In this document: positions 1 through 64,000 of the stretch, one piece after another
Position numbering within the stretch: the stretch's first letter is position 1
Layout: every line of letters begins with the position of its first letter
Source of the DNA: Mesorhizobium sp. M1D.F.Ca.ET.043.01.1.1
GTDB taxonomy: Bacteria > Pseudomonadota > Alphaproteobacteria > Rhizobiales > Rhizobiaceae
DNA: 64,000 bases
Assembly (NCBI RefSeq): GCF_003952385.1
Contig: NZ_CP034444.1
Span: 6,833,001 to 6,897,000, forward strand
Direction: 5' to 3'
Translations under genes and position numbers: made by a program
The notes under the pieces: model-generated
Databases searched by the model: none
What the model was told of the DNA's origin: nothing
The model's input: only the letters and a program-made list of their open reading frames with translations

Positions 1-455
1 GCCTCGATGCCGAAGAAGGCCTGGTCGCCGAGCTCTCCGCTGATCCAGCGCAGCCGCGTGCACAGGAGTTCGATCATGGCGCGCGCCAGCGGTGGATTTT
101 TTTCAATTCGATCAAAGAGTTGCGTCCGGCTGAGCGAAACCAGCTCGCATGCGGTGAGGCAGATGGCGGTCGCCGTGCGCGGGCGTCCGTCCAAGGCGCC
201 GATCTCGCCGACGAGGCTGCGCGACAGCTCGATGTTGGCCACCAGCTTCTGTCCGCCCGGTGAATAGAGCGAAATTTCGACCGTGCCGCTCATCACGCCG
301 TAGATGCGGTCGGACGTGTCCTCCTGGACGAACAGGTGCTGACCGGCGGCATAGCGTTCGACCTTGCAGCCGCTGAATAGCAGATCGAACTGACGCGGAT
401 CGATCCGCGCCAGACGCGGCAGGCCGCTCCTGTCGTCTGCGCCGGCTGTGGACAT
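1..455 (-). CDS. Crp/Fnr-like regulator with cNMP-binding domain (partial, C-terminus outside window)
   Basis: The 151 visible residues form a cyclic-nucleotide-binding beta-roll: a FSGCKVERYAAGQHLFVQED strand-turn, then GVMSGTVEISLYSPGG and GEIGALDGRPRTAT, the usual phosphate-binding-cassette region with a Gly-Glu and an Arg. The family senses cAMP, cGMP or another small ligand and normally carries a C-terminal helix-turn-helix, which would lie beyond position 1. The ATG at 455 is chosen because AGAGGCGG lies about ten bases upstream. The gene is divergent from the protease operon at 1057, so it may control that operon, which is inference. Whether the C-terminus is a DNA-binding or another effector domain cannot be seen. 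Confidence 0.8.
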   Translation of the reverse strand, partial: MSTAGADDRSGLPRLARIDPRQFDLLFSGCKVERYAAGQHLFVQEDTSDRIYGVMSGTVEISLYSPGGQKLVANIELSRSLVGEIGALDGRPRTATAICLTACELVSLSRTQLFDRIEKNPPLARAMIELLCTRLRWISGELGDQAFFGIE

Positions 456-1056
456 GGTGCGATTCCGCCTCTCGTTGAGCGGAAATTGTATGACAAGTGC
501 GTGCTCGATCAAGGCCTGGTCTCCTTTCGTGGCGATTACGGCAACACACGACGGCCTTGGAGATCGAGCGCCAGACGTGCGCTGCCGGCATGGAATTTAG
601 CCGGCAACTTCCCTTGCAACGGGAATCGGAGCGCGCTGGCGGACGCGAACCGATCTGCGAAACGCCGTCCGCGCGCGTGGCGGGAGGTGACCGACGCGCG
701 CGAACAGCAAATCTGAAAATGGCTAGGTGATCGAAATTCCCTGCCGAGGACCGACCCATTTCCAGGTCCGGAAGCCATACGAGCCCGTGCATTTGAAGCA
801 GAAGCCAGTGCCACCCGGTGCGATATCTGTGCGTGAAGTGCGCCCGGCGTATGTGAAGGCGATCACAGAAGCGCTTGTCGGCCGGCGCGATTGTCATTTG
901 GCGAATGTATGTTTCAGGCAACAAGAAGATGATGCCGAAACACAACCGACATGATTGCCTAGTTGGCAAATAGATCGATCGAATCATGGTTTGAAAACTT
1001 GGCTTGACTGGAATTGACAGCCGACGCCATGGTTCCATTTGCGGGGAGGGGGTGCG
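456..1056. other. 601-bp divergent intergenic region
   Basis: This long gap separates the cNMP-binding regulator from the double-protease operon. No convincing gene is seen. A 75-codon GTG-initiated frame at 727-954 reads like protein in places but has no ribosome-binding site. Control elements for both divergent genes should lie here, but I could not identify a clear -35/-10 pair. Confidence 0.5.
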
Positions 1057-4000
1057 ATGGCGGCAAAGGGGCTCCTGGTCAAGGTTCGCGGCGATGGCGC
1101 CGGGCTTTCGGCGCAAGGCCGGTCGCTGGGCATCGGGGGCATCCAGGCCGAACCGATCCTGACTCTGCCGCCTGACTACGGAGCAAACCTCGGCGCTGCG
1201 GAGGGGCGTGGAGCGACCTGGCTACGTGTTTCCACCACGGCGACAAGCTCGGACAATCCCTGGGACGATGCTCATAAATTCGTGTCCCGCGGCGGAGGTC
1301 TCGCAGCGGCTGGCGCTGAAGTGCTGGCGGTTGAGCCCGATATCGATCAGCCATGGCCCTACAAGAACGGCAGCGGCGACCGTGGCATGGCGGCGAGCGC
1401 CAGCCCTGCCTGCACCTTCGACGATCAGGACTCTCGCGGCGGCCAGGCGGTTGTCGGGGACGGCGTCGCCTGGAACGCCGGGCCGAATTTCAGCCAATTC
1501 GCGGCCGCCCGCGCCAGAGTAGGCGCCAAGCAGACCAACATCACCATCGCTCATCTCGATACCGGCTTCGATCCTGGCCACTGCACCTTGCCGGTCGGAC
1601 TTCTCGCGACCAAGCAGCGTAATTTCGTCGACGACGGCACCGGGCCGAACAATGCGACCGATCATGCGCCCGCGGGTACCCTCACCAGCAATCGCGGCCA
1701 CGGCACCGGCACGCTCAGCCTGCTTGCCGGCAACAAGCTCGACGGCACGTCGCCGAATTGGCCGGGCTTCACCGATTTCGTCGGCGGATCTCCGCTGGCA
1801 AAGATCCTGCCGGTGCGCATCGCCAACTGGGTGGTGCGCCTGACCACTGGTACCATGGTGCAAGGCATCGACTATGCGCGCCAACAGGGTGCACAGGTGC
1901 TGTCGATGAGCATGGGCGGCCTCACCTCGCAAGCGCTGGTGGATGCCGTCAACCTCGCTTATGACCAAGGCCTGGTCATGGTGACCGCAGCCGGCAACAA
2001 CGTTACCGTCACGCCGCGCAGCATCGTCTATCCCGCTCGGTATAACCGCGTGCTGGCCGCATGCGGCGTGATGGGCGACGGCCGCGCCTATTCCGGCCTC
2101 GACCTCGGCACCATGCAGGGCAATTACGGGCCACCGTCGAAGATGAAAACGGCGCTCGGCGCCTACACGCCCAACGTGCCCTGGGCGGAGATCCACTGCG
2201 CCAAGGTTGTCGACATGGATGGCAACGGCACGTCGGCTGCAACGCCGCAAATCGCGGCAGCCGCTGCGCTTTGGCTGGCCGAGCACTGGGACGTCGTGAA
2301 GACGTATTCGCAGCCCTGGATGCGCATCGAAGCCGTGCGCTTCGCACTGTTTTCAGCGGCGCTGAAGTCGACCGCGGCGATGGGCAAGGCCGAGACGGCC
2401 GAAAAGATCGGCCAGGGCGTGCTAAGGGCGGATGCGGCGCTCGCCGTCATGCCGCGACCGGAGAACAAGCTCACGAAATTGCCGCCGGCAAAATATTCGT
2501 GGGACTGGCTCGATTTCATCACAGGAAGCAATTCGCTGGCGCCGGTGGCGCCCCAGCAACGCAAGATGCTGGCGCTCGAACTGACCCAGATGGCGCAGCT
2601 CTATCCATCGGTCGACCTGGCGATCGCCGACCCGGACGCAGATCCGAAGGCGATCTCGGCTGCAGCGCGCAATCGCTATCTGGAAGCCGCACTGGACGAG
2701 GGCAATCCGTCGAAGCCGCTCAGATCCTTTCTCGAGGGCGTCCTGGCGAGGCTTGGTGCCAAAGCTGCAGCCGCGGCCACGCCGCCAAAGGCGACGGCGG
2801 TGCCCATCAAGCGCAAGCCGCCGCATCCGCTGCCGCCGCCAAACCGGCAGTTGCGCATCTACGCGCTGGATCCCTCCATCGCCAAGCAGCTCGATTCGGT
2901 ATCCGTGTTTCAGGCGACCATTTCGGTGCCTTGGGACGATGATCCCTCAAGCGGTCGTGCGTTGCTGCCCGGCCCGATAGGCGAGTATCTGGAAGTCGTC
3001 GACATCGATCCTGCGTCCAACCGGGTCTATGACCCGGTCGATCTCAATGACAAGACCTTGCTCGCCCAGGACGGATTGCCACCTTCGGAAGGCAATCCGA
3101 AATTCCACCAACAGATGGTCTACGCCGTCGCGATGACCACCATTGGCCATTTCGAGCGCGCCTTGGGGCGTCGCGCGCTTTGGGCCCCGCACTATGCCGG
3201 CGGCGACGGCCGCAGTCGCGGGATGGAGGTGAAGGCGCTCGAGGTGCCACGGCTGCGCATCTATCCTCATGCGCTGCGCGCCGGCAACGCCTACTACAGT
3301 CCAGACAAGAAGGCTTTGCTGTTCGGCTATTTCCCGGCCGAGAGCAAGGACGGCGATGTCACCACACCGGGCACGACCGTCTTCTCATGCCTGTCGAGCG
3401 ACATCATCGCCCATGAGATGTCGCATGCGCTGCTCGACGGGCTGCACCGGCATTTCGAGGAAGCCTCCAACCCGGACGTGCCGGCGTTTCATGAGGCCTT
3501 CGCCGACATCGTGGCCCTGTTTCAGCACTTCACCCTCAGGGAACTGGTCAGTTTCGGGATCGCCAGAGGAGGGGGCAAGATTTCAGCCGAGACGCTGCTG
3601 TCCGGCATCGCGGCGCAGTTCGGTGAAGGCAGCGGCCGCGCTGGCCCGCTGCGCGATTACGTCAAAGACCCCTTCGACTATGCCAAGACCTTCGAGCCGC
3701 ACGATCGGGGCTCGATCCTCGTCTTTGCCGTCTATCAGGCGTTTCTGGCGATCGTCGACCGCCGCACGAGCGACCTGATAAAGCTGGCTACCGGCGGAAC
3801 AGGCGTGCTGCCGGCGAGCAGCCTGCATCCCAGCCTGGTCGAACGCCTCACGGACGAGGTTGCCAAGATCGCCGAGCAGATGCTGGGAATGTGTATTCGC
3901 GCTCTCGACTATTGCCCAGCGGTCGACATCACCTTCGGCGAATATCTGCGGGCCCTGATCACGGCCGATATCGACGCCTTTCCCGACGATCCGCTCCACT

Positions 4001-4716
4001 ATCGCCTGGCGTTCATGGAATCCTTCCGCAAGCGCAAGCTTCTGCCGCGCGATGTGCGCACGGTGTCGGAAGAGACGCTTGCCTGGAACGCGCCGGAGGA
4101 AGCCAAGCCGAGCTGGCTGCGCGCCGCCATATCCAAGATAGACCTTGGCTGGAACCAGAAACTCAAGCGCTCGGATATCTTTACCCTCAACGAAAAGAAC
4201 CGCCGCGCGCTGTGGCGGGATATGCACCGCGCCTTTGCGGCAAATCCCGACGATTACAAACAGTTCGGGCTGCTGCCCGATCTGCCACGCTACAACAAGA
4301 ACGGCGGCGTGCAGCACAGGGTGGCCAAGGGCGAGACGACTTTCGACATCCCCAGCGTGCGGCCGACCCGCCGGATCGAGCAGGACGGCTCGTTCCGCAC
4401 CGAGATCATCGCTGTCATACAGCAGCGTGTTCCGATTGGTCTTGACGGGACGCCGAAGCTGGATGGCGTGAAGCCTGGCGAAGACTTTGTCTGGTTCCGC
4501 GGCGGCGCGACGATCATCATCGATCCCCGCCAGGGTCAGGAAGAGATCCGTTATTCGATCATCAAGAACAGCGGCAGCCGAGAAAGGCAAAAGCGCCAAG
4601 CCGAAACAGCGACCGCGAACTACTTGTCGCCGCTGCGGGCGCTCTATTTCGGCAAGGGCGTTTCAGAGCCTTTCGCCATGCTGCATGCCAGCGAGGGGGA
4701 CGACGACCATGCCTAG
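1057..4716 (+). CDS. Double protease: subtilisin-like (S8) domain fused to thermolysin-like (HExxH) domain
   Basis: This 1219-residue protein seems to carry two proteases. Residues ~1-110 are an uncharacterised N-terminal domain. Residues ~150-440 are a subtilase with a visible triad: Asp168 in AHLDTGFD, His215 in NRGHGTGT and Ser393 in GNGTSAATP. A Pro/Ala-rich linker lies near 569-598. Residues ~600-1000 form a gluzincin-type metalloprotease with H786-E-M-S-H790 and the third zinc ligand Glu813 in FHEAFAD. The C-terminal ~200 residues are unrecognised. No signal peptide or membrane segment is seen, so a cytoplasmic location is inferred. ATG 1057 is preferred over TTG 1039 because GGGGAGGGGG lies just upstream. 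The gene overlaps the next by 8 bases, so the two are translationally coupled. Residue numbers come from the ATG at 1057. Confidence 0.85.
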   Translation: MAAKGLLVKVRGDGAGLSAQGRSLGIGGIQAEPILTLPPDYGANLGAAEGRGATWLRVSTTATSSDNPWDDAHKFVSRGGGLAAAGAEVLAVEPDIDQPWPYKNGSGDRGMAASASPACTFDDQDSRGGQAVVGDGVAWNAGPNFSQFAAARARVGAKQTNITIAHLDTGFDPGHCTLPVGLLATKQRNFVDDGTGPNNATDHAPAGTLTSNRGHGTGTLSLLAGNKLDGTSPNWPGFTDFVGGSPLAKILPVRIANWVVRLTTGTMVQGIDYARQQGAQVLSMSMGGLTSQALVDAVNLAYDQGLVMVTAAGNNVTVTPRSIVYPARYNRVLAACGVMGDGRAYSGLDLGTMQGNYGPPSKMKTALGAYTPNVPWAEIHCAKVVDMDGNGTSAATPQIAAAAALWLAEHWDVVKTYSQPWMRIEAVRFALFSAALKSTAAMGKAETAEKIGQGVLRADAALAVMPRPENKLTKLPPAKYSWDWLDFITGSNSLAPVAPQQRKMLALELTQMAQLYPSVDLAIADPDADPKAISAAARNRYLEAALDEGNPSKPLRSFLEGVLARLGAKAAAAATPPKATAVPIKRKPPHPLPPPNRQLRIYALDPSIAKQLDSVSVFQATISVPWDDDPSSGRALLPGPIGEYLEVVDIDPASNRVYDPVDLNDKTLLAQDGLPPSEGNPKFHQQMVYAVAMTTIGHFERALGRRALWAPHYAGGDGRSRGMEVKALEVPRLRIYPHALRAGNAYYSPDKKALLFGYFPAESKDGDVTTPGTTVFSCLSSDIIAHEMSHALLDGLHRHFEEASNPDVPAFHEAFADIVALFQHFTLRELVSFGIARGGGKISAETLLSGIAAQFGEGSGRAGPLRDYVKDPFDYAKTFEPHDRGSILVFAVYQAFLAIVDRRTSDLIKLATGGTGVLPASSLHPSLVERLTDEVAKIAEQMLGMCIRALDYCPAVDITFGEYLRALITADIDAFPDDPLHYRLAFMESFRKRKLLPRDVRTVSEETLAWNAPEEAKPSWLRAAISKIDLGWNQKLKRSDIFTLNEKNRRALWRDMHRAFAANPDDYKQFGLLPDLPRYNKNGGVQHRVAKGETTFDIPSVRPTRRIEQDGSFRTEIIAVIQQRVPIGLDGTPKLDGVKPGEDFVWFRGGATIIIDPRQGQEEIRYSIIKNSGSRERQKRQAETATANYLSPLRALYFGKGVSEPFAMLHASEGDDDHA

Positions 4717-6226
4717 GAAGCCGGCGCGTCGCGCAACGTCGAGGACAGCGGCCAACTCCGCGGCGGGTCGCGCCATGACTGTGCGGCATTATTGCCAGGG
4801 CATCGGCGATTGCCATCTGCTGACCGTGCCAAAGCCGGACGGTTCACTTTTCCGCATCCTCATCGATTGCGGTATCCATGTGTCCATCAAGGGCGGCTCG
4901 AAGCTGATCGCTGACATTGTCGCCGATATCAGAACCGAGACGAAGGGCGAGATCGACGTTCTCGTCGTCACCCACGAGCATTGGGACCACGTATCGGGCT
5001 TCCTGACCTCCAACGATCTGTTCAAGGGCTTCAGGATCAAGGAAGTCTGGATGGCATGGACCGAGAACGGCGCCGATCCGGAAGCCGCCGAGATCGACAA
5101 GTTCAAGGCCAGCGCGCTGACCGCATTGCAGAGCGCAAGCCGGAAGCTGGACGCAGAGCGCGCGCTCACTCCCCATGTGGCAACCGTTCGTTACGGTCTG
5201 CAGTCCGTCCTCAGTTTCCAGTTCGGCGCCGCCGGCGAAAGAGTGCGCGCCGCGCGCGATGCGGCGGCCAAGCTTTCAACCAGGCAGCCCTGCTACTTCG
5301 AACCGGGCGGACCGCTGCCCCAGGTTCCCGATTTGCCCAATCTCAAAATCTACGTGCTCGGTCCGCCGCGCGACAAGGCGGCGCTTCGGCTCGAGGAAAA
5401 GGCCGGCGAAATGTATCCGCTCTCCTCAGGAGGGCCAAGCGCGCGCGCGCTCGCCGCCGGGCTTGCGGTGAACGAGAGCCCTGATGGAACCTATGTGGAC
5501 GAGCTCAGCCCATTCGAGCGCAATATCGGCACCGAGCTTTCGGCGGCGTTGAACGGCTACAAGGGAGACGACGGGGCGTTCGACATCGGCGCCTTTGTCC
5601 GCGATCATTACGCCGGGCCTGTTGCCAACGCCACGCCCACGGAGGGCCTCGACCAGTCCTGGCGCCGCATCGACGCCGACTGGATGGGAATTGCTGCCGA
5701 CCTCGCGCTGCAGCTCGATCGTGGCGTCAACAACACCAGCCTGGTGCTCGCCTTTGAATTCATTGACACCGGCCACGTCATCCTGTTCCCCGGCGACGCC
5801 CAGATCGGCAATTGGCTGAGCTGGAAGGATCTGAAATTCCAGGTGGGTGAAAAGACCGTCACGGCAGCGGACTTGATGGCGCGCACGGTGTACCTGAAGG
5901 TTGCCCATCACGGCAGCCAGAACGCCACACCGCAAAAACAGGGCTTGGAGCTGATGACCAGCACCGACCTTTCGGCCTTCATTCCCACCAGCAGGATCGA
6001 CGCTCAAAACGTTCATTGGGGCGCCATGCCTTACGATCCGATCCTGAGCGCGCTCATGGCGAAGACCAGCGGTCGCGTCATCCGCGCTGACGATCCCTGG
6101 CTGGCGAAAGCGAATGGGAAGCCAGCCTTCGCTTCGCCATCGGGCTCGATCCTGGCGGTGCGCAGCGCGCCGCGCGATCCTGCCCGGGGGCCGGGTGGGC
6201 TGTGGGTCGAGGTGGATCTGGTTTAG
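4709..6226 (+). CDS. ComEC/Rec2-type metallo-beta-lactamase-fold hydrolase
   Basis: The 505-residue protein has the metal-binding motif VVTHEHWDHVSGF (H89, H91, D93, H94). The later ligands are in FPGDAQIGNW and VAHHGSQN. This matches the ComEC/Rec2-like branch of the MBL fold, which includes nucleases and other phosphoesterases, but the membrane channel of true ComEC is absent. The ATG at 4709 sits inside the last codons of the double-protease gene, with GAGGGGGA eight bases upstream, so the two are co-expressed. The first ~22 residues are basic and low in complexity. Function is unknown. The pairing suggests the hydrolase and the protease act in one pathway (inference). Confidence 0.85.
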   Translation: MPRKPARRATSRTAANSAAGRAMTVRHYCQGIGDCHLLTVPKPDGSLFRILIDCGIHVSIKGGSKLIADIVADIRTETKGEIDVLVVTHEHWDHVSGFLTSNDLFKGFRIKEVWMAWTENGADPEAAEIDKFKASALTALQSASRKLDAERALTPHVATVRYGLQSVLSFQFGAAGERVRAARDAAAKLSTRQPCYFEPGGPLPQVPDLPNLKIYVLGPPRDKAALRLEEKAGEMYPLSSGGPSARALAAGLAVNESPDGTYVDELSPFERNIGTELSAALNGYKGDDGAFDIGAFVRDHYAGPVANATPTEGLDQSWRRIDADWMGIAADLALQLDRGVNNTSLVLAFEFIDTGHVILFPGDAQIGNWLSWKDLKFQVGEKTVTAADLMARTVYLKVAHHGSQNATPQKQGLELMTSTDLSAFIPTSRIDAQNVHWGAMPYDPILSALMAKTSGRVIRADDPWLAKANGKPAFASPSGSILAVRSAPRDPARGPGGLWVEVDLV

Positions 6227-6327
6227 AAACGCCGGGCCTCGCTGCGCACCAAAAACCGTGTTGTTTGGTATGTGCTTCAGGGCCGATTGCGAAAAATCGA
6301 AAACCGCTCTATGGAGCGAGGGGCTGA

Positions 6328-6537
6328 ATGAGGGCGGCCATTCAACACATTGCACAAGGTCGCTCCATGCCCGACGAATTCTCGCGCATCATCGCTTTCC
6401 TTGCCGTGGTCATGGCCCTGCTGTTCGCAGGGATTCATTTCCATCACGGCAACATCCTGGCCACGCTCTATTTCATGACCGGCGCCATCCTGGTGACTAC
6501 GGTGACGCATTTGAGCGTGCGCAGAGGGCTGATCTGA
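6328..6537 (+). CDS. Small hydrophobic protein, probably membrane-bound
   Basis: A 69-codon frame whose last 56 residues contain two hydrophobic stretches (IIAFLAVVMALLFAGIHF and TLYFMTGAILVTTVTHL) separated by a short polar loop, as expected for a two-span inner-membrane protein. ATG 6328 has GAGGGG four bases upstream. ATG 6367 is an alternative that would start right before the first hydrophobic segment. It stands alone between the MBL gene and tRNA-Val. I recognise no family. Confidence 0.55.
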   Translation: MRAAIQHIAQGRSMPDEFSRIIAFLAVVMALLFAGIHFHHGNILATLYFMTGAILVTTVTHLSVRRGLI

Positions 6538-6623
6538 GCACCACGTCTGGTGCCACCCGCCTGTTGGCAAAGATCTTCAAGGGATTTCGTCGCGGCCAGA
6601 TCATCCAACTTCAGAAGGTTGGA

Positions 6624-6698
6624 TGGTGGGCGATGCAGGGATTGAACCTGCGACCCCACCCGTGTGAAGGGTGTGCTCTCCCGCTGAGCTAATCGCCC
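6624..6698 (-). tRNA. tRNA-Val (anticodon CAC)
   Basis: The minus strand folds as a full cloverleaf of 75 nt: acceptor GGGCGAT/ATCGCCC, D stem GCTC/GAGC, anticodon stem CACCC/GGGTG with loop TTCACAC (anticodon CAC at 6664-6666), and T arm GCAGG-TTCAATC-CCTGC. The 3' CCA is encoded. It reads GUG valine codons. Confidence 0.95.
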
Positions 6699-6825
6699 GC
6701 CTGTGGCCCGAAGGCCGTAGCGAGCCGCGATATAAGGGAGGCGGGTGCGCTAAGTCAAGGCGATGTGCTGACGATCTGCCGCGGTTTGTTTTGTGATTTC
6801 CTGCGGGCTCGATCCGGCCCGCAGT

Positions 6826-7506
6826 TCAGCGCGCCGCCGCGATCAATCGTTCTGCCAGTTCCGGCGTCAGCGCATCGAAATGAGAGATCACCAGCGTCGG
6901 CTCGAACTCGCGCACATGGCGGTCGGTATAACCGAAATCGACGGCAACCACCGGGATGCCGGCGGCCTTCGCCGTGTCGATGTCGGTTTGCGAATCGCCG
7001 ACCATCACGGCGCTGTGCGGGTCGCCGCCGGCCAGCCTGATCGTCTCGGTCAGATGGCGCGGGTCGGGCTTGCGGAAGGCGAAGGTGTCCTGGCCGCAGA
7101 TCGCCGCGAAGTATTTATCCAGGCCGAGCGCGCCGATCAGCGCCACCGAATTCGCTTCGTATTTGTTGGTGCAGACCGCCATCAGGTAGCCGGCGGCCTG
7201 GAAGCGGTCGAGCGCCGCGACGACGCCGGGATAGGGGCTCGACTTGCCCGGAATGTTGATCGTGTAATGGTCGAGGAAGAGTTTCAGCAGCCGGTCATGC
7301 TCTTCCGCCATCAGCGCCTTGTTCTGCGCCGCATGCGCGCGTTCGATCATGACGCGGCCGCCATGGCCGACGAAGCGCCTGAAGCCGGCTTCGTCGACCG
7401 CGGCAAGTTCGCCGGCCGCCAGGCTGTGATTGAGGCTGTCGAGCAGGTCCGGCGCGGTGTCGATGAGCGTCCCGTCGAGGTCGAACACGATGATCGGTCG
7501 AGTCAT
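6826..7506 (-). CDS. gph: HAD-family phosphoglycolate phosphatase
   Basis: The 226-residue product begins with the HAD nucleophile motif IVFDLDGTLIDTAPD, has a Ser/Thr motif II in AVCTNKYEA, and motif III/IV in GDSQTDIDTAKAAG. This is the layout of phosphoglycolate phosphatase, which removes 2-phosphoglycolate formed during DNA repair or oxygenation reactions. ATG 7506 is preferred over an upstream start at 7545 because it begins directly at the Rossmann strand and has AGGA six bases upstream. Other HAD phosphatases of this length cannot be excluded on sequence alone. It is divergent from rpiA. Confidence 0.85.
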   Translation of the reverse strand: MTRPIIVFDLDGTLIDTAPDLLDSLNHSLAAGELAAVDEAGFRRFVGHGGRVMIERAHAAQNKALMAEEHDRLLKLFLDHYTINIPGKSSPYPGVVAALDRFQAAGYLMAVCTNKYEANSVALIGALGLDKYFAAICGQDTFAFRKPDPRHLTETIRLAGGDPHSAVMVGDSQTDIDTAKAAGIPVVAVDFGYTDRHVREFEPTLVISHFDALTPELAERLIAAAR

Positions 7507-7658
7507 GGCAGTCCTGCAGCGATTGAAGTGCCGCAGCCGATACAAGCTGCGCGGCGGTCAAGCAAGCAGCCTCTATCGGTCCACAGGCAGAGCCTTTGAC
7601 GGGGCAGGCAAAAATGCTAGGAGGCGCGCGAAACCAGCGAAATCGGAACAACATCGGC

Positions 7659-8390
7659 ATGGATGCAAGACAGTTGAAGGTCGAGGCCGCGCGTGCGGCG
7701 CTCGGCCATGTCAGCAGCGGCATGCGGCTCGGCATCGGCACAGGCACCACCGCCGACGAGTTCGTCCGGCTGCTGGCCGAGAAAGTCGCGACCGGGCTTG
7801 CCGTCATCGGCGTGCCCACATCCGAGCGCACCGCGGCACTCTGCCGCGAGCTTGGCGTGCCGCTGTCGACGCTTGAAGAAACGCCCGAGCTCGACCTCAC
7901 CATCGACGGCGCCGACGAGATCGACCCGGCGCTGACGTTGATCAAGGGCGGCGGCGGCGCGCTCCTGCGCGAAAAGATCGTCGCCGCGGCTTCCCAGCGC
8001 ATGATCGTCATTGCCGACCAGTCCAAGATGGTCGAGACCCTCGGCCGTTTCCCGCTGCCGATCGAGGTCAACAGGTTCGGCCTGCGCGCCACCGAGATCG
8101 CGGTCGGGGCGGCTGCGGCAAGCCTTGGCCTGGCCGGCCCGGTGACATTGAGGATGACGGGGGGCCAGCCATTTGTTACAGACGGCGGCCACTTTATCCT
8201 CGATGCATCTTTTGGCCGCATTCCGGATACAAGAGCGCTTTCGAATGCTCTCTTCGCCATTCCCGGCGTTGTCGAGCACGGTCTATTCATCGGGCTGGCG
8301 TCAACGGCCATCATCGCCGGCGGCGACGGCATCCAAACCGTCCATGCCGCCCGAAAACCAGGGAGTTCTATCGACCATGATGTTGCATAA
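7659..8390 (+). CDS. rpiA: Ribose-5-phosphate isomerase A
   Basis: The enzyme interconverts ribose-5-phosphate and ribulose-5-phosphate in the pentose phosphate pathway. The 243-residue frame shows the family hallmarks: [11 protein letters not shown] near the N-terminus, [10 protein letters not shown] with the catalytic Asp pair, and [15 protein letters not shown] 7659 ([11 protein letters not shown]) gives the standard RpiA N-terminus. The in-frame start at 7596 would add an unconserved 21-residue tail. The last 14 bases overlap the following DUF2059 gene. Confidence 0.93.
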
Positions 8391-8976
8391 ACGGATTCGC
8401 CGCCTTTCGACGCTTCTGGCGGCCTCAGCCGTCCTTGCGCTGTCCTCGCCGGCGTTTTCGCAGGATATCAGCGAATCGCATCTCAAGGCCGCGCGGGCCG
8501 CAGTCGCGGCTATTCATGCCACGGACCCGTTCGACAACATCCTGCCGCAGGCCGCGGCCGCGCTCGAGAACCAGCTGATCCAGAAGAACCCCGACATGCA
8601 GGAGCTGATCGGCAAGACCGTCACCGAGAAGGCGCTCGGCCTCGCGTCGCGGCGCGCCGATCTCGAGAAGGAGGCGGCGCTGGCCTACGCCAAGGTGTTT
8701 TCCGAGAAGGACCTCAACGATATCGCCACCTTCTACAACTCCGATGCCGGCAAGAAGCTGCTCGACAGCGGCCCGACGGTCACGCGCGACCTGGTGAAGG
8801 CAGCCGACATCTGGCAGAACGGCGTCGCCCGTGATCTCGCCCAGCAGGTCGGCGAGACACTCGCCGCCGCCGCCAAGGCCGCAGCTCCGGCCAAGCCCGC
8901 GCAGGATGCCACAGCGCCCGCCGACGGTTCCGCACCGGCCGATGGCTCGGCACCGGCGGATAATTCGCAGAACTGA
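8377..8976 (+). CDS. DUF2059 periplasmic protein
   Basis: The 199-residue product has a Sec signal peptide (basic start, then [17 protein letters not shown]) and a helical DUF2059 core around residues 75-150, with the typical stretch [19 protein letters not shown]. The C-terminus is an Ala/Pro-rich tail with the imperfect repeat APADGS. The function of DUF2059 is unknown. The gene starts inside the end of rpiA (ATG 8377, GGGAG 11 bases upstream) and is followed by a strong terminator, so rpiA and this gene are one transcript. Confidence 0.85.
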
Positions 8977-9011
8977 TCGCCAGTCTGCGCGGCGCAGCGC
9001 CGCTGGACCAT

Positions 9012-9041
9012 AAAGCCCGGGTTTCCCCGGGCTTTTCTTTT
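9012..9041 (+). terminator. Rho-independent terminator after the DUF2059 gene
   Basis: A perfect 10-bp stem (AAAGCCCGGG / CCCGGGCTTT) with a TTTC loop is followed by a T-rich tail. It ends the rpiA-DUF2059 transcript. Confidence 0.92.
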
Positions 9042-9096
9042 GACCCCTGGCAGCCTACCTCTGACGCGTCCCTCTCATCTTGCAGGAGCCTATCCG

Positions 9097-10485
9097 ATGG
9101 CCGGTTACGATTATGACCTTTTCGTCATCGGCGGCGGCTCCGGCGGGGTGAGGGCGGCCCGCGTTGCTGCCTCGCTCGGCAAGCGCGTCGCCATCGCCGA
9201 GGAATATCGCTACGGCGGCACCTGCGTCATCCGCGGCTGCGTGCCGAAGAAGCTCTATGTCTATGCCTCGCAGTTCCCCGAGCATTTTGCGGACGCGGCC
9301 GGCTATGGCTGGACGGTGCCCGAGGCGAGCTTCGACTGGCCGACACTGGTTGCCAACAAGGACAAGGAGATCGCCAGGCTGGAGGCGATCTATAAGAGGA
9401 ATGTGGATGGCGCGGGCGGCGAGACTTTCCATTCGCGCGCGGTGCTCGTGGACCAGCATGCCGTCTATCTGGCCGCCGAGGACCGCACCGTCACCGCGGA
9501 CCAGATCCTGATCGCCACGGGCGGCAGGCCGGCCCCTCATCCGGCACTTTCCGGCCACGAATATTGCATCTTCTCCAATGAGGCCTTCGATCTCAAGGAG
9601 CTGCCGAAGGCGATCATGATCGAGGGCGGCGGCTACATCGCGGTCGAATTCGCCAACATCTTTCACGGGCTCGGCGTGGAGACCACGCTTGTCTACCGTG
9701 GCCAGGAGATCCTCAGCCGCTTCGACATGGACCTTCGCCGCTCGCTGCATGAGACGATGGAGAAGAAGGGGATCAGGATCCTCTGCCACGCGGTGTCCGA
9801 ATGGGTGCGCAAGAACCCGGAAGGCAGGCTGGACGTGCTGCTTTCCAGCGGCCAGGCGCTGACGGTCGACCAGGTCATGCTGGCGATCGGCCGCATCCCG
9901 AATACTGAGAACATGGGGCTCGAGGGCGTCGGTGTGGAACTCGGCAAGACCGGCGCGATCGTCGTCGATGAATATTCCCGCACCAATATCGACAACATCT
10001 GGGCGATCGGCGACGTCACCCATCGGGTGCAGCTGACGCCGGTGGCGATTCACGAAGCGATGTGCTTCATCGAGACCGCCTTCAAGGGCAATCCGACATC
10101 AGCTGACCACGACACCATCCCGACGGCCGTGTTCTCGCAGCCGGAGATCGGCACGGTCGGCCTGTCAGAGGATGAAGCGGTCAAGCGCTTCGCGGATATC
10201 GAGGTCTATCGCGCTTCCTTCCGTCCGATGCGGCACACGCTGTCGGGCCGCGACGAGAAGATGCTGATGAAGCTGGTGGTCGACGGCGCTACGAGAAAGG
10301 TGCTCGGCGCCCATATTCTCGGTCCCGACGCCGGCGAGATGGCGCAGCTTCTCGGCATTCCGCTGAAGGCGGGGCTCACCAAGGACGATTTCGACCGCAC
10401 CATGGCCGTCCATCCGACCGCGGCAGAGGAACTCGTCACCATGTACAAGCCGACCTACCGCGTGAAGAACGGCGAGCGCGTCTGA
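9097..10485 (+). CDS. gor: Glutathione-disulfide reductase
   Basis: This 462-residue FAD-dependent disulfide reductase reduces GSSG with NADPH. The FAD-binding motif FVIGGGSGGVRAAR is at the N-terminus. The redox pair is C43/C48 in GGTCVIRGCVPKKL. An NADPH-binding Rossmann motif (IEGGGYIAVEFANI) lies mid-protein. The dimer-interface HPTAAEELV contains the catalytic His/Glu. ATG 9097 follows CAGGAG by eight bases. The upstream in-frame start at 9040 falls inside the terminator region and is rejected. Confidence 0.93.
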   Translation: MAGYDYDLFVIGGGSGGVRAARVAASLGKRVAIAEEYRYGGTCVIRGCVPKKLYVYASQFPEHFADAAGYGWTVPEASFDWPTLVANKDKEIARLEAIYKRNVDGAGGETFHSRAVLVDQHAVYLAAEDRTVTADQILIATGGRPAPHPALSGHEYCIFSNEAFDLKELPKAIMIEGGGYIAVEFANIFHGLGVETTLVYRGQEILSRFDMDLRRSLHETMEKKGIRILCHAVSEWVRKNPEGRLDVLLSSGQALTVDQVMLAIGRIPNTENMGLEGVGVELGKTGAIVVDEYSRTNIDNIWAIGDVTHRVQLTPVAIHEAMCFIETAFKGNPTSADHDTIPTAVFSQPEIGTVGLSEDEAVKRFADIEVYRASFRPMRHTLSGRDEKMLMKLVVDGATRKVLGAHILGPDAGEMAQLLGIPLKAGLTKDDFDRTMAVHPTAAEELVTMYKPTYRVKNGERV

Positions 10486-10505
10486 ACACGGCGTTGCGGA
10501 GCGGA

Positions 10506-10533
10506 ACCGCCGCCGGCAAAGGCCGGCGACGGT
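10506..10533. other. Hairpin between convergent gor and mgtE
   Basis: A 12-bp inverted repeat with one mismatch (ACCGCCGCCGGC / GCCGGCGACGGT, AAAG loop) lies between two convergent genes. It may help end transcription from both sides, but there is no clean T run on either strand. Confidence 0.45.
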
Positions 10534-10545
10534 GAGGCCAGGGTT

Positions 10546-11638
10546 TTAAAGCAAGGTGCCGCGCAGGATCACCAGCGCCACCGAGAAGTAGATGACCAGC
10601 CCGGTGACGTCGACCAGCGTGGCGACAAACGGCGCCGAGGCGCTGGCCGGGTCGAAGCCGATGCGCTTCAGCGCGAAAGGCAGCATCGAACCCGACAGCG
10701 AGCCGAAGGTGACGATACCGATCAGCGCCGCTCCCACGGTCGCCGCGATCAGCACCCAGTGCGGGCCATAGTCGTAGAAGCCGAAATACTGCCAGAGCGC
10801 GATGCGGGAGATGCCGACCATGCCGAGGATCGAGCCGAGCACCAAACCTGTCGGCAGCTCGCGCAAGGCGACACGCCACCAGTCGCGAAGGCCGATCTCG
10901 CGCAGCGCCAGCGCGCGGATCACCAGCGAGGTCGCCTGCGAGCCGGAATTGCCGCCCGAGCTCATGATCAGCGGGATGAAGAGGGTGAGCACGATCGCCT
11001 TCTCCAACTCGCCTTCATAGCTCTGCATTGCGTTCGCCGTCAGCATCTCGCTGAGGAACAATGCGCAGAGCCAGCCGGCCCGCTTCTGGATCATGGCGAG
11101 GAAGCCCATCTTCATATAGGGCTCGTCCAGCGCTTCCATGCCGCCGAAACGATGCACGTCTTCGGTCGTTTCCTCGACCATCGTGTCGATGATGTCGTCG
11201 ATGCTCACGATGCCGAGGATCTTGCCCTGATCCACAACCGGCACCGCGAGCAGGTCGTATTTGGAGATCGTCTGCGCCAGCGTTTCGCGATCGGTCAGCG
11301 GCGTGACCGTCACCGGCACGCGGTCCGGCGCCACCGACAGGATCGAGTCCTCCGGCTCGCCGGTAATCAGCCTGCGCAGGCCCGTCGCCCGCAGCAGAAG
11401 CTGCGTCTCCGGATCGGTGATGTAGATCGCATAGACGGTCTCGCGGGTGCGCTCGACCTTGCGGATGTAGTCGAGCGTGCGGCCGACGGTCCAGTCCGAA
11501 GGCACGCTGACGAACTCCGTCGTCATGATCGAGGCGGCGCTCTCTTCAGGATAGCCGAGAATCGGCGACGTGATCGTTGGCAAGAACACGGGCGACGGCG
11601 ACCGCTTCGTCGTCCAATACGGGTGCGAATTCGTTCAT
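10546..11638 (-). pseudogene. mgtE: Magnesium transporter MgtE lacking its N domain, 5' end out of frame
   Basis: Positions 11589-10546 encode a CBS pair (from about GYPEESAASIMTTEF) and the five-helix MgtE pore domain with GGNSGSQATSLVIRALA and FVATLVDVTG. The ~120-residue cytosolic N domain that normally precedes the CBS pair is missing. Upstream, an ATG at 11638 with a perfect AAGGAG starts a 30-codon frame (MNEFAPVLDDEAVAVARVL...) that ends in TGA just after the CBS part begins in another frame. The simplest reading is an internal deletion plus frameshift. The ORF beginning at GTG 11589 has no ribosome-binding site. A truncated channel could still be made from an internal start, so the pseudogene label is inference. 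Confidence 0.6.
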
Positions 11639-11918
11639 GGCTCACTCCTTGCCGTCCGGCAGGACGTGAGCCGTCAGGTCACGTCAAGGCGGACGGCGGT
11701 TGCGTTCGACTGTGACTGTCGCCAGGCATGGCGGGTTGACCTTTCTGCTCGCGGTTTCGAGAACTGAATTCTGCGAGCGGGCGCAACATAGGAGCGCGTT
11801 TTGCCGAGTCAATCGCGGAGAGTGCGGAAAATGAGCGAAGGGACGCCGGCTCGCGAGACTGTGATCGAGGGCCGCCATCGCGACATCGTGGCGGCCGATC
11901 AAAGGCTTGGTATGACTG

Positions 11919-13898
11919 CTATTTCTGCTTCAGCCGCCGGAAGCGCAGCCACTTATCCTCGGCCGGCCGGGGCTGCGCGAGGATGGTCGTGAGCTCGCGC
12001 GGCAGGGCGGGGGCCAGCGGCTTCTTGGTTGCGACGCCATCGGCGATCGCGACGACGCTGTGGTAGAATTCTTCACCGGAGAGCGACCGCGGCGGCACGG
12101 CCTCGTGCATCACGCTGATTACCGTGACATCGGGACAATTGGCCTTGATCGCTTCGTGGAAGGCGATCTTGCCGTCGGGATCGAGCGCGCCGGTCGCCTC
12201 GTCGAGGAACAATAGTCCGGGCTGCTGCAGGATGATGCGGGCGACCACCAGCTTCTGCTTCTGGCCGCCGGACAGGACCTGATCCCAAATCTTGCCCTCG
12301 CGGCTCTCATCGGTCAGATGCCCGATGAATTCGCCGAGGCCGGCTTTGTGGAGCGCCGCCGCCACATGCATGTCGGCGTGATCGTTCTCCGAGCCCGGCA
12401 GGCAGACCAATTGCTTCAGCGACACCTGCTGCAGCTTGACCTCCTGGGCGGCGTAGAAGCTCGTTACCCCTTCCGGGAAGACGATTGTGCCGCGGCCATA
12501 GGGCCACAGGCCGTTGATCGCCTTGATCAGCGAGGTCTTGCCGCAGCCGGACTCGCCTTTGAGAAATGTCCATTCGCCGCGACGGAAGCGCAGGTTGGCG
12601 GCGCTGAGGAAGGGCGTCGCGTCCTCGCCCTGATGCGCCAGCTCCAGCTTCTGGATGGTCAGGCCGAAGACAGGATTTTGCGCGGCGTAGCTGAAGTCCG
12701 AGCGACCGGTCTGGCGATAGAATTCCTGCGGCTGCTGGACGTTCTCGATGGCGTTGGCGAGCTCGGTCACGCGCTGGCTGTTGGCCCGGAGCGTCGCGAT
12801 CGCCGGCATGACATGGATGAACCACGAACACTGGCTGATCAGCTGGGCGACCATTTCGGAGCCGGTGATGTAACCTTTGAGGTCGAAGCCGTTGTGGATG
12901 AACGGCACGAGACCGGGTCCATAGGCGACGATACGGGCACCGATGAAGTTATAGATCAGCTCGAATGAAGTGTAGCTTGTGTTGACGACGTTCAGCCTTC
13001 CCCAGGTCTTGTCGATGTCGACATAAAGCTTGTCGTGCATCGACTTCTGCACATCCTCGCCATGCGAAGCGGCGACGTGGAAGCTGCGGCGCAGGAAGGT
13101 GATCAATTCGCCGCGATAGCTGCCCTCGGCCTGCTGCATGCGTATGTTCAGACGTTCAAGCAGCCCGCCGAGCTTGACCGCGATCCAGGTATTGAGCGGC
13201 ACATAGGTGGCGACCGCCAGGAAGGCCAGTACGGCGCTGCCATAGCTGCCAAGAAACTCCAGCCCTTTGACCTCCACCGAGGCTCCGATGAGGTTTTCGC
13301 CGACGAAATAGAGCGAGGTCGCCACACCCAGAACGCCCATGGCGAGACCGATCGCGCCGCCGGTCATGTCCTTGATCGATTCCTGGATGCGCTGGTCGAT
13401 GTTGTCAGGGGCGACGATGCCGCCGGCCACCGAGCCATGCTGGGCATGGAAATGGGTATGGTTGCCGTCGAGCAGCGCCCGGTTGAACTGGCTGTTCAGC
13501 CAGCCGCGCCATTTGCGGTGCAACGTCGTCGAAACAAGGTTGCGCACGCCGGTGAAGCCGGCGTCCTTGAGCACCACCAGCAGCACCAATATGCCGGCAT
13601 CAGTCAGCAGCGACTGCAACGGATTGGTGTTGGCGGCATCGTGGAAGAAGGCGATCGAGTTGACCAGTTCGCCCGATGCCATGGCAAACCACACGCCGGC
13701 CTTGCTGGAGAGCGCCGTCAGCAGCGCGATGACGAGGGTGAGGGTCCAGGCTTCCTTCCAGCGGTCGGAGAACCAGTAGGCCCGCATCAGCCCCCAGAAA
13801 GTACGCATCGACGATACCGGCGTCAGGGGCGAGGACTTTGCCGCCTCGCCGAATGTTTGCTCCGGTACTGTACGTCGCGGTCTGCCGACCCGAATCAC
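11919..13898 (-). CDS. BacA/BclA-like ABC transporter (fused permease and ATPase)
   Basis: The N-terminal ~380 residues form an SbmA/BacA-type membrane domain with several hydrophobic spans. The C-terminal ~230 residues form an ABC ATPase: Walker A GESGCGKTSLIKAI, signature LSGGQKQKL, Walker B LLFLDEATGALD. This fusion architecture is that of BclA of Bradyrhizobium and YddA-type proteins, which move peptides such as plant NCR or bleomycin-like compounds across the inner membrane. The substrate here is unknown. The start is uncertain: GTG 13898 (GGCGGGA just upstream) is chosen. TTG 13910 and ATG 13808 are alternatives, the last beginning MRTFWGLMRAYW. Confidence 0.8.
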   Translation of the reverse strand: MIRVGRPRRTVPEQTFGEAAKSSPLTPVSSMRTFWGLMRAYWFSDRWKEAWTLTLVIALLTALSSKAGVWFAMASGELVNSIAFFHDAANTNPLQSLLTDAGILVLLVVLKDAGFTGVRNLVSTTLHRKWRGWLNSQFNRALLDGNHTHFHAQHGSVAGGIVAPDNIDQRIQESIKDMTGGAIGLAMGVLGVATSLYFVGENLIGASVEVKGLEFLGSYGSAVLAFLAVATYVPLNTWIAVKLGGLLERLNIRMQQAEGSYRGELITFLRRSFHVAASHGEDVQKSMHDKLYVDIDKTWGRLNVVNTSYTSFELIYNFIGARIVAYGPGLVPFIHNGFDLKGYITGSEMVAQLISQCSWFIHVMPAIATLRANSQRVTELANAIENVQQPQEFYRQTGRSDFSYAAQNPVFGLTIQKLELAHQGEDATPFLSAANLRFRRGEWTFLKGESGCGKTSLIKAINGLWPYGRGTIVFPEGVTSFYAAQEVKLQQVSLKQLVCLPGSENDHADMHVAAALHKAGLGEFIGHLTDESREGKIWDQVLSGGQKQKLVVARIILQQPGLLFLDEATGALDPDGKIAFHEAIKANCPDVTVISVMHEAVPPRSLSGEEFYHSVVAIADGVATKKPLAPALPRELTTILAQPRPAEDKWLRFRRLKQK

Positions 13899-14407
13899 GA
13901 TCCCGCCCAAACCTTTCTTGTTTTGTTACACATGGTAACACCAATTGATCATTTTCCATTAATTTTCTGCCACCGAATGTGAACACGGTTACCCGGCGTG
14001 GCGCGAGGGCAACAGAACCGCCTCGCCGGTCGGGGGCTCGTGGCGCGGATTCTATTTTTTATTTCAGTTGGTTGGGGCAGGGACCCGGAGTCCGGTGCGG
14101 CTTTCCCCTGGGGAAAGCAAAAACACGGGTTTGTGAATGGAAATGACATGCCGGTCCGCCGTTTTAGCGACCGGAGGGGAATGCACGGACCCAAAAGCAG
14201 CCCGCTCCCAGTCTCGTTCGGGCACCCCTGAATCACCTCTTCCAGCGCTGCGAAATTTCCGGAAATAGCTTTGGTGGCGAATCGTGTTTGTCGATTGCCG
14301 CGCTGCCGCTGAAGCGGACGGGCCCGACCGGGGCGATGGGCTGGCGTTGACAATTTTGTCCCCCAGAGGTCGAATCTGCGCGGCTTCGCATAGAGGGGGG
14401 ATCAACG
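13899..14407. other. 509-bp divergent intergenic region
   Basis: The region lies between the ABC transporter and the DUF6636-like gene, transcribed away from each other. The only structure I note is a near-perfect hairpin GCTTTCCCC/GGGGAAAGC around 14099-14119, which has no T tract. I see no gene. Confidence 0.5.
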
Positions 14408-14842
14408 ATGTCTATACGGATGTTTTCGGCCGCGATGCTCGCAGTGTTCGCCTGGCTGCCGCAGGCACATGCCGGCAATCAGACCATTCCAGCCGACGCG
14501 GAAGGCCAGATCGAATTCAACACGCCGTCCGGCAATATCGGCTGCATCTACACGCCGAAGGGCGGCACCAGCACCTACCAGCCGCAGGACGGCGGACCGG
14601 AGCTTTCCTGTTCCCGTGTCGAGCCGAGCTACGTGACGGTGATCCTGGGGCCGAAAGGGCCGGCGACGCTTATCAAGAACCCCGGCGAGCAGGGCTGCTG
14701 CGGCGATGTGACCAAGCTTGGCTACGGCAACAGCTGGAGCAAGGGGTCATTCACTTGCCTGTCGTCGAAGAAGGGATTGACCTGCACGAGCAGCAGCGGC
14801 CACGGCTTCTTCGTCAGCAAGGCGAAGGTGACGGTGAAATAG
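14408..14842 (+). CDS. Secreted DUF6636-like protein
   Basis: The 144-residue protein has a signal peptide (FSAAMLAVFAWLPQAHAG) and a compact Cys-rich domain. It begins IEFNTPSGNIGCIY and continues with ELSCSRVE, YGNSWSKGSFTC, GLTCTSSSGHGFF and a final beta strand. That pattern resembles the DUF6636 family; function is unknown. The mature part has several Cys residues, probably disulfide-bonded in the periplasm. A GGGGGG run lies seven bases before the ATG. Its neighbour on the other strand is a DsbA-like oxidoreductase, ending 3 bases away. Confidence 0.75.
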   Translation: MSIRMFSAAMLAVFAWLPQAHAGNQTIPADAEGQIEFNTPSGNIGCIYTPKGGTSTYQPQDGGPELSCSRVEPSYVTVILGPKGPATLIKNPGEQGCCGDVTKLGYGNSWSKGSFTCLSSKKGLTCTSSSGHGFFVSKAKVTVK

Positions 14843-14844
14843 TC

Positions 14845-15525
14845 TTAACCCGCGATTTCGAGCTCGCCGCGCGCCTTGGCCTGGGCGACCTGGCGGATAG
14901 CGTCGGCAAGCGTGTCAGCGTCCTGCGCGCCCATCACGGCGTATTTGCCTTCGAGCAGGAAGCAGGGCACGCCGGTGATGCCCATGCGCGAGGCGGTGGC
15001 GATCTCGTTGCGCACGGCCTCGACATCGGCGTCGGTCGGCAGCAGCGTCTCGACCACCGAAGCGTCCATGCCGGCCTCGCTGGCCGCCTCGACCAACACG
15101 GCATGGTCGCCGAGATTGGCGCCTTCCTCGAAATTCAGCTGGAAGAGCCGGCGCACCAGGCGGTTCTGCACGTCCTCGCCGGCGGCGCCCGCCCAGCGGA
15201 TGACGCGGTGCGCGTCCAGCGTGTTAGGCGCGACCTTGATGGCGCCGAAGGCGAAATGGATGCCTTCCGCTTCGCCGAGCGGTTCGATGCGCGCATGGAT
15301 CTGGCGGATGCGCTCCTCGCTGCCGAATTTGCCCAGCATGTATTCGCGGCGATCCATGCCGCCTTGCGGAATGGTTGGATCGAGCTGAAACGGCCGCCAG
15401 CGCACATGCACGTCGATATCGCCGGCAGCTGCGATCGCCATGTCCAGCCGCTTCTGGCCGATGAAGCACCAGGGGCAGACCACATCGGACACCACATCGA
15501 CAGTGATGGAGTTCTCGGCACTCAT
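14845..15525 (-). CDS. DsbA-family (FrnE-like) thiol oxidoreductase
   Basis: The 226-residue thioredoxin-fold protein has the redox motif C17-P-W-C20 (VVCPWCFIG) near the N-terminus, a helical insertion, and the cis-Pro loop GITGVPCFLLEGKY. This matches the cytoplasmic FrnE/YwbO branch, since no signal peptide is present. It probably isomerises or reduces thiols of unknown partners. AGGAG precedes the ATG by seven bases. It lies 39 bp downstream of the peptide-binding protein gene on the same strand, so co-transcription is likely. Confidence 0.88.
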   Translation of the reverse strand: MSAENSITVDVVSDVVCPWCFIGQKRLDMAIAAAGDIDVHVRWRPFQLDPTIPQGGMDRREYMLGKFGSEERIRQIHARIEPLGEAEGIHFAFGAIKVAPNTLDAHRVIRWAGAAGEDVQNRLVRRLFQLNFEEGANLGDHAVLVEAASEAGMDASVVETLLPTDADVEAVRNEIATASRMGITGVPCFLLEGKYAVMGAQDADTLADAIRQVAQAKARGELEIAG

Positions 15526-15564
15526 GCTCGTCTCCTGCTTGATCCGTGTCAGGGTGGGGTTTCG

Positions 15565-17385
15565 TCAGTTGGGCTTTCGCCACCATGTCGGCAGCTGATA
15601 GCCAAATATGGGGGTCTTTTGCGGATGTTCCAGATAGCCCCAGTAAGCGAGCCACTGCTGCGTGTTGTATTGCATCGGCACGATGTAGTTGCCGGAGATG
15701 AGCAGCCGGTCGAGAACGCGCACTGCGGCGACATAGTCTTCCTTGACGCGGGCATTCAGCATCGCGTTGATCGCCGCGTCGATCGCGGGATCGGCCACGC
15801 CCGCCAGGTTGAATGAACCCTCCTGCTTGGCCGCGACAGATCCCCAACGCCCGACCTGCTCGCTGCCGGGCGACAGCGAATTGTTGAAGCCGCTCGTGCC
15901 GATGAGGACCTCGAAGTCGAACCGCTGCTTGCGCGACTGGATCTGATCTCCGTCGAGGCCGCGGATGGTGACGTCGATGCCGATCTTCTCCAGCGTGCGC
16001 TGATAAAGGGCTGCAAGCCGCTCCTCGTCCTGCGACGACGTCAGGATTTCGAAGCCGAAGGGATTGCCTTGAGGATCGAGCATTCTGCCGTCCTCCACTC
16101 GATAGCCGGCGCCTTTCAGGAGTTCGAAGGCTGCTCGCAACACCTTGCGGTCCTGGCCGGACCCGTCGGTGACCGGCGGCCGCCAGGTGCCGTCCATCAC
16201 CTCGACCGGCACGCGGCCGGGGTAGGGGGCAAGGAGCGCCTTCTCGCGATCGTCGGCAGGATGGCCGAGCGCGGAGAGATCGGAGTTCTGCCAGAAGCTC
16301 ATGGTGCGGTTGAACTTGCCGGCGAACAGGTTCTTGTTCGCCCACTCGAAGTCGTAGAGCATGCCGAGCGCGCGCCGCACGAGCGGATTGGAAAACTTCG
16401 GCAGCCTGGTGTTGAACAGGAATCCCGTCACCACGGGCGGAATGCCCGTGTCGAAATATTCCTGCTTCACATCGCCCTTGCGGAAGGCCGGGAAGTCGAT
16501 ATCGCGGTCGCGCTTGACCGGATCGGTCTCGTCGTCGAGGGCGCAGATGCCTTTCTTGAAGGCTTCCGTCTTGGCGTTGGCGTTGAGGAAATACTCGATG
16601 GTGATCCGGTCGAAATTGTCGAAGCCGCGCTTCGAGGGGATGTCCTTGCCCCAGTAATCGGGATTGCGCTTGAAGACGATGCGCTGGCCGGGTTGCACCT
16701 TGTCTACCGTGTAGGGGCCGCTGCCGATCAGCGGTTTCAACGTGGTCTTGTCGAAAGTGTCCTTGTCGAAGGCGTGCTCGGGGATGATCGGCGTCAGCGC
16801 GATGATCAGCGGAAATTCGCGATTGGCCTTGTCGTTGAAGGTGAATTTCACGCTGTGGTCGCCGGTCTTCTCCAGCTTGGCGATCATGCTCATGCGGTCG
16901 CTGTAGGGAGGGCGGCCGCTGTCGGTGAAGACATCGTAGGTGAACAGCACGTCCTCCGGCGTCACCGGCTGGCCATCCGACCATTTGGCATTCGGATTGA
17001 GATGAAACTCGATGCTCTTGCGTTCCGGATCCATGTCGGCGCTGTCGGCGAGCAGGCCATAGAGGCTGAACGGCTCGTTGTAATTGCGCTGCATCAGCGG
17101 CTCGAAGACGAGGTTGCCGTAGACCGTGTCGATCATGCCGCGCGCGGTGGTGCGCAAGCTCTTCAGGATGAAAGGATTGAGATTGTCGAAACTGCCGACG
17201 ACGCAATAGGTGACGTTGCCGCCCTTCGGCGCATCTGGATTGACGTAGTCGAAATGCTGATAGTCCGCAGGCAGCGCCGGTTCGCCCTGCATGGCGATGC
17301 CGTGCCTCGGTTCCGACAAAGCCGGAAGCAGCGAGAGGGCCAGAAACGAGGTCGCGGCGATGAGCCGAACGAGAACGCGGTCCAT
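15565..17385 (-). CDS. Periplasmic peptide-binding protein, SBP family 5 (YejA-like)
   Basis: The 606-residue protein has a Sec signal (LVRLIAATSFLALSLLPAL) and the family 5 extracellular binding fold. Landmarks are YVNPDAPKGGNVTY, YGNLVFEPLMQRNYNEPFS, a WSDGQPVTPEDVLFTYDVF block and the late YIVPMQYNTQQWLAYW. The length and N-terminal signature fit YejA-type oligopeptide or microcin C receptors. No permease or ATPase genes lie next to it, so it must use a transporter encoded elsewhere. AAGGAG precedes the ATG by seven bases. The DsbA-like gene follows in the same direction. Confidence 0.88.
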   Translation of the reverse strand: MDRVLVRLIAATSFLALSLLPALSEPRHGIAMQGEPALPADYQHFDYVNPDAPKGGNVTYCVVGSFDNLNPFILKSLRTTARGMIDTVYGNLVFEPLMQRNYNEPFSLYGLLADSADMDPERKSIEFHLNPNAKWSDGQPVTPEDVLFTYDVFTDSGRPPYSDRMSMIAKLEKTGDHSVKFTFNDKANREFPLIIALTPIIPEHAFDKDTFDKTTLKPLIGSGPYTVDKVQPGQRIVFKRNPDYWGKDIPSKRGFDNFDRITIEYFLNANAKTEAFKKGICALDDETDPVKRDRDIDFPAFRKGDVKQEYFDTGIPPVVTGFLFNTRLPKFSNPLVRRALGMLYDFEWANKNLFAGKFNRTMSFWQNSDLSALGHPADDREKALLAPYPGRVPVEVMDGTWRPPVTDGSGQDRKVLRAAFELLKGAGYRVEDGRMLDPQGNPFGFEILTSSQDEERLAALYQRTLEKIGIDVTIRGLDGDQIQSRKQRFDFEVLIGTSGFNNSLSPGSEQVGRWGSVAAKQEGSFNLAGVADPAIDAAINAMLNARVKEDYVAAVRVLDRLLISGNYIVPMQYNTQQWLAYWGYLEHPQKTPIFGYQLPTWWRKPN

Positions 17386-17681
17386 GACCGTCTCCTTGCC
17401 GGGCAGCTTGGTGATTCGACACGCACCCTAGAGCATTTCGCCCCCCGATTGAATCGGCGCGCGCCGGTGGAAACCGGGTTCAGCCGGTGCATCGCAAATC
17501 GAGCTTCGTTCAGCGAGGAGAAACCTGGAAGAAATCCCGGAAACCGGGCTGGATTCGGCGTCGCTGGCAGTGTAACACGCGCTCCGAAGTCATGCTGTTG
17601 CCTCATTTGGGCAACAGGTAGCGGGACCACACGGCAGCAAGAAGCCGGTCCCCGGGATCATTTGAGAGGAAAGTGCACCAT

Positions 17682-18302
17682 ATGACGAGCAACGCGTATC
17701 GCCTTTCGGTGCTGGCCGCAGGCGTGGTCGGTGTCCTGGGCGCCGGGCTTTTCACCGCTTCGGCACAGCAGCAGCCGCAGATTCCGCAGGGCTGGTTCAA
17801 GGCCTGCACCAAGCAGGAAGACGTCGACATCTGCAACGTGCAGAACATCGTCACCGCCGGCAATGGCCAGCTCGTCACCGGCGTCAGCCTGATCGAGCTC
17901 AAGGGCAAGGTGAACCGCAAGGTGTTCCAGGTCACGGTCCCGACCGGCCGCCTCGTTCCTCCGGGCATCGGCCTGCAGATCGATGCCGGCAAGGCGCAGA
18001 AGCTCGACTATGTGATCTGCTTCCCGGATCGCTGCGTGGCCGAAGTGCCGCTGACCGACCAGCTTGTCGCGTCCTTCAAGAAGGGCCAGCAGATCACGCT
18101 CACCTCGGTCAATTTCCAGAACCAGCCGAACCCGATCAAGGTTGCGCTGACCGGCTTCAGCGGCGCCTATGACGGCCCGCCGCTGCAGCAGTCGGACATC
18201 GAGGACCGGCAGAAGAAGCTGCAGGACTTCGTCGCCAAGAACAATCAGGACTTCGCCAAGAAGCTCAAGGAAGAGCAGGACAAGGCGAAGACCGCCAACT
18301 GA
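17682..18302 (+). CDS. Invasion-associated locus B (IalB) family protein
   Basis: The 206-residue product has a signal peptide (LAAGVVGVLGAGLFTASAQ) and the IalB core: WFKACTKQEDVDICNVQNI, then VPTGRLVPPGIGLQID, YVICFPDRCVAEVPL and a helical, charged tail rich in Lys/Gln. Two Cys pairs fit periplasmic disulfides. The family is named from Bartonella and is widespread in rhizobia; its biochemical role is unclear. ATG 17682 is 11 bases after GAGAGGA. GTG 17673 is too close to that site. Confidence 0.88.
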   Translation: MTSNAYRLSVLAAGVVGVLGAGLFTASAQQQPQIPQGWFKACTKQEDVDICNVQNIVTAGNGQLVTGVSLIELKGKVNRKVFQVTVPTGRLVPPGIGLQIDAGKAQKLDYVICFPDRCVAEVPLTDQLVASFKKGQQITLTSVNFQNQPNPIKVALTGFSGAYDGPPLQQSDIEDRQKKLQDFVAKNNQDFAKKLKEEQDKAKTAN

Positions 18303-18332
18303 TCGCCGGAGCGGTTTCTCCAGCATGAAAGA

Positions 18333-18358
18333 AGCGGGGCGATTGCCCCGCTTTTTTG
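18333..18358 (+). terminator. Terminator after the IalB-like gene
   Basis: An eight-bp stem AGCGGGGC / GCCCCGCT with a GATT loop is followed by TTTTTT. It may also serve the convergent hspQ gene. Confidence 0.9.
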
Positions 18359-18377
18359 TTGCCTGCTGTTCAGCCTT

Positions 18378-18701
18378 TCAGTGCTTCGAGTGGCGCTTCG
18401 GCTCGTAACGCCCGTCGGGCAGCTTGTCGAACATCTCGCCGATCTGCGGATGCCGCACCGGCTCGCCCGACCGGTCCTCAAGCAGGTTCTGCTCGGACAC
18501 GTAGGCGATGTACTCGGTCTCGGAATTCTCGGCGAGGAGGTGATAGAAAGGCTGGTCCTTGCGCGGACGCATTTCCGCGGGAATGGCTTCGTACCATTCC
18601 TCGGTGTTGGCGAATTGCGGATCGACGTCGAAGATCACGCCACGGAAGGGAAACAGCCGGTGGCGAACCACCTGTCCGATCGCGAATTTGGCCGTTTTCA
18701 T
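18378..18701 (-). CDS. hspQ: Heat shock protein HspQ (YccV-like)
   Basis: The 107-residue protein is almost entirely a YccV-type hemimethylated-DNA-binding fold: KFAIGQVVRHRLFPFRGV, then FDVDPQFANTEEWYEAI and PFYHLLAENSETEYIAYVSE. In enterobacteria HspQ binds hemimethylated DNA and is a specificity factor for Lon protease. The rhizobial role is not established. ATG 18701 is preferred over ATG 18713 because GGTGAG lies just before it. It is convergent with the IalB-like gene. Confidence 0.9.
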   Translation of the reverse strand: MKTAKFAIGQVVRHRLFPFRGVIFDVDPQFANTEEWYEAIPAEMRPRKDQPFYHLLAENSETEYIAYVSEQNLLEDRSGEPVRHPQIGEMFDKLPDGRYEPKRHSKH

Positions 18702-18713
18702 CGCACTCACCAT

Positions 18714-18816
18714 CTACAGCGCCGCGCGTCCTTTTTGACGCGCAAAGGACGCTGTAGCGCTTTGCTTTTGCACATGATCCTTTTCGAAAATCGATTCCGA
18801 TTTTCGCGGTCATGCA
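18714..18816. repeat. Rhizobial intergenic palindromic repeat, copy 1
   Basis: Two hairpins in tandem. The first pairs CTACAGCG with CGCTGTAG around a GCGCGTC/GACGCGC stem (18714-18757). The second is catgatcc...ggtcatg (18772-18813). Related second hairpins occur at 22695 and, more diverged, at 23805 and 61120. They resemble the mosaic intergenic elements of rhizobia. The copy lies directly upstream of hspQ. Confidence 0.75.
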
Positions 18817-19033
18817 CTCGACCCGAGGCGCCGTCAGCGGCTTGCGCGCACGGCGCCTAAGGTCTTGAATTTACACGTCACGCAGCCAAAAATCGACCCC
18901 GACTTTCGACTTGGTACCATTGGCGCAGACGTTGCCCCAATTCAAATGCCGCAACGCCGCCTTATGGCCAAACTACGGACCGGCGAATGCAATGGTTTCG
19001 CGACCGGAAAGCGCGAAGTCCACATTTGTCGCC

Positions 19034-20275
19034 TTAGCGCGCGGCCTGTTTCCTGAAGCCACCGGCGAGCGCCCGAAAACCGCTGCCGGGCCGCAGGCCT
19101 TCTCGCATGAAGAAGGCGCGCAGCGGCGCGAAGCTGCCCAGCACGTTGAGGCCGGCGCTGCGCGCCAGCTGCGCCGGCAACATGTCGGACAGCAGCGACA
19201 TGTTGAGCAGGTTCACCGCACTGCTGCGCGCCAGGATATCGGGACGGCGCCTTGTGTCATAGGCTGCGAGGCACAGCCTTGAGCCCGGATCGTCGCGGTT
19301 TTCGCTGGCGATTCCAATCAGATCGTCGATGTCCCTGATACCAAGGTTGAGGCCCTGCGCGCCGATCGGCGGGAAGACGTGGGCGGCTTCGCCGACGAGC
19401 GCCACACGGTTTTGCGCGAAACGGCCGGGCGAGGCGGCCGACAGCGGATAGACCTGGCGGCCGGGCTCGACCGAAACGCGGCCGAGCATCGATTGCATCT
19501 GCTCCTCGACCCTGACGGACAAGGTGGCATCGTCGAGTGCTGCGAGTTCCTTTGCCGTCTCCGGCTTTACCACCCAGACCAGGCTGGAGCGCTTGCCCGG
19601 CAGCGGCACCTGGGTGAACGGCCCGGTCTCGGTGTGGAATTCGGTCGAGATGAAGCCGTGTTCGCTGCGATGGCTGAAATTGAGAACGAGCGCCGACTGA
19701 GGGTAGGGCCGCGCGGAGGCCTTGATGCCGGCGGCTTCGCGCGCCGGCGACAGGCGTCCGTCGGCGGCGACAGCCAGCGACGCGGAGGCCTCGCTGCCGT
19801 CAGCCAGTATGGCGTGCGCCTGGTCGGCCTCGAGCCGCCACGTCTCGACCATCGACTTTCGCCACTCGATGCCGGCGTGCGCGGCAACGGCCTTGGCCAA
19901 CGCCGGGATCAGGATATTGTTCGGCAGATTGAGGCCGAACTGCTCCTCGCCGATCTCGCTGGCGCGGAAGGTGACGGTCGGGCTGCGGATCAGCCGGCGC
20001 GTCGCATCGACAATGCGCATCACCTTCAACGGCGCCGCATGCGGCCTGAGCCCATCCAGCACGCCGAGCCGCTCGAGGACTTTCAGCGAAGGATTCATGA
20101 GGGCAGTGGTGCGGCCGTCGCTGGTCGTGACCTCAGGACCTGCCAGCGTCACGGCAAAACCCGCCTCGGCGAAGCCGAGCGCCGCGATCAGGCCGGCCGG
20201 ACCGCTGCCGGCAACCAATATGCGGGCTTTGTCGTTCTGCTGCACGCCGGGCTTCCACGTTGATGGGGCGGCCAT
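19034..20275 (-). CDS. UbiH/UbiF-family FAD-dependent monooxygenase
   Basis: The 413-residue protein has the FAD Rossmann motif ILVAGSGPAGLIAALGFAEAG, a DG motif in LAVAADGRLSPAREAAGI, and the second FAD motif RVALVGEAAHVFPPIGAQGL. This is the UbiH/UbiF/Coq6 hydroxylase family, which introduces ring hydroxyls in ubiquinone synthesis. ATG 20275 follows GGAGG by three bases. The open frame extends further upstream, but that part overlaps the divergent DUF2182 gene and has no family similarity. The exact position hydroxylated cannot be told from sequence. The gap 18817-19033 before it shows no gene. Confidence 0.85.
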   Translation of the reverse strand: MAAPSTWKPGVQQNDKARILVAGSGPAGLIAALGFAEAGFAVTLAGPEVTTSDGRTTALMNPSLKVLERLGVLDGLRPHAAPLKVMRIVDATRRLIRSPTVTFRASEIGEEQFGLNLPNNILIPALAKAVAAHAGIEWRKSMVETWRLEADQAHAILADGSEASASLAVAADGRLSPAREAAGIKASARPYPQSALVLNFSHRSEHGFISTEFHTETGPFTQVPLPGKRSSLVWVVKPETAKELAALDDATLSVRVEEQMQSMLGRVSVEPGRQVYPLSAASPGRFAQNRVALVGEAAHVFPPIGAQGLNLGIRDIDDLIGIASENRDDPGSRLCLAAYDTRRRPDILARSSAVNLLNMSLLSDMLPAQLARSAGLNVLGSFAPLRAFFMREGLRPGSGFRALAGGFRKQAAR

Positions 20276-20344
20276 CGGCCTCCATGCGATATAGGGCAGA
20301 TCGGCGGGCTTGATCAACGCGGCGATTCGGCCCATTCGATTGCC

Positions 20345-21235
20345 ATGACCGGCCAGGAGCACGATTTCAGCCATCTCGACCGCGCCGGCCGCGTCGCGGC
20401 GGGGCTCGCGCGGAGCCCGCGCCTTGCCGTGACGCTCACCATCGGCGCAGGCATCGTGCTGGCCTGGTTCATCCTTGCCGCCATGGCCATCCGCGGCGCC
20501 GAAAGCCGCCTCGCCGGCGGCGCCCCTGGCGATACGCTGCTGAAGGATCTGCCGCGACTGCCGCTGCCGGATTTTTTCGATCGCCTTTTCGCTTTGTGCC
20601 TTGCGCCGGCTCCGCTTGCGGGCTCGGCCGGCGCGCAGATGTGGGCGTTCGTCCTGATGTGGTTCCTGATGGCGGTGGCGGCGATGCTGCCTTCGGCGGT
20701 GCCGATGATCCGCACCTATTGCGAGATTGCGGACACCGCCCGGATCAAGGGCGAGCCCGTTGTCCACCCTCTTGTTTTGGTGGCGGGATATCTCGCGACC
20801 TGGCTGGGTGCGTCTGTAGCGTTCGCCGCGCTGACGCTCGGGGTTCATGGCTTTGCGTCGGGGCAGGTGCTCGATCCGGTCGTCGGGCTTGCCGGGGCAG
20901 CCGCGCTTACGATGGCCGGTCTCTATCAATTCAGCGGCTTGAAGCAGGCGTGCCTGAAGAAATGCCGAAACCCGTTTTCGATCCTGTTCGCCAACTGGAG
21001 CGCGAAACCGGGGCGCATCCTTCGCCTGGGGATGGAGCAGGGCGTCTGGTGCCTCGGCTGCTGCTGGGCGCTGATGCTGGTGATGTTCGCCGTCGGCGCG
21101 ATGAATGTCTTCTGGATGGCGCTGATCGGGCTGTTCACCCTGATCGAAAAACAGACCGCCGGCAGGGTGGCCAGCCGGGTTGCCGGTGCGATACTGCTTG
21201 TGTGGGCCGGCGCCCTGCTATTAGTTTCGGCGTAA
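20345..21235 (+). CDS. DUF2182 integral membrane protein
   Basis: The 296-residue protein has about seven hydrophobic segments, the first at AVTLTIGAGIVLAWFILA. It carries the DUF2182 signature region around MWAFVLMWFLMAVAAMLPS, a GLYQFSGLKQACLKKCRNP stretch and WCLGCCWALM. Conserved Cys/Met residues have led to the description predicted metal-binding membrane protein. Function is unproven. It is followed 12 bp later by a DUF1326 gene; these two families are commonly neighbours, so they probably act together. It is divergent from the UbiH-like gene. Confidence 0.88.
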   Translation: MTGQEHDFSHLDRAGRVAAGLARSPRLAVTLTIGAGIVLAWFILAAMAIRGAESRLAGGAPGDTLLKDLPRLPLPDFFDRLFALCLAPAPLAGSAGAQMWAFVLMWFLMAVAAMLPSAVPMIRTYCEIADTARIKGEPVVHPLVLVAGYLATWLGASVAFAALTLGVHGFASGQVLDPVVGLAGAAALTMAGLYQFSGLKQACLKKCRNPFSILFANWSAKPGRILRLGMEQGVWCLGCCWALMLVMFAVGAMNVFWMALIGLFTLIEKQTAGRVASRVAGAILLVWAGALLLVSA

Positions 21236-21247
21236 GGGGAGAATTCG

Positions 21248-21862
21248 ATGACGGATCAAAGCTGGGCGATGAAGGGAGAGCTGGTGCTCTCCTGCAATTG
21301 CACGGTTTTCTGCCCCTGCGTTCTGTCGCTCGGCAGCCACCCGCCGACCGAGGGTTATTGCCAGACCTGGGCCGGATTCCGCATCGACGCCGGCCATTTC
21401 GGCGAGGTCGACCTCTCCGGTCTCAATCTCGGGCTGATCATGGAAATCCCTGGCTATATGAGCCGCGGCAACTGGACCGCCGGCCTGTTCATCGACAAGC
21501 GCGCTTCGGTCTATGCGGTGAAGGCGCTGACCAAGATCTTCACCGGCAAGGCCGGCGGCACGACGTCGCTGCTGTCGATCCTGGTCGGCAAATTCCTCGG
21601 CGTCGAGCAGGTGCCGATAAGCTATGAGACGCGTGACAGAACGCGAGTCTTCCAGATACCGAAGATCATCGACGGCGCGGTGACGCCGATACCCGGCAAG
21701 GACCGCGAGAAGGATACGGTGATCACCAATTCCGAATACTGGATCGCGCCGGAAATCATCGTGGCGAAGTCCGACAAGAGCAAGATGCGCGCCTTCGGCC
21801 GCAACTGGAATTTCGCCGGCCGCTCGGCCGAGATCTGCAAGCTGGATTGGCGGGGCCCGTGA
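21248..21862 (+). CDS. DUF1326 Cys-motif protein
   Basis: The 204-residue soluble protein has the family hallmark CNC...CPC: Cys16, 18, 22 and 24 in LSCNCTVFCPCVLSLG, plus Cys38. The cluster suggests metal or thiol chemistry, but the function is unknown. AAGGGGAGA precedes the ATG. It sits between the DUF2182 membrane protein and pcs. Its stop codon overlaps the pcs start by four bases, so DUF2182-DUF1326-pcs is probably one transcript. Confidence 0.88.
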   Translation: MTDQSWAMKGELVLSCNCTVFCPCVLSLGSHPPTEGYCQTWAGFRIDAGHFGEVDLSGLNLGLIMEIPGYMSRGNWTAGLFIDKRASVYAVKALTKIFTGKAGGTTSLLSILVGKFLGVEQVPISYETRDRTRVFQIPKIIDGAVTPIPGKDREKDTVITNSEYWIAPEIIVAKSDKSKMRAFGRNWNFAGRSAEICKLDWRGP

Positions 21863-22677
21863 GCAAGAACACAGCGGCCCGGAAAGCGGCCAAGAAAATC
21901 GCCGAGCGGATTCCGCTGCCGAAGAAGAAAGTGACATGGCCGCAGGCGCGCGCCTTTTCGGTGCACCTGCTCACCGCGTCCGGTTCGTTCCTCGCCTTCC
22001 TGTCCCTGGTCGCGGCCAGCGAGGAGCGCTGGACGGCGATGTTCTGGTGGCTGGGGCTGGCGCTTTTCGTCGACGGCATCGACGGCCCGATCGCGCGAAA
22101 ACTGGAGGTCAAGGAAATCCTGCCGACATGGTCTGGCGAATTGCTCGACAACATCATCGACTATGTGACCTATGTGCTCATCCCGGCCTTCGCGCTCTAC
22201 CAGCGCGGTTTGATGGGCGAGCGGCTGTCGTTCCTGTCGGCGGCCATCATCGTGGTGTCGAGCGCGATCTATTATGCCGACACCGGCATGAAGACGAAGG
22301 AGAACTTCTTCAAGGGGTTCCCGGTCGTCTGGAACATGGTGGTGTTCACGCTCTTTGTCATCGAGCCGGGGCAGTGGGTTTCGTTCGCCGTGGTGGTGGT
22401 CGCCGGCGTCCTTACCTTCGTGCCTATCAACTTCATCCATCCCGTGCGCGTGGTCCGGCTCAGGCCGATCAATCTCGGCATGACGCTTTTGTGGTGCGCC
22501 TTCGGCGCGCTTGCGCTGGCGCAGGCGGCGCTTGCCGCCTTTTACGACAAGATCGGAGTTCTGAGCGAGCAGGTCAGCATCTTCACCAAGGCCGGTATCA
22601 CGGTCACTGGCCTCTATCTCGCCTGCATCGGGGGTATCATGCAGATGTTCCCCAATCTTGGCGGCAAGAAATCCTGA
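21859..22677 (+). CDS. pcs: Phosphatidylcholine synthase
   Basis: Pcs condenses CDP-diacylglycerol with choline to give phosphatidylcholine in one step in the inner membrane; rhizobia and Brucella use it during host association. The 272-residue protein has six or more membrane spans and the CDP-alcohol phosphotransferase motif DGPIAR ... GELLDNIIDY, with the longer spacing typical of Pcs, plus choline-enzyme landmarks such as TKENFFKGFPVVWN. GTG 21859 overlaps the DUF1326 stop (GTGA) and has GGCGGGG upstream. TTG 21847 is the alternative. Confidence 0.92.
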   Translation: MSKNTAARKAAKKIAERIPLPKKKVTWPQARAFSVHLLTASGSFLAFLSLVAASEERWTAMFWWLGLALFVDGIDGPIARKLEVKEILPTWSGELLDNIIDYVTYVLIPAFALYQRGLMGERLSFLSAAIIVVSSAIYYADTGMKTKENFFKGFPVVWNMVVFTLFVIEPGQWVSFAVVVVAGVLTFVPINFIHPVRVVRLRPINLGMTLLWCAFGALALAQAALAAFYDKIGVLSEQVSIFTKAGITVTGLYLACIGGIMQMFPNLGGKKS

Positions 22678-22693
22678 CCTAACTTTTTGTTGG

Positions 22694-22741
22694 TGCATGA
22701 TCTTTTCCGAAATCCGGTTCTCACCTTTCAGGATCATGCTC
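22694..22741. repeat. Rhizobial intergenic palindromic repeat, copy 2
   Basis: Inverted repeat GCATGATC ... GATCATGC around a CCGAAATCCGG core, between pcs and the quinone reductase. It resembles the second hairpin of the copy at 18772. Confidence 0.7.
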
Positions 22742-22779
22742 CAGATCCTGCTTCTGCCCTTTCCCGAGAGAGTTGAGCG

Positions 22780-23757
22780 ATGTCCAAGGCAATCCGCATT
22801 CACGCCCATGGCGGCCCCGAAGTCCTGGCCTATGAAGATGCCGATCCCGGCCAGCCGGGCGCCGGGCAGATCCTGATCAGGCACACTGCGATCGGCCTCA
22901 ACTTCATCGACGTCTATCACCGCTCGGGTCTCTATCCGCCACCCGGCGGGTTCCCGCTGATCCCGGGCGGCGAGGCGGCCGGCGTGGTGCTGGCCGTCGG
23001 CGCCGAAGTCGACTGGCTGAAGCCCGGCGACCGCATCGCCTACGCCGTCAATGTCGGCGCATATTCCGAGGAACGTGTGATTGCCGCCGACCGCGTGGTG
23101 AAGGTGCCTGACGGCATCAGCGACGAGCAGGCGGCGGCGATGATGCTGAAAGGCATGACGGCGGAATATCTGCTGCGCCGGACGTACAAGGTGAAGGCTG
23201 GCGACACGATCCTTTATCACGCCGCGGCCGGCGGCGTCGGCCTGATCCTCGGCCAGTGGGCAAAGCACCTCGGCGCGACCGTGATCGGCACGGCGAGTTC
23301 CGCCGACAAGATCGAGCTCGCCAAGGCGCACGGTTTCGACCATGTCATCAACTACACGGAGCAGGATTTCGTCGCCGGCGTCGCGGCCATCACCGGCGGC
23401 AAGAAGTGCGACGTCGTCTACGATTCCGTCGGCAACGACACTTTTCCCGCTTCGCTCGACTGCCTGAGGCCACTTGGTATGTTCGTCAGCTTCGGCCAGT
23501 CGTCGGGGCCGATCCCGCCTTTCTCGATGTCGCTCCTGGCGCAGAAGGGCTCGCTCTACGCAACCCGCCCGACGCTCTTCGTCTACAACGCCAGGCGCGA
23601 GGATCTGGTGGCATCGGCTGAGGCGCTCTTCGATGTGGTGCTGAGCGGCGCCGTCGAGATCAAGATCAACCAGCGCTATGGGCTGAAGGATGCGGCAAAG
23701 GCGCAGTCCGATCTCGAGGGCCGCAAGACGACCGGCACAACCGTCCTCATTCCCTAA
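22780..23757 (+). CDS. Quinone oxidoreductase (NADPH, zeta-crystallin family)
   Basis: The 325-residue MDR-superfamily reductase lacks the zinc ligands of alcohol dehydrogenases. Landmarks are GLNFIDVYHRSGLYP, the substrate loop PGGEAAGVV, the NADPH Rossmann motif AAAGGVGLILGQWAKHLGA and the C-terminal GRKTTGTTVL. The family reduces quinones by one or two electrons. GAGAG lies upstream of the ATG. It stands alone between two palindromic repeats. Confidence 0.9.
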   Translation: MSKAIRIHAHGGPEVLAYEDADPGQPGAGQILIRHTAIGLNFIDVYHRSGLYPPPGGFPLIPGGEAAGVVLAVGAEVDWLKPGDRIAYAVNVGAYSEERVIAADRVVKVPDGISDEQAAAMMLKGMTAEYLLRRTYKVKAGDTILYHAAAGGVGLILGQWAKHLGATVIGTASSADKIELAKAHGFDHVINYTEQDFVAGVAAITGGKKCDVVYDSVGNDTFPASLDCLRPLGMFVSFGQSSGPIPPFSMSLLAQKGSLYATRPTLFVYNARREDLVASAEALFDVVLSGAVEIKINQRYGLKDAAKAQSDLEGRKTTGTTVLIP

Positions 23758-23763
23758 GCGCGT

Positions 23764-23857
23764 CGCGACCTTTCAGGTTCGCTCCATGCGCTTTGATCTT
23801 GATTTCAAGCATGTCTTCGTCCCGAAACCGGTTCCCACTTTCGGGAGACATGCTTTG
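23764..23857. repeat. Rhizobial intergenic palindromic repeat, copy 3
   Basis: Two-part element: GACCTTTCAGGTTCGCTCCATGCGCTTT-like arm followed by the palindrome AAGCATGTCT ... AGACATGCTTT around CCGAAACCGGTTCCCAC. It is about 80% like the copy at 61065 by eye. It lies just after the quinone reductase stop. Confidence 0.75.
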
Positions 23858-24085
23858 AGCCGGCTACCTTGTTTTTCAATCCCTTGCCGTGCGCACAGGC
23901 AGGGGCTTGGCCGAAAAGCCAAACAGTCTTTTCTGCACTCTCAATAGGTCTATCTTAGGTCTTGAGTTTCCGCTGGAATTCTTGAAGCTCTTTCAAGTTG
24001 GGTGCCGCTTTCCGGCGGGAGCCGGCCGCGCATACCATGCTTGCGGGAACACAGAACATATCCGGGTGACTGGATGGGAGGCACT

Positions 24086-25651
24086 GTGAGTGCAAATCAT
24101 GACAGGGCGAACCTGCTCGAGGTTCGTGGCCTTACGAAGATCTTCGGCACGCTGACGGCGTGCGATCACATCGATCTCAACATCGCGAGGGGCGAGATCC
24201 ACGCGCTACTTGGCGAGAACGGCGCCGGCAAGTCGACACTGGTCAAGATGCTGTTCGGCTCGCTGGAACCGAACTCGGGCGAGATCTTCTGGGACGGCAA
24301 GGCTGTCAGCATCACCAGCCCCGGTGTCGCCAAGAAGCTCGGCATCGGCATGGTCTTCCAGCATTTCTCGCTGTTCGAAGCGTTGACAGCGGCCGAGAAC
24401 ATCGCGCTTTCGCTGAACGACGGCTCGCCGATCAGCACCATCGCCGCGAAGGCGCGGGCGCTCTCCTACAGCTACGGCCTGCCGCTCGATCCGGAATCGC
24501 TGGTCGGCGATCTTTCCGTCGGCGAGCGCCAGCGCATCGAGATCATCCGCTGTCTGTTGCAGACGCCGCAACTCATCATCCTCGACGAGCCGACCTCGGT
24601 GCTGACGCCGCAGGAAGCCGACAAGCTGTTCGAGACGCTGGAGCGGCTGCGCGCGGAAGGCAAGTCGATCCTCTACATCTCGCATCGGCTGGAAGAGGTC
24701 AAACGCATCTGCGACCGCGCCACCGTGCTGCGCCACGGCAAGGTTGTGGGCCACTGCAATCCGCGGCAGGAGACGGCCGCATCGCTCGCCCGCATGATGG
24801 TCGGCAACGAGGTCAAGGCGGTGGTGCGCGCGCCGGCCGAAGGCATCGAGACCGCGCCGGCGCTGCTCGAAATCCGCGGCCTTACCCGCAAGCCCGCGAC
24901 GCCCTTCGCCATCCCGCTCAGGAACGTCAATCTTTCCGTGCGCGCCGGTGAGGTGATCGGCATCGCCGGTGTCGCCGGCAACGGCCAGGGCGAGTTCTTC
25001 GAAGCCGTCTCCGGCGAGGTGCTGCAGCAGGATTCCGGTTCGGTGCGCATCCGCGGCAAGGATGCCGGCGGGCTCTCGATCACGGGCCGTCGGCTGATGG
25101 GCGCCGCCTTCGTGCCGGAGGAACGCCTCGGCCATGGCGCGGCGCCGCGCATGAAGCTCTCTGAGAACCTGCTGCTCTCGCGCCATGCCACCGACGGCAG
25201 GTCCTTCGTCGGCTCCGGCGGCATGGTCAAGAACGGTTCGGTCTACAGCGCCGCCCAGCGCATCATCGCCGCGATGGACGTGCGCAAGAGCGCGCCCGAT
25301 CCTGAGGCGGCGGCGCTCTCCGGCGGCAACCTGCAGAAATTCATCGTCGGCCGCGAGCTCGACCGCAAGCCGAGCGTGATGGTCGTCAACCAGCCGACCT
25401 GGGGCGTCGATGCCGGTGCCGCCGCCCATATCCGTCAGGCGCTGATCGAGCTTGCCCGCAGCGGCTCGGCGGTTCTGGTCATCAGCCAGGACCTCGACGA
25501 ATTGTTCGAACTCTCGGACGCGATCGCGGTCATGCACAACGGCGAACTGTCGGCGCCACTGCCCATCGCCGAGGCCACTTTCGAGAAGATCGGCCTGTTG
25601 ATGGGCGGCGCCGAGCCCGGCCACGCCGAACACACCATGGAGACGGCATGA
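24086..25651 (+). CDS. Nucleoside ABC transporter, ATP-binding protein
   Basis: The 521-residue protein is a tandem ABC ATPase. The first module has GENGAGKSTLVKMLFG, LSVGERQRIEII and LIILDEPTSVLTP. The second has a degenerate Walker A (GVAGNGQGEFFEAVSG), LSGGNLQKF and VMVVNQPTWGVDAG. This double-cassette form is used by ribose-type and BMP-type nucleoside importers. GTG 24086 is chosen because GGGAGG is four bases upstream; ATG 24074 is also possible. The 5' leader 23858-24085 contains small hairpins (such as CTTGAA..TTCAAG) but no riboswitch I recognise. It is the first gene of a four-gene operon. Confidence 0.9.
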   Translation: MSANHDRANLLEVRGLTKIFGTLTACDHIDLNIARGEIHALLGENGAGKSTLVKMLFGSLEPNSGEIFWDGKAVSITSPGVAKKLGIGMVFQHFSLFEALTAAENIALSLNDGSPISTIAAKARALSYSYGLPLDPESLVGDLSVGERQRIEIIRCLLQTPQLIILDEPTSVLTPQEADKLFETLERLRAEGKSILYISHRLEEVKRICDRATVLRHGKVVGHCNPRQETAASLARMMVGNEVKAVVRAPAEGIETAPALLEIRGLTRKPATPFAIPLRNVNLSVRAGEVIGIAGVAGNGQGEFFEAVSGEVLQQDSGSVRIRGKDAGGLSITGRRLMGAAFVPEERLGHGAAPRMKLSENLLLSRHATDGRSFVGSGGMVKNGSVYSAAQRIIAAMDVRKSAPDPEAAALSGGNLQKFIVGRELDRKPSVMVVNQPTWGVDAGAAAHIRQALIELARSGSAVLVISQDLDELFELSDAIAVMHNGELSAPLPIAEATFEKIGLLMGGAEPGHAEHTMETA

Positions 25652-26760
25652 TGCGCCTCGAACTGGTCAAACGCCCGCAGCGCTCGGCGCTGTTTTCGGT
25701 GCTCTCACCCTTCATCGCCTTCGCGCTGACGATGATTGCCGGCGGCATCATGTTCGCCTTGCTCGGCGTCAATCCGCTCGATGCCTTCAACATCTACTTC
25801 ATCCAGCCGGTGAGCGAGGTCTGGCAGCTGCATGAGCTGGCCATCAAGGCGGCGCCGCTCATCCTGATCGCGGTCGGCCTGTCGGTCTGCTACAAGGCCA
25901 ACATCTGGAATATCGGCGCCGAGGGGCAGTTCATCCTGGGCGGCATCTTCGGCTCGATCATCCCGGTACTGTTCCCACAATTCGAGGGCCCGCTGGTGCT
26001 GCCGCTGATGCTGTTGCTCGGCATGGTCGGCGGCGCGCTTTATGCGGCGATCCCGGCGCTGTTAAAGACCCGTTTCAGCACCAACGAGATCCTGACCAGC
26101 CTGATGCTGGTCTATGTCGCGCAGCTCTTCCTCGACTGGCTGGTGCGCGGACCCTGGCGGGACCCGCAGGGCCACGGCTTCCCGCAGACCATCCAGTTCG
26201 GCGACTCGGCTGTCCTGCCGGAGCTGATGCCGGATGCCGGCCGCGCCAACTGGGGCTTCGTCTTCGCGCTCGTCGCGGCGATAGCGATCTGGCTGATGAT
26301 GAGCCGCATGCTGAAGGGTTTTGAGGTCCGCGTGCTGGGCTCGAGCCCGAGGGCAGGGCGCTTCGCCGGCTTCGGCTTCAACAAGATGGTGTTCTTCACC
26401 TTCCTGCTGTCCGGCGCATTGGCCGGCCTTGCCGGCATCTCGGAGGTGTCCGGCGCCATCGGCCAGCTGCAGCCGGTGATCTCGCCCGGCTACGGCTTCA
26501 CCGCCATCATTGTCGCCTTCCTCGGCCGACTCAATCCGCTGGGCATCGTCGCCGCGGGCCTGGTGCTGGCGCTGACCTATCTGGGCGGCGAGGCGGTGCA
26601 GAGCGCGCTCGGCATCTCCGACAAGGTGGCGCGCGTGTTCCAGGGCATGCTTTTGTTCTTCGTGCTCGGCTGCGACACGCTCATCCACTACCGCATTCGT
26701 CTGATCGGCTTTGCCGCGCCGAAACTCGAGGCGGCGCCCAAGCTGGAGGAGGCACGCTGA
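25648..26760 (+). CDS. Nucleoside ABC transporter, permease 1
   Basis: The 370-residue membrane protein of the BPD_transp_2 family has about nine or ten spans. Landmarks are NIWNIGAEGQFILGGIFG and KTRFSTNEILTSLMLVYVA, and later SGALAGLAGISEVSGAIGQL. It pairs with the next permease to form the channel of a BMP-type nucleoside importer. ATG 25648 overlaps the ATPase stop (ATGA), so translation is coupled. Its C-terminus carries a short Ala/Glu-rich tail after the last helix. Confidence 0.9.
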   Translation: MMRLELVKRPQRSALFSVLSPFIAFALTMIAGGIMFALLGVNPLDAFNIYFIQPVSEVWQLHELAIKAAPLILIAVGLSVCYKANIWNIGAEGQFILGGIFGSIIPVLFPQFEGPLVLPLMLLLGMVGGALYAAIPALLKTRFSTNEILTSLMLVYVAQLFLDWLVRGPWRDPQGHGFPQTIQFGDSAVLPELMPDAGRANWGFVFALVAAIAIWLMMSRMLKGFEVRVLGSSPRAGRFAGFGFNKMVFFTFLLSGALAGLAGISEVSGAIGQLQPVISPGYGFTAIIVAFLGRLNPLGIVAAGLVLALTYLGGEAVQSALGISDKVARVFQGMLLFFVLGCDTLIHYRIRLIGFAAPKLEAAPKLEEAR

Positions 26761-27680
26761 TGGACATCACCGTCAACATCCTTTTGACCATCGCGACGGC
26801 GGCGACGCCGCTCTTGATCGCGGCGATCGGCGAGCTCGTGGTCGAGCGCTCCGGCGTGCTTAACCTCGGCGTCGAGGGCATGATGATCATGGGCGCGGTC
26901 GGCGGCTTCGGCGCCGGCTATCTCACCGGTTCGCCCTGGATCGGCCTGCTTGCCGCGATCATCGTCGGTGCGCTGTTTTCGCTGCTCTTCGCCGTCATGA
27001 CGCTGTCCTTGGCCACCAACCAGGTGGCCACCGGCCTGTCGCTCACGCTGCTTGGTCTTGGTCTCTCCGGCATGATCGGCACCAGCTTCGTCGGCCAGCC
27101 GGGCGTCAGGCTGCCGAACCTCGACATCCCGGGCCTGAGCTCGATCCCGGTCGTCGGCAGGCTGATCTTCGGCCAGGATCCCCTGTTCTACATCTCGATC
27201 GCGCTTACCGCCGCGGTGATGTGGTTCCTGTTCAGGACGCGGACCGGCCTGACGCTGCGCTCGATCGGCGACAGCCACTCTTCGGCGCATGCGCTGGGCA
27301 TCAAGGTCATCCGCTACCGCTACCTTGCGGTGATCTTCGGCGGCGCCTGCGCCGGTCTTGCCGGCGGGCATCTGTCGCTGGTCTACACGCCGCAATGGGT
27401 CGAGAACATGAGCGCGGGCCGCGGCTGGATCGCGCTGGCGCTGGTGGTGTTCGCGTCCTGGCGTCCGTGGCGGGTGCTGGCCGGCGCCTACATCTTCGGC
27501 GCGGTGTGGATCGGCCAGCTTCATGCACAGGCTTTTGGCATTCCTGTGCCTTCGCAGTTTCTTTCTTCGCTGCCCTATCTGGCAACCATCGTGGTTCTCG
27601 TTCTAATCTCGCGCAACAAGCGTCTGACGATGATGAACACGCCGGCTTCGTTGGGGCAGCCGTTCGTTCCGGATCGTTGA
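26760..27680 (+). CDS. Nucleoside ABC transporter, permease 2
   Basis: The 306-residue partner permease has spans throughout and the signature GVLNLGVEGMMIMGAVGGFG, then SLATNQVATGLSLTLLGLGLSG and GGACAGLAGGHLSLVY. Its ATG 26760 shares a base with the TGA of permease 1. The order ATPase-permease-permease-binding protein is that of BMP-type nucleoside uptake operons in rhizobia. Confidence 0.9.
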   Translation: MDITVNILLTIATAATPLLIAAIGELVVERSGVLNLGVEGMMIMGAVGGFGAGYLTGSPWIGLLAAIIVGALFSLLFAVMTLSLATNQVATGLSLTLLGLGLSGMIGTSFVGQPGVRLPNLDIPGLSSIPVVGRLIFGQDPLFYISIALTAAVMWFLFRTRTGLTLRSIGDSHSSAHALGIKVIRYRYLAVIFGGACAGLAGGHLSLVYTPQWVENMSAGRGWIALALVVFASWRPWRVLAGAYIFGAVWIGQLHAQAFGIPVPSQFLSSLPYLATIVVLVLISRNKRLTMMNTPASLGQPFVPDR

Positions 27681-27731
27681 CGACAACAAAAAGACGGGAA
27701 GCTCCAAGGCTTAATTCAGAGAGGTAACACG

Positions 27732-28799
27732 ATGAAAAAACTGCTTATTGCCCTTATGACCACGGCTGCGGCCCTGTCGCTGGCGGCGACCGCCGAGGCG
27801 GCAGGCAAGCTGAAGGCCTGCTGGGTCTATACCGGCCCGATCGGGGACTTCGGCTACTCCTACCAGCACGACCAGGGCCGCCTCGAGGTGGAAAAGGCGC
27901 TCGGCGACAAGGTCGAGACCGCTTATCTCGAGAACGTCTCGGAAGGCCCCGACGCCGACCGCGCCTTCGAGCGCCTGGCGCGCGAGAAGTGCAAGATCAT
28001 CTTCGGCACCTCCTTCGGCTTCATGGACGCCGAGGTGAAGGTCGCCAAGAAGTTTCCCAAGGTGATGTTCGAGCATGCCACCGGCTACAAGACCGGCGAC
28101 AATCTCGGCATCTACAACGCGCGTTTCTATGAAGGGCGCTATGTGCTCGGCCAGATCGCGGCCAAGGAATCGAAGAAGGGCCTTGCCGGCTACATAGTCT
28201 CCTTCCCGATCCCCGAAGTGGTGATGGGCATCAACTCCTTCATCCTCGGCGCGCAGTCGGTCAATCCCGACTTCAAGGTCAAGATCGTGTGGGTGAACTC
28301 CTGGTTCGACCCGGGCAAGGAAGCCGATGCCGCCAAGGCGCTGTTCGATCAGGGCGCCGACATCATCGTCCAGCACACCGACTCGACCGCCGCGCTGCAG
28401 GTCGCCGAGGAGCGCAAGCTGCACGGCTTCGGCCAGTCGTCCGACATGATCAAGTTCGCGCCGAATGCGGCCTTGACCTCGCTGACGGACGAATGGGGCC
28501 CGTACTACATCAGCCGCGTTCAGGCGGCGCTCGACGGCACCTGGAAGCCGGACAATGTCTGGCTTGGCATCAAGGACGGCGCGGTGAAGCTTGCGCCCTT
28601 CACCAACATGCCCGACGACGTCAAGGCCATGGCCGAGGCGACCACGAAGAAGATCGCCGACGGCTGGAACCCCTTCACCGGCCCGGTGTCCAAGCAGGAC
28701 GGCTCGCCCTGGCTGAAGGACGGCGAGGTTGCCGACGACGGCACGCTGCTCGGCATGAACTTCTATGTCAAAGGCATCGACGACAAGCTGCCGCAATAG
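27732..28799 (+). CDS. BMP-family nucleoside-binding protein
   Basis: The 355-residue lipoprotein-like binding protein has a Sec signal (LLIALMTTAAALSLAATAEA) and the Med/PnrA fold: ACWVYTGPIGDFGYSYQHDQ, the KIIFGTSFGFMDAEVKVAK helix and AKALFDQGADIIVQHTDSTA. BMP proteins bind purine or pyrimidine nucleosides in the periplasm. No lipobox Cys follows the signal, so it is probably soluble. It is the last gene of the operon, 51 bp after permease 2, and ends at a strong terminator. Confidence 0.92.
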   Translation: MKKLLIALMTTAAALSLAATAEAAGKLKACWVYTGPIGDFGYSYQHDQGRLEVEKALGDKVETAYLENVSEGPDADRAFERLAREKCKIIFGTSFGFMDAEVKVAKKFPKVMFEHATGYKTGDNLGIYNARFYEGRYVLGQIAAKESKKGLAGYIVSFPIPEVVMGINSFILGAQSVNPDFKVKIVWVNSWFDPGKEADAAKALFDQGADIIVQHTDSTAALQVAEERKLHGFGQSSDMIKFAPNAALTSLTDEWGPYYISRVQAALDGTWKPDNVWLGIKDGAVKLAPFTNMPDDVKAMAEATTKKIADGWNPFTGPVSKQDGSPWLKDGEVADDGTLLGMNFYVKGIDDKLPQ

Positions 28800-28822
28800 G
28801 CAGCGAAAACTTTCGAACACGG

Positions 28823-28852
28823 AGGGCGCCTTGCGGCGCCCTTCGACTTTTT
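28823..28852 (+). terminator. Terminator of the nucleoside importer operon
   Basis: Eight-bp stem AGGGCGCC / GGCGCCCT with a TTGC loop, followed after TCGAC by TTTTT. Confidence 0.88.
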
Positions 28853-29089
28853 GACTCGGCCAGGAGCGCGTCCCGCTTTGCTCGGTTGGCGAGAGATCAT
28901 GGGCGCGCCAAGTATTTGACGCCTGCCTCACTTCATTTTTGCAGAATTCCATATCCTCATGCTGCCGGTACAATATCTGTGGCCGGTTCGTGATAATTTT
29001 CACATACGTCAACGACCTCTACTTCCATGTTGCTCGGGCAGATCGAACGAAAGCGGCGGGCGTGACAAGCGCCTGCAGAAGGAGGTCTT

Positions 29090-29527
29090 ATGCAATTGAA
29101 TAAAAAGCTTTTGGCAATCATCGGGAAGCGCATTCCGGCCATTTACGATGTCATTCCGCACGGACCGCAGGGCGGGTTTGCGCGCGTCGCCCTCAATCCA
29201 CAGCCGCTGCCGCCGCATGAACTTGGCGCCGCGGTTGCCGACGAGTTTGTCCGCTCCGCTTGGGTGGCCGAGCGAGGCGGGCTCGATATGAAGGCGGTGT
29301 TGAGCGACCTTGACGACTGGTGCCCCACGCGGCCGAAGATACCGAAGCTTCCGCCGTGGTGGGGCCCATTTCCGCCGGAGCCGGAGCCGCGCCCCGAGTG
29401 GTTCGTCGACTACCATCTGGGATTTGCCGCTCGGCTGTCGGCGATCGCAACGGGCACGCGCCTCGACAAGACTCTCGATCAGGTGATCGACCGTTCCCTG
29501 GCAGCGATCGAGGCGACGAGACTCTGA
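29090..29527 (+). CDS. Hypothetical protein with LNPQPLPP motif
   Basis: The 145-residue soluble protein has a very good Shine-Dalgarno, AAGGAGGT just before its ATG. It contains the block ARVALNPQPLPPHELGAAV, a motif I have seen in other uncharacterised bacterial proteins, a Pro/Trp-rich middle (KLPPWWGPFPPEPEPRPEW) and a helical C-terminus ending RSLAAIEATRL. No signal peptide or membrane span is seen. Function is unknown. It stands alone, with 237 bp of gene-free sequence after the upstream terminator and a palindromic repeat downstream. Confidence 0.75.
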   Translation: MQLNKKLLAIIGKRIPAIYDVIPHGPQGGFARVALNPQPLPPHELGAAVADEFVRSAWVAERGGLDMKAVLSDLDDWCPTRPKIPKLPPWWGPFPPEPEPRPEWFVDYHLGFAARLSAIATGTRLDKTLDQVIDRSLAAIEATRL

Positions 29528-29551
29528 CGAGCTGCTGAGGCCGAGAGCCGT

Positions 29552-29650
29552 TAGAGCAATTCCAGGAAAAGCGTGAGCGGTTTTCCGTCCGGAATTGCGT
29601 AAAAACAAGGAGATAGGGCGTTTCGCCGTTTCCGTGAAACGGTGAAACGC
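29552..29650. repeat. Rhizobial intergenic repeat, second type
   Basis: Element beginning AGAGCAATTCCAGGAAAAG, with GGTTTTCCGTCCGGAATTGC completing an inverted repeat, then GTTTCGCCGTTTCCGTGAAACGGTGAAAC as a second hairpin. A reversed fragment of the same type lies at 44226-44256. Confidence 0.75.
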
Positions 29651-29658
29651 ACTAGTCC

Positions 29659-29683
29659 AAGGGCGCCAGAAGGCGCCCTTTTT
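29659..29683. terminator. Terminator between convergent genes
   Basis: Nine-bp perfect stem AAGGGCGCC / GGCGCCCTT with an AGAA loop, followed by TTT on the plus strand. It lies between the hypothetical gene at 29090 and rimO, which is convergent. Confidence 0.82.
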
Positions 29684-29713
29684 CATGGGAGGATGCCTGC
29701 TCTCGCGCGGCCA

Positions 29714-31027
29714 TCAGACCGCCGAGCCGTAGAGGTCATAGGCGTCGGCGCGGTCGATCTTGACCGTGACGATCTCGCCGGCACGTAGCGGGCGCCGCGA
29801 CTGGATGTGCACGGAGCCGTCGATTTCCGGCGCGTCATATCTGGTGCGGCCCTTGGCCGAGGTGCCGTGCGCTTCGTCGATCAGCACCGGCAGGCGCTTG
29901 CCGACCTTCCTGGTCAGCTGCGTTGCCGAGATCTTCTGCTGGCGCTGCATGAAGCGGCGCCAGCGCGCTTCCTTGATCTCCTGGGGCACTTGCTCGAGGC
30001 CGAGATCGTTGGAGCGCGCGCCCTTGACCGGTTCGTATTTGAAGCAGCCGGCGCGGTCGATCTTTGCCTCGTCCAGCCAGTCGAGCAACATCTGGAAATC
30101 GTCTTCGGTTTCGCCCGGAAAACCGACAATGAAGGTCGAACGGATGGCGAGATCCGGGCAGACCTCGCGCCAGCCGCGGATGCGCTCCAGCGTCTTTTCG
30201 CCATGGGCGGGGCGGCGCATGTTCTTCAGCACCTGCGGCGAGGCATGTTGGAAGGGGATATCGAGATAGGGAAGAATTTTCCCCTCCGCCATCAGCGGGA
30301 TGACGTCGGCGACATGCGGGTAGGGGTACACATAATGCATGCGGATCCAGATGCCGAGCTTGCCAAGCTCCTCGGCGAGGTCGAGGAATTTTGCCCGCAC
30401 TTCGCGATCGCCGAACAGGCTCGTCTGGTATTTGATGTCGATGCCGTAGGCGCTGGTGTCCTGCGAGATGACGAGGATCTCCTTGACGCCGGCCCTGGCG
30501 AGCTTTTCGGCCTCGCGCAGCACATCGGCCGCCGGCCGCGAGACGAGGTCGCCGCGCAGCGCCGGGATGATGCAGAAGGTGCAGCGGTTGTTGCAGCCTT
30601 CGGAAATCTTCAGATAGGCGTAATGGCGCGGCGTGAGCTTCACGCCTTGCGGCGGCAGGAGATCGACATAGGGATCATGGCTGGGGGGCGCGGCCTCATG
30701 CACCGCCGCCATCACGCTCTCATAGGCCTGCGGACCGGTGATCGCCAGCACATTGGGGTGCTTCTCGCGGATGACCTCCGGCTCGGCGCCGAGGCAGCCG
30801 GTGACGATGACGCGGCCGTTTTCCGAAAGGGCGGAGCCGATCGCGTTGAGCGACTCGTCGCGCGCGGAATCGAGGAAACCGCAGGTGTTGACGACGACAA
30901 GATCCGCCCCGTCATGCTTGCGGGCGATCTCGTAACCTTCGGCGCGCAGCCGCGTGATGATGCGCTCGGAATCGACGAGCGCCTTCGGGCATCCAAGGCT
31001 GACGAAACTGACACGAGGGGCAGACAT
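29714..31027 (-). CDS. rimO: Ribosomal protein uS12 methylthiotransferase
   Basis: RimO adds a methylthio group to an Asp of ribosomal protein S12 using two iron-sulfur clusters and SAM. The 437-residue protein has the N-terminal MTTase domain with Cys ligands in SLGCPK, NTCGF and TGCLG. The radical-SAM motif CNNRCTFC is in [21 protein letters not shown]-terminal TRAM domain is also present. The [13 protein letters not shown] stretch is typical of RimO rather than MiaB. TerC lies upstream on the same strand with a 139-bp gap. Confidence 0.93.
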
Positions 31028-31166
31028 AAGATTTTCCAGGCTTTCGGGATCGGCGGCGCAATATCACACTAATTGCGGCATTGGTATGGGCTGGTCCCTG
31101 CTGCGGCAATACGCAATGCGAAGCGCCGGCTCACCGGCCGGCCGAAGCCTGCGCCAGGAGGCGGCG

Positions 31167-31823
31167 TCAGCTCACTGCGTTGTTGACGTGCGGCCAGACT
31201 TCCATCGCGCCGCGGTAGACCATGTCGAGCGCGACATAGAGGATGATCAGCAGGCCGACATAGGCGATCCAGCGGTAACGGTGCAGCAGCCGGGCAATGA
31301 AGCTCGCGGCAAGGCCCATCAAGCCGATCGAAAGCACGAGCCCGATGACCAGCACCCAGAAATGATCCCGCGCCGCGCCGGCGACGGCCAGCACGTTGTC
31401 CAGCGACATCGACACGTCCGCGATAACGATCTGCAGCGCCGCCTGGCCAAGTGTCTTGCGCGGGCCCTTGGCGATCGACTTGTCGCTGTCGAGATCGGAA
31501 TTGGCCAGCGCCTCCGTCGCTTCCTGCTCGTCGGCGTGCGAGGTTCGCAGCTCGCGATACATCTTCCAGCATACCCACAACAACAGGATGCCGCCGGCGA
31601 GCAACAGACCGACAATGGCCAGCAGCTTGACCGTGACCGCTGCGAACAGGATGCGCAGCACCGTGGCCGCCAATACGCCGATCAGGATCGCCTTCTTGCG
31701 CTGCTCAGAGGGCAGGCCGGCGGCCGCCAGCCCGATGACGATGGCATTGTCGCCCGCAAGCACCAGATCGATCGCGATGACCTGAAGAAGGGCGCTCAGG
31801 CTTGCGGCGCTGAAAATATCCAT
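31167..31823 (-). CDS. TerC/YjbE-family membrane protein
   Basis: The 218-residue integral membrane protein has seven hydrophobic segments. The two family Asp motifs are DLVLAGDNAIVIGLAA near the N-terminus and ADVSMSLDNVLAVAGAA in the second half, separated by a charged cytoplasmic loop (SHADEQEATEALANSD). Members of this family export manganese or other divalent metals. I looked for a yybP-ykoY manganese riboswitch in the upstream ~190 bp and did not find its conserved core. The metal transported is inference. Confidence 0.88.
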   Translation of the reverse strand: MDIFSAASLSALLQVIAIDLVLAGDNAIVIGLAAAGLPSEQRKKAILIGVLAATVLRILFAAVTVKLLAIVGLLLAGGILLLWVCWKMYRELRTSHADEQEATEALANSDLDSDKSIAKGPRKTLGQAALQIVIADVSMSLDNVLAVAGAARDHFWVLVIGLVLSIGLMGLAASFIARLLHRYRWIAYVGLLIILYVALDMVYRGAMEVWPHVNNAVS

Positions 31824-32014
31824 CGTCTGGAAGCCCTTTGCTGTTCGCCGAGTGCCGGTCGTCGAATATCCCGACGCCCTAACGTGTATGGCTCCCGCGC
31901 GTCAAGAGAACCAGCGGGAGCAAGCGCTTGCGCATCGCCTTGTTCCACCGGAATTCATATGGATTTTGCAGCCGGGAAGGCTTGGTTCGGGTCCGGCCGA
32001 TCGTGGCCGACCGG

Positions 32015-32404
32015 TCAATCATAAAGATTGTATTTTGCCCAGTCGGTTTCCGGGATCTCGTCGCCGATCTTGTAGCGGAATTGCAGCACCTGCATGTGGT
32101 CGGGCGCCGTCTGGCACTTGAACTTCAGCCGGTACCACTGACCCTTGCTGCGAAAAGCGGCGCCGGGGCTCCTGATCGCGTCGGCGCTCATCTGCGGGGT
32201 GGCGAAGGCATAGGCCACCACGCGGTCGGCCTTGAATTTGTGATCGTCGTGGCTGATCCGGTCGAGCACCTCGGCGTCGCAACGCTGCTCGAGACGAGTC
32301 TCCGGATCGAGTTTCAGCAGGCCGGCGCGAAGTGCGTTGTCCATCGCCTTGGCCGGCCAGGCCAGCGCCAGCGAGGCGAGGACCATCAGGCAGAGCTTTT
32401 TCAT
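32015..32404 (-). CDS. DUF930 secreted protein
   Basis: The 128-residue product has a signal peptide (KLCLMVLASLALAWPAKA) and the DUF930 core: LLKLDPETRLEQRCDAEVL, DRVVAYAF, GAAFRSKGQWYRLKFKCQT and a final IGDEIPETDW. Two Cys may form a disulfide. The family is confined mainly to Rhizobiales and its function is unknown. ATG 32404 starts directly at the signal peptide. A GTG at 32422 would add six residues. Confidence 0.85.
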   Translation of the reverse strand: MKKLCLMVLASLALAWPAKAMDNALRAGLLKLDPETRLEQRCDAEVLDRISHDDHKFKADRVVAYAFATPQMSADAIRSPGAAFRSKGQWYRLKFKCQTAPDHMQVLQFRYKIGDEIPETDWAKYNLYD

Positions 32405-32572
32405 GGGCGCGACAAGCAGCACATCTTGTCTGAGAAATCAACCAAACGCACGCGCTTGTGAGACCGCTGCCGGCCACGGCAAAGCTCGTCCTTGTTTCTT
32501 CGTCATCAAGGCGCGGCGGCTGCTGAGGACGTCGGCAATGCCGACTGGAAGATGCCGCTTCGGCTTCCGGTG

Positions 32573-32869
32573 CTACCCGAGAGCAGGATCATGATCCGTT
32601 GCCGTCGTTTCACCGGTTCCTGCATCCGGCGCCTGGCCATCGCCGGAACCGGTCGTGGGAAGCACCGTTACGTCCATTCGAGCGATCCGGGAAGCCGCTC
32701 GCCCTTGCGCATTCGGCTCGGTGTCTCCCGTCTCCAAAACGGAGGCCTTGGCAAGATGGCCAACGCTTTCGGCGCTCTTGCCGGGAAAAGTTCCTTCGGA
32801 TGGTGACTGCGGCCTGAGATTACGCTGCACGGCGCCAGCATTGTGCTGATTTCCAACGGGAGAGGTCAT
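32573..32869 (-). CDS. Small hydrophilic hypothetical protein
   Basis: This 98-codon frame begins MTSPVGNQHNAGAVQ at ATG 32869 with GGAG eight bases upstream. The product is polar, without signal or membrane segment, and includes FPGKSAESVGHLAKASVLE and a Gly/Thr-rich C-terminal tail. The codon bias is only moderately like that of the neighbours. No family is recognised. It is the last of four small minus-strand frames between 33732 and 32573. Confidence 0.45.
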   Translation of the reverse strand: MTSPVGNQHNAGAVQRNLRPQSPSEGTFPGKSAESVGHLAKASVLETGDTEPNAQGRAASRIARMDVTVLPTTGSGDGQAPDAGTGETTATDHDPALG

Positions 32870-32991
32870 GGCTGCGCTCCAAGGTGGATGATCGCTGCCA
32901 TTAGCACGGCTGGCTGGCGCCAACCTTGCGGGTTTCAGCAATTGCTAATGCAGCAATGTGCCGGCAGACCGAGCCTGTAATGAGTGCCCGG

Positions 32992-33174
32992 CTACATGTT
33001 GCTGCAGGGACGGATTGGCGGTCTCGGCTTGTACGGAAGTGTTTGGCGCCTGAGGGGAACGTCGGCGAGCGACGTTCGGATCGGCTTGACAATAGCGGTG
33101 GTGGATTGAGCGGCGGCCACACGCCTGGCGAGCAGCGCCGCCGACATTTTGGCGATCTTCGATGCTATACTCAA
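32992..33174 (-). CDS. Small basic hypothetical protein (TTG start)
   Basis: This 60-codon frame begins with TTG, which is preceded by a strong GGGAGGAG at a spacing of about four bases. The product starts SIASKIAKMSAALLARRVA, an amphipathic basic helix, followed by a Pro/Arg-rich tail. It lies between two other small minus-strand frames. Without homologs, coding status is uncertain. Confidence 0.35.
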   Translation of the reverse strand: MSIASKIAKMSAALLARRVAAAQSTTAIVKPIRTSLADVPLRRQTLPYKPRPPIRPCSNM

Positions 33175-33282
33175 GGACTCCTCCCGAGAGACCTACTCCA
33201 GCAGTGCGTTTCTACCACAACCGCCGACGCGCCCGCATTAAACTTTAACGGGTGGGGAGGAATATATCGATTAACCCGACCA

Positions 33283-33510
33283 TCAGACTGTGTCCGGTTG
33301 GAATTTCGGCAGCGGCCGGCACGACATGTCGACGTTGGCGGGCTCATGCGTTGCCTCCACCAAAACGGCTGCGGCATGCTCGACGTTGTCGGCCAGGTGA
33401 TCAACCCTATCCATGCGCTTCACAACCCGGTCGTGCAGCATCGCCAACCGTGCAGCATGGTACTGCGCACTTCGCTTTTCGCCGTCCGAGTTGAGCGGTT
33501 CAAACAACAT
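33283..33510 (-). CDS. Small hypothetical protein
   Basis: The 75-residue frame (MLFEPLNSDGEKRSAQY...) has AAGGAG nine bases before its ATG. That site overlaps the stop codon of the preceding small gene, so the two are translationally linked. The product is mostly helical and rich in His, Asp and Arg, with VVKRMDRVDHLADNVEHAA in the middle. No known family is recognised. Confidence 0.55.
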   Translation of the reverse strand: MLFEPLNSDGEKRSAQYHAARLAMLHDRVVKRMDRVDHLADNVEHAAAVLVEATHEPANVDMSCRPLPKFQPDTV

Positions 33511-33522
33511 GCCGCCAGCTCC

Positions 33523-33732
33523 TTAATGCATGCTTGGTGGCACCAACTTCAACAACCGGCGCCGGGCTGCTTTCGCACGCGCTTGCCCGGCTCGGATCCG
33601 GCTGCAAAGCGCCAGGCTGATCGCAAGCCCGCGATTCTCACCAAGCATTGCCTTCGCTTGCTTCAGGGAGAGTTCCGCCCGCTTCGCGCGTTGCCTCGCC
33701 GCCGCCATTTCCAAAACGACCAGTTCGACCAT
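33523..33732 (-). CDS. Small helical basic hypothetical protein
   Basis: The 69-residue frame starts MVELVVLEMAAARQRAKRAE at ATG 33732, with AAAGGTG seven bases upstream. The protein looks like one long basic coiled helix, with repeated Arg/Lys and Ala. Only 12 bp separate it from the next small gene. Function is unknown. A longer frame from 33837 would lack a ribosome-binding site. Confidence 0.5.
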   Translation of the reverse strand: MVELVVLEMAAARQRAKRAELSLKQAKAMLGENRGLAISLALCSRIRAGQARAKAARRRLLKLVPPSMH

Positions 33733-33822
33733 TGTTCGGCACCTTTCGGTTTGCCGTCCCTTCGAGAAATCAACCGGCGCTGACAGCTTTTGTTCCTGCG
33801 GCGCAGGCGCACAGGGGCGGGC

Positions 33823-34650
33823 ATGAAGGCGACCCATCCCAAGCCAACCGGACCGGCCCCGCGGCTTTTTGCGCCCGTCCGCAATTCAAATGTTGAGGGT
33901 GCGGGGGCGGAGAAGGCAGCCAGGCTCATCGGGCTAGACCGCTTGCGGACCAAAAAATGCGCAAAAAGCCAGATTGATTGGCTCAGCCGCCGTCAATGTG
34001 GTTTGGCCCATTTTCGAGGGTTTCGCAGCGTTGGCCAAAAAACTCAGGATTTCGCGGAAACTCGCGTTGCGCTGCTCGAGCGGTCTTTGGTCCAATCGAT
34101 CCTGGCATCGATCCTCCCCCCGCCGGAGGGCAAGCGATGACCGGCACAAGCGAACCGAACAGTATTGCCGAACGACCGCTTGATAGCTGACGCATTGCGC
34201 CGACGCGCAAATCTCATCGGAGAGCGGACCCCGCCAGGGGGCAAGATCGATCAGATCGAAACCGCGTGCCGGAACCGTGGCTTGAAACCACATGCGGAGC
34301 AGTTGGAGCGCGACGAGGAGTTTCGGGCGGCGGAAAAGCAGGTGGATGCTGCTTTTCTCGACCTGGAGCGATGTCTTCAAGGCGCCGTTGTCCATCTAGT
34401 GGCAGAAAAGTCACGCGGCTTTAATATGCGGGGCTTCAACCAGGGCGCGCTTATTATCGATCTCAGCGAGGCATACCGTCCTGCCGGCGAGGGGCCACTG
34501 GAGCGCTCGCTGCGGCAACGCAGCGGGCGCTTCCGAATCGGGCGATGGCAATCCCCGCCACGCGGGCTGTCAGGCTTCGGCTTCCGGGCCTTTTTCGTTT
34601 TTTCAGGCGGGCTGGCAACCGTTATGGCAAGCCTACGAACTGGCACCTAA
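33823..34650 (+). pseudogene. Stretch of broken reading frames, probably one decayed small gene
   Basis: Protein-like segments change frame several times here. ATG 33823 opens a 105-codon frame ending ILPPPEGKR with stop at 34140. ATG 34137, with an ideal GGAGG seven bases upstream, opens only 17 codons (MTGTSEPNSIAE...). One frame over, from 34165, a helical segment runs LPNDRLIADALRRRANLIGE through FRAAEKQVDAAFLDLERCL. Joining these needs at least one single-base shift near 34160. The 3' end runs into the repeat at 34383. I recognise no family, so the decay is inference. Other small functional genes cannot be excluded. Confidence 0.3.
34383..34485. repeat. Direct repeat flanking tRNA-Ser, copy A
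   Basis: About 100 bp matching the copy at 34950-35045 at roughly 80% by eye. Shared blocks include GAAAAGTCACGCGGCTT, AATATGCGG, GCGCGCTTATTATC and GAGGC-TACCGTC. Substitutions fall in all codon positions, so it does not look like a conserved coding sequence. Confidence 0.7.
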
Positions 34651-34672
34651 CTGATTGATTCTTATATACTTG

Positions 34673-34762
34673 TGGCGGAGGGAGTGGGATTCGAACCCAC
34701 GGTGAACTTGCGCCCACGCCGGTTTTCAAGACCGGTGCCTTAAACCGCTCGGCCATCCCTCC
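34673..34762 (-). tRNA. tRNA-Ser (anticodon UGA)
   Basis: The minus strand folds as a 90-nt class II tRNA: acceptor GGAGGGA/TCCCTCC, anticodon stem CCGGT/ACCGG with loop CTTGAAA (anticodon UGA), a long variable arm (GTGGGCGCAAGTTCAC) and T arm GTGGG-TTCGAAT-CCCAC. The 3' CCA is encoded. It reads UCA and, by wobble, other UCN serine codons. Confidence 0.95.
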
Positions 34763-35581
34763 ATCGTGGCATTTCAACCACTTAGGATCATCGCTATCGG
34801 TCGATCGACGCCAAATTGGCGCCGGAGGCGTGTCCGACCGGTTCGCGCTTCTCCTCTAGTGCGGTGATCGGGGCCGCGTCAACCACCGCGGCGATGCCTT
34901 CCCGCTGTCAGGCATAAGATGCGCATGCCGGGCTGCTCAGTCGGCCGGGGGCCCGTTGTCTGTGGCGGAAAAGTCACGCGGCTTGAATATGCGGCGCTGC
35001 AACCGGCGCGCGCTTATTATCCAGCCAGGCGAGGCGTACCGTCGTCGACGGGCAAAGGGGACGCACCTGACCGCAGGCGTCTCAATTCCTCCCGAACTGG
35101 CGCCCGCTACGGAAAACGTGGTGGGCGTTTTCTTACCCACGCGAAGGCCAGCCGGCCGCGAAACGCCTCCAGCAAGGACCGAAAGCGTCTCCAACTCTCG
35201 CGGCCAAGATCCTCAAGCGATAGCTAGAATAGATGAAGCGAGTCATCCGTTCGGTCTAGAAACCCCTTGAGGATGCCCATGCTAGACTCTTGGTTGGCGC
35301 AGGGAGCTCCAGCGCTGTGAGCGCCGGTTGGAAAATGGAAGTCCCCCTCCAAAAAGCTGCCCCTCCATCCGGCGCTCATCTATTCAAGGCTCGCCCTTCC
35401 TGGGAAGGCTCGCCATTGTTGGCAGTCTCGCCATAATCTCGCCCGGTTCCGGCCATAATCGATTAACATCGTGATAAGCAATTCCTGTGCACAAAGGGAT
35501 TGGGGATCAAGGTGTTGCTGGCATTCGCGGGCGCTTTGGCTCCGACTGGTGGCGGCGAGACTGTAGGGGACAATCGAAATC
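34763..35581. other. 819-bp region without a supported gene
   Basis: The stretch between tRNA-Ser and rlpA holds copy B of the direct repeat and no frame with a good start, ribosome-binding site and coherent composition. Several overlapping frames in different registers are short and Arg/Pro-rich, as expected for high-GC noncoding DNA. Confidence 0.5.
34950..35045. repeat. Direct repeat flanking tRNA-Ser, copy B
   Basis: Second copy of the element at 34383, in the same orientation about 565 bp away, beginning CGTTGTC then TGTGGCGGAAAAGTCACG. The tRNA-Ser gene lies between the two copies. Confidence 0.7.
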
Positions 35582-36847
35582 ATGCAGACCTCGGCGCGCC
35601 CGCGTCTTCGTCGCGCTCCTGCCTTTGCGCTGTGCGCCCTTTCTGCGGTGCTGCTTGCCGCCTGCACCTCCACGCCGCAGCCGAAGTCGATGGTCGACAA
35701 GCGTCCGCGCTCCAAGGAGTATTTCGCCGAGTCCGAATATGGCGTGAAGGCGAGCCCGCGCGTTGCCTTCATGCGGCGCGGCGGCGGTCGCGACCAGCTC
35801 GGCAAGCCCTACCAGGTCCGCGGCAAGTGGTACTATCCCAAGGAAGACAAGAAGTATGCCAAGGTAGGATTGGCGTCCTGGTACGGCGATGCCTTCCACG
35901 GCCGGCTCACCGCCAATGGCGAAGTCTATGACACGGCCCAGCTCACGGCAGCGCATCCGACCATGCCGCTGCCGAGCTATGCCCGTGTCACCAACCTCGA
36001 TACCGGCACCTCGATCATCGTGCGCGTCAACGACCGCGGCCCATACCATGAAGGCCGCATCATCGACGTCTCGGAGCGCGCCGCACAGATGCTCGACTAT
36101 GGCAAAGTCGGCACCGCCAAGGTGAAGGTCGAATATGTCGGCCGGGCGCCGCTCGACTGCAATGACGACCAGTATCTGATGGCCTCCTATCGTCCCGGCA
36201 ACAGACGCCCGGATCCGTCCGACGGCCTGCCGACCGGCGTGATGGTGGCCATGAACGGCCCGTCGCCCAGCGTTCAGACGGACGCGCCTCCGCCCGCCGT
36301 GCCGTTCCCTGGACAGCTTACCAATTCGGGAGGGGCCTTCGCCGCGCAGCCTGGCCTGTCGGAGCAGCCGGCGGCGCAACCAGCGATGTCGGCGCAGGCG
36401 CCGGGCCCGAGCGACGTCGTGCTACCCGATTTCGGGCCGATCGTGCCGGAGCGGCCGGAGTACCGGCTGCCGCCGAACTCGCCTTTCGCGATGGCATCGT
36501 TGTCCTACGCGGATGAGCGCGTCAATCGCGCCGACGTCTTTGCCGCCCTCGACGGCAGCGGCATGTCGCCGGCCGACATCTTGCAATCGTGGAAGAAATC
36601 CAATCCGCAAGGGCAGGCGCCGGCTTCGGATTATGTCGCCGCCGGATCCTTCGACGATGCCGCCGAAGCAAAGCGCGTGGCAGCGGCTCTCGAGCAGTTC
36701 GGCAGGACCGAAATCCAGCGCACCGAGCTCGACGGCAATGATTGGTACGCGGTCAACGTCTATCCGGACGGCCATGGCAGCATCGACGATATGCTGCAGG
36801 CGGCCTGGTCGCACGGGGCGCCGGACGCATTGGTTGTGCGAAACTGA
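35582..36847 (+). CDS. rlpA: RlpA-family septal lytic transglycosylase lipoprotein with SPOR domain
   Basis: The 421-residue lipoprotein has the lipobox L-A-A-C28. A double-psi beta-barrel RlpA domain follows at residues ~95-185 (GLASWYGDAFHGRLTANGE, IVRVNDRGPYHEGRIID). Then come a long Pro/Ala-rich linker and a C-terminal SPOR domain from about residue 345. RlpA cleaves peptidoglycan lacking stem peptides at the septum, and the SPOR domain takes it there. It begins a cell-wall/replication block, 67 bp before dacF. The Shine-Dalgarno is weak. Confidence 0.9.
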   Translation: MQTSARPRLRRAPAFALCALSAVLLAACTSTPQPKSMVDKRPRSKEYFAESEYGVKASPRVAFMRRGGGRDQLGKPYQVRGKWYYPKEDKKYAKVGLASWYGDAFHGRLTANGEVYDTAQLTAAHPTMPLPSYARVTNLDTGTSIIVRVNDRGPYHEGRIIDVSERAAQMLDYGKVGTAKVKVEYVGRAPLDCNDDQYLMASYRPGNRRPDPSDGLPTGVMVAMNGPSPSVQTDAPPPAVPFPGQLTNSGGAFAAQPGLSEQPAAQPAMSAQAPGPSDVVLPDFGPIVPERPEYRLPPNSPFAMASLSYADERVNRADVFAALDGSGMSPADILQSWKKSNPQGQAPASDYVAAGSFDDAAEAKRVAAALEQFGRTEIQRTELDGNDWYAVNVYPDGHGSIDDMLQAAWSHGAPDALVVRN

Positions 36848-36914
36848 TCAATTTCGCGAGCGCCGTTGATCCGGCGGAACGAACGCTGATAGCTTGGCCG
36901 GGCCAGTCCGGCTA

Positions 36915-38108
36915 ATGGGTCGACACTTCATGCAGTTCCGCATTTTTCCGCCTTTCGCCGGATTCCTGGGATTGGTGCTGGTTCTGCTTTGCATCGTCCC
37001 GGCGCGCGCGCAGCTTTTCGAGACCAAGGCGGCCCAGGCCTTCATGATCGACGCCGATACCGGCACGGTGCTGTTTGCCAGGGATGCCGACAAACCGTTT
37101 CCGCCGGCCTCCATGGCCAAGCTGATGACGATGGAGGTGGTGTTCAACGCCGTCAAATCGAAGCGGATCACGCTCGACGATACTTTCGTGGTCAGCGAAA
37201 ACGCCTGGCGCACCGGCGGCGCCCCGTCCGGAACCTCGACCATGTTCGCCAAGCTCAAATCGGCGGTCCGCGTCGAGGATCTGATCCAGGGCGTGACCGT
37301 GCAGGCTGCCAATGACGGCTGCATCGTGCTCGCCGAGGGCATGGCGGGCTCGGAGGCGAATTTCGCCGCGCAGATGACGGAGCGCGCCCGCGAGATCGGC
37401 CTCTCGAAATCGACCTTCGTCAATTCGACCGGGCTGCCGGCAGATGGCCAGCAGACGACGGCGCGGGAACTCACGATGCTGGCGCTCCACATCTGGCGCG
37501 ACTATCCGGAATTCTTCCACTATTACGGCCAGCCGGATTTCACCTGGAACAAGATCTCCCAGAGGAACCGCAATCCGCTCTTGGCCATGGGCATCGATGC
37601 CGACGGCTTCGTGGCCGGGGCAAGCGAGTCCGCAGGCTTCGGCATTGTCGGCACGGTCAGCCACAACGGTATCCGCGTGATCGCGGCCTTGAGCGGGCTG
37701 GCGAGCGACCGGGAACGCTCCGAGGAGGCGCGCAAGCTGCTCGACTGGGGCTCGCGCTCCTTCCAGAAGACGGAGATCTTCGCCAAGGACGAGGTTGTCG
37801 GCGAAGCACAGGTTTTTGGCGGCGCCAAATCCGGCGTGGCCTTGAAAGCCAAGGGGCCGGTGGACATCTTTCTGCCGATAGCCAACCGCGACAAGCTGAC
37901 CGCCAGGATCGTCTATGACGGCCCGGTGGCGGCGCCGGTGGAGGAGGGGCAACCGGTCGGGGAGTTGCGCGTTTGGATAGGCGACACGCTCAGCCAGCGA
38001 ACGCCGCTTTTCGCCGCCGAGCCGGTGAAAGTCGGCACGCTGCCGCAGCGTGCGCTGGACGCCGCCAAGGAACTGGCTGTCGGCTGGCTGCGTCAGAAGC
38101 ATTTGTGA
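36915..38108 (+). CDS. DacF-like D-alanyl-D-alanine carboxypeptidase with degenerate active-site motifs
   Basis: The 397-residue protein has a signal peptide (GFLGLVLVLLCIVPARA), an S11 peptidase domain and the C-terminal beta domain of PBP5-like carboxypeptidases. The first motif S66-M-A-K69 is intact. The SxN motif reads A131-A-N133 and the KTG motif reads V233-A-G235, so two of the three canonical motifs are altered. The enzyme would normally trim D-Ala from peptidoglycan stems; here activity may be low or lost (inference). ATG 36915 is chosen over TTG 36894 and ATG 36930; none has a strong ribosome-binding site. It sits between rlpA and tmk as in other rhizobia. Confidence 0.82.
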   Translation: MGRHFMQFRIFPPFAGFLGLVLVLLCIVPARAQLFETKAAQAFMIDADTGTVLFARDADKPFPPASMAKLMTMEVVFNAVKSKRITLDDTFVVSENAWRTGGAPSGTSTMFAKLKSAVRVEDLIQGVTVQAANDGCIVLAEGMAGSEANFAAQMTERAREIGLSKSTFVNSTGLPADGQQTTARELTMLALHIWRDYPEFFHYYGQPDFTWNKISQRNRNPLLAMGIDADGFVAGASESAGFGIVGTVSHNGIRVIAALSGLASDRERSEEARKLLDWGSRSFQKTEIFAKDEVVGEAQVFGGAKSGVALKAKGPVDIFLPIANRDKLTARIVYDGPVAAPVEEGQPVGELRVWIGDTLSQRTPLFAAEPVKVGTLPQRALDAAKELAVGWLRQKHL

Positions 38109-38180
38109 TCGGGCCGGCTCGTGGACCTTTTGTCGGACGGGAGCTATGACAGCGGCCAGCACGGGCGAAGGCATTCTCGA

Positions 38181-38855
38181 TTGGCGAGCGGATTTTTCAT
38201 CACCTTCGAAGGCGGCGAAGGAGCCGGCAAGTCGACGCAGATCGAGCGGCTGGCGCGACGCATGCGCGCCAAGAAGTACGAGGTTCTGGTGACGCGCGAG
38301 CCGGGCGGCTCGCCGGGCGCCGAGGCGGTGAGGCATGTGCTTCTGTCCGGCGCTGCCGAACCCTTCGGCCCGAAGATGGAGGCGATCCTCTTCGCCGCCG
38401 CGCGCTCCGATCATGTCGAGCAGGTGATCAGGCCGGCGGTCGAACGCGGCACGATCGTGCTCTGCGATCGCTTCATCGATTCCTCGCGCGTCTATCAGGG
38501 CGTCACCGGCGGGCTCGATCCCGATTTCATGGAGGCGCTGGAGGCGGTCGCCATCAACGGCATGGTTCCCGACATGACGCTGATCTTCGATATCGATCCG
38601 GCCGAAGGCCTGAAACGCGCCGCGGCGCGCCGCAGCGCCGGCGACAGCGCCGACCGCTTCGAGAAGGAGACTTTAGCCATCCACCAGCGCCGGCGCGAGG
38701 CTTTCCTGGCGATTGCCGAGGCGGAGCCGGATCGCTGCATCGTCATCGATGCGTCGGCCGATCCCGAGACGGTGGAAAACGTCGTCACCGCCGCGGTGTT
38801 TACGGTGCTGGAAAAGCGGGTGCCGGCGCAAAGGAAGCAGACGGCGCCGGCATGA
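38181..38855 (+). CDS. tmk: Thymidylate kinase
   Basis: Tmk phosphorylates dTMP to dTDP. The 224-residue protein has the P-loop [12 protein letters not shown], the DRF motif in [15 protein letters not shown] and a LID region [12 protein letters not shown]. The reading frame has no ATG before the P-loop. TTG 38181 ([10 protein letters not shown]) gives the usual N-terminus and has GAAGG nine bases upstream. GTG 38121 would add 20 unlikely residues. It overlaps holB by four bases. Confidence 0.92.
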
Positions 38856-39907
38856 TCTTCGAACGCATCGCCCCCGAACAGCACGACACGCTGGACGGCG
38901 TCCCCGAACCGTCGGAGACACCGCGGCTTATCGGCCATGCGCAGGCAGCCGGCATGCTCACCGCAGCCTATCGGGCCGGCAAGCTGCCGCATGCGCTGAT
39001 CCTGGCCGGGCCGCACGGCATCGGCAAGGCGACGCTTGCCTTCCACCTGGCGCATCACCTCCTCAAACATCCGGATTTTGCGGCCGCGCCCGAAGCGCTC
39101 GCAATTCCCGATCCGGCATCGTCGCTGTTTCGGCAGATCGCCACCGGCGCGCATCCTTCGGTGCTGCATCTGACGCGTCCAGCCAACGACAAGACCAAGA
39201 GCTTCAAGACGGTGCTCACCGTCGACGAGATCCGCAAGGTCAGCCGCTTCCTGTCGATGACCTCGCACGACGGCAGCTACCGCGTCGTCATCGTCGACCC
39301 GGCCGACGACATGAACACCAATGCCGCCAATGCCTTGCTCAAGAATCTCGAGGAACCGCCGGCGCGCACCCTGTTCATCCTCATCGTGCATGCGCCAGGC
39401 AGCCTGTTGCCGACCATCCGCTCGCGTTGCCAGATGGTGCGGCTGACGCCTCTTGCGCCGGACGAACTGATGGAGGTCCTGGAAGGCATCGAGCCGCCGC
39501 CGCCAGAGGATCCAGCGGCGCGCGCGGCACTGGCCGAGCGGGCAGGGGGCAGCGCCCGCAACGCGATCCTGCTTACCCAATATGGCGGGCTGGAAATCGC
39601 CGGCGCGCTCGATACCCTGGTGGCGGCGCAGAAGCCCGACATTGCCGGCGCGCACCGCCTTGCCGAGGCGGTCGCCGGACGCGACCAGGCGATCCAGTTC
39701 GAAATCTTCAACCGCCGCGCGCTCGATCTTCTGTCGGCGGCGGCCAGTGAGGCGGCTTTAGCCGGTGATCTCGCCAGGGCCAAAACGCTGTCCGAGGCTT
39801 GGCACGAGGCGCTGAACACGATATCTGAGGCCGAGACCTACAATCTCGACAAGAAGCAGCACGCCCTGACCATGATCGACCGCCTGAATTCTGCGATGCG
39901 AATGTGA
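38852..39907 (+). CDS. holB: DNA polymerase III, delta-prime subunit
   Basis: This 351-residue clamp-loader subunit has an AAA+ module with P-loop [12 protein letters not shown], the sensor region [19 protein letters not shown], and the SRC motif in [14 protein letters not shown] typical of delta-prime. It loads the sliding clamp during replication. ATG 38852 overlaps the tmk stop (ATGA). The tmk-holB-metG-tatD order is conserved in rhizobia. Confidence 0.92.
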
Positions 39908-40037
39908 CGGCTTCTCTGGTGCATGCCGTTGGCCCAAAACCGGGGCCACTGGGCGGCATGCAGCGGGATGGCAATCGCCATGCCGATAGTTTATCCACCG
40001 CCACAACTCACATTCAGACATTCATGACGGTTCATTC

Positions 40038-41588
40038 ATGTCACGCGACACATTCTACATCACGACCGCGATCTCATACCCGAACGGCAGACCGCATATC
40101 GGCCATGCCTACGAGCTGATCGCCACCGATGCGCTCGCCCGGTTCCAGCGGCTCGACGGGAAGGACGTCTATTTCCTGACGGGCACCGACGAGCACGGCA
40201 TCAAGATGCTGCAGACGGCCCGCAAGGAAGGCATTTCGCCGCGCGAGCTCGCCGATCGCAACGCGGCCGAGTTCAAGCGCATGGCGAGCGCGCTCAACGC
40301 GTCCAACGACGATTTCATCCGCACCACGGAGGAGCGGCACTACGCGTCCTCGCAGGCGATCTGGAAGGCGATGGCCGCCAATGGCGACATCTACAGGGGC
40401 GGCTATGCCGGCTGGTATTCGGTTCGCGACGAAGCCTATTACGGCGAGGAGGAGACCGAGGTCCGGGCCGACGATATCCGCTACGGACCGCAGGGAACGC
40501 CGGTCGAGTGGGTCGAGGAAGAGAGCTATTTCTTCCGGCTTTCGGCCTATCAGGACAAGCTTATCGCGCTTTACGAAAGCCAGCCGGATTTCGTCGGCCC
40601 AGCCGAGCGCCGCAACGAGGTGATGAGGTTCGTCAAGTCCGGGCTGAAGGACCTGTCGATTTCGCGCACCACCTTCGACTGGGGCGTGCCGGTGCCAGGC
40701 GACGAGAAGCATGTGATGTATGTATGGGTCGACGCCTTGACCAATTACATCACCGGTATCGGCTATCCCGATGAAAGCGCTGAGAAATGGCGTTTCTGGC
40801 CAGCCGATGCGCATATCATCGGCAAGGACATCGTGCGCTTCCACGCCATCTACTGGCCTGCCTTCCTGATGTCGGCGGGGATCCCGCTGCCCAAGCGCGT
40901 CTTCGGCCACGGATTCCTGTTCAACCGTGGCGAGAAGATGTCGAAGTCGGTCGGCAACGTCATCGACCCGTTCACCATGGTCGAGCATTACGGCGTCGAC
41001 CAGGTGCGCTATTTCTTCCTGCGCGAGGTCCCTTTCGGCCAGGACGGCAACTACAGCCATGAAGCGATCGTCAACCGGACCAACGCCGATCTCGCCAACG
41101 GCCTCGGCAATCTGGCGCAGCGCTCGCTGTCGATGATCGCCAAGAACTGCGGCGGCGCGGTGCCGAAGCGCGGCGAACTGGCCGAAGCCGACCGGGTGAT
41201 CCTCGATCAGGCGGTGGAGGCGCTTGTCGTCGCGCGCAAGACGATGGCGGAGCAGGGCATCCATCTGGCGCTGGCGGCGATCTTTGGCGTGGTGGCCGAA
41301 GCCGACCGCTACTTCGCCTCCCAGGAGCCGTGGGCGCTGCGCAAGACCGATCCCGAGCGCATGGAAACGGTGCTGTGGACGACGGCCGAGGTCGTGCGGC
41401 GGGTGACGGTGCTCAGCCAGCCCTTCATTCCGGGGTCGGCCGCGAAGCTGCTCGACCTTTTGGCCGTGCCTGCGGACAAGCGCAATTTCGAGCACGTCCA
41501 CGCGGAACATGCGCTCGTGCCCGGTACCGCCTTGCCGGTGCCTGAGGGCGTGTTTCCGCGTTATGTCGAGCAGGATGCAAAAGCCTGA
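40038..41588 (+). CDS. metG: Methionyl-tRNA synthetase
   Basis: The 516-residue class I synthetase has the HIGH motif in [14 protein letters not shown], the KMSKS motif in [14 protein letters not shown] and the anticodon-binding helical C-terminus. It charges tRNA-Met. No C-terminal tRNA-binding EMAP-like extension is present, as usual in this group. The stop shares bases with the tatD start. Confidence 0.95.
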
Positions 41589-42376
41589 TGCTTGTCGACA
41601 GTCACTGCCATCTCGATTTTCCGGACTTCGCCGAGGAGCGGGGGACAATTGTCGCCCGCGCCCTGGCCGCCGGAATCGGCCGCATGGTGACGATCTCGAC
41701 GCGTGTGAGGCGCTTTCAGCAAATCCTTGAAATCGTTGAAACTTTCAATGAGGTATATTGTTCGGTCGGCACCCATCCGCACAATGCGGCGGAAGAGCTC
41801 GACGTGACCGTCGACGAGTTGGTGCGGCTTTCCGCGCACCCCAAAGTGGTGGCGATCGGCGAGGCCGGGCTCGACTATTTCTACGATCGCGCCCCGCGCG
41901 AGGCGCAGGCTGAAGGCTTCCGCACCCACATCGCCGCCGCGCGCCAGACCGGCCTGCCGCTGGTCATCCATTCGCGCGCCGCCGACGACGACATGGCGGC
42001 GATCCTCGAGGAAGAGACAGGGAAGGGCGCCTTCCCCTTTATTTTGCACTGCTTTTCGTCCGGGCGCCGGCTGGCCGAAGTTGGCGTGGCGCTGGGCGGC
42101 TATGTCTCTTTCTCCGGCATCCTGACCTTCAAGAACTCGACCGAACTGCGCGCCATCGCCGCCGACATCCCACGCGATCGATTGCTGGTCGAGACCGACG
42201 CGCCTTACCTCGCGCCGATCCCGTTTCGCGGCAAGCGCAACGAGCCAGCCTATGTCGTGAACACGGCAAGGGTGCTGGCCGAAACGATCGGCGTCAGCGA
42301 GGCGGAGATCGCCGAGATCACCAGCGAGAACGTCTTCCGGCTGTTCACCAAGATGCCGCGACCGGCGGCAGGCTGA
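41588..42376 (+). CDS. TatD-family metal-dependent DNase
   Basis: The 262-residue amidohydrolase-fold protein begins [14 protein letters not shown], with His residues of the metal site. It also has AIGEAGLDYFYD, VIHSRAADDDM and the late ETDAPYLAPIPFRGKRNEP. Family members are exonucleases acting in DNA repair or degradation. ATG 41588 overlaps the metG stop. It belongs to the metG-tatD-MBL operon. Confidence 0.92.
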   Translation: MLVDSHCHLDFPDFAEERGTIVARALAAGIGRMVTISTRVRRFQQILEIVETFNEVYCSVGTHPHNAAEELDVTVDELVRLSAHPKVVAIGEAGLDYFYDRAPREAQAEGFRTHIAAARQTGLPLVIHSRAADDDMAAILEEETGKGAFPFILHCFSSGRRLAEVGVALGGYVSFSGILTFKNSTELRAIAADIPRDRLLVETDAPYLAPIPFRGKRNEPAYVVNTARVLAETIGVSEAEIAEITSENVFRLFTKMPRPAAG

Positions 42377-42379
42377 GAC

Positions 42380-43198
42380 ATGAGCGACCGGCTGCGCCTC
42401 ACCATTCTCGGCTGCGGCTCGTCGCCGGGCACGCCGCGCATCACCGGCGACTGGGGCAATTGCGATCCGGCCAATCCCAAGAACCGCCGTATGCGCACGG
42501 CGGCCCTTGTCGAGCGGATCGCCGCCAACGGCGGTCGCACCACAGTCGTCATCGACACCGGGCCGGATTTCCGCGAGCAGATGTTGCTTGCCGCGGTCAA
42601 ACGCATCGATGCGGTCGTCTACACGCATCCGCATGCCGACCACATCCACGGTATCGACGACCTGCGCGGCTATGTGCACGAACAGCGCCACCGCATCGAC
42701 ATCCATGCCGACGAGCCGACGATGCAGCGGCTGCGCCTGGCGTTCGGCTATTGCTTCGAAACGCCGCTCGGCAGCTCCTATCCGCCGATCGTCAGGCCGC
42801 ATCCGATCGACCATGCCAGACCGGTGGTGGTCGAAGGAGAGGGGGGTCCCCTCACCCTTGAGCCGCTGCCGCAGATCCATGGCGACATCGTCTCGCTCGG
42901 ATTCCGCATCGGCGGGCTCGCCTATTGCCCCGATGTCAGCGACTTTCCGGCCGCTACGGCGGAGCGGTTGCGCGGCCTGGACACGCTGGTCATCGATGCG
43001 CTGCAGTACAACACCCATCCCAGCCATCTGTCGCTCGGCGAGGCCCTGGGCTGGATCGAGAAGCTTGCGCCGAAAAACGCGGTGCTGACGCATATGCACG
43101 TGCCGCTGGATTATGCCGCCGTGATGGTCGAGACGCCGGATCACGTGGTGCCGGCCTATGATGGGATGGCGATCGAAATCGCTGTTGAATCAGAATGA
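42380..43198 (+). CDS. PhnP-like metallo-beta-lactamase-fold phosphodiesterase
   Basis: The 272-residue MBL protein has LTILGCGSSPGTPRI at the start, the metal motif YTHPHADHIHGIDD, and DALQYNTHPSHLSL plus AVLTHMHVPLD near the end. PhnP-type enzymes hydrolyse cyclic phosphates; the rhizobial substrate is unknown. It starts three bases after tatD, in the conserved metG-tatD-MBL arrangement. Confidence 0.9.
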   Translation: MSDRLRLTILGCGSSPGTPRITGDWGNCDPANPKNRRMRTAALVERIAANGGRTTVVIDTGPDFREQMLLAAVKRIDAVVYTHPHADHIHGIDDLRGYVHEQRHRIDIHADEPTMQRLRLAFGYCFETPLGSSYPPIVRPHPIDHARPVVVEGEGGPLTLEPLPQIHGDIVSLGFRIGGLAYCPDVSDFPAATAERLRGLDTLVIDALQYNTHPSHLSLGEALGWIEKLAPKNAVLTHMHVPLDYAAVMVETPDHVVPAYDGMAIEIAVESE

Positions 43199-43273
43199 TG
43201 GGGCAAATTCCCAACATCTGCGGTAAACTGATGGCGATCATTGCCGCGCACGCCTAGTCAAGGATCAGGACGG

Positions 43274-43621
43274 ATGATCAGCTTCGTGACGTTCTTTGCC
43301 CGCGACATCGAACGTACGGCTGACGTATACCGTCTGCTTGGATTCGAGTTCGTCCAGGAACAGCATGGCTCCGGACCGAAGCACCTGGCTGCCATCAACG
43401 AAGGAATGGCTCTCGAGATCTATCCCGGCGATGATACCGTCTCACCGGGCACAATGCTGGGCGTTGACGTCGCCGATCTCGAAGACATTCGAGCGAGGCT
43501 ACTTGCGGCCAAGGTCCCCGTCTCGCGAGATATCGGTTCTGGGCCGGGCGTGCGCCGCATCATCGTGATTGATCCTGAAAAGCGCCAGATCTTCGTTCGT
43601 GAGCGCGCCCGGAACAACTGA
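43274..43621 (+). CDS. VOC (glyoxalase-like) family protein
   Basis: The 115-residue single-module VOC protein reads MISFVTFFARDIERTADVYR at its start, followed by GFEFVQEQHGSGPKHLA, ALEIYPGD and a C-terminal RRIIVIDPEKRQIFVRE. The pattern is that of the glyoxalase/bleomycin-resistance fold. Metal-binding residues are limited, so a specific activity cannot be assigned. AGGA lies upstream of ATG 43274. It is preceded by a 75-bp gap after the MBL gene. Confidence 0.8.
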   Translation: MISFVTFFARDIERTADVYRLLGFEFVQEQHGSGPKHLAAINEGMALEIYPGDDTVSPGTMLGVDVADLEDIRARLLAAKVPVSRDIGSGPGVRRIIVIDPEKRQIFVRERARNN

Positions 43622-43800
43622 TCAGCCATGCTTCGCATCGCCGTTGCCGGCCAGAAACCCTGATTTCCGGTACTTCGCCTCGCTCTTACAGTTCCATAAT
43701 CTATCTTATGCGACTTCTGCAAAGCTGGAATATCGCCCCGGACGGAGAGCTCGAGCCGCAAGTTGGGCACCTCTTCGCTCGGGTCACGGATAGCGGCCAC

Positions 43801-44049
43801 TCAGCGTTGCCAGAAAGGCAGCTTGGCGATCTCTTCCTCTGCATGCCGCTTCGTCAGGCCGATATCTTCGATCAGATGCGGATTGGCCTCCAAGATTCGC
43901 TTGAGATCCCAGCGGAAGCGGTTCTGCTCACGCCACGCCGAGATCATGCTGTGCAGGGTCGCCAGGCCGTAGCGCCGACGCGATGCCTGCCCGACCAGCA
44001 TTTGCGACCGCGCTGCCCGATGCCGGACTGATGCAAGTGTATCGTTCAT
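43801..44049 (-). CDS. DUF1127 small protein
   Basis: The 82-residue protein ends with the DUF1127 signature: WREQNRFRWDLKRILEANP then IEDIGLTKRHAEEEIAKLPFW. Short DUF1127 proteins of alphaproteobacteria are helical and basic; some affect small RNA turnover or phosphate and carbon metabolism. GGAGGT lies five bases before the ATG. It stands alone; the nearby gaps 43622-43800 and 44050-44225 show no gene. Confidence 0.8.
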   Translation of the reverse strand: MNDTLASVRHRAARSQMLVGQASRRRYGLATLHSMISAWREQNRFRWDLKRILEANPHLIEDIGLTKRHAEEEIAKLPFWQR

Positions 44050-44225
44050 GGCAACCTCCTATGGCTTGAGGCCCCCACGGCTTAGGAGTTGGAGGCCTTC
44101 GACCTGAATGAGGTTGGATTCTGCAGGATGCGGGCAGCGCCGTAATTAAGCCCGTCCAAATAGTTCTCAAAACTTCCAAATGGGCTTGAGCGGTTCATCG
44201 TCTCACGGACACGACGGCCCCTCTA

Positions 44226-44256
44226 CCGTCTCACACTTTTCCCGGAATTGCTCTAT
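44226..44256 (-). repeat. Fragment of the second-type intergenic repeat, reversed
   Basis: On the minus strand this reads TAGAGCAATTCCGGGAAAAG then TGTGAGACGG. It matches the start of the element at 29552 (AGAGCAATTCCAGGAAAAG, CGTGAGCGG) with few changes. It ends immediately before the start codon of the next gene. Confidence 0.65.
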
Positions 44257-44258
44257 AG

Positions 44259-45776
44259 ATGCGCCGCATGCAGGGATCGCGCTTTGCCTTTGGTCCGTAC
44301 GTGCTTGATTCGGCTGCGGGAACGCTGCTTCGAAACGATGTCCCCGTCGCTGCTGGCTATCGCGGGCTGAAGCTGCTTGCGGCGCTCGTCGAACGTCCTG
44401 GCGAAATCCTGGCCAAGGCCGAGCTGATGGACGCGGCATGGCCGGGCACGGCCGTCGAGGAAGGCAACCTCACCGTTCAGATCGCGCAGCTCAGGAAGCT
44501 GCTAGGATCGGCTGGCGACGGCAGTGAATGGATCGCCACGGTGCCACGCGTCGGCTACCGCTTCACAGGCGCCATCGAACAGCTCGGCGACGCGAAGCGA
44601 AAACCCTTGCCGCTGCCCGGCAAGCCGTCGATAGCCGTGCTGCCCTTCGTCAATTTCAGCAATGATCCCGAGCAGGACTCCTTCGCGGACGGGTTGACCG
44701 AGGACCTGATTACCGACCTATCCAGGAATGACGGCCTGTTCGTCATCGCGCGCAACTCGGTCTTCGCCTACAAGGGCAAGGCGATGGACGTGCGCGCGAT
44801 CGCCGAGGATCTCGGCGTGCGCTACCTGCTCGAAGGGAGCGCAAGGCGCGCCGCCGGACGCGTGCGCATCAACGCGCAGCTGGTCGATGCGATGAGCGGC
44901 GAGCATCTTTGGGCGGAACGCTTCGATCGCAGCCTGGAAGATATCTTTGCCGTCCAGGACGAGGTGACCGCCAAGATCGTCGAGGCGCTGCTCGGCAGGC
45001 TGCGCGCATCGCCGCCACGCAACCGGCCCAAGAATCTAGAGGCCTACGACCTGTGCGTGCGGGCGCGCAAGCTGATCGACGATTCGCCGCAGACGGCGCG
45101 CGAAGCGCATCTGATGCTGACGCGCGCGGTCTCGCTCGATCCGGAATATGCCGAGGCCTATCGGTGGCTTGCCATGAACCACTGGATGGGATGGGTGCAT
45201 TGGGGCGAACCGATCGAGCCCAACCGCGGCGTTGCCCTGGAATTGGCGCGCAAGGCCGTGGCGATCGATCCCAACGACGCCGGCTGCCGCTGGGTGCTGG
45301 CCAACCTGCTTGCCTATGAACGCCGGTTCGACGAGGCCGACGTTGAATTCGCCAAGGCGTTCGAGCTCGACCCGAACGAGGCCGACGCCTGGGCGACGTT
45401 GTCTGATATCTCGGTCCTGGCCGGGCATGTCGAGGAAGGCCTCGAGCAGGTTCGCAAGGCGTTCCGGCTGAACCCGTTTCCACCGAGCTGGTATTACCTG
45501 ACGCTCGGCGCGGCGCAATATGCGGCAGGCGCCTATGAGGCCGCCGTCGAGACGCTGCGCCGGGACGAGACCTATCGGACTAGCTCACGCCGCTTCCTGG
45601 CGGCCAGCCTTGCCCAACTCGGCCGGCTCGACGAGGCGCACGCCGAGGTCGAGATGTTCCTCATCGCCAACCCGCATTTCACGACCCGCCACTGGGTCTG
45701 GACCGAGCCGTTCCGCGACGACGCGACGCTCGTGCATTTTGTCGACGGCTTTCGCAAGGCCGGTCTTCCGGAGTAG
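44259..45776 (+). CDS. Winged-helix (CadC-type) regulator with TolB-like and TPR domains
   Basis: The 505-residue protein has three parts. The first is an N-terminal OmpR/CadC winged helix (FGPYVLDSAAGTLLRNDVPV, AELMDAAWPGTAVEEGNLTV, ATVPRVGYRFTG). The second is a TolB/FlgO-like domain (SIAVLPFVNFSNDPEQD, DVRAIAEDLGVRYLLEGSAR). The third is a C-terminal TPR array. No membrane segment separates them, unlike CadC. Such regulators bind DNA and receive a signal through the TPR part. ATG 44259 is two codons before a second ATG. A repeat fragment touches the start, so the native promoter is unclear. Confidence 0.85.
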   Translation: MRRMQGSRFAFGPYVLDSAAGTLLRNDVPVAAGYRGLKLLAALVERPGEILAKAELMDAAWPGTAVEEGNLTVQIAQLRKLLGSAGDGSEWIATVPRVGYRFTGAIEQLGDAKRKPLPLPGKPSIAVLPFVNFSNDPEQDSFADGLTEDLITDLSRNDGLFVIARNSVFAYKGKAMDVRAIAEDLGVRYLLEGSARRAAGRVRINAQLVDAMSGEHLWAERFDRSLEDIFAVQDEVTAKIVEALLGRLRASPPRNRPKNLEAYDLCVRARKLIDDSPQTAREAHLMLTRAVSLDPEYAEAYRWLAMNHWMGWVHWGEPIEPNRGVALELARKAVAIDPNDAGCRWVLANLLAYERRFDEADVEFAKAFELDPNEADAWATLSDISVLAGHVEEGLEQVRKAFRLNPFPPSWYYLTLGAAQYAAGAYEAAVETLRRDETYRTSSRRFLAASLAQLGRLDEAHAEVEMFLIANPHFTTRHWVWTEPFRDDATLVHFVDGFRKAGLPE

Positions 45777-45826
45777 CGCACCGCCGCGACGTTCCAAATT
45801 GCCCGGCCCTACCCCTCGGAAAGGCC

Positions 45827-46219
45827 CTACCCCTCGGAGCGGCCCTTGGCCCCACGGTCGCGCTCGTATCGTCTCGCGAGTGGAAATGGCGGCAGCCAGG
45901 ACTCGCGACGAACGGTCCAGAGTTCGTAGGTTGGCATCAGTTGGTCAGGTGCATCCAGGGAGCCAAGGTGCACTTCGATTTCGTCCGCGGTGCGCGCAAA
46001 AACGGAGGAGCCGCAACGCGGACAGAAGAACCGCCCGGCATAGTCGCGAGTCTCGCCATCGATCGTCACCGCCTCCTGAGGGAATATGGCGGCAGCATAG
46101 AAAAGCGCGCCATGATGCTTGCGGCAGTCGAGGCAGTGACAGATGCCGACCCGGTATGGTCGGCCCGACGCCACAAGTCGGACATTGCCGCAAAGGCAGC
46201 TGCCCGTGAACCGGTCCAT
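45827..46219 (-). CDS. GFA-family zinc-binding protein
   Basis: The 130-residue protein has the complete zinc-ligand pattern of the GFA/CENP-V fold: C8-x-C10, C27-x-C29-xx-C32 (ICHCLDCRKHHG) and C66-xx-C69 (FFCPRCGSS). The family is named for glutathione-dependent formaldehyde activation, but most members have unproven roles. AAGGAG precedes the ATG by eight bases. It is divergent from the methyltransferase gene. Confidence 0.9.
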   Translation of the reverse strand: MDRFTGSCLCGNVRLVASGRPYRVGICHCLDCRKHHGALFYAAAIFPQEAVTIDGETRDYAGRFFCPRCGSSVFARTADEIEVHLGSLDAPDQLMPTYELWTVRRESWLPPFPLARRYERDRGAKGRSEG

Positions 46220-46335
46220 GCTGTGTCTCCTTCCAAATCAAGCGGTCGAGGTGTTTACAACGAACAGCGGGAGAAAGCCTCGATCGCGCATGCACACCCT
46301 TCCCTTCGGCTTGCGTTGCCCACAAACCGAATTGC

Positions 46336-46791
46336 ATGATCTATCCCATGGCTGTCGGAATCTCCGAGCGGATCTCCGCTTTCGTCGAAGCGCTTCCATT
46401 GAAGCCGGGACTTCGCGTTCTGGAGATCGGCTGCGGCCCCGGCGTTGCCGCCCGTGCTGTCGCTCGCCGTGTCGGCCACGGCTTCGTCCTGGCCATCGAC
46501 CGGTCGGAAAAGGCAATCCGGTTGGCGCGGGCGGGATCGGCCGGTGAGATGGCTTTGGGCAGCCTGGATTTTCGACATATAGCAATCGAGGACTTCGCAT
46601 TGAGGCCTGATGATGCGCTCTTCGATATCGCCTTTGCCATGCGGGTCGGCGCGCTCGACGGACGTCACCCCGAGGCTGGCCGGGCGGCCTTGGCGCGTAT
46701 CAAGGCGGCATTGAAGCCACAGGGCAGGCTCTTCATCGATGGAGGCGATCCATTGAGGGAGATTGATGTGGGCCGTGGCTGGCCGTCCTAG
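46336..46791 (+). CDS. Class I SAM-dependent methyltransferase
   Basis: The 151-residue protein is a minimal Rossmann methyltransferase: motif I VLEIGCGPGVAARAVA, an acidic motif II region VLAIDRSEKAI, and motif IV near DIAFAMRVGAL. It lacks a recognisable substrate domain, so the substrate is unknown. Two start codons (46336, 46348) are in frame. Its 3' end overlaps the convergent pseudogene by four bases. Confidence 0.8.
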   Translation: MIYPMAVGISERISAFVEALPLKPGLRVLEIGCGPGVAARAVARRVGHGFVLAIDRSEKAIRLARAGSAGEMALGSLDFRHIAIEDFALRPDDALFDIAFAMRVGALDGRHPEAGRAALARIKAALKPQGRLFIDGGDPLREIDVGRGWPS

Positions 46792-47198
46792 AAAAAACCG
46801 TTGAGAAACCCTGCCGCCTCGCCAGAGATGCCGACGATCTTGTCCGTCGCCTGGCGATAGAATTTGAAGTTGAGCTCGGTCTCGGGCCGGCCATCGGTCC
46901 AGTCGTTGAACGGCTTGAGTTCGTTCCTGCCCATCCTCTTGGCCGCAGTCGCAGTGCGGTGGATGGAGATGCTGACGCGCGGCGTCTGCCGTTCGAGGCC
47001 GGGCGTTCTGGGGATGGCCTCGGAAGACGTGACCACGCCACGCGCGACAAGCCCCTGCCCGCCTTCGTTCTCGCTGGCGAATACGAAGATCGTGTCGCCT
47101 TCGGCGATATGCTTGCCGCCATACATGGTCTTCTGCGCGGCGAACGAGAACGTCTCCGCCTACGGATCCTTGACCTCGGCCTTGATCGCAAAGGCCAT
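46788..47198 (-). pseudogene. Hypothetical gene with in-frame stop at codon 13
   Basis: From ATG 47198 the frame reads MAFAIKAEVKDP, then TAG (47162-47160), then continues in the same frame AETFSFAAQKTMYGGKHIA ... for another ~120 codons to 46788. The downstream part has coherent domain-like sequence (EGDTIFVFASENEGG, FKFYRQATDKIVGI), so the stop looks like a recent nonsense change. An internal ATG at 47126 could still give a 112-residue protein. The start lies three bases after the aldose-epimerase stop, so it belongs to that operon. The fold may resemble EVE/PUA-like domains, with low confidence. Confidence 0.65.
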
Positions 47199-47201
47199 GG
47201 C

Positions 47202-48083
47202 CTACGGCTCCCGGCCGATGGCGATCCGGTAGGTCAGCGTGCGCTTCGCGCCCGGCTCGATCGGCATCACGCCCGGCTTGTCGGTAAATTCGCCGTCGAA
47301 ATCGACCGGGCTTGCGACGCCGCGCCAGGGCTCGATGCACAGGAACGGCGCGCCGCCCGGCTTGGACCAGATGCCCAGCTCGTTGAACCCGTGCCAGGAC
47401 ATCTCTATCGATGGGCTTCGCTCGGCGGCATAGCGCACGCTGGTGCTGGCCGGCCGGTCCAGAATGACGGCGTCGTCGTCGAAGAGCCGCTCGGAGAGCG
47501 CGAGCGTCTTGCCTTCAATGGGCGTGGGTTGCGGTGTCGGCACCATCAGCCCGTCCTTCAGGCGGCGGATCGGCGCGGGCTCATTGTCGGCAAAGGTCAG
47601 CCGATAGGCTTCCTTGGGCAGTTCCTGCAGCAGCGGCCAGTTGAAGGCCGGGTGAGCGCCGATCGAGGCCGGCAGCATCTCGTCGCCAGTGTTGGCGACT
47701 TCGAAGGTCACGCCAAGTTGGCGAGATGCCAGGCTGTAGCTTACCGCCAGCCGGAAGGCGAACGGGTAATGGATGCGGCTTTCGGCATCGTCGGTCAGGA
47801 CCAGCGTGCAGGACGAAGGCGTCCGCTGCACCCAGGCAAAGCGCCTGTCGCGGGCAAAACCGTGCTGCGTCATCGGATAGTTTTGCCCACGGTGGCGCAG
47901 TTGATCGCCCCTCAGCCGGCCGACGATCGGAAACAGAACCGGAGAATGGCGACGCCAGGCCGGGCCCGCCTGCCACAGAAGCTCTGTTCCGTCGGCATCG
48001 CGCAAGGAGACCAGTTCAGCCCCCTGCCCGACGACGGTTGCCGAGATGCCGTCACCGTGGAGTGTCAGGCTGTCCTGTTCCAT
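47202..48083 (-). CDS. Aldose 1-epimerase family protein
   Basis: The 293-residue galactose-mutarotase-like protein has GAELVSLRDADGTELLW, SPVLFPIVGRL, the catalytic His in QHGFARDRRF, SIGAHPAFNWPL and a late EPWRGVASP. This is the LacX/YeaD-type branch, which interconverts sugar or sugar-phosphate anomers. Its substrate is not known. A small gene with a nonsense codon follows on the same strand. Confidence 0.9.
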   Translation of the reverse strand: MEQDSLTLHGDGISATVVGQGAELVSLRDADGTELLWQAGPAWRRHSPVLFPIVGRLRGDQLRHRGQNYPMTQHGFARDRRFAWVQRTPSSCTLVLTDDAESRIHYPFAFRLAVSYSLASRQLGVTFEVANTGDEMLPASIGAHPAFNWPLLQELPKEAYRLTFADNEPAPIRRLKDGLMVPTPQPTPIEGKTLALSERLFDDDAVILDRPASTSVRYAAERSPSIEMSWHGFNELGIWSKPGGAPFLCIEPWRGVASPVDFDGEFTDKPGVMPIEPGAKRTLTYRIAIGREP

Positions 48084-48220
48084 GCGTCCTCGCGGCTGGC
48101 TGGTGTGCCCCGCAGGCTAGCAAAGGCCCGCGCGTGAACTCAAGGGCAGCGGATCGGGGCGGCGGACAGGGCCGCGCTTCACGCCTTCAAGACGAACGAT
48201 CCATGAGCTCCGCCCTGCCC

Positions 48221-48252
48221 AAAAAAGTGGCCGGAGGTTGCCCTCCAGCCAC
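48221..48252 (-). terminator. Terminator of the sigma / anti-sigma / Bax-inhibitor operon
   Basis: On the minus strand an 11-bp stem with one mismatch (GTGGCTGGAGG / CCTCCGGCCAC, GCAA loop) is followed by TTTTTT. Confidence 0.88.
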
Positions 48253-48287
48253 GCCAAGGTCAGCAGTGTTGCCTGCTACGGCCCGGA

Positions 48288-49004
48288 CTATTCGCGCTCG
48301 CCGGTGAAATTCAGCAGCAGCTGGAAGATGTTGATGAAGTTCAGATAGAGCGAGAAGGCGCCGAAGACGGCGAGCTTCTGCTGCGATTCCGCGTCGAAAT
48401 TCTCGGCATATTGTTCCTTGATCGTCTGCGTGTCCCAGGCGGTCAGGCCGATGAAGACGGCGATGCCGATCACCGAGATGGCGAACTGCAGCGCGGTCGA
48501 GCCGAGGAACAGGTTGACGAGGCTCGCGATCACCACGCCGATCAGGCCCATGACGAGGAAGGACGAGAACTGCGTCAGGTCGCGCCTGGTCGTATAGCCG
48601 TAGAGGCTGGTGGCGCCGAACATGGTGGCGGCGATGAAGAAGGTGCGCGCGATGCTGGTGCCGGTGAAGACCAGGAACACGGAAGCGAGCGACAGGCCCA
48701 TGACGGCGCAGAAGGCCCAGAACATCGTCTGAGCGCTCGCCGCCGACATCGTCTGCATCTTGAAGGAGAAGAGCATGACGAAGGCAAGCGGCGCCAGCAT
48801 CACCACCCATTTCAACGGGCTGGAGAAGATCGGCACATAAAGCGCCGGCGTCGAGGCCACGGCAAGTGCGACGAGGCCGGTGACCACCAGGCCAAGGCCC
48901 ATATAGTTGTAGACGCGCAGCATGTGCCGGCGCAGGCCCTCGTCATAGACCGCTCCGGCCTGGGCGCCGGCGCCCATTCGGTATCCCAGGTTGGGGCTGT
49001 TCAT
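48288..49004 (-). CDS. Bax inhibitor-1 / YccA family membrane protein
   Basis: The 238-residue protein has seven hydrophobic spans and the BI-1 landmarks LVVTGLVALAVASTPALY near the first helix. The C-terminal part reads TAWDTQTIKEQYAENFDAES then LYLNFINIFQLLL, typical of bacterial members. These proteins are calcium-leak channels or modulators of membrane protease FtsH. It lies 32 bp after the anti-sigma gene, so it is probably in that operon. AAGGAG precedes the ATG. Confidence 0.9.
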   Translation of the reverse strand: MNSPNLGYRMGAGAQAGAVYDEGLRRHMLRVYNYMGLGLVVTGLVALAVASTPALYVPIFSSPLKWVVMLAPLAFVMLFSFKMQTMSAASAQTMFWAFCAVMGLSLASVFLVFTGTSIARTFFIAATMFGATSLYGYTTRRDLTQFSSFLVMGLIGVVIASLVNLFLGSTALQFAISVIGIAVFIGLTAWDTQTIKEQYAENFDAESQQKLAVFGAFSLYLNFINIFQLLLNFTGERE

Positions 49005-49036
49005 TCGGGTTCTCCTTGGTTGGATCGGTTGTGAGT

Positions 49037-49810
49037 TCAGTAAAGCGTCCGGGCCAGCTTTTCGGCGGCACGGTCGAGATCGCCGGCATCGCTTCGTCCA
49101 ACGACGGCGTAAGCCACCTCGCCAATCTGGAAATAGGCGGATGAGATGTCGCGCGAGGGCACGACCGTGGGCTTCACCACGTCGAAGGTGCCCGGCCTGA
49201 TGGCAAACAGCGACACCAGGCCGAAATCCTTCGTTTCGACCGCCATCTCGACGCTCGGCCCGAACCGCGACGGATAGATCTGGACGTCGCGGATCCGCCA
49301 GTCGTCGGGCAATGACGGCATAACGATCGCGGTCGCGGCGCGGATTTCATCGGCATTGTAGCCGGGCGCTTCCCGCTGCGACGGCATCGTCTCGCGCACC
49401 AGGGTCGTGCGGTGCGCGCTCACCGCTTCCTCGACATAAGCGGGCGGGTGCGTCGAGGCGACCACCTTGGTGACGGCGATCGGCCCGAAGACGCTGTTTG
49501 CCAGCCAGCCTGCAGCCACCAGCACGGCCGCTGCAGCAGCCCGCTGCAGCACGGAAAAGACGCGATCCCTGGCGAGCGCCCGCTCCAGCCGCCGCGCCAC
49601 CTCTGTCGTTGCCGGGCCCGCCATGCCGACGGGGCCGGCCAGCGCCACGCGCAGCTCGTCGCGCGTTCTGAGGTCGGACATCACCCGCGCAGCCACTTCC
49701 GGGCGCGTGGAAAGAAAAGCCTCGACCTCGATGCGGCGGGCGACGTCGAGCTGATCGTCGACATAGGCGTCGAGATCGGCATCGGTCACGGGATCGACGA
49801 TAGCGGTCAT
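49037..49810 (-). CDS. Membrane-anchored anti-sigma factor
   Basis: The 257-residue protein has an N-terminal helical segment (DADLDAYVDDQLDVARRIEVE) typical of sigma-binding anti-sigma domains, then one membrane span (RAAAAAVLVAAGWLANSVFG) and a periplasmic C-terminal domain. No zinc-finger HxxxCxxC is present. It overlaps the upstream sigma gene by four bases (ATGA), the standard arrangement for a sigma/anti-sigma pair. The signal that releases the sigma factor is unknown. Confidence 0.85.
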   Translation of the reverse strand: MTAIVDPVTDADLDAYVDDQLDVARRIEVEAFLSTRPEVAARVMSDLRTRDELRVALAGPVGMAGPATTEVARRLERALARDRVFSVLQRAAAAAVLVAAGWLANSVFGPIAVTKVVASTHPPAYVEEAVSAHRTTLVRETMPSQREAPGYNADEIRAATAIVMPSLPDDWRIRDVQIYPSRFGPSVEMAVETKDFGLVSLFAIRPGTFDVVKPTVVPSRDISSAYFQIGEVAYAVVGRSDAGDLDRAAEKLARTLY

Positions 49811-50328
49811 GATTCACCTCCCACGATCCTCAAGTGGTTTTTGCCGCGCGCCGGAGCGCGCTCCTCCATCTCGCGCAGTGCCGCACGCGCGCGGCCGATG
49901 CGCGACATCAGGGTTCCGAGCGGCACGCCGCTCGCTTCGGCGGCCTGCTGATAGGAAAGCCCTTCGATGGCGACGAGGTGCAGGGCGGAGCGCTGCTCTT
50001 CCGGAAGCGAGAGAAAAGCTTCCCGCACCTGTGAAAGGCGCACCGAATGGTCCTGAGATGCCGCCACGCTTTGATCGGCGAGACGGCCGGCCCGCTCGAT
50101 GCGCGTCGCCTCGGACCGGCGCGAGCGCATGCGGTCGATGAAGATGTTGTGCACGATCGCGAGCAGCCAGGCGCGCAGGTTGCCGCCCGAGCGAAAGGTG
50201 CCGCGCCGCTCATAGGCGCGCACCAGCGCATCGTGGACCAGATCCTCGGCATCGGCGCTGTCGCGCGTCAGCGAGCGCGCATAGCGCCGCAGCGACCCCA
50301 ACTGCCCGACGATATCAAAGCGTGCCAT
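49807..50328 (-). CDS. ECF RNA polymerase sigma factor
   Basis: The 173-residue protein has region 2 (DSADAEDLVHDALVRAYERR, GNLRAWLLAIVHNIFIDRMR) and region 4 (FLSLPEEQRSALHLVAIEGL, YQQAAEASGVPLGTLMSRIG), the minimal pair of an extracytoplasmic-function sigma. It is first in an operon with its anti-sigma and a Bax-inhibitor-1 gene. ECF sigmas usually recognise their own promoter, so autoregulation from the 171-bp gap upstream is likely (inference). Confidence 0.9.
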   Translation of the reverse strand: MARFDIVGQLGSLRRYARSLTRDSADAEDLVHDALVRAYERRGTFRSGGNLRAWLLAIVHNIFIDRMRSRRSEATRIERAGRLADQSVAASQDHSVRLSQVREAFLSLPEEQRSALHLVAIEGLSYQQAAEASGVPLGTLMSRIGRARAALREMEERAPARGKNHLRIVGGES

Positions 50329-50499
50329 CGACCGTTTTCATGCCCTCTATACGGAGCATGTGGGGATTTTAATCCTTGCTCGCCGTTTCTTTGCGATCTG
50401 ACAGACGTCGTGTCGCATTCGCGAGCGGGCATCCGGAGGAAACCGCTGGCGAAGCGCGGCCGATTTGCGTATCACTCCGCCGCTATTGGAGGACTGTCG

Positions 50500-51684
50500 A
50501 TGTTCGAAACCCTGCAGCCCGCGCCCGCCGACAAGATCCTTGCCTTGATCGGCCTCTATCGCGCCGACACCCGCTCCGGCAAGGTCGACCTCGGCGTCGG
50601 CGTCTATAAGGACCGCGACGGCAGGACGCCGGTGATGCGCGCCGTGCGCGAGGCCGAGAAGCGGCTGCTCGCCAGCCAGGATACCAAGACCTATCTCGGC
50701 CTTGCCGGAGACACCGGCTTCAACGCCGCGATGATCAAGCTTGCCTTCGGCGAGGGTGCCGACCCGTCGCGCATCCGCGCAGCGCAAGCGCCGGGCGGAT
50801 CGGGCGCGCTGAGGCTGGTGGCCGAGCTTCTGCAGCGCACGCGTCCCGGCGCAACGGTCTGGCTGTCCGACCCGACCTGGCCGAACCATCTGCCGGTGAT
50901 GCGCGCCGCTGGGCTGCAGGTGCGCGACTATCCTTATTTCGACGCCGCTTCCGGCGCCGTTCGTTTCGACGACATGCTGGCGGCGCTCAAGACCGCCAAT
51001 AGCGGCGATGTCGCGCTGCTGCACGGCTGCTGCCATAATCCGACCGGCGCCAACCTCGATGCCGCCCAGTGGGCCGAGGTCGCCGACGTCCTGCTGGATC
51101 GCGGCCTTCTGCCCTTCGTCGACATCGCTTATCAGGGCTTTGGCGAAGGCCTCGATGCCGATGCCGCCGGCCTGCGGCTGCTTGCCGGCAAGGTTCCGGA
51201 GATGGTGGTCGCCTCGAGCTGCTCGAAGAATTTTGCCGTCTATCGCGACCGCGTCGGCGCGGCGATGATCGTGGCCAAGGACGGCGCACAGGCGGATGTG
51301 GCGATGAGCCAGATGCTGGCCGCGGCGCGCGCGCTCTACTCGATGCCACCGGACCATGGCGCGGCCGCTGTGCGCATGGTGCTCGAAGACGCCGCCCTGA
51401 AGAAGGATTGGGAGACGGAACTCGAGGAAATGCGGCTGCGCATGCTCAGGCTGCGCGTCGCCTTCGCAGACGCGTTGCGCCGGCAGTCCAATTCCGACCG
51501 CTTCGATTTCGTCGCCAGCCACCGCGGCATGTTTTCCCGTCTCGGGTTGACGGAAGCGCAGGTCGAGCGCCTGCGCACCGAGCACGCCGTCTACATGGTT
51601 GGGGACAGCCGCATCAACGTGGCCGGCTTGCCCGAGGACGGATTGGACGACCTTGCCAAGGCTATCGTCTCGGTTCTCGACTGA
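50500..51684 (+). CDS. Aromatic amino acid aminotransferase
   Basis: The 394-residue PLP enzyme is of aminotransferase class I, Ib-like. Landmarks are DLGVGVYKDRDGRTPVM at the N-terminus, the substrate Asn region LHGCCHNPTGANLD and the PLP lysine in SSCSKNFAVYRDRVGA. The C-terminal Arg motif lies in GDSRINVAGL. The YKD signature and length fit TyrB/AspC-type enzymes acting on aromatic amino acids or aspartate. GGAGG lies seven bases before ATG 50500. Longer upstream frames lack any homology. Confidence 0.88.
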   Translation: MFETLQPAPADKILALIGLYRADTRSGKVDLGVGVYKDRDGRTPVMRAVREAEKRLLASQDTKTYLGLAGDTGFNAAMIKLAFGEGADPSRIRAAQAPGGSGALRLVAELLQRTRPGATVWLSDPTWPNHLPVMRAAGLQVRDYPYFDAASGAVRFDDMLAALKTANSGDVALLHGCCHNPTGANLDAAQWAEVADVLLDRGLLPFVDIAYQGFGEGLDADAAGLRLLAGKVPEMVVASSCSKNFAVYRDRVGAAMIVAKDGAQADVAMSQMLAAARALYSMPPDHGAAAVRMVLEDAALKKDWETELEEMRLRMLRLRVAFADALRRQSNSDRFDFVASHRGMFSRLGLTEAQVERLRTEHAVYMVGDSRINVAGLPEDGLDDLAKAIVSVLD

Positions 51685-51765
51685 GCGACCGCGCAACTGT
51701 GGACAATAGGCTTTGCCGGCCGGCGGGATTGGTCGCCCGCCGCTGCGCGCGCTAGGGTTTGCGGC

Positions 51766-52590
51766 ATGAAACCCTCGAAGGACATTTCCCGACTGATCGA
51801 GATCATGGCGGCGCTGCGGGCGCCGAAGACCGGCTGCCCGTGGGACATCGAGCAGAATTTTTCGACCATCGCGCCCTACACGATCGAGGAAGCCTATGAG
51901 GTGGCGGACGCTATCGCGCGCGGCGATCTCGACGATCTGCGCGAGGAACTGGGCGACCTTCTGCTGCAGGTCGTCTACCACGCGCAGATGGCCGAGGAAG
52001 CCGGCGAGTTCGCATTCGGCGACGTCGTCGAAGCCATCACCAGCAAGATGATCCGCCGCCACCCGCATGTCTTCGGTGATGAGAAGGCGCGCAGCGCCGG
52101 CATGGCCAAGGGCATGTGGGAGAAGATCAAGGCGGCGGAGAAGGCCGACAAACGCAACGCCCGCATCGCCCGCGGCCTCGATCCGGAAGATCATGGCAAG
52201 GGCTATCTCGACAGTGTGCCGGTCGCGCTCCCTGCGCTCACCCGCGCGCTGAAGCTGCAGGAGAAGGCTGCCCGCGTCGGCTTCGACTGGAGCGAGGCAG
52301 CACCGATCCTCGACAAGATAGAGGAAGAGATCGGCGAATTGCGCGAGGCGCTCGCAGGAGGCGACGCGGCACCGATCAAGGACGAGTTCGGCGACATGCT
52401 GTTTGCCGTCGTCAATCTCGGCCGCCATCTCAAGCTCGACGCGGAAGCCGCGCTCAGCGGTACCAACGAGAAATTCCGTTCCCGATTCCACTATGTCGAG
52501 CGAGCGCTCGAGGCCAAGGACAGTTCGCTGGAAGAAGCGACGCTGGACGAGATGCAAGCGCTCTGGCAGCAGGCAAAAAGCGCAAAATAG
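51766..52590 (+). CDS. mazG: Nucleoside triphosphate pyrophosphohydrolase MazG
   Basis: The 274-residue tandem MazG protein has acidic helices with EEAYEVADAI, LREELGDLLLQVVYHAQMAE and the second copy EEEIGELREAL ... EFGDMLFAVVNLGRHL. MazG hydrolyses NTPs to NMP and pyrophosphate, limiting ppGpp or noncanonical NTPs. It is convergent with hflX, whose stop lies 8 bases away. The hfq-hflX-mazG neighbourhood is conserved in rhizobia. Confidence 0.93.
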   Translation: MKPSKDISRLIEIMAALRAPKTGCPWDIEQNFSTIAPYTIEEAYEVADAIARGDLDDLREELGDLLLQVVYHAQMAEEAGEFAFGDVVEAITSKMIRRHPHVFGDEKARSAGMAKGMWEKIKAAEKADKRNARIARGLDPEDHGKGYLDSVPVALPALTRALKLQEKAARVGFDWSEAAPILDKIEEEIGELREALAGGDAAPIKDEFGDMLFAVVNLGRHLKLDAEAALSGTNEKFRSRFHYVERALEAKDSSLEEATLDEMQALWQQAKSAK

Positions 52591-52598
52591 GCAACGGG

Positions 52599-53987
52599 CT
52601 ATTCGCCGTTCCTGCGCTGCAGCCGGTTCTCGATCTCCTGGCGGGCGCTGTGCGTCGCTGTCAGCGAGAGGGTGACGCTGCCGTCTTCATTGTCGGTTCG
52701 CGAAACGACATCACCGTTGCGGTATAGCCAGTCCACCTGGCCGAGCTCCGCGGGCCTCAGCGTCACCGTCATAGTTTCCAGTTCGCCCGACACCCTGGTC
52801 TCGATAAGCGCCTTCAGCGCGTCGATCCCCTCGCCGGTCGCCGCCGATATCGCGATCGGCGCCGCCTTGCCGCCGGCGCTGCCGGCAAGCAGGCGCTCGC
52901 GATTGCCTTCGTCGAGCAGGTCGATCTTGTTCCACACCTCGATGACGCGGCTGGTGTCCGCGGCATCGACGCCGAGATCGCCGAGGATGCGCTCGACATC
53001 TTCCGCCTGCGCTGCCGTGTCGGGATCGGAAATGTCGCGCAGATGCAGCACGAGATCGGCCTCGACGACCTCTTCCAGCGTCGCCCGGAAGGCCGCGACC
53101 AGATGCGTCGGCAGGTCGGAGATGAAGCCGACAGTGTCCGACAGGATGATCGGCGTGCCGTGCGGCAGCCGCACGCGGCGCAATGTCGGGTCGAGCGTGG
53201 CGAACAGCATGTCCTCGGCCAGCACCCCTGCCCCGGTCATCCGGTTGAACAGCGTCGACTTTCCGGCATTGGTGTAGCCAACGATCGCCGCAACCGGGAA
53301 TGGCACCTTCTTGCGCTTGGCACGATGCAGGTCGCGGGTGCGGCGAACCGTTTCCAGCTCATGCTTCAGCTTGGTGATCTTGTCCTGCAGGATGCGCCGG
53401 TCCGACTCGATCTGCGTTTCGCCGGGGCCGCCGAGGAAACCGGCGCCGCCGCGCTGGCGTTCGAGGTGGGTCCAGCTCCGCACCAAGCGGCCCTTCTGGT
53501 AGTTGAGATGCGCCAGCTCGACCTGGAGCGTGCCTTCCTTGGTCCTAGCGCGCTCGCCGAAGATCTCGAGGATCAGCCCGGTGCGATCGAGCACCTTGGC
53601 GTTCAGTTCCTTTTCCAGGTTGCGCTGCTGCACGGGCGTCAGCGGATGGTCGACGATGACCAGTTCCGCCTTGCGCTCCCTCACGATGTCGGCGAACTCC
53701 GCCACCTTGCCGCTGCCGAGCAGCGTTGCCGGGCGCGGATCGGCGACCGTCACCACCGCCGTGTGGACCGGGTTGAGATCGATGGCGCTGGCAAGCCCCA
53801 CCGCCTCGTCGTGGCGGGCATCCGCCGAGCGGTTCAGGCGTGGGCGGCTCGAATCATCGTCGCCGCGCGGCTGGCGCGCAAGCACCGGCACAATGACGAC
53901 AGCCCGGGTCGGATCCTTGGATTCCGGCCCGAGTTGGTGTCCTTGCTTCCCGCGAACGCCGCGATCCGCGTCTTTCTCACGTGCCAA
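52599..53987 (-). CDS. hflX: GTPase HflX
   Basis: The 462-residue GTPase binds ribosomes and acts in ribosome rescue and recycling. The N-terminal HflX domain includes FADIVRERKAELVIVDHPL. The G domain has VGYTNAGKSTLFNRM, a DTVGF switch II and NKID. A coiled helix RQRGGAGFLGGPGETQIE precedes it. No ATG lies at the N-terminus. The TTG at 53987 directly follows the hfq stop codon, with GAAGG inside the end of hfq as a possible ribosome-binding site. Translation of the two genes is thus coupled. Confidence 0.9.
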   Translation of the reverse strand: MAREKDADRGVRGKQGHQLGPESKDPTRAVVIVPVLARQPRGDDDSSRPRLNRSADARHDEAVGLASAIDLNPVHTAVVTVADPRPATLLGSGKVAEFADIVRERKAELVIVDHPLTPVQQRNLEKELNAKVLDRTGLILEIFGERARTKEGTLQVELAHLNYQKGRLVRSWTHLERQRGGAGFLGGPGETQIESDRRILQDKITKLKHELETVRRTRDLHRAKRKKVPFPVAAIVGYTNAGKSTLFNRMTGAGVLAEDMLFATLDPTLRRVRLPHGTPIILSDTVGFISDLPTHLVAAFRATLEEVVEADLVLHLRDISDPDTAAQAEDVERILGDLGVDAADTSRVIEVWNKIDLLDEGNRERLLAGSAGGKAAPIAISAATGEGIDALKALIETRVSGELETMTVTLRPAELGQVDWLYRNGDVVSRTDNEDGSVTLSLTATHSARQEIENRLQRRNGE

Positions 53988-54233
53988 TCAGGCGCCCTGG
54001 CCTTCTTCACCATCGAACATCTGAACCGGCTGGCTCGGCATGATCGTGGAAATGGCGTGCTTATAGACGAGCTGGGAATGCCCGTCGCGCCGCAACAACA
54101 CACAAAAATTGTCGAACGAAGTGACGACGCCGGTTAGCTTCACGCCGTTGATGAGGAAGATGGTAAGTGGATTTTTGCTCTTGCGAACTGAATTCAGGAA
54201 CAGGTCCTGAAGGTTTTGCGATCGTTCCGCCAT
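53988..54233 (-). CDS. hfq: RNA chaperone Hfq
   Basis: The 81-residue protein has the Sm1 motif in [19 protein letters not shown] and the Sm2 motif [11 protein letters not shown], with the N-terminal [15 protein letters not shown] that binds RNA on the proximal face. Hfq is a hexamer that pairs small RNAs with mRNAs. The start ATG 54233 gives the usual N-terminus MAERSQNLQ. hflX follows without a gap. Confidence 0.95.
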
Positions 54234-54316
54234 TGTTTTTGTCTTTCGCCGATCCCCTTCGGTCTGCAGGCCAATGCGCCAAATTACGTGGCACCTGTCA
54301 AGCGCGCAAACCCCCT

Positions 54317-54336
54317 CTTGCCGTCTAAACGGCAAG
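54317..54336. other. Hairpin in the dat-hfq gap
   Basis: Perfect 8-bp stem CTTGCCGT / ACGGCAAG with a CTAA loop lies between dat and hfq (both minus strand). It lacks a T tract, so it may be a weak terminator of dat, or part of the hfq leader. Confidence 0.45.
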
Positions 54337-54376
54337 CAGAACGAGATAGTTGAGGTTCATTCCACCTTTGCGGTTA

Positions 54377-55240
54377 TCAGGCTGGACTTTTTTCCGCAAT
54401 GTCAAAAAATGCCTGTCGCAACGAAAGTGTCATGGAGCCAGGGTGGCCATTTGCGATCGGCGCGCCGTCGATTTCGACCACAGGCATGGCGATCGTGGTT
54501 GCGGAGCTGATGAAAGCCTCGCGCGCCGCCTTGGCCTCGGCAACCGAAAATCCACGCTCCTCGATCTTCAAGCCGAGCTTGGCGGCGACATCGAACAAGG
54601 TCGTGCGCGTGATGCCGCGCAGGATGCCGTGCTCGGCCGGCCGCGTCACCAGCACGCCGTCCTTGGTGATGATCCAGGCGTTGGACGAACCGCCTTCCTT
54701 GACTGTGCCGTCGGCGTCGACGAACCAGGCCTCCTGGGCGCCGGACTCCTTGGCCTTCTGCTTGGCGAGCACATTGGGCAAGAGGCCGGTGCTCTTGATG
54801 TCGACGCGGTCCCAGCGATTCTCCGGGACGGTGATGACCTTGATGCCGGTCTCGACCCGCTTGGCGGCCGCAGCGGGGTCGGCCTTTCTGGCTGTTATCA
54901 CCAGCGACGACTTGGTGTCGGCCGATGGGAAAGAGAATTCACGGCTGGCGACGCCGCGCGTCACCTGGACATAGACCAGGCCGTTGACGACATGGTTGCG
55001 GCGCACGACCTCGCGCAGAAGCATCGGCAGCACGCCTTCGGAGACGGGCCCGGCGATCGACAATTCCTTCAGCGAGCGCTTGAGCCGAGCCAGATGGCGC
55101 GGCATGTCGACGATAAAGCCGCGCGCCACTTCGCAGACCTCATAGACACCGTCGGCGAACTGGTAGCCGCGATCCTCGATATGGACGCGGGCTTCAGCAT
55201 GGGCGACGTAGCGCCCGTTGACATAGGCAATGCGCGGCAT
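54377..55240 (-). CDS. dat: D-amino-acid aminotransferase
   Basis: The 287-residue fold-type IV PLP enzyme begins RIAYVNGRYVAHAEARVHIEDRGYQFADG. It has the PLP-linked KSTGLLPNVLAKQKAKE lysine and the glycine-rich EGGSSNAWIITKDG, plus AEHGILRGITR. Dat interconverts D-alanine and D-glutamate for the cell wall. The branch could also be a branched-chain transaminase, but the early D-Ala motifs favour Dat. GAGGTG precedes the ATG. It sits between ntrX and hfq. Confidence 0.88.
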   Translation of the reverse strand: MPRIAYVNGRYVAHAEARVHIEDRGYQFADGVYEVCEVARGFIVDMPRHLARLKRSLKELSIAGPVSEGVLPMLLREVVRRNHVVNGLVYVQVTRGVASREFSFPSADTKSSLVITARKADPAAAAKRVETGIKVITVPENRWDRVDIKSTGLLPNVLAKQKAKESGAQEAWFVDADGTVKEGGSSNAWIITKDGVLVTRPAEHGILRGITRTTLFDVAAKLGLKIEERGFSVAEAKAAREAFISSATTIAMPVVEIDGAPIANGHPGSMTLSLRQAFFDIAEKSPA

Positions 55241-55320
55241 GGAGCACCTCAGGGAAATGTCCGGCTTTCTTAGGCGATTCCACCGTTGCCGTAATGGACA
55301 ATCGCGTGGGCCAACAGTCG

Positions 55321-56682
55321 CTACACGCCAAGCGACTTCAGCTTGCGGTGCAAGGCCGAGCGCTCCATGCCGATGAACTCGGCCGTCTTCGAGATGTTGC
55401 CGCCGAAGCGGTTGATCTGGGCGATCAGATAGTCCTTCTCGAACTGCTCGCGCGCCTCGCGCAGCGGCAGCGCCATGATGTGCTGGTCCGACTGGTTCGG
55501 CGTGCGCGGCATGACGTCGCCGATCTCGGAGGGCAGAAGGTCGGCAGTGATCGGCGCTTCGACGTCGCCGCCGCGCGCCAGGATCATCAGCCGCTCGACA
55601 TTGTTGCGCAGCTGGCGGACGTTCCCCGGCCAGTTGTGCGCCTGCAGCACGGCCAAAGCGTCGTCGCCGATGCGGCGCGGCTTGATTCCGACCTGGCGCG
55701 CGATCTGCTTCATGAAATTGTCGACGAGATAGGGGATATCCTCGCGCCGCTCGGCGAGACCCGGCACCATGACGGGAACCACCGCCAGGCGATGATAGAG
55801 ATCCTCGCGGAAGCGGCCGTCGGCAATCATCGCCTCCAGGTTTTGCGCCGTCGAGGAGATGATGCGGACGTCGACCTTGACGCGCTTGGTGCCCCCTACC
55901 CGCTCGAACTGCTGCTCGACCAGCACGCGCAGGATCTTGTTTTGCGTCTCGCGCGGCATGTCGGCCACCTCATCGATGTAGAGGATGCCGCGATGGGCCT
56001 CCTCCAGCGCGCCGACCTTGCGCTCGGTACCGTTCGATTCGGTGCCGAACAGCTCGATCTCCATGCGTTCCGGCGTGATGGTGGCGGCGCTCAGCGTCAC
56101 GAACGGTCCCGTCTTGCGCGCCGACAGGGCGTGGATGGCGCGCGCCGTCAGTTCCTTGCCGGAGCCGGACGGGCCGATGATCATGATGCGGCTGTTGGTC
56201 GGCGCGACGCGCTCGATGGTCTGCCGCAGCTGGCTCATGGCCGACGACATGCCGATCAGGTCGAAGGTCTCGCCGCTGCGCAGCTTGAGGTCGGAGACCT
56301 CGCGCCGCAATTTGGACGTTTCCAAAGCGCGTTCGGCGACCAGGATGAGCCGGTCGGCCTTGAACGGCTTTTCGATGAAATCATAGGCGCCGCGACGAAT
56401 GGCCGAGACCGCCGTTTCGATGTTGCCGTGGCCGGAGATCATCACCACCGGCATGTTCGGATGCATCGTCTTGATCTCGTCGAGCAGCGCCAGGCCGTCG
56501 AGGCGCGAGCCCTGCAGCCAGATATCGAGGAAAATCAGCCGCGGCGCGCGATCGGCGATCGCCGCCAGCGCGCTGTCGGCGTCGTGCGCCGTGCGGGTTT
56601 CGTGACCTTCGTCGCTCAGGATACCGGCGACGAGTTCGCGGATGTCTTCCTCGTCATCGACGATGAGAATGTCAGACGCCAT
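55321..56682 (-). CDS. ntrX: Nitrogen-regulation response regulator NtrX
   Basis: The 453-residue NtrC-family regulator has a receiver domain with phosphoacceptor D53 (LIFLDIWLQGS), an AAA+ domain with Walker A IGPSGSGKELTARAI and Walker B GILYIDEVADMP, and a C-terminal Fis-type helix-turn-helix (EFIGMERSALHRKLKSL). The GAFTGA loop that contacts sigma-54 is replaced by VGALEEA, as in other alphaproteobacterial NtrX proteins. ATG 56682 overlaps the end of ntrY by 11 bases and has AAAGG upstream. It controls nitrogen and redox genes together with NtrY. Confidence 0.93.
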   Translation of the reverse strand: MASDILIVDDEEDIRELVAGILSDEGHETRTAHDADSALAAIADRAPRLIFLDIWLQGSRLDGLALLDEIKTMHPNMPVVMISGHGNIETAVSAIRRGAYDFIEKPFKADRLILVAERALETSKLRREVSDLKLRSGETFDLIGMSSAMSQLRQTIERVAPTNSRIMIIGPSGSGKELTARAIHALSARKTGPFVTLSAATITPERMEIELFGTESNGTERKVGALEEAHRGILYIDEVADMPRETQNKILRVLVEQQFERVGGTKRVKVDVRIISSTAQNLEAMIADGRFREDLYHRLAVVPVMVPGLAERREDIPYLVDNFMKQIARQVGIKPRRIGDDALAVLQAHNWPGNVRQLRNNVERLMILARGGDVEAPITADLLPSEIGDVMPRTPNQSDQHIMALPLREAREQFEKDYLIAQINRFGGNISKTAEFIGMERSALHRKLKSLGV

Positions 56683-58963
56683 TACCGACCTTTTCAGTTT
56701 CTCGTTCGTGTTCATTGCGGCCTTCGCCGCGTGGCGGCGCGGCGACGACCGCCGCCGGCGGCAGGATGATCGAGATCATCGCGCCCCGGCCGTCGTGGAA
56801 ATCCGGCGGCGCGTCGTGCAATTCGAGCCGGCCGCCATGGTCCTCCACGATCTTCTTGACGATAGCGAGGCCAAGGCCGGTGCCTTTTTCCCGCGTCGTC
56901 ATGTAGGGCTCGAGCAGCCTCTGCCGATTCTCGCGCGGCAACCCTTTGCCGTTGTCGATAACGTCGATTCTTATGGCGCCATCTTGGCGCCCGGCTTGAA
57001 TCCGGATTGTGCCGTCGGAACGGTCTTGCGCATCAAGTCCGTCGATGGCCTCGGCGGCGTTCTTGATGACGTTGCCGAAGGCCTGCGCCATCAGGCGGCT
57101 GTCGAACGTGCCCTTGAGCGGCTCGTTGCCGAAATCGCGCTGGAAAGCAATGTCGGAACGGCTGACCTCCACAAGGAAAGAGGCTTCGCGAAGCGATTCG
57201 CGCAGGTCTATGACCTTCATCTCCGGCTTCGGCATGCGGGCGAAGGCCGAGAATTCGTCGACCATGCGGCCGATGTCCTCGACCTGGCGGATGATGGTGT
57301 CGGTGCACTGGTCGAAGACCTCGCGATCCTCGGTGATGACCTTGCCGTAACGACGCCTGATGCGCTCGGCCGAGAGCTGGATCGGCGTCAGCGGATTCTT
57401 GATCTCGTGGGCGATGCGCCGCGCCACGTCCGCCCAGGCCGAAGAGCGCTGCGCCTGCACCAGATCGGTGATGTCGTCGATGGTGACGACATAGGATTTT
57501 TCTTCCGAGCCGTCGTCGCCGGCCTCGACGGTGATCTGGACATTGAAAGTCCGTTCCATGCCGGTGCGGAAGAAAGTCACCTGCTCGCGATAGACCGGTC
57601 TGCCGGATTGGCGGCCGATCTCGAAGACGCGGCCGACATGCGGCAGGATGGCCGACAGGTTCTGTCCGAGCGCAGCGCTTGCCGAGATCGCCAGCATCGT
57701 TTCGGCCGAGCGATTGGCGATGGTGATGACGCCGAAGGGATCGACACCGATGACGCCCGCGGTCACGCCGGCCAGCACCGCCTCCGAAAAGCGCCGCCGC
57801 TCGTCGATCAGGTCCTTGGCCGACAACAGCTCGTTGCGCTGCGATTTGAGCTCGAGGATCATGTTGTTGAAGGTGTCGCCGAGCGACGCGACATCGCCGT
57901 CGGAGTGGCGCACGGGGACGGCGACGTCGAGATTGCCCGTCGCCACCTCGTCGGCCGCGCCGATCAGCTGGCGGATCGGCCGGACCAGCCGGTCGGCGAC
58001 CGCAATGCCGGTCCAGATCGCGGAAAGGATGACAATAAGGGTCAGTGACAGATAGGGCAGAGCGAAAGCGACCTGCGAGGTGCGACGGTTCTCTTCCAGT
58101 CCGCGATATTCGTCGGTGTTCGACCGAACGATCTGCCGCGCCTTGATGACGTCGGGGTCCACGAGCCGGATCGTGTAAAGATAAAGCCCTTCGATCTCGC
58201 GCAGCTTGACGATGGCGCCCATGATGTTGCGGGTGCGCGGTTCGATCAGCACCGGCTTGCCGTCCGCTGCCGAGTTGACCGCTCCGGGAGGCGGCTCCGG
58301 CATAGCGAAGTCGGCGACGGTCTTGGCGCTCATGACAAAGGAGCCGTCAGGCTTGATCAGCGCCGCATGCGCCAGTCCGCGGCCAACGGCCTCCTTGTTC
58401 ATCAGATCGAGGAAGCCGGTCCGGTCGAGCCCATAGAGCGTGCGCGAGGCATCGAGGTCGTAGGCCATCGACAGGGTCGTGCCCTGCAGGTTGCGGGCAT
58501 TTTCCTGGACATAGGCATCGGCGATCGACAGCGACGAATTGACGATCGTTTTGGTGCGGATCTCGAACCAGCGGTCGAGGCCGATATCGAGCGTGATCGA
58601 GGCGATGATCGCGACCATGATGGCGGGAATTGCAGCGACCAGCGCGAACATGGCGACGATGCGCACATGCAGCCGCGAGGCCGCACGGCCATGCTTGCGC
58701 GCCATGACGATGCGGCGGATCTCGCGGCCGATCAGGGCAATCAGGAACAGGACGAAGACGGCATTGAGCGCAATCAGCGCCCAAGTGGCGTTGGCATTCG
58801 GTGCGATCGGGGTCGCGCCGACAAGGATTGCGAACGAGATCGCAGCCGTGATCATCGCGCCGACGATCGCGACCACGCCGGGCAGCGCCAGCAGCCGGCG
58901 ACCGTCGCGAGCGCCGGCCCGGCTGAAAAGCGGTTGGTTCAGTGTCGGAGCCTCAGCAGCCAT
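56672..58963 (-). CDS. ntrY: Nitrogen-regulation sensor kinase NtrY
   Basis: This 763-residue membrane histidine kinase has two or more spans in the first ~110 residues and a third before a HAMP domain (DRLVRPIRQLIGAADEVATG). A PAS domain (FGVITIANRSAETM) follows, then the dimerisation helix with phospho-His near residue 518 in [17 protein letters not shown], and a C-terminal ATPase with NGKGLP and TGLGLAI. It phosphorylates NtrX. An epimerase/AraC pair separates it from ntrBC. The 168-bp gap upstream (58964-59131) shows no gene. Confidence 0.93.
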   Translation of the reverse strand: MAAEAPTLNQPLFSRAGARDGRRLLALPGVVAIVGAMITAAISFAILVGATPIAPNANATWALIALNAVFVLFLIALIGREIRRIVMARKHGRAASRLHVRIVAMFALVAAIPAIMVAIIASITLDIGLDRWFEIRTKTIVNSSLSIADAYVQENARNLQGTTLSMAYDLDASRTLYGLDRTGFLDLMNKEAVGRGLAHAALIKPDGSFVMSAKTVADFAMPEPPPGAVNSAADGKPVLIEPRTRNIMGAIVKLREIEGLYLYTIRLVDPDVIKARQIVRSNTDEYRGLEENRRTSQVAFALPYLSLTLIVILSAIWTGIAVADRLVRPIRQLIGAADEVATGNLDVAVPVRHSDGDVASLGDTFNNMILELKSQRNELLSAKDLIDERRRFSEAVLAGVTAGVIGVDPFGVITIANRSAETMLAISASAALGQNLSAILPHVGRVFEIGRQSGRPVYREQVTFFRTGMERTFNVQITVEAGDDGSEEKSYVVTIDDITDLVQAQRSSAWADVARRIAHEIKNPLTPIQLSAERIRRRYGKVITEDREVFDQCTDTIIRQVEDIGRMVDEFSAFARMPKPEMKVIDLRESLREASFLVEVSRSDIAFQRDFGNEPLKGTFDSRLMAQAFGNVIKNAAEAIDGLDAQDRSDGTIRIQAGRQDGAIRIDVIDNGKGLPRENRQRLLEPYMTTREKGTGLGLAIVKKIVEDHGGRLELHDAPPDFHDGRGAMISIILPPAAVVAAPPRGEGRNEHERETEKVGNGV

Positions 58964-59131
58964 GTCGCCGTCTAGAGTCGGTCATTGCGTCGGATGTATG
59001 CAACGCATTGTGGCGATTATGCAACAAGTGTGGCCAGGACGGAAATCTTTCCCCGGCTCATTCACGCAAAAGGACCATGCCGGCGATCCAATGTCGCCGG
59101 ACGAGACGGCTCGGCGATGCGTTGACCTGCG

Positions 59132-59953
59132 TCACTTCCCCGGTCGCGACCGTCGCAAGCTGCGCGGCGTCTGCCCGATCTCGCGGCGCATCCAATGCGC
59201 CAGATGCGACTGATGCGCGAAGCCTGTCAGATGGGCCACCTCGCTGGTGCCGAGATCGCTTCCCAGAATCAGGGAGCGGGCACGCTCAACCCGGCGTCGC
59301 AGCACATAGCGGTGAAGCGTCATGCCGGTCGCCGCCTTGAACCATGTCCTAAGATGCGAGCTGCTGGCATTGGCGATGCGCCGCAGCGTGTCGATCGTGA
59401 GCGGTTCGGAAAGATGGGTGTCGACATAGTCCAGGACACGCTTGAGCTGCGCATCCGACAGCCGAACCGTTCGATCTGTCTCCAGATCGTCAAGACCAAC
59501 CAGCCGTACCGCAAGCGCGATACCGACACTTTCGGCAAACAGGGCCCCACCCGGCGAGCCTGCGTTCTGGTCGGTCTCAAGCGCTCGGACGAGGTATTCG
59601 ATGCGTTCGTCCCGAAGCAAATGCCGCATGTCGAAATGGCGCGCCCTTGCGCTGCCCCCAATCTCCGATGCCACACCGTCGAGCATGGCAGGCGACAGGC
59701 GAACCTCCCTCGTCTCGAATGAGGTTTCGGCCTCGAACCCGCCCTCCTGTCCCGCGGGTACGAAATCGATGTCGCCGGCGCGCCGCAAGAAATATCGCCC
59801 GGAATCATTGCAGTATGAGCGCGTCGCCGCGCTGGCATGAACCATGATGCGGTGATGATCCGTGCGCGCCAGCCGGTGGGTGCCTGCTTCGATATGCCGA
59901 GAAGCGATCGATATGCCAGCCGAGGCGGGCGCCGGGGCGAACTGCGGATGCAT
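59132..59953 (-). CDS. AraC-family transcriptional regulator
   Basis: The 273-residue protein has a variable N-terminal ligand domain and a C-terminal double helix-turn-helix: LKRVLDYVDTHLSEPLTID, SSHLRTWFKAATGMTLHRYV, VERARSLILGSDLGTSEVAH and GFAHQSHLAHWMRREIGQTP. Such regulators respond to a small effector. It is divergent from the epimerase gene 118 bp away, so it probably controls it. ATG 59953 is chosen over TTG 59962. Confidence 0.9.
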   Translation of the reverse strand: MHPQFAPAPASAGISIASRHIEAGTHRLARTDHHRIMVHASAATRSYCNDSGRYFLRRAGDIDFVPAGQEGGFEAETSFETREVRLSPAMLDGVASEIGGSARARHFDMRHLLRDERIEYLVRALETDQNAGSPGGALFAESVGIALAVRLVGLDDLETDRTVRLSDAQLKRVLDYVDTHLSEPLTIDTLRRIANASSSHLRTWFKAATGMTLHRYVLRRRVERARSLILGSDLGTSEVAHLTGFAHQSHLAHWMRREIGQTPRSLRRSRPGK

Positions 59954-60071
59954 GCGGAACAAGCCTCAAAAATCGTGGCAGAACCTGCCCAACATTTGGC
60001 GGTTCCTGCGCGATTTTCAATGCCGAAGCCCTTTAGACCTGCGCCTCGTTTGCCAACGCAAAGAGGTTCCT

Positions 60072-60962
60072 ATGGGTTACTATGTTGTTGTCGGAGCAGG
60101 CCCGGTCGGGCGCGAGACGGCTCGCCTGCTTGGGGAGCAAGGACATGACGTCGTCCTCACTAGCCGGAGCGTCGGCGACATCGATCTGCCCGGCGTGCGC
60201 GCGATGCAGGCGGACGCCACCGATGCCGCCGGACTTTCACGCATCAGCCGGGGCGCCGATGCCATCTTCATGTGTGCCATGGCGCCTTACGACCGGTGGC
60301 CGATCGACTTCTTCCCGATCGTCGACGGCACAGTGCGCGCGGCGGAAACCGTTGATGCGAAGATCATCCTGCTCGGAAACCTCTATGGCTATGGCGGAAA
60401 CGCCGACGGCCCCCTCCGTCCAGACACGCCTCTCGACCCGACATCGAGGAAGGGCACTGTCCGGGCGACCATGTGGCAACGTGCGTTTCGCGCCAACGTG
60501 CCGGCCATCGAGGTGCGTTCCAGCGATTATCTGGGATATGGCGCGGTCACCTACTTCTCGCTTCTGGCGCTGCCGTCCATCGTCGAAGAAGTGCCTGTCG
60601 CTTTCCTGGGAGACCTCGACGCCGATCATGCTTGGGCTTTCATCAAGGACGTCGCCCGGACGCTCGTCGCGTCGGCTTCCTACACGGGCAAATGGGGGCG
60701 AGCCTTCCATGTCCCGTCGCAATACGCCTCGCCCCGCGACCTTGTCCGCAGGACCGCGGCGATGCTCGGAAGGGAGGTTGCGCCAATGCGCTGCTATTCC
60801 GTCGCCGAGATGGAAGCCCTGGGCCTGCATGAACTCGTGGAAATGCAATATCTGTTCGATCGCCGGCTGCTGGTCGATTCTTCCGACACCGAGCATCTCC
60901 TCGGCGTGAAGGCCACGAGCCTTGACGTCATGATCGCGGACACCGTCAGAGACTATCTCTGA
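60072..60962 (+). CDS. NAD(P)-dependent epimerase/dehydratase-like protein
   Basis: The 296-residue Rossmann protein begins GYYVVVGAGPVGRETARLLG, with a glycine-rich GxGxxG motif. It lacks the YxxxK catalytic pair of classical short-chain dehydrogenases, having instead LLGNLYGYGGNADGPL. The family includes NmrA-like regulators and reductases; substrate unknown. ATG 60072 has AAGAGG five bases upstream. It is divergent from the AraC regulator and ends just before a palindromic repeat. Confidence 0.82.
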   Translation: MGYYVVVGAGPVGRETARLLGEQGHDVVLTSRSVGDIDLPGVRAMQADATDAAGLSRISRGADAIFMCAMAPYDRWPIDFFPIVDGTVRAAETVDAKIILLGNLYGYGGNADGPLRPDTPLDPTSRKGTVRATMWQRAFRANVPAIEVRSSDYLGYGAVTYFSLLALPSIVEEVPVAFLGDLDADHAWAFIKDVARTLVASASYTGKWGRAFHVPSQYASPRDLVRRTAAMLGREVAPMRCYSVAEMEALGLHELVEMQYLFDRRLLVDSSDTEHLLGVKATSLDVMIADTVRDYL

Positions 60963-61064
60963 GCCAGCTGGATGGAGCGGCAATGAAGCGTTCCGCCCGT
61001 CGACCGTCGGGCGGAACGCAAGAGGCGGGCCGGCCAATCGCCCCGGCCGGCATCGAAGGCCGAA

Positions 61065-61163
61065 AGCGCATCGCGATCTTTCAGGCCCGCTCCATGCGCT
61101 TTAGGCCTTTGATTTTGCGCATGTCTTGTCGCCGAACCGGTTCCCACTTTCAGAAGACACGCT

Positions 61164-61166
<3 letters not shown>
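61065..61166. repeat. Rhizobial intergenic palindromic repeat, copy 4
   Basis: Starts GCGCATCGCGATCTTTCAGG, then CGCTCCATGCGCTTT and a palindrome GCGCATGTCTTG ... AGACACGC around GAACCGGTTCCCAC. It is close to the copy at 23764 and includes the ntrC stop codon (61166-61164). Confidence 0.75.
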
Positions 61167-62620
<1,454 letters not shown>

Positions 62621-62624
<4 letters not shown>

Positions 62625-63763
62625 TTGCGGTCTCCTTCAGCTTCTTCGCCGACGCCGGGCGAAGTCTCCTTCCATGCCGGCATCAGGACGCGGAACGTGG
62701 TTCCGCGCGGCGTCGAGTCGCATTCGATGATGCCGCCGTGCTCGCCGACGATCTTCGCGACCAGCGCCAGCCCAAGGCCCGAACCGTTCGGCTTGGTGGT
62801 GATGAATGGATCGAACAGGATCGGCAGGATGTCCTCGGAAACGCCGGGGCCGTTGTCATGCACGCAGAATTCGAGCGGCAGCGAGACGCGATCCTGCGTT
62901 CCCGGCACGGAAACGCGGATGCCCGGCCGGAACGCCGTCGACAGCACGACCTCGCCCTGCGGGTCGGCGCCGATCGCCTCGGCGGCGTTCTTGACCAGAT
63001 TGAGGAATACCTGGATTAGCTGGTCGCGGTTGGCAAAGACCGGAGGAAGCGATGGATCATACTCCTCCAAGATCTTGATTTTTTTCGCAAAGCCATTCTT
63101 CGCGATCGCCTTCACATGGTCGAGCACGACGTGGATGTTGACGGGAAAGCGCTCGATCGGCCGTTCGTCGGAAAACACTTCCATGCGGTCGACCAGCGAG
63201 ACGATGCGGTCGGTCTCGTCGGTGATCAGGCGGGTGAGCGCGCGGTCCTCGTCGGAGGCCGAAAGTTCGAGCAGTTGCGCGGCGCCGCGAATGCCGGAAA
63301 GCGGGTTCTTGATTTCGTGCGCCAGCATGGCGGCGAGGCCGGTGACCGAGCGAGCGGCGCCGCGATGCGTCATCTGGCGGTCGATCTTGTCGGCCATCGA
63401 CCGTTCCTGGAACATCACCACGACCGAGCCCGGAAACTCGGGCACTGGCGCGACATATAGGTCGACCATCTTCTCGATGCCGAGGCGCGGCGAGGAGATA
63501 TCGACGCGGTATTCGTTGACCGGCGCGCGGCGTTCGCGCACCTGATCGACCAGCGTCAGCAGCGGGCTGCCGAACGGCACCAGCTTGGAAAGCGTGTTGC
63601 GGGCCAGCATGGTCGCGCTGGAGCGGAAGAAATCCTCGGCGTCCGCATTGGCGAAGGTGATGAAGCCGTCAGGGTCGACCATGATCACCGGGCGGCGGAT
63701 GGTGTTCAGCACGATGTTGGCAGCATCCGCCATGTCGGCTGCCTGGGGGACGCTCGCCGTCAT
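62621..63763 (-). CDS. ntrB: Nitrogen-regulation sensor kinase NtrB
   Basis: The 380-residue soluble kinase has an N-terminal PAS domain ([19 protein letters not shown]), the phospho-His H149 in [17 protein letters not shown] and a C-terminal ATPase ([33 protein letters not shown]). The PII protein GlnB normally switches it between kinase and phosphatase of NtrC. ATG 63763 overlaps the dusB stop by four bases, so dusB-ntrB-ntrC are co-translated. Confidence 0.96.
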
Positions 63764-64000
63764 GCCGCGCTCCGCAATTCAGGCGCGCTTTCTGTGAACG
63801 CTTGGCGCAGCCCGGTGATGACTTCAGCCGGCTCGAACGAGGTGAGGATGTGCTTGCGCTGCTCCGCCGACGCCGCGGCACCGTGCCGGTCGAGATACCA
63901 GCCGAGATGCTTGCGCGCCTGGCGCAGTCCGCTTTCGACGCCGTAGAGCGAGAGCATGTCCTCGTAATGGGAAACGACGTAGTCGGCGAGAGCTTGCGGC
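63760..64000 (-). CDS. dusB: tRNA-dihydrouridine synthase DusB, C-terminal end (partial)
   Basis: The visible frame runs in from beyond 64000 and ends at 63760. It reads [20 protein letters not shown], then [18 protein letters not shown], the usual C-terminal helical region of DusB (NifR3), with the family's ARKHLGWY motif. DusB reduces uridine to dihydrouridine in tRNA. The dusB-ntrB-ntrC order is standard in rhizobia. Confidence 0.88.

Follow-up and report, generated by a model that had tools for sequence, protein, structure and literature searches.

A gluzincin metalloprotease paired with a ComEC-type MBL-fold protein in Mesorhizobium: a probable protease-gated pro-nuclease

We analysed a stretch of 64,000 nucleotides (the window) from the single-contig 7.13-Mb genome of Mesorhizobium sp. 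M1D.F.Ca.ET.043.01.1.1, in which a gene for an S8 subtilase fused to a thermolysin-like metalloprotease overlaps a gene for a ComEC-type MBL-fold protein. The conserved unit is the metalloprotease together with the MBL protein, to which the S8 half is one of several optional additions. From its sequence and by analogy with published systems, the pair is probably a metalloprotease-gated pro-nuclease, which would be activated by cleavage and would serve in defence. The features discussed below are collected in Table 1.

Table 1 Features of the protease-MBL operon and its surroundings in the window
Feature	Position	Strand	Basis or remark
Crp-family cyclic-nucleotide regulator, cut off by the window start, transcribed divergently from the pair	1..512	-	cNMP_binding, HTH_Crp_2
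S8 subtilase-gluzincin (M4/M36-like) metalloprotease fusion, 1219 aa	1057..4716	+	ORF, without signal-like stretch
S8 domain, residues 160-435	1534..2361	+	PF00082, E 1.3e-25; triad D168/H215/S393, oxyanion N314
Gluzincin domain, residues about 597-1007	2845..4077	+	
Zinc motif HEMSH, residues 786-790	3412..3426	+	
Glu813, third zinc ligand; Asp817 four residues on	3493..3495	+	invariant in 96/96 rows
C-terminal helix and beta-sheet domain of the metalloprotease half, residues about 1008-1219	4078..4713	+	model secondary structure
8-base overlap of the two genes	4709..4716	+	ORF coordinates
ComEC-type MBL-fold protein, 505 aa, predicted (pro)nuclease	4709..6226	+	
MBL metal motif HEHWDH, residues 89-94	4973..4990	+	
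First long segment, residues about 119-211, candidate gate 1	5063..5341	+	row lengths, model
Second long segment, residues about 223-336, candidate gate 2	5375..5716	+	row lengths, model, partly low pLDDT
Pro268-Phe269, candidate cleavage site	5510..5515	+	invariant in 84/84 rows
tRNA-Val (cac), downstream of the pair	6624..6698	-	

Both protease domains of the fusion protein are intact

A first-pass annotation of this DNA described the 1219-residue chain as two proteases in one polypeptide, with the S8 triad and the HEMSH/E813 zinc site preserved, and the reading frame, the domains and their conservation all bear this out. The S8 subtilase assignment follows from a PF00082 match above its cut-off with the triad and oxyanion Asn present. 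PF00082 is the sole Pfam match in the protein: the C-terminal metalloprotease half matches no Pfam model at E<1, M4 and M36 included, and a profile of this half run against PDB sequences returned nothing meaningful (best E 1.9). The metalloprotease was assigned to the M4/M36-like gluzincins by its fold, its HExxH motif, the Glu ligand and the Asp four residues on, all shared with M36 fungalysin and M4 thermolysin; it differs from these enzymes in having no signal peptide (by a crude test) and no Pfam match, and in carrying an extra C-terminal domain and the S8 fusion.

Conservation was read from rows consisting of the window protein, 15 plasmid loci and 80 genome loci. HExxH, E813, D817 and H882 of the metalloprotease occur in 96 of 96 rows; D168, H215 and S393 of the S8 domain, and likewise the oxyanion N314, are kept in 67 of 68, the exception being a truncated ORF. 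Loss of one catalytic site in most homologues, which the first reading had named as a possibility, is therefore not what is found, as no site is lost where the rows cover it. A crude hydrophobicity test detected no signal-like or membrane-like stretch in either window protein, in keeping with the cytoplasmic chain originally proposed. Signal peptides are not the rule among the homologues either: by the same crude test, a strongly hydrophobic stretch close to the N-terminus is missing from 94 of 96 metalloprotease proteins, and the two exceptions (L097 and L121) show one in their longest ORF. The eight highest 19-residue hydrophobicity means anywhere in the 96 proteins range from 1.66 to 1.93.

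The metalloprotease and the MBL protein form the conserved pair

The coordinates confirm the coupled ComEC-type MBL gene, and the overlap of the two reading frames suggests that their translation is coupled. When genome contigs were scanned with the metalloprotease half, 328 stretches matched, of which the best 80 were kept. An MBL gene adjoins the metalloprotease in 79 of these 80 loci (best 80 of 328), so the two genes do not rarely occur together, the outcome that would have spoken against the pairing. By a strict distance rule the MBL gene lies directly after the protease in 78 of the 80, and in L071 it follows after a longer N-terminus; in L117 no MBL domain was detected beside the metalloprotease. 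The reverse search with the MBL protein matched 8 of 199 genomes of the order, the window's own included, with the metalloprotease adjacent in all eight. On plasmids, the 35 MBL-matching records are all among the 40 listed of 115 protease-matching records, and 35 of the 37 listed plasmid rows that match the metalloprotease half match the MBL protein. The two proteins also diverge together: their pairwise distances correlate with r 0.925 across 66 loci, the best of 999 shuffles reaching 0.189, with 19 near-identical rows, 10 partial rows and L117 left out. The two-gene unit as first described is thus a real pair, with the qualification that its S8 part is optional.

The MBL protein contains two long segments and an invariant Pro-Phe

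Pfam MBL matches to the 505-residue protein are weak. Its metal ligands are intact: H89, H91, D93 and H94 are invariant in all 91 covering rows (of 95), and D363, H400 and H401 are kept in all 88 covering rows. Two stretches of the protein are long throughout the family, the spacing from F98 to P219 being 112-147 residues and that from P219 to N341 being 91-142 residues (84 rows; 11 of 95 partial rows were dropped). In the window protein F98 to N341 takes up 242 residues and in ComEC 9ic4 about 72, counted on an alignment to the caspase-linked MBL of locus L141; the window protein has about 170 extra residues where gates would be expected. The unaligned middle of ComEC 9ic4 measures 45 residues, against 137 in the L141 protein. 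By eye, the C-terminus of the host's own ComEC is without a usable MBL domain.

The two segments differ in what is conserved within them. The first has single conserved residues only. In the second, which the model gives a pLDDT under 50 at residues 239-248, no position between 228 and 300 other than P268-F269 exceeds 0.73 conservation (84 rows); the next conserved position is Y301 (83 of 84), and a W318-W325 patch follows. The dipeptide is kept alike in rows with S8 (61/61) and without it (23/23), and this equal retention points to the metalloprotease as the likely cutter of the MBL protein at Pro-Phe. Thermolysin-type enzymes favour Phe or Leu just after the cut site.

The S8 domain is one of several lytic attachments

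Of the 80 loci, 61 encode an S8 domain in the same ORF as the metalloprotease, one of these 61 being truncated. On a metalloprotease tree of 77 rows, from which 19 near-identical ones had been dropped beforehand, the S8 label requires four changes (48 S8 and 27 other rows); S8 is optional and, with the tree rooted on long branches, probably a later attachment. L120 contains a second, partial copy and is not counted as S8-bearing in the final tree.

Other partners are found in or near the operon or within the chain where S8 is missing, and sometimes where it is present. These include patatin (nine loci by clustering, five Pfam-checked), a Tle1-like lipase (four by clustering, one Pfam-checked), PLD (L031, and L038 by annotation), an LCAT-like lipase that is separate in L042 and fused in L121 (a weak match), and TPR-S fused in front in L100 and L103. 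A Hymenobacter member has, directly upstream, a gene for an SMC-type protein matching LmuB at 4e-24, and four loci have an E1/E2/JAB-type gene nearby by clustering, that of L122 being Pfam-checked. The lytic partners of the gluzincin-MBL pair can be exchanged for one another, and the window has the S8 fusion in this place.

Named relatives come from Proteobacteria, Acidobacteriota, Planctomycetota and Bacteroidota, with one in Deinococcota. The metalloprotease tree mixes classes: rows from Pseudomonas and Lysobacter fall among those of alphaproteobacteria, a pattern consistent with horizontal transfer. Phages hold few copies in the collections searched. The viral collection has one partial relative. 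Among the phage records, the metalloprotease has one good match, which lies in a 9.5-kb record lacking annotation; one further match is weak, and 12 Bacillus phage records match the S8 domain only.

Comparison with known protease-nuclease systems

The closest experimental precedent is the set of gated MBL pro-nucleases of Tuck et al. 2025 (PMC12799240). According to its main text, Hachiman and AVAST have MBL proteins that are made as pro-nucleases: two inserts cover the active site, and a trypsin-like protease makes its cut at isoleucines that are conserved. The canu nuclease is activated by a caspase and has conserved glycines in its inserts. Other MBL homologues are stated there to co-occur with proteases of other families, with fig. 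S2 cited. By term search, the words metalloprotease, subtilisin and metallopeptidase are absent from that main text, and neither a gluzincin-MBL class nor this layout was found in the literature searched, that main text included. The initial statement that no described system is known with exactly this layout thus stands for that literature as far as the layout goes, but pairs of MBL proteins with trypsin-like proteases or caspases are published as immune systems, so the kind is known.

As presented in the main text, the pairs of Tuck et al. (Hachiman HamM, AVAST Avs1a/b, Lamassu and DRT) share several features with the window pair: the MBL protein is ComEC-like, has intact metal ligands and contains long inserts, the dedicated protease next to it is fused to another domain, and the two partners diverge in a correlated way. 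They differ in the protease, which is trypsin-like (or a caspase) where the window has a gluzincin plus S8, and in gene order, the MBL gene standing upstream in their nuclease-protease pairs and downstream in the window. No HamB, STAND, LmuB or RT gene lies in the immediate flanks examined, unlike in those pairs. The canu system (CanABC) has, by the same account, the order of the window pair, protease gene upstream and MBL gene downstream; it differs in its caspase and in a middle gene between the two. We found no caspase domain in either window protein or in three upstream neighbours, and a tRNA-Val downstream, and rejected membership in canu.

Other named systems were rejected as well. Lamassu LmuA-MBL (PADLOC PDLC03854) is the best, though weak, PADLOC match of the window MBL (E 1e-13) and the best for 8 of 8 other family MBLs scanned; scanning the pair and its three upstream neighbours revealed no SMC-type domain, and an LmuB-like gene was seen in L033 only. 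The 6A-MBL family (NCBIfam NF058524) shares the MBL fold, and E1/E2/JAB-type genes lie near four family loci as noted above; the window MBL scores 30.6 bits where the cut-off is 220, and the three upstream neighbours that we scanned contain no E1/E2/JAB-type domain. For AVAST type 1, the Avs1a score is 28 bits against a curated cut-off of 420. System 3 of Kaur et al. 2020 (NucA, trypsin and S8; PMC7159879), as described in that article, likewise joins multiple peptidases to a nuclease in alphaproteobacteria; neither window protein has a NucA or trypsin domain, and the predicted nuclease is the MBL protein. We assign the window pair to no named system, since it lacks the protease class that defines them; by analogy it most likely works like the published protease-gated nucleases.

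The order of action could also be reversed, with the MBL protein as a regulator that removes, for example, a small-molecule or nucleic-acid signal, and with the proteases and lipases as the killing effectors. We consider this unlikely: the MBL-protease precedents in the main text of PMC12799240 run protease first and MBL nuclease last, and a regulatory role leaves the large variable inserts with their invariant dipeptide unexplained.

Defence associations and genomic setting

The connection to conflict systems suggested at first pass finds support. It gains from the published protease-MBL mechanism and from the distant matches of the window MBL in PADLOC and NCBIfam (LmuA 1e-13, RTasMBL 8e-8, 6A-MBL 2e-7, Avs1a 9e-7), which are defence proteins and count weakly for a defence role; defence itself we infer. 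The TPR-S and LmuB-like associations count in the same direction. In L141 a canu-like trio, with patatin, adjoins a family member, and a profile of the family MBL compared with the MBL of this trio plus two others gave a probability of 94.6 over 90 columns. Plasmid neighbourhoods look defence-rich, as viewed with no control set (CBASS, Hachiman-like DUF1837 plus helicase, SIR2, caspase). The Hachiman and canu labels are our own reading of these gene layouts and were not assigned by a tool.

The search for neighbouring defence genes that the first-pass annotation had proposed was made at 20 chromosomal loci, where a PADLOC comparison with same-contig controls showed no clear enrichment. In this test 106 of 208 listed neighbours (the nearer ones, 120-1400 aa) were set against 110 genes from 20 same-contig stretches at E<=1e-15, the lists holding many redundant models. 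PtuA/B, JetB, RdrA, E1-E2 and ATPase_I-A occur near the pair (among 25 families listed of 73), and a type IIG RM enzyme, DrmMI, PD-T4-6, mad3/mad6 and MkoA occur in the control stretches (among 25 listed of 40). The two lists do not clearly differ, and a plain defence-island claim is not supported for the chromosomal loci. In the window genome, the three upstream neighbours that we scanned are not known defence genes.

Upstream of the pair in the window are a class III cyclase-TPR gene, a gene for a 1446-residue P450-DyP protein and the divergent Crp-family gene. This setting raises the possibility of non-defence proteolysis or a cell-envelope role under cyclic nucleotides, tied in Mesorhizobium to P450-DyP and the Crp regulator. 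Of 25 window-like loci, 23 have the class III cyclase and P450-DyP upstream of the pair, and in the remaining two the available flank is too short; a scan of 20 related loci placed a tRNA-Val (cac) downstream in 18. By reading two match lists against each other, we found the full fusion in 24 of 99 genomes of the genus (in one it is split over two contigs), with P450-DyP adjoining it in 24 of 24; metalloprotease or S8 matches of other kinds bring in another 17 genomes, for a total of 41 of the 99. A DyP-like protein about 6.7 kb from a distant fusion on a Rhizobium plasmid, and cell-wall hydrolases near some loci, also fit such a role. However, P450-DyP is present at E<=1e-100 in 53 of the 99 genomes and 29 of these 53 are without the full fusion, so the cassette can exist alone and the pair has either joined an older cassette or dropped out of it. 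The Mesorhizobium cassette genes were, moreover, not found in the other fetched loci (phmmer E<=1e-10, ~10 kb flanks). A role outside defence thus appears to us improbable.

An interbacterial or secreted toxin cassette, whose exported lytic enzymes would kill other cells, fits the Tle1-like (PF09994), patatin and PLD partners, families also known as type VI effectors, yet is very unlikely given window proteins without a signal-like stretch, an MBL partner in nearly every locus and no type VI operon seen among plasmid neighbours as annotated, although L041 carries an HlyD-family gene and L038 conjugation genes.

Discussion

We hold it about an even bet that the operon is a protease-gated pro-nuclease module working as follows. 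The ComEC-type MBL protein would be made as an inactive DNase whose two inserted segments cover the active site. The cytoplasmic gluzincin metalloprotease encoded by the preceding gene would cut at least one of these inserts, presumably in response to phage or invasion, the best candidate cut being before Phe269 within the invariant Pro-Phe. The cut nuclease would then open and degrade DNA, leading to cell death or growth arrest. The fused S8 domain may be an additional protease, which either switches the metalloprotease on or serves as a second lytic effector, because relatives carry lipases instead of or beside S8.

More tentatively, and with confidence short of even, we propose that the thermolysin/fungalysin-type enzymes are a third independent class of activating protease for gated MBL proteins, that in one large branch fusion to a subtilisin has joined two mechanistically different proteases into a zymogen cascade, and that in Mesorhizobium the adjacent cyclic-nucleotide regulator and P450-peroxidase gene may link the module to an oxidative signal.

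If the gated pro-nuclease reading is right, gating of MBL nucleases by proteolysis would be a general immune design into which at least three unrelated protease folds can be plugged, and thermolysin-type enzymes, known as secreted proteases, would have a cytoplasmic branch. A widespread unannotated module would gain a directly testable mechanism together with a named candidate cleavage site, and its layout may be a new version of bacterial self-destruct antiviral defence.

Genes flanking the fusion and the MBL gene

A third gene of approximately 300–350 residues recurs 3' of the MBL gene (L028, L065, L082 and L085), and the three copies that were scanned (L028, L065 and L085) had no Pfam match. 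Upstream of the fusion, loci L086 and L093 carry a second, separate zincin-like gene (HExxH, ~515 residues) that is weakly similar to the metalloprotease half; a Pfam scan of the L086 copy returned no match. No MBL gene was detectable within 10 kb downstream of the Desulfatitalea fusion (L117).

Immediately upstream of the window start (L125) lies a class III cyclase-TPR gene followed by one encoding a 1446-residue P450 and DyP-peroxidase protein, in which hydrophobic stretches, as judged by eye, separate the two domains. The P450-DyP protein is present in 53 of the 99 genomes of the genus. Another ORF in the window resembles the cyclase-TPR protein (130 bits), and a Rhizobium plasmid carries a distantly related S8-metalloprotease fusion with a DyP-like protein, matching without the P450 part, encoded ~6.7 kb away.

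Coordinates of accompanying genes (locus-internal unless marked)
Feature	Locus	Coordinates
Third gene	L028	12187-13086
Third gene	L065	13479-14432
Third gene	L082	13300-14343
Third gene	L085	13301-14254
Zincin-like gene	L086	2431-3978
Zincin-like gene	L093	2346-3905
Fusion	L117	6028-9666
Cyclase-TPR, P450-DyP	L125	3456-9752
Cyclase-TPR-like ORF	window	44259-45776 (+)
DyP-like protein	L032	17070 onward (CP140817.1 538263-541164)
Metalloprotease, MBL, patatin, with canu-like trio	L141	5315-13976
Patatin, MBL	L142	6336-8604
LmuB-like, metalloprotease, MBL	L033	5592-11339

Loci with patatin, caspase or LmuB-like genes

In L141 a metalloprotease, split across two frames, is accompanied by MBL and patatin genes, beside which the opposite strand bears a canu-like trio of caspase, middle gene and MBL. 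At a short contig end (L142), where no protease gene was recognised, a patatin gene directly precedes an Avs1a-like MBL gene. A Hymenobacter plasmid (L033) encodes consecutively an LmuB-like SMC protein, a metalloprotease and an MBL protein, a Lamassu-like layout.
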